A stretch of DNA of 34,011 nt from Ruminiclostridium sp. (GTDB lineage: Bacteria > Bacillota > Clostridia > Oscillospirales > Ruminococcaceae): the NCBI GenBank assembly GCA_017479645.1, contig JAFVBZ010000269.1, positions 1-34,011 on the forward strand. Reading direction: 5' to 3'. The notes beneath the pieces are model-generated. The model did no database searches and was not told where the DNA came from. It saw only the letters and a list, made by a program, of their open reading frames with translations. Below are positions 1-34,011 of the stretch, piece after piece; position 1 is the stretch's first letter; every line of letters starts with the position of its first letter. Made by a program: the position numbers and the translations under genes.

Positions 1-310
1 AGGGGAGACACCCCGGACCCCGCCAGCCCCCTTTAAAAAAGGGGGCTGGACACCCTAAACTGATGCAGTATTTCAGAGCGTTCTGCTATGGGCGAGTGTA
101 GACTGAAATGCAGTGGGGTTGGCAATATTTCAGTCAGACTAACTGCCCGAGGTGCTGCACCCGCCAATAGAAGAATGTCGCTACGCATTTCGCAGCGGCG
201 CGTCCGCCGCCAGTGGGGTTGGCAATATTTCAGTCAGACTAACTATCCGAGGTACTGTACCCGCCAATAGAAGAATGTCGCTGCGAATTCGGGGCGGGCG
301 TCCCTGCCGA
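1..310 (+). repeat. Family B intergenic repeat, left copy with two 100-bp units
   Basis: The stretch before the sigma factor gene is built from repeats and has no credible gene. It opens with a perfect palindrome (23-49, arms CCAGCCCCCTTT) followed by a short tail ending CACCCTAAAC. Two tandem units follow, starting at 111 and 211, so the period is exactly 100 bp. Each begins CAGTGGGGTTGGCAATATT and contains CCGCCAATAGAAGAATGTCG. A GC-rich hairpin (AGCGGCGCGTCCGCCGC, 194-210) separates them. The same modules recur in reverse orientation at 18205-18453. The short open frame at 88-270 is only a translation of the repeat. From 310 to 360 I see nothing but AT-richer sequence and the sigma factor ribosome binding site. 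Confidence 0.85.
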
Positions 311-360
311 TATTTCATTTGAGATAGAAGATTTGAACGTATATTGATGAGGAAGAGAAA

Positions 361-879
361 ATGACGGAACTTTCCTTGCGTACGAGGGAAAGCTTTGATG
401 CCGTTATGAGGAAATACGCGGATATGGTTTACCGGCTCGCATACGCCCGGACCGGCAATACCTTCGATGCGGACGATATCCTGCAGGAAGTCTTCCTGCG
501 GTACATAAGGGCAGATAAGACTTATAACGATGAAGAACACCGGAAAGCGTGGCTGATACGCATTACCGTGAACTGCACGCGCTCATTCGCTGCTTCCGCG
601 TGGAACAGACACAGAGACTATGAGGAGCCGGACGAGAATGAGGGCAGGGAAGACCCCGCCCTTAAAGCCGCCGAAACAAAATCAGATGTTATGAATGCGC
701 TCCTTGAGCTGCCGGAAAAGTACCGGACAGCGATCTACCTGTTCTACTACGAGGATATGAGCGTCGCGCAGATAGCCGGATCCCTCGGCACTACCGAAAC
801 CAATGTGAAAACAAGACTTTCCCGCGGACGGGATATGCTGAAAGAAAAGCTGAAAGGAGCTGAGTTTGATGATGTTTAA
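361..879 (+). CDS. ECF-type RNA polymerase sigma factor
   Basis: A 172-residue sigma-70 family protein of extracytoplasmic-function size. Region 2 spans about residues 12-78 and contains the typical ADDILQEVFLR helix for -10 recognition and core binding. Region 4 spans about 112-165 and holds the helix-turn-helix YYEDMSVAQIAGSLGTTETN, followed by VKTRLSRGRDMLKEKL. The ATG follows GAGGAAGAG with good spacing. The downstream gene overlaps it by a few codons and encodes a membrane-anchored protein in the usual anti-sigma position, so the sigma factor is probably held at the membrane until a signal arrives. I found no convincing self-type promoter upstream. Family assignment is firm; the regulon is unknown. 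Confidence 0.95.
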   Translation: MTELSLRTRESFDAVMRKYADMVYRLAYARTGNTFDADDILQEVFLRYIRADKTYNDEEHRKAWLIRITVNCTRSFAASAWNRHRDYEEPDENEGREDPALKAAETKSDVMNALLELPEKYRTAIYLFYYEDMSVAQIAGSLGTTETNVKTRLSRGRDMLKEKLKGAEFDDV

Positions 880-2413
880 AGAAGAACTTCATACGTCTTT
901 CGACAGAATAAGCCCGGCTCCCGAACTTCTCGACAGGATCTCCGCAATGATGTCCGAGGAAGCCGCAAAGCCGAAAAAGCCGATATATTTGAACGCGGTG
1001 AAATACGGCGGTATCGCTGCCGCTGTTGTACTTGCCGCCGGCGCAACTGTCGCTGTGGTTCAGAATGCCGGCTCCGGAAGTATCACCACAGAATCCGCTG
1101 CCGCAAATACAACAGCCGCCGTCGCAGCCGCAGAGACAGTTTACGAAAATGGCGGCATGGCAAGAATGATGCCCGAATCCTTTGCCGCCGATGCAGGCGC
1201 AGGCGATGAAACGGAAGCCGCTGTCGGAACGGAAACTGAGATACAGGAAGTTACGGAAGAAACTAATGGAGCTGCGGCGAAAAACGAGGATACGATCGCC
1301 GGGGAATACGTTCCCGTCACAACAACGACAGCAGCAGAACCTGCCAACTATGTGGCAGCCGCGGAAGAAGCAGTTCAGGACAATTCTGCTGATATGTTCT
1401 CGATGAAGTCGGTGCCGGAAAACGAAGTGAACGCCGAAGCGGCAGAAGAAGAGCCTTCCGTGATGATGGCAGCCGCGCCCGAAGAACCGGAAATGCCCGG
1501 TGAAATGCAGGAGGAAGAAGCTGACGAACTTTACAGCGACGACGCTTATTTTGCAGACGAAGATGCAGATTATGACACCGCTTACCCGGAAGCAATGGAA
1601 GAGGAAGAGGAAGCGGAAGCCGATAGTGCGAAATACTTAATTGAAGCCGAAGCGTGCTATGAAAAATTGACCTTCAACGAGATCATAACAAGCTCCTATT
1701 CCGTTGTATGGGCGAAATGCACGGGAACAGTCCGCGAGAACAACGGCGATACCGGATACCGTTTCACTCTCCTCGAAAATATAGCCGGCGGCGAGACAGA
1801 GAAGAATTTCCTTGTATTCCCCTACGACAGCTCTGTTGTCATCGCAAACGGCGGCGAGTATATTATTCCGCTGTACAAAACGACTTCCGTGTTCTGGGAT
1901 AACCCGACGCACTATCTTCTGACCTCCGGCACGATAATGACAACAGACCGTTCCGGGAATATCACAGACTTCCGGACACAGTCTGACAAGCCGGCAGAAA
2001 CTGTCGGAAGCGTAAAGGATATGCAGGACTACATCAAGAAATACGGTCTTGTGTGCAGTGAAAGCGAAGAAGATATCGGACCGGCTTTCACGGAATCGGA
2101 CAGCATTGAAGATGTTGTAAGTATATCCGATCATGTCATGGACGTTGAAATAACGGAGATACTTATCGACTATGTTGAGGACAGAACGACGTATAACTGC
2201 CGTGTCAACTGCGTATATAAAGGTGCCGACGATGTAGCCGACGAAATAACTATAACGATGCCAAAAGGCATTGCGGAAGTCGGACAGCAATACACTGTTG
2301 CGGTCAGCCGTCTTTCGGAAACCGGCACTTCCTATGTGGTAACATCACTCGATAAGAGCGTATTTCCGACAGGCAGCGCCGAAGCAAAGAAGATCTCGGC
2401 ACTTGCAGAATAA
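869..2413 (+). CDS. Putative anti-sigma factor with single membrane span and two extracytoplasmic domains
   Basis: About 514 residues, overlapping the sigma factor gene by 11 bp. The start is placed at the ATG at 869 because AAAGGAG (853-859) lies 9 bases before it. Residues 1-40 form a short cytoplasmic segment. A hydrophobic helix follows (GGIAAAVVLAAGATVAVV). A long linker of roughly 190 residues is very rich in Ala, Glu, Asp and Met. The C-terminal part looks like two related beta-rich domains: one starts near ITSSYSVVWAKCTGTV, the other near SISDHVMDVEITEIL and ends in MPKGIAEVGQQYTV. Position and topology suggest the anti-sigma partner. I see no clear zinc-binding anti-sigma motif, so the role is inferred from context. 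Confidence 0.7.
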   Translation: MMFKEELHTSFDRISPAPELLDRISAMMSEEAAKPKKPIYLNAVKYGGIAAAVVLAAGATVAVVQNAGSGSITTESAAANTTAAVAAAETVYENGGMARMMPESFAADAGAGDETEAAVGTETEIQEVTEETNGAAAKNEDTIAGEYVPVTTTTAAEPANYVAAAEEAVQDNSADMFSMKSVPENEVNAEAAEEEPSVMMAAAPEEPEMPGEMQEEEADELYSDDAYFADEDADYDTAYPEAMEEEEEAEADSAKYLIEAEACYEKLTFNEIITSSYSVVWAKCTGTVRENNGDTGYRFTLLENIAGGETEKNFLVFPYDSSVVIANGGEYIIPLYKTTSVFWDNPTHYLLTSGTIMTTDRSGNITDFRTQSDKPAETVGSVKDMQDYIKKYGLVCSESEEDIGPAFTESDSIEDVVSISDHVMDVEITEILIDYVEDRTTYNCRVNCVYKGADDVADEITITMPKGIAEVGQQYTVAVSRLSETGTSYVVTSLDKSVFPTGSAEAKKISALAE

Positions 2414-2417
2414 CAAA

Positions 2418-2450
2418 CAGCTCCTCCGGAACGAATCTCCGGGGGAGCTG
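2418..2450 (+). terminator. Hairpin after the sigma/anti-sigma operon
   Basis: CAGCTCC (2418-2424) pairs with GGAGCTG (2444-2450), and inner bases TCCGGA and TCCGG extend the stem. The hairpin starts 5 bases after the stop codon. The tract after it is AT-rich but not a clean T run, so termination strength is uncertain. Confidence 0.5.
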
Positions 2451-2479
2451 AATTTATATTCTGTTTACAGTCTTTCGGT

Positions 2480-2634
2480 TTCCGTGTAACGGACATTTAG
2501 CCGCGGGGTGTCTCCCCTTCAGAGGGGAGGTGGCGACAAAGGAGCCAGAGGGGCTGACCGAAAGACCCGTTCCCCGCCGCGGTCCAGCCGCGCAGGCTGG
2601 CGCCGTCTGCGTAAGACACAGCGCGTAAGCGCAG
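2480..2634 (-). repeat. Family A modular palindromic repeat, copy A1
   Basis: This fills most of the gap between two convergent genes. Read on the minus strand it carries the same modules as copy A4 at 18029: a GCGC palindrome, GTGTC..GAC, GGCGCC, the CCAGCC..GGCTGG hairpin and ACCGCGGCGGGGAACG. It ends in a degenerate core, AATGTCCGTTACACGGAA. Between GGGGAACG and CCCCGCGG there is an extra segment of about 70 bp. That segment contains GGGGAGACACCCC, which also opens the window at position 2. Confidence 0.75.
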
Positions 2635-2654
2635 CAGATATAGCAGAGAACGGC

Positions 2655-3788
2655 TTACAGAATGCTGCCGATGTCGCCGAGGGAGCTCATGGGATCGCTG
2701 CTGTTACTCATACCGGCAGGAGCATACTTGCTGCTGATCTTGCCGTACAGCGTCATCTCGCCGCCCGATTTTCCGCCGATAAACTCTGCTGTCATTGCAG
2801 TTTCATCTACCCACTCGTACATCTCGATGCCGGAGGAGTTCAGCTTTACCGTCTCATCTCCGTAAGCCGATCTGAGGCTGGACAGTGCCTTCTTGAACGT
2901 GATCGCTTCCGTCGGAATGAATGCCGCGCCGTAGAAGAACTTCTGGCTGCTGTTGAAATAGAGTATTACCATGCAGTCGGTGCCGTTCACCTTTTTATAT
3001 CCGCCGTATGCGTAAACGCCTGCCTGCATCTCACCCAGATCAACTCCGCCTGTAAGTCCCATAGCCTTGGCTGCCGAGGACTTGCTTGTTCCGAATGCCG
3101 GGAAAGACATAAGCGAAGCGCCGGAGGACTTTGACGAAGATACAGTCGCCTTTGCCTCGGCGGACTGCGCCTGTGCGGTGTACTTGCTGCCGGATTCTGT
3201 GAGAGCGGCAACCTTGAACCGGTATGTACCTGCGGAGAGACCGCTTACCGTGCAGCTTGTGCCGGATATATTCTTGCATGTCTCATACTTCTTTGAGGAG
3301 CTGTTGTACTTATATACGCGGTATGCGTCAGCGCCGGTGACCTTGTTCCATGTGAGCTTCACGGAAGAAGCACCTGCTGATGCCTTTACATTCTTCGGAG
3401 CGGCAAGCTTGGTCTTTACCGACTGCGCGGCGGACTGGGTCTGTACAGTGTAGCTGCTGCCGGACTTTACGAGGGCAGCTACCTTGAACTTGTAGGTCTT
3501 GCCTGCCGAGAGACCGCTTACCGTGCAGCTTGCGGCGGACACGTTCTTGTATGTCTCATACTTCTTGGTCGTGGCGTTGTACTTATATACGCGGTATGCG
3601 TCAGCGCCGGAGACCTTGCTCCACGAAAGCTTTACCGCGGTATCGGTGACTGTCGCCTTGATGCCGGCAGGTGCGGAAAGCTTTGAAGCCGCGCTTATCT
3701 CGGTAACGAGCGGAGCGGCTGCACCGGGTATTCCGGAGAAAGCCATAACACCCGCGAGGACTGCGGCTGCAATATTTGTTTTCTTCAT
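2655..3788 (-). CDS. Secreted protein with two fibronectin type III domains
   Basis: 377 residues. A signal peptide covers about 1-33 (MKKTNIAAAVLAGVMAFSGI, then an Ala-rich cleavage region). Two fibronectin type III domains follow at roughly 38-122 and 130-215. They are near duplicates: both contain GADAYRVYKYN and CTVSGLSAG. The C-terminal 150 residues form a separate domain I do not recognise. There is no dockerin, LPXTG or S-layer motif, so the protein is probably released or loosely wall-bound. The ATG at 3788 is preferred over an in-frame TTG and ATG upstream because GGAGGGA sits 7 bases before it. A strong promoter and paired palindromes lie upstream. Confidence 0.85.
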   Translation of the reverse strand: MKKTNIAAAVLAGVMAFSGIPGAAAPLVTEISAASKLSAPAGIKATVTDTAVKLSWSKVSGADAYRVYKYNATTKKYETYKNVSAASCTVSGLSAGKTYKFKVAALVKSGSSYTVQTQSAAQSVKTKLAAPKNVKASAGASSVKLTWNKVTGADAYRVYKYNSSSKKYETCKNISGTSCTVSGLSAGTYRFKVAALTESGSKYTAQAQSAEAKATVSSSKSSGASLMSFPAFGTSKSSAAKAMGLTGGVDLGEMQAGVYAYGGYKKVNGTDCMVILYFNSSQKFFYGAAFIPTEAITFKKALSSLRSAYGDETVKLNSSGIEMYEWVDETAMTAEFIGGKSGGEMTLYGKISSKYAPAGMSNSSDPMSSLGDIGSIL

Positions 3789-3825
3789 TTTCATTCCCTC
3801 CAAACAGACAAGTTGTAAGCTTCAA

Positions 3826-3842
3826 AGTAAATAAAATTTACT
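3826..3842. promoter_or_regulatory. Palindromic operator-like site, proximal
   Basis: AGTAAAT-N3-ATTTACT with perfect 7-bp arms. It begins within a few bases downstream of the predicted start of transcription of the fibronectin type III gene, a common repressor position. An identical palindrome lies at 3953-3969. Confidence 0.55.
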
Positions 3843-3850
3843 GCATTACA

Positions 3851-3879
3851 ATAATAACATCTTGAACGGAGTTTGTCAA
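3851..3879 (-). promoter_or_regulatory. Promoter of the fibronectin type III protein gene
   Basis: On the minus strand TTGACA (3879-3874) and TATTAT (3856-3851) are separated by 17 bp, close to the vegetative sigma-A consensus. The predicted leader is about 55 bases and ends in the GGAGGGA ribosome binding site. Confidence 0.8.
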
Positions 3880-3952
3880 TAGTTTTCGGCAAATTTTCCG
3901 TCAAAAAATGTACATTCCGCACTAAAATCGTTTACACTGCTGTTTACTGTTG

Positions 3953-3969
3953 AGTAAATAATATTTACT
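3953..3969. promoter_or_regulatory. Palindromic operator-like site, distal
   Basis: Same arms as the proximal site, AGTAAAT-N3-ATTTACT. It lies about 75 bp upstream of the -35 box, and between the two are further partial GTTTAC half-sites (3930-3948). It sits just past the stop codon of the degV-type gene. Confidence 0.5.
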
Positions 3970-3973
3970 TGGG

Positions 3974-4843
3974 TTATCTCCGCTTTTCGCCCTTGATGAA
4001 CACGCCGATGAAGCTTGTTCCGGCATTCGCCGCGACAACACTTCCAACGCTCTCGATCATTCCGAGCTGTGCGCCGGTCTTTGCCTTGTACTTCTCGATG
4101 AACTCGTCCTCAAGCTCGGTAGCGAGGGAACGTCCCATTACGAACGGGGTCTTGGGGATAGCGCGGGCAGCGAGGTACTCCACAAGCTCGGCAACTGCCT
4201 TCTTCTCGCCTCTGGGCTTTGCGACTACCTTGGTATCGCCGTCGATCATCTGCACGATAGGCTTGATGTTCATAAGCTCGCCCACAACAGCGGAAGCCGC
4301 CTTGATACGTCCGGACTTCTTCGCATGGCGCAGGTTGAAGAGCATAAGGTAAAGCTCACAGCAGCTGAACCAGTCGTCGAGGTAAGCCACCACGCGGTCA
4401 ACGCTCTGACCGGCTTCAAGCTTCTTTGCGGCTTCAACGATGGGGTAGCCGTAGCCGGTGCTGTATGTATGGCTGTCGATGACATGGAATCTTGTATCGC
4501 CGGCTCTTCCGTCATTTTTCAAATTCTCCGCGGCACTTACGGCATTGGCGTAAGTACGGCTTCCGTCGCCGTTGATAAGAACGACGATAACGTCCTTTAC
4601 GCCGTCCTTTACGCATTCCTCAAACTTCTCCTCGAAGCGGAACTCCGTGATCTGGGAGGTCTTGGGGATATCGTCGCAGGAAGCGATCTTTTCGAGGAAC
4701 TCGCGTCCGGTGATGTCGATGCGCTCGCGGATGTTCTCCCCGCCGAGGATTATGTCGAAGGACATGATGTCGATGCCGTATCTTTCCTCGTCCTCAACGG
4801 AAATATCGCACCCGCTGTCGGTAATGATCCTGTACTGTTTCAT
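3974..4843 (-). CDS. DegV family fatty-acid-binding protein
   Basis: 289 residues, the normal size of the DegV family (FakB type), which binds a fatty acid between two alpha/beta domains. The N terminus YRIITDSGCDIS is the family hallmark, and TSQITEFRFEEKFEE, HVIDSHTYSTGYG and LRHAKKSGRIKAASAVVGEL are also typical. In characterised FakB proteins the bound fatty acid is phosphorylated by FakA and fed into phospholipid synthesis; no FakA gene is in the window. The ATG follows CGGAGAAAGCT. The gene lies 16 bp after trmL on the same strand and is probably cotranscribed from the promoter at 5470-5498. Confidence 0.92.
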   Translation of the reverse strand: MKQYRIITDSGCDISVEDEERYGIDIMSFDIILGGENIRERIDITGREFLEKIASCDDIPKTSQITEFRFEEKFEECVKDGVKDVIVVLINGDGSRTYANAVSAAENLKNDGRAGDTRFHVIDSHTYSTGYGYPIVEAAKKLEAGQSVDRVVAYLDDWFSCCELYLMLFNLRHAKKSGRIKAASAVVGELMNIKPIVQMIDGDTKVVAKPRGEKKAVAELVEYLAARAIPKTPFVMGRSLATELEDEFIEKYKAKTGAQLGMIESVGSVVAANAGTSFIGVFIKGEKRR

Positions 4844-4859
4844 AGCTTTCTCCGTTCTG

Positions 4860-5381
4860 TCAGTTCACGCTGTCCGCGTCTGACCAGTTGTATTTTGTAA
4901 GGCTTCCGCGGTTTTTCAGCTCGGGAAACCCCCATTGCCGAAGAACCTCATATACTCCTATCGCCACGCTGTTTGAGAGGTTTAAGCTCCGCGCGGCGGG
5001 ATTGTCGATCATGGGTATGCGCACACATCTGCTGCGGTTGCGGAAGAGCAGGTCTTCCGGAAGCCCCGCGTCCTCGCGCCCGAAGACTATGTACGCATTG
5101 TCCTTGTACTGCACATCGCAGTAGTTATTCTCGGCTTTTGTCGAGAAGTAGCGGAAATTCCCGTCCGCATTCTTCCCGAAGAAGTCGTCGAGACCGTCGT
5201 AGTAAGTGATGTCGAGGAGATGCCAGTAGTCCAGCCCGGCACGCTTGAGCTGCCTGTCATCTATCTCAAAACCCATAGGCTTCACGATGTGCAGTCTCGC
5301 CCCGGTAAGCGCACAGGTGCGTGCAATATTCCCGGTGTTCTGCGGTATCCTCGGCTCCACCAGCACTATGTTAAGCTCCAA
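4860..5381 (-). CDS. trmL: tRNA (cytidine/uridine-2'-O-)-methyltransferase, TrmL/YibK type
   Basis: A SPOUT-class methyltransferase that in the characterised family methylates the 2'-O of the wobble base in some leucine tRNAs. The three SPOUT motifs are present: NIVLVEPRIPQNTGNIART, YIVFGREDAGLPEDLL and RIPMIDNPAARSLNLSNSVA. The frame is open further upstream, but that extension encodes a palindromic repeat (5406-5443). I therefore place the start at the TTG at 5381, which has AGGAG (5394-5390) 8 bases before it and gives 173 residues, close to the family size. No ATG is available in the right place. It is followed at once by the degV-type gene. Confidence 0.88.
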   Translation of the reverse strand: MELNIVLVEPRIPQNTGNIARTCALTGARLHIVKPMGFEIDDRQLKRAGLDYWHLLDITYYDGLDDFFGKNADGNFRYFSTKAENNYCDVQYKDNAYIVFGREDAGLPEDLLFRNRSRCVRIPMIDNPAARSLNLSNSVAIGVYEVLRQWGFPELKNRGSLTKYNWSDADSVN

Positions 5382-5405
5382 AACCACCACTCCTGTCTGA
5401 GTCTC

Positions 5406-5443
5406 CGCGCTTTGTCCTGCGCGGACGGCGGGGAACGTCCCGC
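5406..5443 (+). repeat. Family A palindromic repeat, short copy A2
   Basis: Contains GTCCTGCGCGGAC (5414-5426) and GCGGGGAACGTCCCGC (5428-5443), the same hairpin modules as copies A4 and A5, without the ATGACCGTAACACGG core. It lies inside the predicted leader of trmL, between promoter and start codon, and would form two GC-rich hairpins in that RNA. Confidence 0.6.
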
Positions 5444-5469
5444 TTAACACAGCAAAAAGCACGGATTCT

Positions 5470-5498
5470 ATTATATCACCAAACTGTCTGATAGTCAA
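5470..5498 (-). promoter_or_regulatory. Promoter of trmL-degV
   Basis: TTGACT (5498-5493) and TATAAT (5475-5470) on the minus strand with a 17-bp spacer. The -35 box overlaps the last codons and stop codon of the gerC-type gene. The downstream pair can therefore be expressed in growing cells independently of the germination operon. Confidence 0.75.
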
Positions 5499-6628
5499 GT
5501 ACCGTGTGTGATGCCGAAACGCTCCATTGTTACAGAGGAAGAAACGCTGAATGTGCAGTCCTTCAGCACATCGCGGTATCTTCCGGAAATGCTGTCCCAG
5601 AGCGCGGGAGAATAAGCCCGGATCACATATCCGAGCCCGAATGGGTCCGCGCCGTACCCGTGCAGCGCCTTTTCAAGCGCCGCGCTCACACGGCGGACCG
5701 TCTCCTGTTCACAAAGCCGTTCCACCGTTTCACGGCGGGCGTAGGGGTCATCAAGATTGGTGCTGACATACTTGGAGTCCGCGCCGATCTTTACATCGAG
5801 ATGAAGCTTTCCATCCGAAAGCGACGGAACTATGTCCCGCTTTATGCGGTACAGCATCACCGTCGTTTCGCTGTCCCCGACCACAAGCGGCATCTCGCAG
5901 CATCTTCCGGAATCCGCACCCGGAGAAAGCATCGCAAGCCCGCACATCCCGGCGCTCCCGAATGCATCGGCATAAGCGTCGGCGGTGCAAAGCGCCCCGC
6001 CCGAAAGTATCAGGCTCTTGTCGTCCTCCGTCATCTCCCCGTCGCCGGAATAAGCCGTGAACTGCGGCAGAACAACGCTTGCCGTGGGGCAGGACAGCAT
6101 CTCCGCCGCCTCCCACATCTTCACCGGACGGGTAAGCCCGAGCTTTTCCGCGCTGCGCAGGATATCCTCTATCTTTTCAACGGACGCGTTGCCCTCTTTG
6201 AACTTTACCGCGAGTATATCCGATGCCTTCCCGTCAGTCGCCGTGATATATGAGCAGAAATTCCCGCTGTAATGCGACGCGGTGAAACCGAGGGAATCCC
6301 GGAGGGAGAACACGGCGTCTCTGCCGAATACGATAACGCCCACCGCGCCGAGCATTATCTCCTTGCCTGTCTTGTACGAGAGTCCCTCAAGCGCGCTCTC
6401 GATCGTTTTTCCGCCGCACTCCGCCGTGACCGCGTTGGGCGCCGAGCTGTCAACCGCAGTCACGCCGCCGGAAGCGTCCGTGTTGAAGTACTGCACCGTC
6501 ACCGTGTACTCGCCGTTTTCGTAGTCGATACCGATAGCCTCGGCTATCGCCAGCTTGTCAAGCTCAGTATGCGGAACACAGCCGCAGAACAGCAATGCCG
6601 ACATTATAAGAGGTATGAGACGTTTCAT
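5495..6628 (-). CDS. gerAC: Spore germination lipoprotein, GerAC family
   Basis: 377 residues, matching the Ger(x)C family, the lipoprotein subunit of the nutrient germinant receptor in the inner spore membrane. The N terminus MKRLIPLIMSALLFCGC is a lipoprotein signal with the lipid-bearing Cys at 17. It is followed by ELDKLAIAEAIGIDYENGEY, typical for the family. The C-terminal GerAC domain covers roughly residues 200-370. The start codon overlaps the stop of the upstream permease gene (ATGA), so the three subunits are translationally coupled. Which germinant is sensed cannot be read from the sequence. Confidence 0.93.
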   Translation of the reverse strand: MKRLIPLIMSALLFCGCVPHTELDKLAIAEAIGIDYENGEYTVTVQYFNTDASGGVTAVDSSAPNAVTAECGGKTIESALEGLSYKTGKEIMLGAVGVIVFGRDAVFSLRDSLGFTASHYSGNFCSYITATDGKASDILAVKFKEGNASVEKIEDILRSAEKLGLTRPVKMWEAAEMLSCPTASVVLPQFTAYSGDGEMTEDDKSLILSGGALCTADAYADAFGSAGMCGLAMLSPGADSGRCCEMPLVVGDSETTVMLYRIKRDIVPSLSDGKLHLDVKIGADSKYVSTNLDDPYARRETVERLCEQETVRRVSAALEKALHGYGADPFGLGYVIRAYSPALWDSISGRYRDVLKDCTFSVSSSVTMERFGITHGT

Positions 6629-7716
6629 CTTTCAGCCGCCTTTCCTTTGTTTTTAAGTGCAAGTCCCGTTCCCGATGCTGCGGCGAGCATTACCGCGGCT
6701 GCGGTAAGCGGTATCCCGGAAGAGCACACGTTATTCAGCGAATCGTACATTTCCGGATACGCCGTAAACAGGTCGGAGATCAGAAGCGCCGCAGCCCCGA
6801 AGACATAACCGCAGACCGGCGCGGCTTTCTTAGCGGAAAAGCACACGCTCACCGTCTCCCGGAATGCAAAAGTGAACAGCGCAAGCCGCACTATCGCCGC
6901 GCTCACCCATATCATCACATCAATGCCGTTTATCCGGTGCAGCAGCGTGATGTCCGACACCGACGACAGCGCATAGAACGGGTAGTCGAGCAAGGAAACG
7001 AGATGCCCGAAGACCGTATTGTACAGGAACGTCATCAGCAGTATCCCGCCGCAGGACATCAGCAGACAGATCCCCGCGCATTTTGCCGGCTTGCAGCCCT
7101 GCCCTCTGCACAAAAGAGCGGGAAGAAGCAGCTCGGAGCTTCGCGAGAACTCGTCAAGCACTTCGGAGAGCAGGCTCCGCGGATCGTCGATGAGCGACGG
7201 GTACAGCCTGTCCATTTTTATATCCGGCAACAGGGAGAGCACAATAAGCGCAAGAAGCAGCAGAAATCCCGCAAAAGCAAGAAATCCGGCACGCACCGTG
7301 GGCTTGAGTCCGCGGCTAACCGCGAAAAGCAGCGCCGCACCCGTGAAGATATAAAAGTAAGCCGAGGGAGCGGAGTCGAATGCCGTTCCCGATGCGTAGC
7401 AGTGCGCTCGGAATCCCGTTTCAGCCGCACAGAAAAGGAGATATACCGAGAGTATTGTCCCGGTAAAGCCGGAAACCGCTCTCCCGCAGCCGCACACAAG
7501 ATCGGGAGCAGAGACTTCTCCCGCGCGCTGCATAACAAGGTACAGCGGGAGCCACACCGCTGCCGCAAGAATAAAGGACAGCACAACCGCCGTAAACCGC
7601 TGCATGCCGTAGCCAATGTACTCCCCGGGCAGCAGCGCCGCCTCGGAGAATATCCGTGAAAGTGCGAGAACGGCGGCAAGACCGCCTGTTCCGATACCCG
7701 ATGTTTTTACGCTCAT
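6625..7716 (-). CDS. gerAB: Spore germination permease, GerAB family
   Basis: 363 residues with about ten hydrophobic segments, an APC-superfamily protein of the GerAB/spore permease type. The family forms the B subunit of germinant receptors and is thought to carry the ligand-binding pocket. Family features include an N-terminal GGLAAVLALSRIF segment and a central PDIKMDRLYPSLIDDPRSLL loop. It overlaps the A-subunit gene by 4 bp upstream and the C-subunit gene by 4 bp downstream. Length and position in an A-B-C operon support the assignment; the sequence is fairly diverged, so ligand prediction is not possible. Confidence 0.92.
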   Translation of the reverse strand: MSVKTSGIGTGGLAAVLALSRIFSEAALLPGEYIGYGMQRFTAVVLSFILAAAVWLPLYLVMQRAGEVSAPDLVCGCGRAVSGFTGTILSVYLLFCAAETGFRAHCYASGTAFDSAPSAYFYIFTGAALLFAVSRGLKPTVRAGFLAFAGFLLLLALIVLSLLPDIKMDRLYPSLIDDPRSLLSEVLDEFSRSSELLLPALLCRGQGCKPAKCAGICLLMSCGGILLMTFLYNTVFGHLVSLLDYPFYALSSVSDITLLHRINGIDVMIWVSAAIVRLALFTFAFRETVSVCFSAKKAAPVCGYVFGAAALLISDLFTAYPEMYDSLNNVCSSGIPLTAAAVMLAAASGTGLALKNKGKAAER

Positions 7717-9149
7717 TTTCCCTCTCCGCCGTCAAAAATATCCGGATCTGTCCGGGCAAGCTTTCTCCAGCCGGCTCTTGCGAATGTGTCCCGCATCGCC
7801 TTTGCTGAAAAGGGCGACAGCGGCGACATGAACGGCATTCCGTAAGATTCGGCGGAGCAGGCGCTCACGCAGAAAACGAATGCGGTCACCGTCAGTCCGA
7901 ACAGACCGAAAAGCCCTCCCGCGAGTATAAATACGAACCTCATCAGCGAGATCTGGTTGTTAAGATCGGAGACGATATACCCGGAAATGGACGCAATCGC
8001 GATCGTAAGCAGCATCGGTGCGCCCACGAGTCCCGCAGAAACTACGATATCCCCGATCACGATACCGCCGACGATGCTTACCGCGTGCCCGACATTGGAC
8101 GGGAGCCGAAGCCCGGCTTCCCGCATTATCTCATAGAACACATCGAGTATGACGCACTCGGTGAGAACGCTGTATGGGGTGAGGCTTTCGGCGGCGGCAA
8201 GGTTGCGCAGGAGCGAATCAGGGATAAGCTCCGGGTGAAAGTTGGCAAGAGCCGCGTAAAACCCGGGGAGAAGTATGCTCACGAGGAACGCGGTATAGCG
8301 CACAAGCCGTATAAACAGCGCGAACACCGGCTTTTCGACGTAATCGTCGAGCATTATGAAGTTCTCGCTGAAAAGCTTGGGGACGTAAAGTGCGAACGGC
8401 GAGCCGTCGATTATGATGCCTATCCTGCCCTCGTAAAGCTTGGAAACAAACACGTCCGGACGCTCGGTAGCGCCGACTTCGCTGAAAAGCGGGTGCTTGT
8501 CCTCAAGGAACGGCTGCACGAATCCGCTTTCGAGCACAAGTGACAGCGGCATCTTCTCCAGCCGTTCGATCACTTCGTTTTCGAGCTTTCTGTCCGAAAC
8601 GCTGTCCATTCTGCATACGCAGATCTCCGTCCGCGAAGTCTTGCCGACGGTCATCGTCCGGAACACAAGCTCCGGCGATTTCACCCGCCTTCTTACAAGG
8701 CTCATATTGGTATGGAGGGCTTCGACGAAGCCTTCTCTTGCGCCGCGTATGTTTCTGTGATTTTCCGGCTGAGTGACAGAGCGCGTCTCAAAGCCCTGCA
8801 CGCCTATCGCCCAGCCTTTCGCAACCCCGTCTATCAGTATCACGCAGAATCCCGCGGTAACAGCCGCAACTATCTCTTCCGCGCTCTCCACCGGCTTCTC
8901 GTCACAGGCGATAAGAAGCTCTCCGCCGATCATTGCCGCTATCCTGTCCGGGTCATTTACAGACGGGTCAATGCCGGACAGCGGGCGGTAAACGAGGTTT
9001 GCGAGCCGGTTCGTATCGGTCTGCCCGTCGCAGGATATCACGCATACGCCGACTCCCCCCGCTTTCGCGTATTTCATGGTGAGATCGCTGGTGTTCTTCA
9101 TAAGCGCCCGCACGTTCACCGTGTTCTTCTCAAGTTCTCTTTCAAGCAT
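7713..9149 (-). CDS. gerAA: Spore germination receptor subunit, GerAA family
   Basis: 478 residues, the usual length of the GerA/SpoVAF family. The first 260 or so residues form the hydrophilic N-terminal domain, including LVRRRVKSPELV and the YEGRIGIIIDGSPFALYVP segment. The rest holds about five membrane helices, with the conserved TPYSVLTECVILDVFYEIMR and GHAVSIVGGIVIGD regions. It is the first gene of the A-B-C receptor operon. AGAGGAGAACAGG precedes the ATG. I could not find a convincing sigma-G-type promoter upstream; a family A repeat occupies that position. Intact length of all three genes suggests a working receptor and therefore a spore-forming host. Confidence 0.94.
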   Translation of the reverse strand: MLERELEKNTVNVRALMKNTSDLTMKYAKAGGVGVCVISCDGQTDTNRLANLVYRPLSGIDPSVNDPDRIAAMIGGELLIACDEKPVESAEEIVAAVTAGFCVILIDGVAKGWAIGVQGFETRSVTQPENHRNIRGAREGFVEALHTNMSLVRRRVKSPELVFRTMTVGKTSRTEICVCRMDSVSDRKLENEVIERLEKMPLSLVLESGFVQPFLEDKHPLFSEVGATERPDVFVSKLYEGRIGIIIDGSPFALYVPKLFSENFIMLDDYVEKPVFALFIRLVRYTAFLVSILLPGFYAALANFHPELIPDSLLRNLAAAESLTPYSVLTECVILDVFYEIMREAGLRLPSNVGHAVSIVGGIVIGDIVVSAGLVGAPMLLTIAIASISGYIVSDLNNQISLMRFVFILAGGLFGLFGLTVTAFVFCVSACSAESYGMPFMSPLSPFSAKAMRDTFARAGWRKLARTDPDIFDGGEGK

Positions 9150-9165
9150 CCTGTTCTCCTCTCAT

Positions 9166-9236
9166 CTGCGCTCGCGCGGCGGGGGACGCCCCGCGGCGAA
9201 ATGACCGTAACACGGAAATTTGTAAGTCGCTTCACA
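9166..9236 (+). repeat. Family A palindromic repeat, copy A3
   Basis: GCGC-type and CGGGGGACGCCCCG palindromes are followed by the core ATGACCGTAACACGGAA (9201-9217), then six variable bases and AAGTCGCTTCACA. It lies between the divergent gerAA and DUF421 genes and abuts the gerAA ribosome binding site. The rest of the 185-bp gap is AT-rich with no promoter I could defend. Confidence 0.75.
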
Positions 9237-9334
9237 GAACTATGCCGGCTTCAAATTTCCTTACCGCTGTATTTTGTGAAATAATGAATAAAATATTACA
9301 AAAAAGCGGAAAATAAAAGTGAGGTGAAGGGAAT

Positions 9335-9985
9335 ATGCTGATAATAATGATAAGGACTGTGATACTCTACACGGTGATAATCGCGGCGATAAGGCTCATG
9401 GGGAAAAAACAGCTCGGTGAGCTTCAGCCCAGCGAGCTTGTTACAACTATACTTATATCGAATATCGCTACGCTTTCGATAGAGGATCCCACCATACCCA
9501 TGCTGATAGGTATTGTTCCGGTGCTTATGATCGTGTGCATAGATGTACTGATGTCGGTGCTGATGCTCAAAAGTCCGAAGTTCCGCCGCGCTGTCACCGG
9601 CTCCCCGAAAATAATAATCTCCGAGGGCGTTATCGACAGGAAAGAGCTTGAAAAGCTGCGCTACACAATAGACGATGTGCTGGAGGCGATGCGCGGCGAG
9701 AGCATTTTCGACATTTCCGAGGTGCGCTGCGCTATCGTCGAGACTACCGGCAAGATCAACTTCTTCAAAAAGACGGACGGGAACACCGATCCGCCCTGCG
9801 TCGTGGTAAAGGACGGCATAACCGAGCCGGACGGAATGGAAGCCTGCGGGCTGGACGAGAAGCGGCTGAAAGAACTGCTCACAAGCCACGGCACGGAAAA
9901 GGACAGTGTATTTCTGATGACCCTCGGAAGAGACGGGAAATGCACTGTGATACGGCGTGAAACGGGGAAGGGGGAGAAAGCTTGA
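9335..9985 (+). CDS. DUF421 (YetF-type) membrane protein
   Basis: 216 residues. Two or three N-terminal membrane helices (about 1-75) are followed by a cytoplasmic alpha/beta domain. The signature RLMGKKQLGELQPSELVTT is characteristic of the DUF421/YetF family, which is widespread in Firmicutes. Some Bacillus members are expressed in sporulation, but the biochemical role is not settled. GAGGTGAAGGG precedes the ATG. It overlaps the next gene, a DUF4363-type protein, by 4 bp, and that pair is a recurrent arrangement in Clostridia. Confidence 0.88.
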   Translation: MLIIMIRTVILYTVIIAAIRLMGKKQLGELQPSELVTTILISNIATLSIEDPTIPMLIGIVPVLMIVCIDVLMSVLMLKSPKFRRAVTGSPKIIISEGVIDRKELEKLRYTIDDVLEAMRGESIFDISEVRCAIVETTGKINFFKKTDGNTDPPCVVVKDGITEPDGMEACGLDEKRLKELLTSHGTEKDSVFLMTLGRDGKCTVIRRETGKGEKA

Positions 9986-10359
9986 AGCGTCTGGTGATAT
10001 GCGGGCTGCTGATCGCGGCGATGATAACCGGCGGCATTCTCGTCTCGGCATATACCGAGAGCGTAACGGCACGGACTTCGGAAAAGCTTGTCCGGCTGAA
10101 CGGAATGACCGGAACTGCGGACAAGGCGGAGCTTGTCGCGGAAGCCGAAGCCGTCTCTGCGGAATGGGAAACATTCTGCGCAAACAACATCTTCCTAACG
10201 AACAACGAATGTGCCTTTGAGATATCCGAGTCCCTTGTCCATATAATCGCGGAACTGCGCACCGGCGACGACGATATCACGGAAGAATGCGAGGAAACGG
10301 TGATGCTGCTCGACATTTACGAAAAGAGCCGGGAACTGTCGCTCGCCAATATATTCTGA
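9982..10359 (+). CDS. DUF4363-type membrane-anchored protein
   Basis: 125 residues with an N-terminal membrane anchor or uncleaved signal (about 1-25) and a helical extracytoplasmic remainder. The pattern WETFCANNIFLTNNECAFEISESL fits the DUF4363 family, whose genes typically follow DUF421 genes. The start is a TTG whose last two bases are shared with the DUF421 stop codon (TTGA), and GGGGGAG lies just upstream. Function unknown; the coupling suggests that it works with the DUF421 protein. Only 24 bp separate its stop from the converging TIGR04086-type gene. Confidence 0.75.
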   Translation: MKRLVICGLLIAAMITGGILVSAYTESVTARTSEKLVRLNGMTGTADKAELVAEAEAVSAEWETFCANNIFLTNNECAFEISESLVHIIAELRTGDDDITEECEETVMLLDIYEKSRELSLANIF

Positions 10360-10383
10360 ACAGCGTGAAATCTGCCGAAATTC

Positions 10384-10773
10384 TTAACGGACCCTGTTTA
10401 CTGCATAGACCGAGCCGGCGCATGAAGCAACCGCCGCAGTGATCAGCCGGGCAGCCGCGGAAGAGCCGGTAAAGTTCCCGGAAAGCGCCGAAACGAGAAG
10501 CGCGGCAGAGGAGATGATCGCGGCGCATATCAGCCCGGCACGAAGCCCCTTGCGCCGCTTTATCGCGCCGCATACATACCCTGCGCATACACAGCCCGCC
10601 GCAAGGGATATCAGAGACATTGCTCCTGCCGTCTCCGGCGGCAGGGAAAGAACATACATGACCCCGGAAAAAAGCGCAAGAAACGCTCCCGAGACCAATA
10701 TTCCGCACACCGCCGCAAATAAATACGCGCCGGTCCTTTTTATTGCATCATTCAACTGTCTGTTAGCGGACAA
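10384..10773 (-). CDS. Small four-helix membrane protein, TIGR04086 type
   Basis: About 129 residues with four hydrophobic segments, matching in size and spacing the TIGR04086 family of Firmicutes membrane proteins of unknown function. The helices start near AYLFAAVCGILVSGAFLAL, MSLISLAAGCVCAGYVCGA, AGLICAAIISSAALLV and AARLITAAVASCAGSVYAV. KRRKGLRAG forms the positive loop between helices two and three. The TTG at 10773 is chosen because GGGGTGA lies just before it; an upstream TTG at 10791 has no ribosome binding site. It stands alone between converging and diverging neighbours. Confidence 0.7.
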   Translation of the reverse strand: MSANRQLNDAIKRTGAYLFAAVCGILVSGAFLALFSGVMYVLSLPPETAGAMSLISLAAGCVCAGYVCGAIKRRKGLRAGLICAAIISSAALLVSALSGNFTGSSAAARLITAAVASCAGSVYAVNRVR

Positions 10774-10802
10774 AGCTATCACCCCATACAATATATGTAC
10801 GG

Positions 10803-10835
10803 TTTGGCAGAGATATGTACTATATATCTGTCAAA
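10803..10835. promoter_or_regulatory. Imperfect palindrome in the divergent promoter region
   Basis: TTTGGCAGAGATAT (10803-10816) is nearly the reverse complement of ATATATCTGTCAAA (10822-10835), with a 5-base centre. It lies between the divergent TIGR04086-type and AI-2E family genes and could be a regulator-binding site or an RNA hairpin. No partner regulator is visible. Confidence 0.35.
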
Positions 10836-10882
10836 ATACTGTTTTTTATTGTAATTTTACAAGTATTTTATATGCACAATGC

Positions 10883-10911
10883 TTGACAATTCGTTATATA
10901 GGTTGTATAAT
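10883..10911 (+). promoter_or_regulatory. Consensus promoter of the AI-2E family transporter operon
   Basis: TTGACA (10883-10888), 17-bp spacer, TATAAT (10906-10911): a perfect sigma-A promoter. The predicted RNA begins near 10918, leaving a leader of about 72 bases in which ATAGGCA (10922-10928) can pair with TGCCTAT (10966-10972) around an inner CCGC/GCGG hairpin. Confidence 0.88.
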
Positions 10912-10989
10912 ACTATTATGTATAGGCAGTTCCGCAAAAAGGCGGCTGACGCTTTTCTGCACCTTTGCCTATGACTTTCGGAGGAATAT

Positions 10990-12414
10990 ATGAAATTCTA
11001 TAAATGGAACAAGCACTATCTCGGCTGGGGCATCACCGCTTTTATAGTGATAATCGCTTCGATGCTCGTGCTGATGACGCTTGTAAATATAGAAAATATC
11101 GCGAACGGTCTGGGAAAGTTCGCTGCCGTTATCAGTCCGATAATTTACGGTTTCGTTATTGCTTACCTGCTCGCTCCGATCGTAGAAACATTCGAGAAAC
11201 GTGTCTTCGGGAAAATGTTCCACAAGTACGGCGCGCATTACGAAGAAGCCCATTCGGACAACGAGGGAAAATACGCACACCTTAAAGTCTATGTCAAGAA
11301 CAAGCCCGCAAGAATATGCAGCATACTCCTCACATTCGTTCTTATAGTCGGCATACTCGTGGGCATCGGCGTTGCGATCGTACCTCAGCTGACAAATACG
11401 ATATCAATGCTGGTCGATAATATCCCGGCTTACCTCAAGAACCTGAACAGCTGGATAGCGGACGCATTCACCAACTATCCGGATATCAAGGACGAACTCA
11501 CCGACGTCATCAACAATGCCGGAACAACGCTCCGCAACTTCCTCACAACACAGATACTCCCGCAGATGGGCGACTACCTGAGCTTTGTGACAAACAGCAT
11601 TGCCGGTATCGTCGGGCTCATAATGAACATAATCTTCGGAATGGTAGTTGCTATCTACTGCCTTTACAGCAAGGAGCTCTTCGCCGCCCAGGCAAAAAAA
11701 GTCATCTACGCCACCACAGACATCGGCAGAGCGAACAAGTTAATCTCATCTGTCCGCAAGATCCACAAGTCTTTCGGAAACTTCATTACGGGTACCATTA
11801 TAGATTCCTTCGTAGTCGGCTGCTTTACATTCATAGTAACCACTCTTGCCGGCGTGCCGTTCTCCCTGCTGGTATCGGTAATAATGGGTATCACAAACAT
11901 AATCCCCTATTTCGGTCCGTTTATCGGTATCGTTCCGTGTCTTTTCCTCATATTTATGGAAGACCCGGTAATGTGCATTGTCTTCACGATCATCGTGCTT
12001 ATAATACAGAACCTCAACGGTAATGTCATAAGCCCGCGCATACTCGGAGAAAGCACCGGTCTTACAAGCTTCTGGGTAATCTTTGCGATCCTTGTGGGTC
12101 AGGGCATCTTCGGATTCTGGGGACTTATAATCGGTATTCCGCTGTTTGCGGTAATTTACAGCGCGGTGCGCACGTTTATAAGCGAAAAACTGGAGAAGAA
12201 GGGGCTTCCTGCCGGATCGGACGAATATACCGATATCGAATCCTTCTCCGGAGAAGATGCCCAGCCCGTATCGCTCTTTGAGACGAATGAGGCGGAGCGC
12301 AAGCTGAAGGCAGAGAAGGAAGCTGCCGCGAAAGCCCGGAAAAAGAAAGAACTCGAAGAAAAGAAAGAAAAGCTCAAAAACAGCATAGATAAAATCAAAA
12401 ACAACGGAAAATAA
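10990..12414 (+). CDS. AI-2E family transporter (TqsA/YdbI-like permease)
   Basis: 474 residues with about eight membrane helices. The family includes quorum-signal exporters and proteins linked to sodium or lithium efflux, so the substrate is open. Family features are the long amphipathic stretch after the third helix (IVPQLTNTISMLVDNIPAYL), the GTIIDSFVVGCFTFIV segment and the C-terminal signature ITNIIPYFGPFIGIVP and NVISPRILGESTGL. It exceeds the usual 350-400 residues because of a hydrophilic insert near residues 65-100 and a charged tail from about 400 with a Lys/Glu-rich predicted coiled coil. GGAGG precedes the ATG. The PH-domain gene follows after 34 bp. Confidence 0.92.
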   Translation: MKFYKWNKHYLGWGITAFIVIIASMLVLMTLVNIENIANGLGKFAAVISPIIYGFVIAYLLAPIVETFEKRVFGKMFHKYGAHYEEAHSDNEGKYAHLKVYVKNKPARICSILLTFVLIVGILVGIGVAIVPQLTNTISMLVDNIPAYLKNLNSWIADAFTNYPDIKDELTDVINNAGTTLRNFLTTQILPQMGDYLSFVTNSIAGIVGLIMNIIFGMVVAIYCLYSKELFAAQAKKVIYATTDIGRANKLISSVRKIHKSFGNFITGTIIDSFVVGCFTFIVTTLAGVPFSLLVSVIMGITNIIPYFGPFIGIVPCLFLIFMEDPVMCIVFTIIVLIIQNLNGNVISPRILGESTGLTSFWVIFAILVGQGIFGFWGLIIGIPLFAVIYSAVRTFISEKLEKKGLPAGSDEYTDIESFSGEDAQPVSLFETNEAERKLKAEKEAAAKARKKKELEEKKEKLKNSIDKIKNNGK

Positions 12415-12448
12415 GCCGGCGAACGGCTGTCCGAAGGAGGCTGAGCCA

Positions 12449-12871
12449 ATGAATATGGAAAAACTGAAAGCAGACTACGGCAATGTGCTGTGGTCGGGTA
12501 AAAAGTGCATTCTCGGAATGCCCATATCCTTCACAAGATATGTGCTTACCGACACTACGCTCTATACCCGCATCGGTCTGCTCAACATAAAGGAAGACGA
12601 GATAGAGCTTTACAGGATCTTCGACAAGAAGATATCTTTCACTCTCGGACAGCGTATTTTCGGCTGCGGTACGATAGATATCGCATCGAAGGATATCGAC
12701 ACCCCGGAGAAGAAGCTGATCTCGATAAAGAAGCCGAGAGACGTCAAGAGACTGCTTGATGCCGCCGTTAAGGAGCAGCGCGACAAGTACTATGTCCGCG
12801 GCAGAGATATGATAGGCGGTCATGTCGATTCGGGCAATGATATCATGCAGGACGATTTTACCGAAATATAA
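12449..12871 (+). CDS. Small protein with a bacterial PH-like domain
   Basis: 140 residues, soluble. Residues about 25-110 resemble the bacterial PH fold (YdbS/bPH2 type): YVLTDTTLYTRIGLLNIKED, then IELYRIFDKKISFTLGQRIF, a GCGTIDIAS strand and a closing helix KRLLDAAVKEQRDKYYV. There is no membrane segment, unlike typical YdbS proteins. AAGGAGG lies 8 bases before the ATG. It is close behind the AI-2E family gene and very likely in the same operon, suggesting a membrane-associated partner role. I do not see a terminator after it; the 175-bp gap before the dockerin gene holds only AT-rich DNA and a weak -10-like TATATA near 12974. Confidence 0.65.
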   Translation: MNMEKLKADYGNVLWSGKKCILGMPISFTRYVLTDTTLYTRIGLLNIKEDEIELYRIFDKKISFTLGQRIFGCGTIDIASKDIDTPEKKLISIKKPRDVKRLLDAAVKEQRDKYYVRGRDMIGGHVDSGNDIMQDDFTEI

Positions 12872-13046
12872 TGGGGCGCAGCTCCGGGGATTGTACATAT
12901 TTCACAAATTTTCAAGAAATCCGAAAAAAGTTAAAAAAAGTATGTCACCTTTTGGGGCTGAAAAGCGTTTTATTATATAGAGCGGACAACTCCGCACAAG
13001 AGATATTTTGGACCTTATGGATCCGGAAAAGAAAGGAAATGAAAAC

Positions 13047-15431
13047 ATGAACAAGCTTCTGAGAAACGCAGCAGCATTCATGACCGCGGGACTTATGGCG
13101 ACCGCAAGCTTCGGCGTTGAGTCTTATGCTGAGAGCGCAAAGCTGTACAGTTCTACCGCTGAGCTGAATTACGCTGCGACCGTGGCAAAGCCGACTTACA
13201 CCGTAAAGGGTACTGCTGGAGTCAGAAAGATCAGACTCTCGACCACCACGTCGGGCGCTACGATCTACTACACAACAAACGGTGCAACACCGACCACAAG
13301 CAGCAAGAAATACACCGGAGGTCTTCTCCAGATCACAAAGAATACCAAGATAAGAGCTATCGCCGTAAAAGGCTCCTCAAAGAGCTCCGTAATGACAAAG
13401 ACATTCCGGGTAGCAACAAAATACGGAGATGTCACCGGCGACGGTACTATCAACAGCAACGACTATACAAGACTCAAGAACTTCCTTGCCGGCAAGACTA
13501 CATATATCTGCAAGGATAATGCTGACTGCGACGGAAGCGGCGGGCTCTCGTCCAAGGATCTCACTGTTCTGAACCAGTACCTCAACGGAAAGATATCGAG
13601 ACTCCCGAGTTCCGCTGTTGCAACGGTGGCAAAGCCTACAGCTACCAAGGCAAAGGTTTACGGCGGTATGAGGATCACGCTCAAGACCACAGTAAGCGGC
13701 GCTACCATCTACTACACAACAAACGGCGCTACTCCCACCACAAGCAGCACAAGATATTCTTCCCCCTTCACCCTTACGTCTTCCAAGACTATCAAGGCAA
13801 TAGTTTATAAGAACGGCGATACAAGCAATCCGCTCACATTCACCGCCGACGTGGGAACAACAGCTTCCGTTCAGTCGGACAAGAATACTTCTACAAACTA
13901 CAATGAAGCTATAGATGTAAAACTTTCCAGCTCGACTTCCGGTTCCCTTATATACTACACACTTGACGGCTCTGACCCGAGAACAAGCTCAACTGTAAAG
14001 AGCTACAGCGGCGCTATCAAACTTACCGAAGATACGACTATCAGAGCTTATGCAAGAAGCAAAGGCAATGTTGACAGCGATGTAACCACCTTCAACTACA
14101 AGGTAAAGGGCGGCACTACAATAAGCGGCGTTGTATGGGACGATACATACACCACATCTTACAGCTCCGGCTACGGATACAGTTCCACCTCTTCGAGCGC
14201 GATCACCGCTAACGGCATCAAGGCTTCCAACGAGCCCGGAATAAGCGGAATACCGGTTTATATCATAAACTCTTCCACAAATGTTCAGGACGCTCCCACA
14301 CGCTATATCCAGAGAATAACCACCGACAGCAACGGTGCTTACTCGTTCACAGGTCTTGATTCGAGCGTAAACTACAGAGTTGTATTCGAGTACAACTATC
14401 AGAAATACCGCGCTTACGGAAATGTGGTATCCGGCGGAAACCAGGCTACGGTTTACACAAGCCTTCCGAACCTGCGCATAGAGAACAACGGAGCATACTC
14501 CGTGACCGGATATAACAGTTCTTCTTACTACAGCAGCGTCAACTCCTACAGCTCCGCTGTCAACAACAGTGCTTTCGTCACCTACGCGGCTACAGGAACA
14601 TACAGAGGTACCGTTAACAACGCCGATCTCGCGCTTATCACAAAGAACTACGGAAACCTTGACCTCAAGATGAGTGTTTCCGGCGCAACAAACAACAAGA
14701 TAGCGGCAGGCAAGACTCTCCAGTACTCACTTACCCTCACAAACAACTCTCCCGTTACTTCCACCATTCTTTCCGATGCTTCTATCGGCGTTTACCTCAC
14801 AAACGTATTCCCGGATATCAACCTTTACCAGAAGACCACAACCCTTAATACAAACAGCACATACGTCAACGGCGGCTACCGTTACCTCACATTCACCAAC
14901 TTTGTTGACACCAACGGTCTTGCTCCCGGAAGATCGATCAATATCGTATTCGACGCTACTGTCGATGCAAATACCGCGGCAAATACAAAGATCGAGGCTT
15001 ATGCGGAAGTAACTTCCTACCGCTTCGCAACATCGTGCTACGATTATTACTCCGCACCCGGCAACTTAACTGTAGGAAGGGTTTCGCAGAACGATGAGGC
15101 ATCGGCTACAGCGATAACTGTTACAGGCTCCGACGAAGTTGACAAGTCCATGGACATTATAAAGAATAATGCCTATGTAATGGTCGGCGACATCAATACA
15201 CAGTGCCTCCTCGTTGTTGCAAAGAACTGCAGCTCGCTGAACGAGGTAAGCTTCCTTGAAATGACAAATCAGGGCATCGTAACCTACGCTACTGATCCTC
15301 AGAAGATCGGAGACGATCTGTACATCTGGTTCAATGTAGTAGGTGTCAACTCGGGAACAACAAAGATCCCGATAATCTACAACGACAAAACCGTTTACCT
15401 CACAGTAACGGCAGTTGAAAACCAAACGTAA
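13047..15431 (+). CDS. Secreted dockerin-containing multidomain protein
   Basis: 794 residues. Signal peptide about 1-28. Three chitobiase C-terminal-type (CHB_HEX_C) modules at about 45-115, 195-260 and 275-350 share ATIYYTTNGATPTTSS or a variant of it. A type I dockerin lies at about 126-185, between the first and second modules; its two calcium loops are GDVTGDGTINSNDY and NADCDGSGGLSSKD. Then follow an SdrD B-like or carboxypeptidase-regulatory-like domain (about 353-470), a DUF11-like beta domain (about 530-690) and a C-terminal beta domain. Dockerins attach proteins to cellulosomal scaffoldins. No glycosidase domain is present, so a structural or binding role is likely. Start chosen by GAAAGGAAA before the ATG at 13047. 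Confidence 0.87.
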   Translation: MNKLLRNAAAFMTAGLMATASFGVESYAESAKLYSSTAELNYAATVAKPTYTVKGTAGVRKIRLSTTTSGATIYYTTNGATPTTSSKKYTGGLLQITKNTKIRAIAVKGSSKSSVMTKTFRVATKYGDVTGDGTINSNDYTRLKNFLAGKTTYICKDNADCDGSGGLSSKDLTVLNQYLNGKISRLPSSAVATVAKPTATKAKVYGGMRITLKTTVSGATIYYTTNGATPTTSSTRYSSPFTLTSSKTIKAIVYKNGDTSNPLTFTADVGTTASVQSDKNTSTNYNEAIDVKLSSSTSGSLIYYTLDGSDPRTSSTVKSYSGAIKLTEDTTIRAYARSKGNVDSDVTTFNYKVKGGTTISGVVWDDTYTTSYSSGYGYSSTSSSAITANGIKASNEPGISGIPVYIINSSTNVQDAPTRYIQRITTDSNGAYSFTGLDSSVNYRVVFEYNYQKYRAYGNVVSGGNQATVYTSLPNLRIENNGAYSVTGYNSSSYYSSVNSYSSAVNNSAFVTYAATGTYRGTVNNADLALITKNYGNLDLKMSVSGATNNKIAAGKTLQYSLTLTNNSPVTSTILSDASIGVYLTNVFPDINLYQKTTTLNTNSTYVNGGYRYLTFTNFVDTNGLAPGRSINIVFDATVDANTAANTKIEAYAEVTSYRFATSCYDYYSAPGNLTVGRVSQNDEASATAITVTGSDEVDKSMDIIKNNAYVMVGDINTQCLLVVAKNCSSLNEVSFLEMTNQGIVTYATDPQKIGDDLYIWFNVVGVNSGTTKIPIIYNDKTVYLTVTAVENQT

Positions 15432-15440
15432 ACAGCATCG

Positions 15441-15472
15441 CTCCCGCAGGACAGATCCTGCGGGAGTTTTTT
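15441..15472 (+). terminator. Intrinsic terminator of the dockerin gene
   Basis: CTCCCGCAGGA (15441-15451) and TCCTGCGGGAG (15456-15466) form a perfect 11-bp stem with a 4-base loop, followed by six T. It starts 9 bases after the stop codon and separates this gene from the cellobiose phosphorylase gene. Confidence 0.95.
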
Positions 15473-15473
15473 G

Positions 15474-15533
15474 TTTGCACTATGCACAAAAACATTGCAA
15501 AAAATTTGTGCAAATTACCGCCCTTGTGCAAAG
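15474..15533. promoter_or_regulatory. Cluster of TTTGTGCAAA-like operator sites
   Basis: Three related sites precede the cellobiose phosphorylase gene: TTTGCAC-TA-TGCACAAA (15474-15490), AATTTG-TG-CAAATT (15503-15516, perfect arms) and CTTG-TG-CAAAG (15523-15533). The last overlaps the -35 box. This looks like a cooperative binding region for a sugar-responsive repressor, perhaps LacI- or GntR-like. No regulator gene is adjacent. Confidence 0.55.
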
Positions 15534-15552
15534 ATAGTTTTGCTGATATAAT
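15524..15552 (+). promoter_or_regulatory. Promoter of the cellobiose phosphorylase gene
   Basis: TTGTGC (15524-15529), 17-bp spacer, TATAAT (15547-15552). The -10 box is perfect and the -35 box is weak and embedded in an operator-like repeat, as expected for a regulated promoter. The leader is about 85 bases and ends in AAGGAGG. Confidence 0.75.
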
Positions 15553-15642
15553 GTTATTATACGGTGACCGGAATATATGTGACATCTGCCCGGAAAACGT
15601 TTACGGGACACCGCCTACACTTCATAAGGAGGATAAAAGCTA

Positions 15643-18024
15643 ATGAACTACGGCTTTTTCGACGAAAAAAACAAGGAATATGTCATCACAAGACCCGATA
15701 CCCCGTCCGCATGGGCAAACTATTTAGGCTCCCCCGAATACGGCGCGATCATCTCCAATAACGCAGGCGGCTACAGCTTCGTTAAATCCGGCGCAAACGG
15801 ACGTATTATCCGCTACCGCTTCAACTCCGTCGCTACCGATCAGCCCGGACGCTATATCTATCTCCGCGACGCGGAGACCGGTGATTACTGGTCAGCTTCG
15901 TGGTCCCCTGTATGCAAGCCCCTCGACAGCTACAAGAGCGAATGCAGACACGGCACCGCATACACGATCATAACTTCCGAGTACTCGGATATCAAGTCCG
16001 AGACCCTTTACTACGTTCCCAAGGACGCTACCTATGAGGTATGGCGCTCGAAGATCACAAATACCGGAGACAAGCCCAGAAAGCTTGCCGTTACCGGCTA
16101 CTGCGAATTCGTAAACGACAACAACTATGAGCAGGATCAGGTAAACCTCCAGTACACCCTGTTCATCACACATACTTACTTCAAGGGCAACTACGTTCTC
16201 CAGAAGCAGAACGAAGTCTTCAACAACCCCAACAACAACCGCTTCTTAGGTCTCGCCATGCAGAAGATCGACAAGTACTGCGGCGACAGAGACAAGTTCG
16301 TCGGCAGCTACCACAGCTACGCTAACCCCGTAGGCGCTTCCGCAGACCTCAACAATGACCTCAACTTCAACACCAACTCCTGCGGCGCTCTCCAGTCCGA
16401 TATCACTCTCGCTCCCGGTGAGACGAAGGAGTTCGTATATCTCCTCGGTCAGAAGCCCGAAGCAGAAGCAGAAAAGATCATCGCAAGATATGAGAAGCCC
16501 GGCGTATGCGACGAGGAGCTTGAGATACTCAAGAAGTACTGGCACAGCAAGCTCGACAATCTCCAGGTACACACCCCCGACGAGAACTTCAACAATATCG
16601 TAAATGTATGGAACGCTTACAACTGCTTCATCACATTCACATGGTCAAGAGCGGCTTCCTTCCAGTACTGCGGTCTGCGCAACGGCTTCGGCTACCGCGA
16701 CACCGTACAGGATATCCAGGGTATAATCCACCTCGCACCCGAAATGGCGAAGAAGCAGATAGTGTTCATGCTCTCCGCGCAGGTAACCAACGGCGCAGGA
16801 CTCCCGCTCGTAAAGTACACTCATAAGGCAGGCGAGGAGAATACTCCCGACGATCCCGATTATGTAAAGGAGACAGGTCACCCGAGCTATCGTGCGGACG
16901 ATGCTCTCTGGCTGTTCCCGACGATATACAAGTACATTTCCGAGAGCGGCGACAGTGCTTTCCTCGATGAGGTGATCTTCTACGCAAACAACGGCGAGAA
17001 GGATACGGTTTACGGACATCTCAAGAGAGCTATCAAGTTCTCGATGGACAACCTCGGCGCGCACGGAATGCCCGCAGGTCTGCACGCTGACTGGAACGAC
17101 TGTCTGCGTCTCGGCAAGCTCGGCGAATCCACCTTCGTTGCGTTCCAGCTCGTTTACGCTATCAAGATCCTCCGCGGCTATGCAGAGGAGAAGGGCGATA
17201 CAGAGTACATCAAGTACCTCGACGAAGTTATGGCAAAGCTTGACAAGATCCTTGCGGGCTGCTGGAACGAGGACAGATGGATCCGCGGCTACAAGGAGGA
17301 CGGAACCGTTATCGGTCAGCGCACCGATCCCGAAGCCAATATGTGGCTCAACCCCCAGTCGTGGTCAGTTATCTCCGGCTACGCTTCTCCCGAGCAGGCT
17401 GAAAAGGCTATGGACAGCGTAGAGCGCGAGCTGAACACGCCTTACGGTGCTATGGTAATGTACCCGCCGTACAACAAGCACGGATTTGACGGTGCGCTTA
17501 TGCAGTGCTTCAATGCCTGCACAAAGGAGAATGCAGGTATCTTCTCACAGCCGCAGGGCTGGCTTATACTCGCAGAGTCCAAGCTCGGACACGGCGACAG
17601 GGCATACAAATACTGGAAGGAAGCATCTCCCGCAACATACAATGACAAGGCAGAGCTCCGCGTTCTTGAACCGTATGTATTCGGTCAGTTCGTTGAGGGC
17701 AAGGACAGCCCGTTTGCAGGCCGCGCTCATGTACACTGGCTCACAGGTACCGCTTCCACGGTAATGGTAGGTACAACAGAGGGTATCCTCGGTCTCAATC
17801 CCGAGACAAAGGGACTTGTTATTGACCCGTCTATCCCGTCGGAGTGGAAGGAATACACAATGGAGAAGACCTTCCGCGGAAAGAAGCTCCATGTCACAGT
17901 CAAGAACCCGAACGGCAGTCAGCATGGCGTAAAGAGCGTTACCGTCAACGGTCAGAAGCTCGACGGCAAGCTCATCGAAGACAAGATCCTCAAGGACGAA
18001 AACGAAGTCATCATCGAAATGTGA
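15643..18024 (+). CDS. Cellobiose phosphorylase, glycoside hydrolase family 94
   Basis: 793 residues. GH94 enzymes split cellobiose with phosphate to glucose 1-phosphate and glucose in the cytoplasm, saving ATP in cellulose degraders. No signal peptide is seen. The N-terminal beta-sandwich is followed by the alpha/alpha-barrel; GLHADWNDCL places the general acid at Asp486, matching the W-x-D motif of characterised cellobiose phosphorylases. LTGTASTVMVG and GLVIDPSIPSEW near the C terminus are also family features. The length fits cellobiose rather than the longer cellodextrin phosphorylases. The gene is monocistronic, with its own promoter and operator-like repeats; AAGGAGG precedes the ATG. 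Confidence 0.96.
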   Translation: MNYGFFDEKNKEYVITRPDTPSAWANYLGSPEYGAIISNNAGGYSFVKSGANGRIIRYRFNSVATDQPGRYIYLRDAETGDYWSASWSPVCKPLDSYKSECRHGTAYTIITSEYSDIKSETLYYVPKDATYEVWRSKITNTGDKPRKLAVTGYCEFVNDNNYEQDQVNLQYTLFITHTYFKGNYVLQKQNEVFNNPNNNRFLGLAMQKIDKYCGDRDKFVGSYHSYANPVGASADLNNDLNFNTNSCGALQSDITLAPGETKEFVYLLGQKPEAEAEKIIARYEKPGVCDEELEILKKYWHSKLDNLQVHTPDENFNNIVNVWNAYNCFITFTWSRAASFQYCGLRNGFGYRDTVQDIQGIIHLAPEMAKKQIVFMLSAQVTNGAGLPLVKYTHKAGEENTPDDPDYVKETGHPSYRADDALWLFPTIYKYISESGDSAFLDEVIFYANNGEKDTVYGHLKRAIKFSMDNLGAHGMPAGLHADWNDCLRLGKLGESTFVAFQLVYAIKILRGYAEEKGDTEYIKYLDEVMAKLDKILAGCWNEDRWIRGYKEDGTVIGQRTDPEANMWLNPQSWSVISGYASPEQAEKAMDSVERELNTPYGAMVMYPPYNKHGFDGALMQCFNACTKENAGIFSQPQGWLILAESKLGHGDRAYKYWKEASPATYNDKAELRVLEPYVFGQFVEGKDSPFAGRAHVHWLTGTASTVMVGTTEGILGLNPETKGLVIDPSIPSEWKEYTMEKTFRGKKLHVTVKNPNGSQHGVKSVTVNGQKLDGKLIEDKILKDENEVIIEM

Positions 18025-18028
18025 TTTT

Positions 18029-18139
18029 GCGCTAACGCGCGTGTCCTACGCGGACGGCGCCAGCCTACGCGGCTGGACCGCGGCGGGGAACGCCCCGCGG
18101 CGAATGACCGTAACACGGAACTTAACAAGTCTCTTCACA
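18029..18139 (+). repeat. Family A modular palindromic repeat, copy A4
   Basis: The fullest copy. In order: GCGCTAACGCGC, GTGTCCTACGCGGAC, GGCGCC, CCAGCCTACGCGGCTGG, CGCGGCGGGGAACGCCCCGC, the core ATGACCGTAACACGGAA (18104-18120), six variable bases and AAGTCTCTTCACA. Four successive hairpins can form. It starts 5 bases after the cellobiose phosphorylase stop codon and might also act as its terminator or 3' stabiliser. Confidence 0.8.
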
Positions 18140-18153
18140 TATTTATAAAACAT

Positions 18154-18180
18154 TTCCCCCGTCTGTTATTGGCGGGGGAA
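18154..18180 (+). terminator. Hairpin downstream of cellobiose phosphorylase gene
   Basis: TTCCCCC (18154-18160) pairs with GGGGGAA (18174-18180). The following bases are TAAAATCG, not a T run, so it is a weak candidate terminator or a 3' processing stop. Confidence 0.4.
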
Positions 18181-18204
18181 TAAAATCGTATATATGTCTT
18201 TAGG

Positions 18205-18453
18205 CGAAATATTGCCAACCCCACTGCGCGGCGGACGCGCCGCTCCGAAATGCGTAGCTATACTCTTCAATGGGCAGGTACAGCACCTCGGTTAGCTATT
18301 CTCTGCTGTTTATAATAACGGAGTTTTTGCCAACCCCACTGCATTTTTCGCCGCCGCTGCCTTTAGAAGTACACTCTGAAATACAGCATTTATTTAGGGT
18401 GTCCAGCCCCCTTTTTTAAAGGGGGCTGGCGGGGTTCGGGGCAGCGCCCCGTC
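18205..18453 (-). repeat. Family B intergenic repeat, right copy, inverted
   Basis: The reverse complement of this stretch matches the window's first 230 bases module by module: the CCAGCCCCC..GGGGGCTGG palindrome (18403-18429), a CACCCTAAA tail, TGTATTTCAGAG, ATGCAGTGGGGTTGGCAA (second copy at 18212-18226), CGAGGTGCTGTACC, and GCTACGCATTTCG with the GCGGCG..CGCCGC hairpin. It has one full 100-bp unit plus the start of another, against two in the left copy. No gene is seen here. Confidence 0.85.
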
Positions 18454-18488
18454 TCAAAGTCTCTCAAATCTCTCAAAACCTCTCAAAG
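18452..18488 (+). repeat. Short tandem TCTCAAA repeats
   Basis: Four copies of TCTCAAA spaced 8 to 11 bases apart lie between the family B repeat and the pgsA start. The last copy merges with the AAAGGAG ribosome binding site. A similar GAGAGAT tandem tract lies at 33924-33949. Confidence 0.7.
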
Positions 18489-18496
18489 GAGAAGCT

Positions 18497-19072
18497 ATGA
18501 ATTTAGCAAACAAGCTGACTCTTTTCAGAGTCATACTCGTGCCGTTCTTCATAGCGGCACTGATGATACCTGTCATTCCTTTCGGAACGACAGCTGCACT
18601 CGTGATATTCGCCCTTGCCAGCATCACCGATATGCTCGACGGCAAGGTCGCGCGAAAGTACAACATGATAACCGATCTCGGCAAGTTCCTCGATCCCCTT
18701 GCGGACAAAGTCCTCGTCGCAGCAGCACTCATCTGCTTCATCGAACTGGGCTGGGCTCCGGCATGGGCAGTATGGCTTATAATGGCGCGGGAATTTATGG
18801 TCTCCGGAATAAGGCTCGTTGCTGCCGGAAGCAAGGAAAAGATCGTAATCGCCGCAAATATCTGGGGCAAGCTTAAGACCGCTTCAACTATGGTCGCTAT
18901 CTGCCTCATTCTGATAATGCACATTCTCACCGGCGATTTCGGCGTACTGACCGGAATGCCCGTCCAGCCAATAACCGATGTCCTCATATACATCTGCACA
19001 TTCCTGACCGCATTGTCGGGTATCATCTATCTCTACGACTACAGAGCCGTGTTCAAAGGTACCGAGCATTGA
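18497..19072 (+). CDS. pgsA: CDP-diacylglycerol--glycerol-3-phosphate 3-phosphatidyltransferase
   Basis: 191 residues with several membrane helices. It carries the CDP-alcohol phosphotransferase signature D-G-x2-A-R-x8-G-x3-D-x3-D, visible as DGKVARKYNMITDLGKFLDP from residue 48. The N terminus NLANKLTLFRVILVPFF is typical of PgsA, which makes phosphatidylglycerophosphate, the first committed step to phosphatidylglycerol and cardiolipin. AAAGGAG precedes the ATG. Its stop codon overlaps the TTG start of the ANTAR gene, so the two are translationally coupled. No promoter was found between the upstream repeats and the gene. Confidence 0.95.
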   Translation: MNLANKLTLFRVILVPFFIAALMIPVIPFGTTAALVIFALASITDMLDGKVARKYNMITDLGKFLDPLADKVLVAAALICFIELGWAPAWAVWLIMAREFMVSGIRLVAAGSKEKIVIAANIWGKLKTASTMVAICLILIMHILTGDFGVLTGMPVQPITDVLIYICTFLTALSGIIYLYDYRAVFKGTEH

Positions 19073-19632
19073 AAAACATTCTTATCGCCGCCCGGACTGC
19101 CGACGCCTGCAGAACACTCGCCGGCTTCATCACCGGGGACGGATATGACGTTACCACCGCCACAGACGGTATGACCATACGCAGCATCGACATCGGAAGA
19201 TTCGGCTACATCTTCATCTCCGTTCCCCTCGAAAACGAGAACGGTTTTGAACTTATGACCGAGCTGCGCCGGCGTACCGATGCTCACCTCATCGCAATAG
19301 TGCGTGAAGAAGCTGCGGACGCCGCCGCAAAACGGCTCGCGGATATCGGCGCATTCATCGTCACAAAGCCCGTGTTCAAAAGTTCGCTCATGCAGGCGAT
19401 ACGCTTCTGCGAAACTCACGCGGATAATGAGACGATATTCCGCAGACGTATCGCCAAGCTCGAACAGCAGGCAGAACAGGACAAGAAACTCAGCCGTGCA
19501 AAGCTCATCGTCATGACCAAGGAGCAGATCTCCGAGGACGAAGCTCACCGGCGCATACAGAAGCTCGCAATGGATCTGCGGGTCACTCCCGCAGAAGTTG
19601 CCGAGGATATCATAAACGGTCTGCTGATATGA
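19069..19632 (+). CDS. ANTAR-domain RNA-binding regulator with degenerate receiver domain
   Basis: 187 residues. The N-terminal 115 residues follow the response-regulator receiver fold (MKNILIAARTADACRTLAGF onward), but the residues expected for phosphorylation are missing. The acidic pair after the first strand is replaced by AART, and the strand that should carry the phospho-Asp reads YIFISVPLENENG. A coiled linker (about 118-140) leads to the C-terminal ANTAR domain (LSRAKLIVMTKEQISEDEAH, then DLRVTPAEVAEDIING). ANTAR proteins bind paired hexaloop hairpins in nascent RNA and prevent termination. The TTG start shares bases with the pgsA stop (TTGA). Signal input is probably not phosphorylation; targets are unknown. 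Confidence 0.85.
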   Translation: MKNILIAARTADACRTLAGFITGDGYDVTTATDGMTIRSIDIGRFGYIFISVPLENENGFELMTELRRRTDAHLIAIVREEAADAAAKRLADIGAFIVTKPVFKSSLMQAIRFCETHADNETIFRRRIAKLEQQAEQDKKLSRAKLIVMTKEQISEDEAHRRIQKLAMDLRVTPAEVAEDIINGLLI

Positions 19633-19720
19633 CAGTCGCAAATTGCACGAAAAATCAATGCCAAATATGAGTGAAATCAACAAATCGATTACATTGGCTT
19701 GGTTTAGGGCTTCAGCGCTA

Positions 19721-19749
19721 TTGACAGCACCGGAAATTTGTGTTATACT
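19721..19749 (+). promoter_or_regulatory. Promoter of the two-gene membrane protein operon
   Basis: TTGACA (19721-19726), 17-bp spacer, TATACT (19744-19749). The predicted start is near 19756, about 40 bases before the ATG at 19798. Confidence 0.85.
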
Positions 19750-19797
19750 TGATTATGTGGCATTATGCTTATTTTTCTAACGAAACGAGGTTATTTT

Positions 19798-20304
19798 ATG
19801 GCAGAACTTACCAAAGAAGAGCTTGACCGCGGCAGAGATATGGACTATACCGAGGACGAGTTCGGCATCGGTCTCAAAGGCTACCTTTTAGTCAGGATCG
19901 GCTTCTACCTTATAGGTACATTCATGGTGCTCGGCGCACTGCTTGCGCTGGTCTTCGGAGCTACCACCTTCAACGACCTCGTCAGCAACGCTACCGCACT
20001 CAGCGCAAATTCACCCATTCTTAACGACAACTTCACCGGTCTCCAGATCTGCATGATCGTTCAGGCGATAGTTACCATAGGCTCCCTTGTGAGCGTTACA
20101 ATGCTCTACATAAAGCGCACAAGACTCTTCGCTTTCATAGATCTCGGACTCTTCGCAGTTCTCGTGGCTGTATTCTTCATCATGGGATCTATGGATATCC
20201 TCACAAACGGTTCGGCATGGCTCCTCTACTTCCTGCTCAACCCGATCTGGTCTTTCATCGCGCTCTTCGCCGGAAAACATTTCCAGTACATGCCGATGAT
20301 GTGA
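19798..20304 (+). CDS. Four-helix membrane protein of unknown function
   Basis: 168 residues. A charged N-terminal segment (AELTKEELDRGRDMDYTEDE) precedes four hydrophobic helices beginning near YLLVRIGFYLIGTFMVLG, LQICMIVQAIVTIGSLVSV, LFAFIDLGLFAVLVAVFF and WLLYFLLNPIWSFIALFAG. I do not recognise a family. The start at 19798 is set by ACGAGG 7 bases upstream; an in-frame ATG at 19765 has no binding site and lies close to the predicted RNA start. It is followed after 24 bp by another unknown membrane protein, probably in the same operon. Confidence 0.75.
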   Translation: MAELTKEELDRGRDMDYTEDEFGIGLKGYLLVRIGFYLIGTFMVLGALLALVFGATTFNDLVSNATALSANSPILNDNFTGLQICMIVQAIVTIGSLVSVTMLYIKRTRLFAFIDLGLFAVLVAVFFIMGSMDILTNGSAWLLYFLLNPIWSFIALFAGKHFQYMPMM

Positions 20305-20328
20305 TAAAGAAAGGAAGGGTGCTAAACT

Positions 20329-20796
20329 ATGATTTTTGGATTGTTTCTTGACAGACTCGGAATCCCCGTAGTTCCGATGATCGTGATAATTCTCAGTTTC
20401 CTCGTGCTTATCGCCGGATTCGCGTTTATGATCTTCCGCCACATCTACGAAAAGGGTGAGTCGGATATCAACCCCGCGCTCTATGAGAAGATCTCCACTA
20501 TCGCAGGATATGTGTTCGTGATCTATGTGCTTATCGAAGTTATTGCAGGCTGCGCCTGCGTGGCAGTCAATGAAGCCTGCCGCAACGGATATCACTACGA
20601 CCTCTCCAAGACCGGCGGCGGAAACAAGATACTTTGCAGATTCTGCAGCGGTTTCAAGGCTAACGATCTCCACTCCGCAGCTTCCGACTGCATTATGCTC
20701 GGCATCTACTTCGATGCTTTCATCGTAAACTCATTCGTAACCAACGCTATCAAGGTAGTACGCACAAAGCTTGCTGCTTTCGGAAAGAAATCATGA
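20329..20796 (+). CDS. Membrane protein of unknown function with a cysteine-rich loop
   Basis: 155 residues. Two clear hydrophobic helices near the N terminus (VVPMIVIILSFLVLIAGFAF and ISTIAGYVFVIYVLIEVIAG) are followed by a loop with CACVAVNEAC and CRFC and then by a more hydrophobic C-terminal region. The several Cys could bind metal or form disulfides, but this is speculation. GGAAGGG precedes the ATG. It shares the promoter at 19721 with the upstream gene. No family recognised. Confidence 0.7.
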   Translation: MIFGLFLDRLGIPVVPMIVIILSFLVLIAGFAFMIFRHIYEKGESDINPALYEKISTIAGYVFVIYVLIEVIAGCACVAVNEACRNGYHYDLSKTGGGNKILCRFCSGFKANDLHSAASDCIMLGIYFDAFIVNSFVTNAIKVVRTKLAAFGKKS

Positions 20797-20825
20797 GAAC
20801 GAGTAATCTTAACAGCTAAACTAAC

Positions 20826-20874
20826 ACCGTTCCGTACGACCGGCCACCCGATCGTATGGAACGGTATTGTTTTT
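20826..20874 (+). terminator. Terminator-like hairpin just upstream of leuC
   Basis: ACCGTTCCGTACGA (20826-20839) pairs with TCGTATGGAACGGT (20852-20865) with one mismatch, followed by ATTGTTTTT. It is a good intrinsic terminator, yet it ends only 27 bases before the leuC start codon and no promoter fits in between. Transcription of leuCDB must therefore read through it, which suggests attenuation or processing. Confidence 0.75.
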
Positions 20875-20901
20875 CGGGCAGCCGCCCGCAAAGGAGCAGC
20901 T

Positions 20902-22161
20902 ATGACTATTACACAGAAAATACTCGCAAAAGCTGCCGGTCTCGCCACCGTAAGACCGGGACAGCTCATAAGCGCAAAGCTCGATATGGTGCTCGGCAAC
21001 GATATCACCACTCCCGTCGCAATAAACGAGTTCGAGAAGAACGGCTTCGGCTCGGTTTTCGATAAGACGCGCATATCCCTCGTTATGGATCATTTCACGC
21101 CCAACAAGGATATAAAGGCAGCTACCCTAACAAAGCAGTGCCGTACCTTTGCCCGCAAATATGACATTCTCAACTACTTCGATGTCGGCGATATGGGCAT
21201 AGAGCATGCGCTTATCCCGGAAAAGGGGCTTGCCGCTCCCGGCGAGTGCATTATCGGTGCAGACAGCCATACATGCACTTACGGAGCACTCGGCGCATTC
21301 TCCACCGGCGTAGGTTCAACGGATATGGCTGCGGGTATGGCGACCGGAACTGCATGGTTCAAAGTCCCGTCCGCGATAAAGTTCGAGCTTTCCGGCAAAC
21401 TCCCGCCTCATACAAGCGGAAAGGACGTTATCCTGCATATCATCGGGAAGATCGGCGTTGACGGTGCGCTCTACCGGTCAATGGAGTTCACGGGAAGCGG
21501 GCTTTCATCGCTTACAATGGACGACCGCCTTACGATAGCGAATATGGCTATCGAAGCCGGCGCGAAAAACGGGGTTTTCGAGGTTGACGATATCACCCGC
21601 GAATACCTGAAAGGCAGAGTTTCCCGCCCTTACACCGAGTTTACCGCGGACAGCGACGACGACTACGATGATGTCATAAATATAGATCTTTCGGAGATAA
21701 AGCCGACTGTGGCATTCCCGCACCTCCCCGAAAACACGAAAACCATAGATGAGATCACCGAAAAAGTCCCGATAGACCAGGCAGTCATCGGCTCCTGCAC
21801 CAACGGACGGATCTCCGATATGCGCAAGGCTGCCGCTGTCCTCAAAGGACGGCGTATAGCAAAAGATGTCCGCTGCATCGTTATCCCTGCCACCCAGAGC
21901 ATATACCTTCAGTGCATAAAGGAGGGGCTTGCGGAAATATTCATCAATGCCGGCTGCGTATTCAGCACCCCGACCTGCGGACCCTGTCTCGGCGGTCACA
22001 TGGGCATTCTTGCGGAGGGCGAGCGCGCCGTATCCACAACGAACCGCAACTTCGTCGGACGCATGGGTCACCCCGGCTCGGAAGTTTACCTCGCAAGCCC
22101 GGAAACTGCTGCTGCGGCGGCGGTAAAGGGCTATATCGGAAGTGACATCTTCGCGCTGTGA
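20902..22161 (+). CDS. leuC: 3-isopropylmalate dehydratase large subunit
   Basis: 419 residues, the size of the LeuC subtype common in archaea and Clostridia (the E. coli type is about 465). With LeuD it isomerises 2-isopropylmalate to 3-isopropylmalate in leucine synthesis using a [4Fe-4S] cluster. Cluster ligands are visible in [25 protein letters not shown] and [10 protein letters not shown]. The homoaconitase family is similar in sequence, but the adjacent leuD and leuB support LeuC. AAAGGAGCAGCT precedes the ATG. It is the first gene of leuC-leuD-leuB; leuA is not in the window. Confidence 0.95.
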
Positions 22162-22180
22162 AAGGCTGAAAGGAGAAGCT

Positions 22181-22666
22181 ATGAAAGCACACGGAACTGC
22201 ACACAAATACGGGGACAACGTTGACACCGACGTAATAATCCCCGCAAGATATCTGAATACAGCCGATCACGCGGAGCTTGCAAAACACTGCATGGAGGAC
22301 ATCGACGCCGGCTTCACCGCCAAAATAAAGCCCGGCGACATCATAACCGGCGGCGCGAATTTTGGCTGCGGCAGCTCAAGAGAGCATGCACCTATCGCAA
22401 TAAAGGCAAGCGGGATCTCCTGCGTTATCGCCGCCACATTCGCCCGCATCTTCTACCGCAACGCGATAAACATAGGTCTGCCGATACTCGAATGCCCGGA
22501 AGCGGCAAACGATATTGCGGACAGGGACGAGGTGGATATCGACTTCGACACCGGCATCATCACGAATGTGACCAAGGGCAGAACGTACAAGGCGGAGCCT
22601 TTCCCGGACTTCATCAAGGACATCATCTCCGCAGGCGGACTGTTAAATTCGATAAAAAAGAACTGA
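22181..22666 (+). CDS. leuD: 3-isopropylmalate dehydratase small subunit
   Basis: 161 residues, matching the short LeuD type that pairs with the 419-residue LeuC. The swivelling-domain signatures are [16 protein letters not shown] and [19 protein letters not shown]. The frame extends upstream to overlap leuC, but AAGGAGAAGCT places the start at the ATG at 22181, 19 bp after the leuC stop. It forms the heterodimer with LeuC in the cytoplasm. Confidence 0.96.
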
Positions 22667-22679
22667 AAGGAACACGGAT

Positions 22680-23756
22680 ATGGAAAAGCATATTGCACTT
22701 ATTCACGGTGACGGTATCGGCCCGGAGATAGTTGACGAGGCGGTGAAAGTCCTCGACAAGACCGCGGAGCTGTACGGTCACAGGTTCACATACACCCCGG
22801 TGCTCATGGGCGGAATAGCGATCGACGAAGTGGGAGTGCCGCTCCCGGAAGAGACGGTGAAGATCTGCAAGGCGAGTGACAGCGTACTTCTCGGAGCCGT
22901 AGGCGGCCCCAAGTGGGACAAGGGCGAAGGAAAGATGCGCCCGGAAGCCGGACTTCTCGGGATACGCAGCGCACTCGGACTGTATGCGAACCTGCGCCCG
23001 GCGAAGCTGCTGAAGCCGCTTGCGGGAGCCTGCCCGCTCCGGGAAGAGACGACGGAGCAGGGACTTGACCTGCTCATAGTACGAGAACTCATCGGCGGTG
23101 CGTATTTCGGTGACAAGCGCACATTCACCGATGACAAGGGACACAAGACTGCGATAGACGAGATGAAATACAGCGACTACGAAGTTGAACGCATCTGCCG
23201 TACGGCTTTCGAGCTTGCAAAGAAACGCCGCGGCTCGGTAACCAGCGTTGACAAGGCGAACGTGCTTGACACTTCCCGTCTGTGGCGCGAGGTCGCGCAC
23301 AAGGTGAAGGAGGACTATCCGGATATCGCTTACGAGGATATGCTGGTTGACAACGCGGCGATGCAGCTTGTCCGCAACCCGGCGCATTTTGACGTAATTG
23401 TGACGGAGAACCTGTTCGGGGATATTCTGTCGGACGAAGCGTCGATGCTTACGGGATCGCTGGGAATGCTGCCGTCGGCATCTCTGGCGGACGGTGCATT
23501 CGGGCTTTACGAACCTGTTCACGGCTCGGCTCCCGACATTGCCGGCACCGGCAAAGCCAACCCGATCGCCACGATCCTCTCGGCGGCGATGATGCTCCGT
23601 TTCAGCTTCGGTATGCTGACGGAAGCCGACGCCATCGAAAGAGCGGTCGATAAGGCACTCGACGCCGGCTTCCGCACCGCCGATATAATGAGCACCGGCG
23701 GCAAGCTCGTGGGCTGTTCGGAAATGGGCGGAGTGATACGAGATTTTTTAAGCTAA
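22680..23756 (+). CDS. leuB: 3-isopropylmalate dehydrogenase
   Basis: 358 residues, the normal length. It oxidises and decarboxylates 3-isopropylmalate with NAD to 2-oxoisocaproate, the precursor of leucine. Family motifs: [44 protein letters not shown], the metal-binding [20 protein letters not shown], and the NAD-binding region starting [29 protein letters not shown] precedes the ATG, 13 bp after leuD. It is the last gene of the operon; a large hairpin follows at 23889. Confidence 0.97.
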
Positions 23757-23828
23757 ATTTGTATCTTTCCATAGACAAAACCATGTAATTTCGTCACGAT
23801 TCAGATATGCGCGCAGAGCGCGCTCCAT

Positions 23829-23861
23829 AATTGTGAATTGTGCATTGTGAATTGTGAATTT
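23829..23861. repeat. Short tandem repeats of ATTGTGA
   Basis: Four near copies of AATTGTGA/ATTGTGC in a row between the convergent leuB and pncB genes. It is followed by a perfect AT-rich hairpin, CTATATTTC-GATA-GAAATATAG (23864-23885). No gene is present in this 195-bp gap. Confidence 0.75.
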
Positions 23862-23888
23862 GTCTATATTTCGATAGAAATATAGTAT

Positions 23889-23933
23889 GAGAGAGTTCAG
23901 GAGGGGGCGCACTGCTCCCTCCCGAACTCTCTC
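23889..23933. terminator. Large hairpin between convergent leuB and pncB
   Basis: GAGAGAGTTC (23889-23898) pairs with GAACTCTCTC (23924-23933); inside, GGAGGG and CCCTCC continue the stem. It probably ends transcription from both sides, although neither flank has a strong T run. Confidence 0.65.
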
Positions 23934-23951
23934 AAAGCGTCTTGAAAAGTT

Positions 23952-25178
23952 TCACTTGTCGTACTTCATTCTCCAGTCGATGCATCTCTGCAGATACTTC
24001 ACATAGTCCGGATTCTTGCACATACCCTTTCCCTCGGTATCGCTTATCTTCGCAACGTCCATTCCGTTGCACGCCGTCGTTTTCATCACTATGTTCAGCG
24101 GAGGAACACAGGTGTCGTTGGAAAGATATGTGCCTATTCCGAAAGCAACCCTCGTCCTGCCGCCGAATTCCCTGAAAATCTTTTCGGCTCTCTCAAAATC
24201 AAGACTGTCGCTGAACAGCAGAGTTTTGCTCTTCGGGTCAATTCCGAGACCTTCATAGTGCCGTATCATCTTGTCGCCCCATTCAAACGGGTCGCCGCTG
24301 TCATGACGGACACCGCTGAACAAGGTCGCGTATGTGAGCTGGAAATCCTTAAGGAAACAGTCCGTGGTTATAGCGTCCGTGAGCGCCGTTCCGTTCAGCA
24401 CCCCGTACTCCCTTACCCACTCGTTCAGCGCGTACCAGTTGCTGTAAGCCGGATTGTGCTTGTGATTGCCCTGACCGACACACATTATCCATTCGTGCGC
24501 CATTGTCCCGACAGGCGTAATCCCGTACTTCTTCGCAAGATAAACATTCGATGTTCCGACAAACCTGCCCGACTTCGGCTGCGTTTCGCTGAATTTACGC
24601 ACCGCAAGCTCCTGCGCTTCGGAGGATAAACGCCGCCGAAGTCCGAACTCGCTGAACGCGGAAACTGAGTATTTCCCGCTGTGAAGCCATTCCGCTTTCT
24701 CGTCAAGCTTATCCTTAAACTCTCTTATAAGCTCCGCGTAGTCATACCGCATACGGAAATATACCTCGTTGACAATAGCCAGCGTCGGTATCTCATACAT
24801 ACTTGTATTGAGCCACGTCCCCTTTGTCTCTATCGAAAGTCCGCACTCCGCGTCCGTACTTATCTCGAAGTCTTCATATCTCGGTGACCAGAGACGCAGG
24901 AAATCCACATACGAGCCCTTTATCCATCGTATATTGTTGAGATATTCAAGCTCTTCCTCCGTGAACCGTAGCTTACAGTACAGCTTTATCTGCGACCTTA
25001 TCTCCTCCACCATTTCCGGCGTAAAGAACACGTCCTTGTTTCTGCACTTAAAAGACCAAGTCGTCTTATAGTCACTGAACCGATGATAGATAGCCTGCCC
25101 CATGCTGAACTTGTACATATCGTTCTCCAGCAGACTTGTGATTATCTGCGGAAGCTTTGTCTTTACCTCTTCGGACAT
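23952..25178 (-). CDS. pncB: Nicotinate phosphoribosyltransferase
   Basis: 408 residues, the PncB form found in E. coli and many Firmicutes. It joins nicotinate to PRPP, giving nicotinate mononucleotide for NAD synthesis. The N terminus LLENDMYKFSMGQAIYHRF is characteristic. GTMAHEWIM carries the His phosphorylated during catalysis in this family, and VRHDSGDPFEWGDKMI and TLLFSDSLDFERA shape the phosphoribosyl pocket. AAAAAGGAGACGGCGAA precedes the ATG. It follows the nicotinamidase gene by 73 bp on the same strand, giving two consecutive salvage steps. Confidence 0.95.
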   Translation of the reverse strand: MSEEVKTKLPQIITSLLENDMYKFSMGQAIYHRFSDYKTTWSFKCRNKDVFFTPEMVEEIRSQIKLYCKLRFTEEELEYLNNIRWIKGSYVDFLRLWSPRYEDFEISTDAECGLSIETKGTWLNTSMYEIPTLAIVNEVYFRMRYDYAELIREFKDKLDEKAEWLHSGKYSVSAFSEFGLRRRLSSEAQELAVRKFSETQPKSGRFVGTSNVYLAKKYGITPVGTMAHEWIMCVGQGNHKHNPAYSNWYALNEWVREYGVLNGTALTDAITTDCFLKDFQLTYATLFSGVRHDSGDPFEWGDKMIRHYEGLGIDPKSKTLLFSDSLDFERAEKIFREFGGRTRVAFGIGTYLSNDTCVPPLNIVMKTTACNGMDVAKISDTEGKGMCKNPDYVKYLQRCIDWRMKYDK

Positions 25179-25222
25179 TTCGCCGTCTCCTTTTTAAAAT
25201 AACCGCCGCAGGCGGAACCAAA

Positions 25223-25261
25223 ATTATTCATTATTCATTATTCATTTTTCACTATTCATTA
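25223..25261. repeat. Short tandem ATTATTC repeats
   Basis: About four copies of ATTATTC or ATTATTCATT variants in the pncA-pncB gap, running into the pncA stop codon at 25252. Together with the CCGCC..GGCGG hairpin at 25203-25215 they fill the gap. Confidence 0.65.
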
Positions 25262-25770
25262 ATTACATCTATCTGGCAGGACTTCATAACCGAAAGCGCC
25301 GCCCTGTGCGCCTCGGGGGTCGTTCCCGCGCAGCAGGAAGCATCGCAGAATATCGGTATCTCCGGGAACAGCGCCTTTAATATAAGCGCGTTCGATACCA
25401 CACAGATATCCGTGCATAAACCGATAACGGTTATTGACTCTGTCTCCTCCGCGCCGCCGAGCTTTTCCGCCCAGCCGGTATAGCCGAATGTGTTTTTTAC
25501 GGCAATATGAGCTTCGTCCGCCGGAGAGGTTTCCGTCGCAAGCGCCCAGCCTTCGGTGCCGTAAATGCAGTGGGGAACGGGAAGCTTCTTGCCCTCCGCG
25601 GTCTCCGGATAATCGGGGTAGTGCGTATCAAAGGTGAAATACACATCGTCAAACTTACCGGAAGCTATAAGCTCGTTTACTGCGGGCAGTATCGCCTGAG
25701 CCTCTTTCGTGCCGAGCGAGCCGTCAACAAAATCGTGCTGCATATCAACAACTATCAGTATCTTTTTCAT
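25252..25770 (-). CDS. pncA: Nicotinamidase-like cysteine hydrolase (isochorismatase fold)
   Basis: 172 residues of the isochorismatase-like hydrolase fold. VVDMQHDFVDGSLGT carries the catalytic Asp, a Lys is found in VKNTFGYTGW, and the nucleophilic Cys is in GLCTDICVVSNAL. The metal-binding DTHYPDY and the PVPHCIYGTEGW segment are as in PncA. The enzyme should deamidate nicotinamide to nicotinate, which the adjacent pncB product then uses. Other hydrolases of the fold have different substrates, but the neighbour makes nicotinamidase most likely. It lies 18 bp after rimO. Confidence 0.9.
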   Translation of the reverse strand: MKKILIVVDMQHDFVDGSLGTKEAQAILPAVNELIASGKFDDVYFTFDTHYPDYPETAEGKKLPVPHCIYGTEGWALATETSPADEAHIAVKNTFGYTGWAEKLGGAEETESITVIGLCTDICVVSNALILKALFPEIPIFCDASCCAGTTPEAHRAALSVMKSCQIDVINE

Positions 25771-25788
25771 TTTCGTTCTCCGATCCGG

Positions 25789-27123
25789 TCAAAGCATTTT
25801 TCCGATAAGGTTATTGTCGAGGGAGTCGGTAAAGCGTATCTTCACGAACTCGCCTGTGCGAAGCCGGCGCTTCGCCGAGAAGTAGATCATTCCGTCGATC
25901 TCGGGAGCATAGGACGCGTCACGTCCGAAGTACATCTCGAACAGCCGGTCATAGCCCTCGCATACCACCTCGGTCTCGGTGCCGATAAGGGACTGCTGCA
26001 CCTCGGAAACACGAATCTCCTGCTGCTCCATTATTATCTCGGAACGATGCTCGCGCTCACGCTCATCGACCTGGTTCGGGAAGTCCGCCGCAGGCGTGCC
26101 GTCCTCCTGCGAGTACGCAAAGCAGCCGAGCCTGTCGAACTTTATCTCGTTCGCGAACTCCGCAAGCTCGGTGAACTGCGCCTCCGTCTCGCCCGGAAAG
26201 CCCGCAATAAATGTCGTTCGCAGGGTAAGTCCCGGGATCCGCTCACGAAGCTTCTTTATAAGCGCAGTAAGGGAAGCGCGGTCGCCCGTGCGGTTCATGT
26301 CCTTGAGTATCTCCGCGTCGCAGTGCTGCAGCGGGAGGTCTATGTATTTGCAGATCTTCGGCTCGGACGCTATCATATCTATGAGCTCGTCCGTCATTCT
26401 CTCAGGGTAGCAGTACAGCAGCCTTATCCACTTCACATCAAGCTTCACCAGCTCCCGGAGCAGTTCCGTCAATGCGAGATGACCGTATAAGTCCTCGCCG
26501 TAGCGGGTGGTGTCCTGCGCTATGACGATAAGCTCCTTAACACCTTTCTTTACGAGGATCTCAGCTTCCTTAACGATATTCTCTATCTTTCTGCTGCGGA
26601 ACTTTCCGCGTATCTGCGGGATAGCACAGTAGGTGCAGCAGTTGTCACAGCCGTCGGCTATACGCAGATAAGCATAGTGTGAAAGGGTGGACTGCATACG
26701 CACACCCTCCATATTGTGGTCCTCGACGCTGCCGAAGTCGATAACGCGCTCACCGGCAAGCACACGCTCTATCGTCTCAACTATCGCATCGTTCCTGCCG
26801 ATACCGAGAACGCCGTCGATCTCCGGAAACTCGGTGTCCATCTGCTCCTGATAGCGCTGTGCAAGACAGCCGGTAACGATGATCTTCTTGTTGATGCCGT
26901 CGTTCTTGCGGTTTATCGCTTCCATTATCTCCTCAATAGCTTCTTCCTTTGCGCTGGTAATGAAGCCGCAGGTGTTGATAACGACAACGTCCGCGAGTCC
27001 GGCTTCGGGAACTATCTTATATCCCGCTTCCGCTATCTTCGCAAGCATAAGCTCCGCGTCGCACTGGTTTTTCGGGCAGCCGAGTGATACCACTCCGACT
27101 TTTGTCTCGTTTGTATTTGCCAT
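25789..27123 (-). CDS. rimO: Ribosomal protein S12 methylthiotransferase
   Basis: 444 residues. This radical-SAM enzyme adds a methylthio group to a conserved Asp of ribosomal protein S12. The N-terminal UPF0004 domain begins GVVSLGCPKNQCDAELML, with further cluster Cys in VINTCGFITSAKEE and VTGCLAQRY. The radical SAM motif is CDNCCTYCAIP (CxxxCxxC). A TRAM-like region closes the protein. GCPKN and length point to RimO rather than MiaB or MtaB. The ATG at 27123 is preferred to one 13 codons upstream because GGAG lies 9 bases before it and it falls just past the NUDIX gene end. Confidence 0.95.
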   Translation of the reverse strand: MANTNETKVGVVSLGCPKNQCDAELMLAKIAEAGYKIVPEAGLADVVVINTCGFITSAKEEAIEEIMEAINRKNDGINKKIIVTGCLAQRYQEQMDTEFPEIDGVLGIGRNDAIVETIERVLAGERVIDFGSVEDHNMEGVRMQSTLSHYAYLRIADGCDNCCTYCAIPQIRGKFRSRKIENIVKEAEILVKKGVKELIVIAQDTTRYGEDLYGHLALTELLRELVKLDVKWIRLLYCYPERMTDELIDMIASEPKICKYIDLPLQHCDAEILKDMNRTGDRASLTALIKKLRERIPGLTLRTTFIAGFPGETEAQFTELAEFANEIKFDRLGCFAYSQEDGTPAADFPNQVDEREREHRSEIIMEQQEIRVSEVQQSLIGTETEVVCEGYDRLFEMYFGRDASYAPEIDGMIYFSAKRRLRTGEFVKIRFTDSLDNNLIGKML

Positions 27124-27124
27124 T

Positions 27125-27829
27125 TCAGTTATTCTCCGATATATATTTTTCCGCTTCTTCAAGAAGCTCCCTGTCCTCCGGGAAGTTCAGAAGCTCCATT
27201 GCCTTGCCGTAGGGCAGAAGCCAGTCGTCAAGTATCTCGTCCTCCTGTATCGTCGGTTTACGGTATTCGTAGTGACCGATAAAGAAAACGCCGGTCTTGA
27301 CGGTTTTCTGATGTGTCATATAGGTGTATTCCCGGCGGAAATCTCCGTACTGCACAAAGTCCAGCCCAGTCTCCTCGAACACCTCACGCTTTGCTGTCTC
27401 AAGCTCGGTCTCGCCGTAGTCGATGTGTCCCTTAGGGAAGCCGATATGCCCGCTGTTGTTCTTGATGAGCAGGTAACGGCGCTCCCCGTCCTTCTCGGTG
27501 AACATCACCGCTCCGCCGGTCTTTTCAAATTTCGGGTAAAGCGTGTCGCCCTCCCGTACAAGACCGCCGAGATCGTGCAGGAGATTGCACTCGAAGCAAG
27601 GGTCACTGCCGTAAAACTCCGCGGGGATTACTACGGGTATCTCCTCGCCGTCCCGCTCGATCACAGCACAGGTCTTTGCGGCGAGCTTATCCTCTCCGCC
27701 TTTATATACGGCAATATATGCCGTCTTACCGTCATATTCGCCGAGAAATGCGCTGCTGCCGCTTTTTTCGCCGACTGTGACGGTTATTTCTTTTCCGTAT
27801 ATCTCAAAATCTTTTCTTGGGTGTGACAT
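27125..27829 (-). CDS. NUDIX hydrolase with an extra N-terminal domain
   Basis: 234 residues. The C-terminal 140 residues form a NUDIX domain with a complete motif starting GHIDYGETELETAKREVFEE and ending TGL, so it should hydrolyse a nucleoside diphosphate-linked substrate with Mg2+. The substrate-handling strand RYLLIKNNSGHIGFPKGH resembles Ap4A-hydrolase-like members. About 90 N-terminal residues (up to VREGDTLYPKFEK) form a separate beta-rich domain with ECNLLHDLGG that I do not recognise. CGGAG precedes the ATG and a good promoter lies at 27859-27887. It is the first gene of NUDIX-rimO-pncA-pncB. Confidence 0.85.
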   Translation of the reverse strand: MSHPRKDFEIYGKEITVTVGEKSGSSAFLGEYDGKTAYIAVYKGGEDKLAAKTCAVIERDGEEIPVVIPAEFYGSDPCFECNLLHDLGGLVREGDTLYPKFEKTGGAVMFTEKDGERRYLLIKNNSGHIGFPKGHIDYGETELETAKREVFEETGLDFVQYGDFRREYTYMTHQKTVKTGVFFIGHYEYRKPTIQEDEILDDWLLPYGKAMELLNFPEDRELLEEAEKYISENN

Positions 27830-27858
27830 AAAAACAGCTCCGTATTAATAATAAGACT

Positions 27859-27887
27859 ATATTAACATATTTCCGGACGAAATGCAA
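27859..27887 (-). promoter_or_regulatory. Promoter of the NUDIX-rimO-pncA-pncB operon
   Basis: TTGCAT (27887-27882), 17-bp spacer, TAATAT (27864-27859) on the minus strand. The predicted leader is only about 24 bases and contains the CGGAG binding site. Confidence 0.7.
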
Positions 27888-27937
27888 GAGAAAAATGGAT
27901 ATTGCGATCAACGGCATTCAGCCGGTATTATCGTTTA

Positions 27938-27966
27938 TTGACTTTTATCCCGGAATATGATATCAT
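27938..27966 (+). promoter_or_regulatory. Promoter of the type I toxin mRNA
   Basis: TTGACT (27938-27943), 17-bp spacer, TATCAT (27961-27966). The predicted RNA starts near 27973, giving a leader of about 130 bases before the toxin ATG, rich in short hairpins (for example ACCGTC/GACGGT around 28010-28036). Confidence 0.75.
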
Positions 27967-28082
27967 AATAACAGCAGGTATCAACTGCATAACAACGATA
28001 TCTGTCAGGAACCGTCCGCAGCAGTAACAGACGGTATTCCCGGCAAGAATAAGCAGCCATAAATGGCAGGCGGTCAATCCAC

Positions 28083-28100
28083 GCTCCCGGAAGGGAGTGA
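28083..28100 (+). promoter_or_regulatory. Hairpin hiding the toxin ribosome binding site
   Basis: CGCTCCC (from 28082) pairs with GGGAGTG (28093-28099) around a GGAA-type loop, so the ribosome binding site GGGAG is buried in a stem. GGGAGTGA recurs as GGGAGCGA at 28247-28254 in the antisense gene, so the antisense RNA carries CGCTCCC and can pair with this same site. Confidence 0.65.
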
Positions 28101-28105
28101 TGTAT

Positions 28106-28198
28106 ATGACTTTTACATACGAAGCATTTGTACAAACGGGTATTCTCATTTGTGCCATTATAAAGCTTGTAATTGACATATATAATAAAAAGAGATAA
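28106..28198 (+). CDS. Small hydrophobic type I toxin (putative holin-like toxin family)
   Basis: A 30-residue peptide, MTFTYEAFVQTGILICAIIK and ten more residues ending NKKR. The pattern of a short TYEA-type N terminus, one membrane helix and a Lys/Arg tail matches the Fst/TxpA-like 'putative holin-like toxin' group, which acts on the membrane of the producing cell. The ATG at 28106 has GGGAG 8 bases before it; an ATG at 28100 is too close. The stop codon lies inside the terminator stem. A convergent antisense RNA gene overlaps the 3' end, so expression should be repressed by RNA pairing. This is too short for standard gene calling and easily missed. Confidence 0.8.
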   Translation: MTFTYEAFVQTGILICAIIKLVIDIYNKKR

Positions 28199-28276
28199 CC
28201 GCCTCAGCGTCCAACAGTAGGCGGTTATCTCTTTAACCTTTACTTTGGGAGCGACCGTTTGTCGGCTGCTCTTGTT
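28183..28276 (-). ncRNA. Antisense RNA antitoxin
   Basis: A predicted RNA of about 90-95 nt, transcribed toward the toxin gene from the perfect promoter at 28283-28311 and ending in the shared terminator, whose minus-strand side is followed by TTTTTATTATA. It overlaps the toxin mRNA 3' end and carries CGCTCCC, complementary (one G-U) to the toxin ribosome binding site. The layout follows the par/fst model: two convergent RNAs, one terminator and repeats that let the antitoxin reach the translation start. Ends are inferred from promoter and terminator positions. Confidence 0.75.
28189..28234. terminator. Shared bidirectional terminator of toxin and antitoxin RNAs
   Basis: AAAGAGATAACCGCCT (28189-28204) and AGGCGGTTATCTCTTT (28219-28234) form a perfect 16-bp stem with a 14-base loop. 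A T tract follows on both strands. The toxin TAA stop (28196-28198) is within the left arm. Confidence 0.93.
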
Positions 28277-28282
28277 GTTTTT

Positions 28283-28311
28283 ATTATATCACACACAGCT
28301 TTATTTGTCAA
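28283..28311 (-). promoter_or_regulatory. Perfect consensus promoter of the antisense RNA
   Basis: TTGACA (28311-28306), 17-bp spacer, TATAAT (28288-28283) on the minus strand. No coding sequence of its own lies downstream before the terminator, which marks it as an RNA-gene promoter. It is stronger on paper than the toxin promoter, as expected for an antitoxin. Confidence 0.88.
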
Positions 28312-28343
28312 GCTGCACAAACCGTCTTTGATTCGGACGTTTT

Positions 28344-29606
28344 TTATTTCAGAGTAATTATCCCCTTGTCGAGCAGTCTCTGCGCCGCAAGGATTATCCC
28401 CATTCGTCCGGTGTCGTATGTAAGACCGCCCTGGAGCCATACCGCGAACGGTTCGCGGAGAGGTGCGTCCGCAGACAGCTCTATCGACGCACCCATTGTG
28501 AATGCGCCCGCCGCCATTATTACCTGGCTGTCGTAGCCGGGCATATCCCAGGGCTCCGGGGTAACGAAGCTGTCAACCGGGCTTCCTGCCTGTATTCCCT
28601 CACAGAATGCGATCAGCGCTTTCCGGGAGCCGAGCTTCACCGCGGTGATGATGTCGGTGCGGTACTCGTTGTAGTGCGGAAACGCTTCAAATCCGAGCTT
28701 GCGGAAGAATGCGGAAGCGAAGGTAGCGGTCTTTACCGCGTTCTTTACCACCTCGGGAGCATAGAAAAGCCCGAGGAAAAGGCTCCGGTTCATATCGAGG
28801 GTACAGCCGACTTCCTTGCCGGTGCCGACAGTGGTGAGACGGTAGGAGCAAAGCTCTACCAGGTCTTTTCTTCCCGCGATATAACCGCCGGTGGGAGCGA
28901 TACCGCCGCCGAGGTTCTTTATAAGGGAGCCGACGATGAGGTCTGCACCCACATCACAGGGCTCAACGCGCTCGACGAGTTCGCCGTAGCAGTTGTCAAC
29001 GATAATGATCGCGTCCGGATTCACGCCTTTTACCGCGTCTATCATCTCGCTTATCTCGGAAACGGAGATCGACGGGCGCAGGCTGTAGCCGCGGGAACGC
29101 TGGATATAAGCGACTTTGCAGCCGCGGGCAAGATCGCTGATCTTACCGAAATTTACTCTCCCGTCCGGGAGCAGGTCTATCTGGTCATACTTAACTCCGA
29201 ACTCGGTCAGCGAACCGCCTCTCTTGCCGAAGATGACCTCATTCAGCGTATCGTAGGGCGTTCCGGTGAGCGAGAGCATCAGATCTCCCGGGCGAAGCAC
29301 GCCGAAAAGCGCAGTTGAGATCGCGTGGGTCCCGTTCACGAAGTTGTGGCGCACGAGTGCGTCCTCTGCGCCGAGAACCTGTGCGAACACTGCATCAAGC
29401 TTGTCGCGTCCGTCATCGCCGTAGCCGTAGCCGGTAGTACCTTTGAGGTGCATTTCACCGACGCGGTTGTCGATAAAGGCTTTCAGCACCTTCTCGCTGT
29501 TGCATCTTGCTGTATGGTCAATGCGGTCGAATGCTTCGGAAGCATCTTCCTCCGCTTCAAGCGCAATATTCTCAAGTTCTTTATCCGGATTGAAATAACA
29601 GCTCAT
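28344..29606 (-). CDS. Methionine gamma-lyase family PLP enzyme (YnbB/'aluminum resistance' type)
   Basis: 420 residues of the fold-type I PLP family annotated as Met_gamma_lyase or aluminum resistance protein. The PLP-binding Lys is most likely in GSLIKNLGGGIAPTGGYIAG, and the cofactor Asp in IIIVDNCYGELVE. TGYGYGDDGRDKLDAVFAQV and FVNGTHAIS are conserved in this family. Despite the name, its substrate has not been firmly established. AGGAGATAAGG precedes the ATG. It is probably monocistronic; upstream DNA is filled by family A repeats and I could not assign a promoter. Confidence 0.92.
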   Translation of the reverse strand: MSCYFNPDKELENIALEAEEDASEAFDRIDHTARCNSEKVLKAFIDNRVGEMHLKGTTGYGYGDDGRDKLDAVFAQVLGAEDALVRHNFVNGTHAISTALFGVLRPGDLMLSLTGTPYDTLNEVIFGKRGGSLTEFGVKYDQIDLLPDGRVNFGKISDLARGCKVAYIQRSRGYSLRPSISVSEISEMIDAVKGVNPDAIIIVDNCYGELVERVEPCDVGADLIVGSLIKNLGGGIAPTGGYIAGRKDLVELCSYRLTTVGTGKEVGCTLDMNRSLFLGLFYAPEVVKNAVKTATFASAFFRKLGFEAFPHYNEYRTDIITAVKLGSRKALIAFCEGIQAGSPVDSFVTPEPWDMPGYDSQVIMAAGAFTMGASIELSADAPLREPFAVWLQGGLTYDTGRMGIILAAQRLLDKGIITLK

Positions 29607-29640
29607 TTCCTTATCTCCTGTTTTGTATATATTTCTTTCC

Positions 29641-29726
29641 GCGCCTTCGCGCGTGTCCTGCGCGGACAGCGCAAGCCCCTTTAAAAAGGGGCTTGACCCC
29701 TAAACCTTTTTGACCGTAACACGGAA
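29641..29726 (+). repeat. Family A palindromic repeat, copy A5
   Basis: Modules in order: GCGCCTTCGCGC, GTGTCCTGCGCGGAC, AGCGC, then a palindrome AAGCCCC..GGGGCTT (29672-29694) with a GACCCCTAAAC tail that resembles the family B palindrome, and the core TGACCGTAACACGGAA (29711-29726). The inner palindrome differs from copy A4, showing module exchange. Confidence 0.75.
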
Positions 29727-29785
29727 ATCGAAAAGATTCCATATAGTCTTAAACATATCATATAAGTCTTTTATATCTGTCTTTT

Positions 29786-29897
29786 AAGAGACTTGTCAGG
29801 TTCCGTATTACGGTCATTGGGGTCAAGCGCCCTTGCGCTTGCGCGGGACGGGGGCGCGCAGCCCCAGCGCCGTCTGCGAAGACGCGCGTCAGCGCAG
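29786..29897 (-). repeat. Family A palindromic repeat, copy A6, overlapping a stop codon
   Basis: Read on the minus strand: GCGCTGACGCGC, GTCTTCGCAGAC, GGCGC, further GC-rich hairpins, TTGACCCC, the core AATGACCGTAATACGGAA (29801-29818), six variable bases and AAGTCTCTT. It faces copy A5, so the 282-bp gap holds an inverted pair. The stop codon of the GNAT gene (29889-29891) is the TGA inside its first palindrome. Confidence 0.75.
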
Positions 29898-30629
29898 CGG
29901 AATCTGAACTGCCTCTCCCGCGGGCTCAAAACCGCACTTGCGGTAGAAGCCCTCAAGCTCTCCGGCGCAGAACAGGAACACCTCGTTCCCGCATGCCGAT
30001 TCCTCGGTGCAAATGTGCGCAAGGAGCCTGCCGGCAAGACCCTTTCCGCGCTCTTCCGGTACGGTGCATATATAAGAAAGGTATGATATGCCGCCGGACG
30101 CGAACATTCTTACCGCGCATGCCGAACTGCCAAGGGCATAGAGACGCACAGTGCCGTGCCGGAGCATATAACTTGTATCAGTGTACCACTTATTGAAGTC
30201 AATGTCAAATCCGCTTTTTGCAATTTCGTATATTTCACCGATAGAAACCGCGGTTCCTGTCCGGACTTTGTATATATCGTCGGTTTTTTTTATTCCGTTT
30301 CCCGCCCTCATCAGCAGGAGCTTTTCCGCGCCGTAAGAGCCGGTCTTTTCATACAGACTGTACGGCATGAGCACCACGGAGAACTGCCCGCAGCCGAGAA
30401 ATGCGGCAAGCTCCGCGCTCCGCGCTTTCCCGATATGCCCGCAGTCCGCCGCCGTCGCTTCGCCGTAGTAGCTCCCGATCACAGCTCCGCCGTCCTGTGC
30501 CCAGAACCGGCAGAAATCATAGCCGAAGCCGTATGCGTCCGCAAGCGAACGTATCTTCTCGGTATAGACGCTGCGTTCATCACCGAGCGCCCGGTAAAGA
30601 GCCGCACTGTCGGTAACAGCCCTTATCAT
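29889..30629 (-). CDS. GNAT family N-acetyltransferase
   Basis: 246 residues. The C-terminal half (about 120-240) has the GNAT fold with the acetyl-CoA motif VPEERGKGLAGRLLAHI (R-x-x-G-x-G/A) and the closing FYRKCGFEPAG. The N-terminal 110 residues resemble a second, degenerate GNAT-like half (FCRFWAQDGGAVIGSYYGEA). Substrate unknown. Its start overlaps the stop of the M42 peptidase gene upstream by 4 bp, so it is the third gene of a translationally coupled operon. The stop codon lies within a palindromic repeat, so the C terminus may have been reshaped by repeat insertion. Confidence 0.85.
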   Translation of the reverse strand: MIRAVTDSAALYRALGDERSVYTEKIRSLADAYGFGYDFCRFWAQDGGAVIGSYYGEATAADCGHIGKARSAELAAFLGCGQFSVVLMPYSLYEKTGSYGAEKLLLMRAGNGIKKTDDIYKVRTGTAVSIGEIYEIAKSGFDIDFNKWYTDTSYMLRHGTVRLYALGSSACAVRMFASGGISYLSYICTVPEERGKGLAGRLLAHICTEESACGNEVFLFCAGELEGFYRKCGFEPAGEAVQIPLR

Positions 30630-31663
30630 TGCAGCTCTCCGAGCCGTTTCAGAAGCTCCCGCGCAGTATCGAGCACTGCCGTAACGTCCTCTTTCTTCAT
30701 CACGCAGGAGGGGGAATGCAGGTAGCGCGTCGGAACGGAAAGTGCCGCTGTGCGCACCCCGCCTACCGCCTTGTGAACGGCTCCGCTGTCATTTCCGCCG
30801 GCGATAAGGGATTTGGTCTGGTTCTTAACACCGATGTCGTCCGCAGCCCTGCGCGCCAGCCTGTACAGCTCACGGTCATATATCGTCGATCTGTCCATGA
30901 ACGATACCACAACGCCCTCACCGAGCCGGCAGACTTCCTTCTCGTCCTCGCTTCCGGCAATGTCGCAGGCGGTAGTCGTTTCAAGTATTACCGCAATGTC
31001 CGGCTTGACGGTGAACGCAGCGCACTGCGCACCGCGGGTCCCGATCTCCTCCTGCACCGTGAAAACGAAATACGCGTCATACGGCAGCTCCTCATTCAGC
31101 ATCGTCAGCATCACCGCACAGCCCGCACGGTCATCAAGCGCCTTGCCCTTGATAAAGCCGTCGCCGAACTCCTCATAGCTGCCCATAAAATAGCAGAAAT
31201 CGCCCTGATCGGCGTACTTTCTCGCTTCCTCGGCATTCTCCGCGCCTATATCTATCGCAAGATCCTCGATCTTCGGCTGCTTTTCCTCTTCGTCGGAAGT
31301 GAGCTGATGCAGCGCCTTCGCCGCTATCACGCCGACAGTCCCGTTCGCAAAAACCACCCTCCTGCCGAACACAACGGAAGAAGAAATGCCGCCGACAGGT
31401 GCAAATTTCAGCCGTCCGTCCTCACACACATAGGTCACGATAAAGCCCACTTCGTCCATGTGCGCACAGTACATTATCTTCTTTGCGGGAGTCTGTGCGC
31501 CCTTTTTGAATACGATCAGATTGCCGATGCTGTCAGTGGTGACGGTGCAGCCGGCAGGTATCCGGGAAGATATGAAATCGCGCACCGCGCCCTCGTCTCC
31601 GCTTGTACCGCAGAGCTTTGACAGCTTTTCCGTAAGATCGAAAAGCTCCTTGTTTTCAGACAT
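30626..31663 (-). CDS. M42 family metallo-aminopeptidase, second copy
   Basis: 345 residues of the M42 (glutamyl aminopeptidase/FrvX-like) family, dinuclear cytosolic enzymes that form tetrahedral dodecamers and trim peptides. Metal and catalytic residues are visible in MYCAHMDEVGFIV, KALDDRAGCAVML, FTVQEEIGTRGA, VILETTTACD and GGNDSGAVH. The frame opens earlier at a GTG, but GGAGG places the start at the ATG at 31663, overlapping the first M42 gene by 8 bp. It is only moderately similar to its neighbour, so the two probably differ in residue preference or form mixed complexes. Confidence 0.93.
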   Translation of the reverse strand: MSENKELFDLTEKLSKLCGTSGDEGAVRDFISSRIPAGCTVTTDSIGNLIVFKKGAQTPAKKIMYCAHMDEVGFIVTYVCEDGRLKFAPVGGISSSVVFGRRVVFANGTVGVIAAKALHQLTSDEEEKQPKIEDLAIDIGAENAEEARKYADQGDFCYFMGSYEEFGDGFIKGKALDDRAGCAVMLTMLNEELPYDAYFVFTVQEEIGTRGAQCAAFTVKPDIAVILETTTACDIAGSEDEKEVCRLGEGVVVSFMDRSTIYDRELYRLARRAADDIGVKNQTKSLIAGGNDSGAVHKAVGGVRTAALSVPTRYLHSPSCVMKKEDVTAVLDTARELLKRLGELQ

Positions 31664-32684
31664 CTCCCTCACCTCCGGTCAGAAATGCAGCCATAAGTCT
31701 GCCAACAGCTTCCACATCAACGGTATCGATCACCTCAACCGGCGTGTGCATGTACTTCAGCGGTATTGATATCAGCGCCGTGCGAATGCCGCCGTGGGAA
31801 ACGGAAATGTCGTCCGCGTCGGTGCCGGTGGAACGCCCCATGACCTCGGTCTGGAACGGTATCTTCTTATCCGCGGCAAGCTTTTTCAGCTCCACGGTGA
31901 TCTCTCTGTCAAGCACGGGTGAAACGCCGATCATCGCGCCCTTTCCCATGACTCCGCACTCGTGCTTCTTCGCGTCGGAAGTGTAGGCAAAGCTTACGTC
32001 CGTTGCGAGAGCGATGTCGGCGCGGCTGTTGAACGCGGATATTATCGCGCCCCTGCTGCCGACTTCCTCCTGCGACGCGAAAAGGACTTCTATATTATAA
32101 GGAAGCTCCCGTCCTTTCACAAGCTCCAGCGCGTGCAGGACAGCTGCCACTCCGGCGCGGTCGTCAAGCGCTTTTGCAGTGCGTCTTGTGCCTGCAAGCT
32201 TTGCAAGGCGGTTGTCTATAGTTACCCGGTCGCCGGGAGAAACGACTTTTTCTGCCGCTTCACGGCTCGGAAATCCCACATCTATCGCAATATCGGAAGT
32301 TTTCTGCGTCTTGTCCTTATTATCGGCTGCGACATGCGGCGGGAGAGTACAGATAACTCCCCGGATATCCCCGCTCTCACAGTGAACGTTGACAGTCTGT
32401 GCGGCATAGAGCCTTCTGTCGGTACCGCCGCAGTTCCCGACTTTGAGGAACCCGTCCTCGTCGATGTAGGTGACAATGAAGCCGATCTCGTCGATGTGTG
32501 CTTCGAGCATAACGGTAGGCTTTCCGTTGTTCCGGTCACCGATAAATCCGGTGACACAGCCGAATCTGTCGGCTGCTGCATCGGGAGCGTACTGCGCAAG
32601 CAAGGCTCTTGCAGCTTCACAGGCTCCGTCTTCCGCACCGGAAACGCCGTTTGCGGCACAGAGCTTTTCAAGTATTTCGTCCAT
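31656..32684 (-). CDS. M42 family metallo-aminopeptidase, first copy
   Basis: 342 residues with the full M42 set: MLEAHIDEIGFIVTYI, KALDDRAGVAAVL, FASQEEVGSRGA, LATDVSFA, and GRSTGTDADDISVSHGG near the end. The family was once called cellulase M, but members are aminopeptidases. AAAGGAAATAAT precedes the ATG. It is the first gene of an M42-M42-GNAT operon. The only promoter candidate I see on this strand is at 33052-33080, which would place the structured element at 32718-33058 in its leader. Confidence 0.94.
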   Translation of the reverse strand: MDEILEKLCAANGVSGAEDGACEAARALLAQYAPDAAADRFGCVTGFIGDRNNGKPTVMLEAHIDEIGFIVTYIDEDGFLKVGNCGGTDRRLYAAQTVNVHCESGDIRGVICTLPPHVAADNKDKTQKTSDIAIDVGFPSREAAEKVVSPGDRVTIDNRLAKLAGTRRTAKALDDRAGVAAVLHALELVKGRELPYNIEVLFASQEEVGSRGAIISAFNSRADIALATDVSFAYTSDAKKHECGVMGKGAMIGVSPVLDREITVELKKLAADKKIPFQTEVMGRSTGTDADDISVSHGGIRTALISIPLKYMHTPVEVIDTVDVEAVGRLMAAFLTGGEGDV

Positions 32685-32717
32685 ATTATTTCCTTTCGAT
32701 TAAAAACAAACTCGATC

Positions 32718-33058
32718 TTATTAATTAATGTCTGCTCATCAACCGTGAAAAGGCTTCAAAGCGCAGCTTGAAGGCTTTTTACGGTTGCAAAAGTGCAAGG
32801 AAAATTCCGAAATAAACAAATTATCCTTGCACTTTTGTTCGTCCGAAGGACGAAATGAGCTTGACATCAAGGAATGTGTTCGCCTTAAAAAGACGCTTAT
32901 GACACGACGTCATACAGAAGATTTCCAAATGCGTGCATGGACGCACGCATTAAAGAAATCTTCGAGAAAGCGTAATTTTAAGGCTTTCCGAAGTCCGCTT
33001 TGCGGATTTCGGAACAACAACTGCCAAAAGGCAGTTGTTGAGGACACATTAATTATAA
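32718..33058. ncRNA. Dense array of stacked hairpins: candidate structured RNA leader or fold-back element
   Basis: A 341-bp non-coding element between divergent M42 and M23 genes. Domain 1 is closed by ATGTC/GACAT (32728-32732/32863-32867) and GCTCAT/ATGAGC (32734-32739/32855-32860). It holds three adjacent hairpins: 32741-32786 (19-position stem), 32788-32837 (14-bp perfect stem) and 32838-32854 (7 bp). Domain 2 is closed by 32882-32898 with 32968-32984 (15 of 17 pairs) and holds hairpins at 32898-32914 and 32917-32963. Two more hairpins follow directly at 32986-33014 (13 bp) and 33015-33040 (11 bp). The ends TTATTAATTAATGT and ACATTAATTATAA are near-perfect inverted repeats. Linkers are 0-2 bases. 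Strand is unresolved: two G-U pairs favour plus, a promoter favours minus. Confidence 0.6.
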
Positions 33059-33080
33059 CACTTTACCCTTGCATTTACAA
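33052..33080 (-). promoter_or_regulatory. Candidate promoter reading into the hairpin array and the M42 operon
   Basis: TTGTAA (33080-33075), 17-bp spacer, TATAAT (33057-33052) on the minus strand. The -10 box is perfect. The RNA would start near 33045, exactly where the hairpins begin, and reach the M42 start codon after about 360 bases. The -10 box overlaps the element's terminal repeat. Confidence 0.55.
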
Positions 33081-33103
33081 GTGCGGAACCTAACATTTTT
33101 TCT

Positions 33104-33132
33104 GCATAATCCCGGAAATTATGGTAAGAATA
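33104..33132 (+). promoter_or_regulatory. Sigma-F-like forespore promoter of the SpoIIQ-like gene
   Basis: GCATA (33104-33108), 14-bp spacer, GGTAAGAATA (33123-33132). This agrees with the sigma-F pattern GYWTA and GGnrAnAnTw as known from Bacillus, with a spacer about one base short. In Bacillus, spoIIQ is a sigma-F gene. No sigma-A promoter was seen here. Confidence 0.5.
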
Positions 33133-33192
33133 TTTCCATAAAGACACGATGTCTTGAACGCACCATTACATGAACAGAAAGGAACGGAAAAT

Positions 33193-33924
33193 ATGAAAAA
33201 GGTAAGATTTACGAACGGTATACAGGGCAAGGGGTTTGCAGCGGCACTTGCGCTCAGTATATGTGCGGTGGGGCTGTCCACCTACGCTGCGTACAACGGA
33301 GCGATGAGAAGCGCCGTCACCCCGAAGGAGGAGCAGTATGACGACAATGTTTTCATTTTCACGGAGCCGGCGGAGACTGTAAACGCGGAGAAGACGGGAA
33401 TACCGAAGGAGACCGCGAAAGCGACAGAAGCTGCTGTTGAGGAGTATGCCGTGCCAATCACGGAGGAGCCTGCCGAAACGGCGCTTGCCGATGAAGCCGG
33501 GCTTATATTCAAGAGCGCAAAGACTGTCCCGATAGCGGACGGAAAGGTGATAAACCCGTACAGCGGCGGCGAGCTTGTAAAGAGCGAGACACTCGGAGTA
33601 TGGAAGACCCACGACGGCGCGGATATTGCCGCTCCTCTCGGCACGGCGGTTTCGGCGATGATGAAGGGAACGGTGACGGAAGTAAAGAATGATCCGCTCT
33701 GGGGAGTCTCGGTGACGATCGATCACGGGGACGGTGTGATCGGCTATTACTCGAATCTTGACACGAACGTGAGTGTTAAGGCGGGGCAGGAAGTAGCCAT
33801 GGGCGAGATCATAGGTCAGGTAGGCAATACCGCGGACATCGAGTGCAAGCTCGAACCGCATCTCCATTTCGGCGTGACCGTCGGCGGCGCCTGGACAGAC
33901 CCAATGAAGTTCGTCGAGAGTTAA
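33193..33924 (+). CDS. M23/LytM-domain membrane protein, SpoIIQ-like
   Basis: 243 residues. One N-terminal membrane helix (about 14-35), a Glu/Ala-rich linker (about 45-105) and a C-terminal LytM domain. The zinc ligands appear intact: His140 and Asp144 in THDGAD, and His223-x-His225 in PHLHFGV. VGNTADIECKLEPHLHFGV is the pattern of SpoIIQ, the forespore protein that pairs with SpoIIIAH across the engulfing membranes; clostridial forms often keep the metal site. A general M23 endopeptidase is the alternative. The ATG at 33193 is set by AAAGGAACGG. The sigma-F-like promoter upstream supports the sporulation role. Confidence 0.78.
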   Translation: MKKVRFTNGIQGKGFAAALALSICAVGLSTYAAYNGAMRSAVTPKEEQYDDNVFIFTEPAETVNAEKTGIPKETAKATEAAVEEYAVPITEEPAETALADEAGLIFKSAKTVPIADGKVINPYSGGELVKSETLGVWKTHDGADIAAPLGTAVSAMMKGTVTEVKNDPLWGVSVTIDHGDGVIGYYSNLDTNVSVKAGQEVAMGEIIGQVGNTADIECKLEPHLHFGVTVGGAWTDPMKFVES

Positions 33925-33949
33925 GAGAGAGATGAGAGAGATGAGAGAA
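33924..33949 (+). repeat. Short tandem GAGAGAT tract at the end of the M23 gene
   Basis: Purine-rich copies of GAGAGAT/GAGAGAA directly after the stop codon, resembling on the other strand the TCTC-type repeats at 18452-18488. The last 60 bases of the window hold a GCACGC/GCGTGC palindrome (33976-33991) and no gene. Confidence 0.6.
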
Positions 33950-34011
33950 GGGGCTCTGCTTCGGCTGCTCTATATGCACGCGTCGTGCGTGCCTTTTGGC
34001 AGCCTACTCAC

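Follow-up and report, generated by a model that had tools for sequence, protein, structure and literature searches.

The locus and its architecture

The window, that is, the whole stretch of 34,011 nucleotides of Ruminiclostridium sp. contig JAFVBZ010000269.1 that was analysed, carries between two peptidase genes a dense array of hairpins, which a sequence-only reading had delimited as 32718..33058 (341 bp). The array as such was confirmed, while aligned copies and an empty site reduce the element itself to 322 bp, at 32728-33049. The features of the locus are as follows.

31656..32684, minus strand: M42 glutamyl aminopeptidase gene (Pfam PF05343, E 1.1e-78)
32722..32727, no strand: left target-site duplication TAATTA, a direct repeat with 33050-33055, present as a single copy in the empty allele of genome G061
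32728..33049, plus strand: whole element, 322 bp, with ends ATGTCTGCTC...GAGGACACAT (aligned copies and empty site)
32728..32867, plus strand: unit A, a four-way junction closed by ATGTC/GACAT and GCTCAT/ATGAGC (fold)
32740-32787, 32788-32837 and 32838-32854, plus strand: hairpins of unit A (fold)
32868..32873, plus strand: linker CAAGGA, left unpaired when the bare element is folded
32874..33049, plus strand: unit B, closed by ATGTGTTC/GGACACAT (fold)
32882-32984, 32986-33014 and 33015-33040, plus strand: hairpins B1 (which holds the insert), B2 and B3 of unit B (fold)
32898..32965, plus strand: 68-bp insertion in the loop of B1, a second dispersed hairpin repeat, with no duplication observed (a gap in 42 of 46 copies)
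33050..33055, no strand: right target-site duplication TAATTA (comparison with the empty allele)
33052..33057, minus strand: -10-like box TATAAT of the interrupted promoter (sequence; also found in G061 and G034, where the site is empty)
33075..33080, minus strand: -35-like box TTGTAA, 4/6 to TTGACA, with a 17-bp spacer to the -10 box
33193-33924, plus strand: M23 peptidase gene, on the other side of the element

The stacking of hairpins is real. Folded as RNA, the region 32700-33080 reached -167.3 kcal/mol on the plus strand and -161.7 kcal/mol on the minus strand (z -14.6 and -13.3), and the hairpin stretch folded as DNA gave a z of -17.8; none of 100 shuffles folded as well, either as RNA on both strands or as DNA. 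The near-equal folding of the two strands was a first hint of palindromes rather than of one RNA. Two units, A and B, joined by CAAGGA, make up the element. An ATGT/ACAT inverted repeat bounds each unit, inside which lie three hairpins separated from one another by 0-1 unpaired bases. The four-way junction (32728-32867) folds as first described, and its closing helix is 99.2% paired in 46 copies, the closing helix of unit B being paired in 100% of the lettered cells of the same copies. The supposed three-way junction at 32882-32984, however, is a hairpin with a 68-bp insertion in its loop, an insertion absent from 42 of the 46 aligned copies; and the right part of the element, drawn earlier as that junction plus two terminal hairpins, also forms one closed multi-helix unit in the fold (32874-33049).

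The insert in the B1 loop (68 bp, 32898-32965) accounts for the difference between a 322-bp and a 254-bp class of copies. Copies of the 322-bp class occupy several unrelated sites (the window, L028, L107 and L137), so that the element has moved after acquiring the insert. The smallest copies (39-51 bp) hold little beyond the ends and one hairpin, and internal hairpins are swapped or absent between copies, the lengths forming a ladder from 39 to 322 bp.

The second dispersed repeat, of about 68 bp, is composed of a small hairpin ATGACA..TGTCAT and a GAAGGTTTCC..GAAACCTTC hairpin. Besides window 32898-32965, copies occur at four further loci of the same genome that match the insert alone, namely L042 (1003-1074 and 1412-1489), L046 (1057-1118), L047 (1005-1045) and L221 (812-876). 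No target duplication was seen around them, and the repeat sits in the loops of other hairpins, including the terminator-like ones at L042 and L046.

Ends, target duplications and empty sites

The element of the window runs from ATGT to ACAT between two copies of TAATTA. Its terminal inverted repeats, ATGTCTGCTCA and TGAGGACACAT, are short (about 11 bp, with two mismatches), the consensus in the family being ATGT[C/G]T[G/C]CTCA. Of the terminal repeats proposed earlier, the ends are indeed inverted, the outer part being the palindromic target duplication itself (TAATTA, 32722-32727 and 33050-33055). Aligned copies showed ATGTC...ACAT ends with direct repeats on either side, mostly TAATTA, TTATTA, TATTTA and TACTTA. 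In the family the duplication is 6 bp long, rarely 7, and resembles TAATTA, which is also what the target logo of the insertion sites reads; one such logo was drawn from sites preselected for a duplication with at most one mismatch, some of the elements being wrongly oriented, and the unbiased figure comes from end pairs unselected for duplication. In the loci used for this test, 78 out of 141 left ends had a right end no more than 400 bp away. A duplication with at most one mismatch flanked 74 of the 78 pairs (62 exactly), against 0.9% among 20,000 pairs drawn at random. Of the four pairs without it, L029 is truncated by the end of its contig. The 63 left ends lacking a right end at this distance would be explained by contig ends, truncation, divergence of the right end or chance matching. 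A wider search that required the duplication recovered 90 element sites across the fetched loci, all of 39-322 bp and too short for a transposase gene; no end pair longer than 322 bp with an exact duplication was found among these loci.

The element was removed in silico from ten insertion sites of the same genome, the joined flanks were compared with 15 genomes, and the empty-site alleles asked for by the sequence-only reading were present: gap-free empty sites could be aligned for four copies, the window copy included. In G061 (record DEWH01, UBA3215) the window site reads CTTATTAATTATAAC, with a single TAATTA and without the element, at 98% identity, and in G034 it is empty at 78% identity, the target having diverged. 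The C205 site is empty in G061 (91%) and the C200 site in G024 (98%), and the C10 copy interrupts another repeat; G062 has an uninterrupted copy of this repeat, whose alignment spans the join for 117 bases (96%) with no gap. Two sites are occupied in both G000 and G061: C160, with 254-bp versions, and C150, an orthologous site at which element length varies (88 bp in G000 vs 194 bp in G061).

A third repeat of at least about 117 bp (CAATTCACAATGCACAATTTTGGAGCGCGCTC...) was met at L039 (about 988-1068 and 1276-1312), at L232 and at 15 places in G061; it has many copies in the latter genome, and one copy in the genome of the window is interrupted by the element.

Copies and distribution

Searching the element's own genome yielded 41 matching pieces, among which are hairpin arms that match themselves. 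Merging them gave the window and 18 other family loci, some perhaps halves of one copy: nine show both ends and flanks (L028, L036-L040, L043-L045), eight lie at a contig end, where some are possibly halves of one copy (L029-L035, L222), and L041 matches the family over just 41 bp. Across 61 genomes, matches occurred in eight (the own genome and 7 of 60 relatives), all of the same genus; the carriers include G000, G002, G007, G011, G024, G034 and UBA3215. The 19-base left end was found in 101 stretches of the genome_contigs collection, whose record titles name, with one exception, Ruminococcus, Ruminiclostridium, Ruminococcaceae or Clostridia, several of these records taking their names from samples of the rumen or another ruminant stomach; in L129 ('uncultured bacterium') the left end is followed by no family sequence. 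The phage and plasmid collections held no match to the element. In viral contigs, 15 stretches matched a 17-bp left end, 11 of them sharing one common sequence and none having a right end within 500 bp; these matches were put down to chance.

With multiple copies in one genome, target duplications and exact empty sites, the suggestion of a fold-back mobile element has been upheld. The array is very probably a non-autonomous fold-back transposable element, similar to miniature inverted-repeat transposable elements (MITEs).

Some copies lie close to one another. Head-to-tail pairs were seen at L056, L062, L084, L210 and L211, with one target-like hexamer between the right end and the next left end, the neighbours being elements or fragments. 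Furthermore, two inverted elements about 2.1 kb apart (L308, 1040-1293 and 3385-3638) flank a GGDEF gene in G061, an arrangement which could constitute a composite mobile unit.

Insertion at promoter-like sites and the leader hypothesis

When the right flank is read inward, the target reads TATAAT/TA and the minus strand of the element follows; TAATTA is often the tail of a -10 box. In the window, the -10-like and -35-like boxes at 33052-33080 face the M42 gene, which lies downstream with its start codon 43 bp from the element, and their 17-bp spacing is found also in the G061 and G034 alleles. The -10 box survived the insertion intact while the start region was replaced, and the M42 peptidase mRNA, if the promoter is used, would accordingly begin within the right end of the element. 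The mRNA would then start with a folded 5' leader of about 320 nt, and a folded 322-nt leader on this message is likely, judging from the arrangement of boxes, element and gene. Many -10 boxes end in sequence shared with TAATTA, so that some insertions would leave the promoter intact and directed into the minus strand; such a leader is likely at this locus and at some others, where the insertion lies just downstream of a promoter-like -10 box. The giant cis-regulatory leader proposed earlier thus does not describe the nature of the element, but is a likely consequence of its insertion at these loci, on the minus strand. In an orthologous region (L254, G065:C40:5900-7100), a different tandem repeat, with units of about 100 bp, separates the promoter region from the M42 gene.

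A further step, which would add to the mobile-element reading, is that the inserted element has been co-opted as a folded RNA that regulates the downstream gene, with processing by RNase III as one conceivable route. In addition to the boxes kept in the empty alleles of the window site, the family provides evidence on this point. On the right flank, the -35 hexamer score peaked 17 and 18 bp from TATAAT, where 10 and 4 of the 89 sites, respectively, matched at least 5 of 6 positions, against a background of 0.7 sites per spacer at 20 other spacers; nevertheless, a weaker peak at spacer 17 was present on the left flank too (4/89). A sigma-70-like promoter directed into the element, with scores of at least 5 for the -10 and at least 4 for the -35 box, was found on 19 of 89 right flanks and on 4 of 89 left flanks, compared with 8.6% of 1408 motif-matched sites elsewhere in the loci, weighted by target hexamer. 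Once a good -10 box is given, however, the enrichment is modest: the -35 score was at least 5 at 11 of 56 sites vs 8.4% of 596 controls (p 0.013), and at least 4 at 19 of 56 vs 20.6% (p 0.027). All 12 consensus positions were matched at several sites (L102, L128, L160, L185 and L187), the consensus promoters of L102 and L185 falling inside crude ORF calls.

By the same crude calls, the gene contexts of 61 of the 89 sites could be classed (20 --, 19 -+, 15 +- and 7 ++); another 20 sites lay within ORFs of 80 aa or more, and the other 8 were left unclassed. Tandem contexts favour the minus strand (20 vs 7 on the plus strand, p 0.019), which speaks for the co-opted leader. On the other hand, a minus-strand gene start within 200 bp on the far side was no commoner at promoter-like sites (both scores at least 4; 10/22) than at the others (28/67), so gene position does not separate the two groups. 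Altogether, co-option as a regulatory leader is a plausible but tentative addition, somewhat more doubtful than not.

Two other observations concern the flanks. The stop codon of right-hand minus-strand genes lay within 7 bp of the right end of the element in 14 of 35 crude ORFs, as is expected if TAA stop codons form part of the target. At L049 (about 1000-1035), the insertion is at the end of a coding sequence that by eye looks of the dockerin type.

Proposed mobilisation of the element

Given the target duplications and the ends, it is proposed that a transposase acting in trans would recognise the ends and make staggered cuts at TAATTA. Hairpins can be gained by insertion into loops, an event seen once, in the 68-bp insert. 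Four transposase families were searched in five genomes (G000, G002, G011, G034 and G061), which gave one match to PF01609, three to PF00665, three to PF00872 and none to PF12762. None of these seven loci showed a pair of element ends with a matching duplication; G061 matched none of the four families, yet carries copies of the element. When the element ends were searched in 8, 61 and 2 genomes, no autonomous partner was seen among the matches listed, nor was a longer version of the element present among the fetched loci. Inward-facing end pairs at kilobase distance (L204, L205 and L308) proved to be separate short elements or fragments around ordinary genes, such as a GGDEF gene.

An alternative is transposition through melted DNA. 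The element would fold on either single strand as a chain of junctions and enter promoter open complexes at the -10 box (TATAAT/TA), and its copies would become transcribed folded leaders; the enzyme would be of an unrecognised type, because carriers such as G061 match none of the four families searched. This route is considered improbable.

Conservation of the helices

Covariation was assessed in an alignment of 46 copies of 241-322 bp, of whose 4755 cells 94.6% are paired. Changes on both sides were found in 41 pairs (421 cells, in which inherited changes are counted many times; six SIG537-type rows are poorly aligned in unit B). The pairing, the changes on both sides and the covariation score were reached by none of 500 shuffles, and sliding the partners by 1-3 columns lowered the pairing to 36.5-42.9%; the count of further pair types was not above that of the shuffles (369/500). 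Compensatory changes, looked for at the suggestion of the sequence-only reading, are therefore present across the copies, although this pattern is also expected from DNA palindromes.

Together with the strong fold, these changes are what would be seen if the element were a novel structured non-coding RNA class under selection for its folding. Moreover, and in keeping with the earlier statement that the array matches no known RNA class, no Rfam family reached its gathering score in the window, and a search at E of at most 1 on 32600-33150 gave nothing convincing (best sub-threshold E 0.31). A slight lean to the plus strand appeared in two counts: in fold energy, the plus strand being stabler by a median of -1.5 kcal/mol and in 41 of 68 copies (p 0.053), and in the cells of the window structure, with 142 G-T against 93 A-C, a lean that is biased since the structure came from the plus-strand fold. 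Despite the covariation, wobble pairs are rare and symmetric between strands: in the 68 copies of at least 140 bp, G-U pairs numbered 178 on the plus and 165 on the minus strand (p 0.66), making up 2.8% of plus-strand pairs, which argues for DNA palindromes rather than one RNA. Nor do hairpins that are swapped or absent between copies of such different length, target duplications with empty sites, and gene contexts that are tandem, divergent and convergent agree with an RNA class, which is accordingly very unlikely. The helices are taken to reflect palindromy at the DNA level. It would be maintained there by selection for the folded form or by template-switch correction; palindromes corrected in the latter way would look no different from palindromes selected as folded DNA, and the observations fit both. 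Finally, a passive repeat spread by recombination or slippage, compatible with the failure to find a transposase among four families in five genomes, is hardly credible, given that the insertions at unrelated loci are precise and duplicate a 6-bp target.

Comparison with known repeats and significance

IS families such as ISDol1 make duplications of 6-7 bp, and the comparison of these families with the mobile element described here is one of duplication length only. A closer resemblance is found to bacterial MITEs (Correia/NEMIS, ERIC/IRU and QMITE2), which the passages cited describe as short, with terminal inverted repeats, target duplications, AT-rich targets and strong stem-loops (PMC10969869, PMC2229807), all of them features of the present element. 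In most MITE families, according to the same part of the literature, one stem-loop is formed by pairing of the ends (PMC2229807), whereas the interior of this element consists of modular hairpins in two closed units; one family spans 39-322 bp, and no parent IS was found in the searches made. For NEMIS, processing by RNase III has been proposed (PMC2229807, in the passage cited).

The Bacillus cereus repeats bcr1-bcr18 are presented in the cited text as interspersed, of 100-400 bp, with mobile features and confined to one group, with up to 130 bcr1 copies per strain (PMC6542083). The element shares with them its interspersed nature, mobile features and restriction to one group. The mobility of bcr is tied there to a TTTAT motif (PMC6542083), unlike the TAATTA target, as read from the logo, and the ATGT...ACAT ends of the element. 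Caulobacter CIR repeats, as portrayed in the source, have two inverted-repeat arms and a linker (PMC2229807), a layout found in the element too, although here each arm is a multi-helix junction; the comparison is one of arm layout. CIR repeats also possess a GANTC motif.

No paper on this element family was found in the literature searched, in which subscription journals are poorly covered. It is a new family of fold-back, MITE-like elements, a variant characterised by a modular two-unit hairpin architecture and by frequent landing on -10 boxes. A conspicuous hairpin array is in this way explained as a mobile repeat, and the ladder of sizes (39-322 bp), the swapping of hairpins and the nested insert offer a view of how complex folded DNA grows. 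If the promoter-facing insertions do form leaders, the element would provide one-step rewiring of 5' UTRs in Ruminococcus-type bacteria of the rumen.
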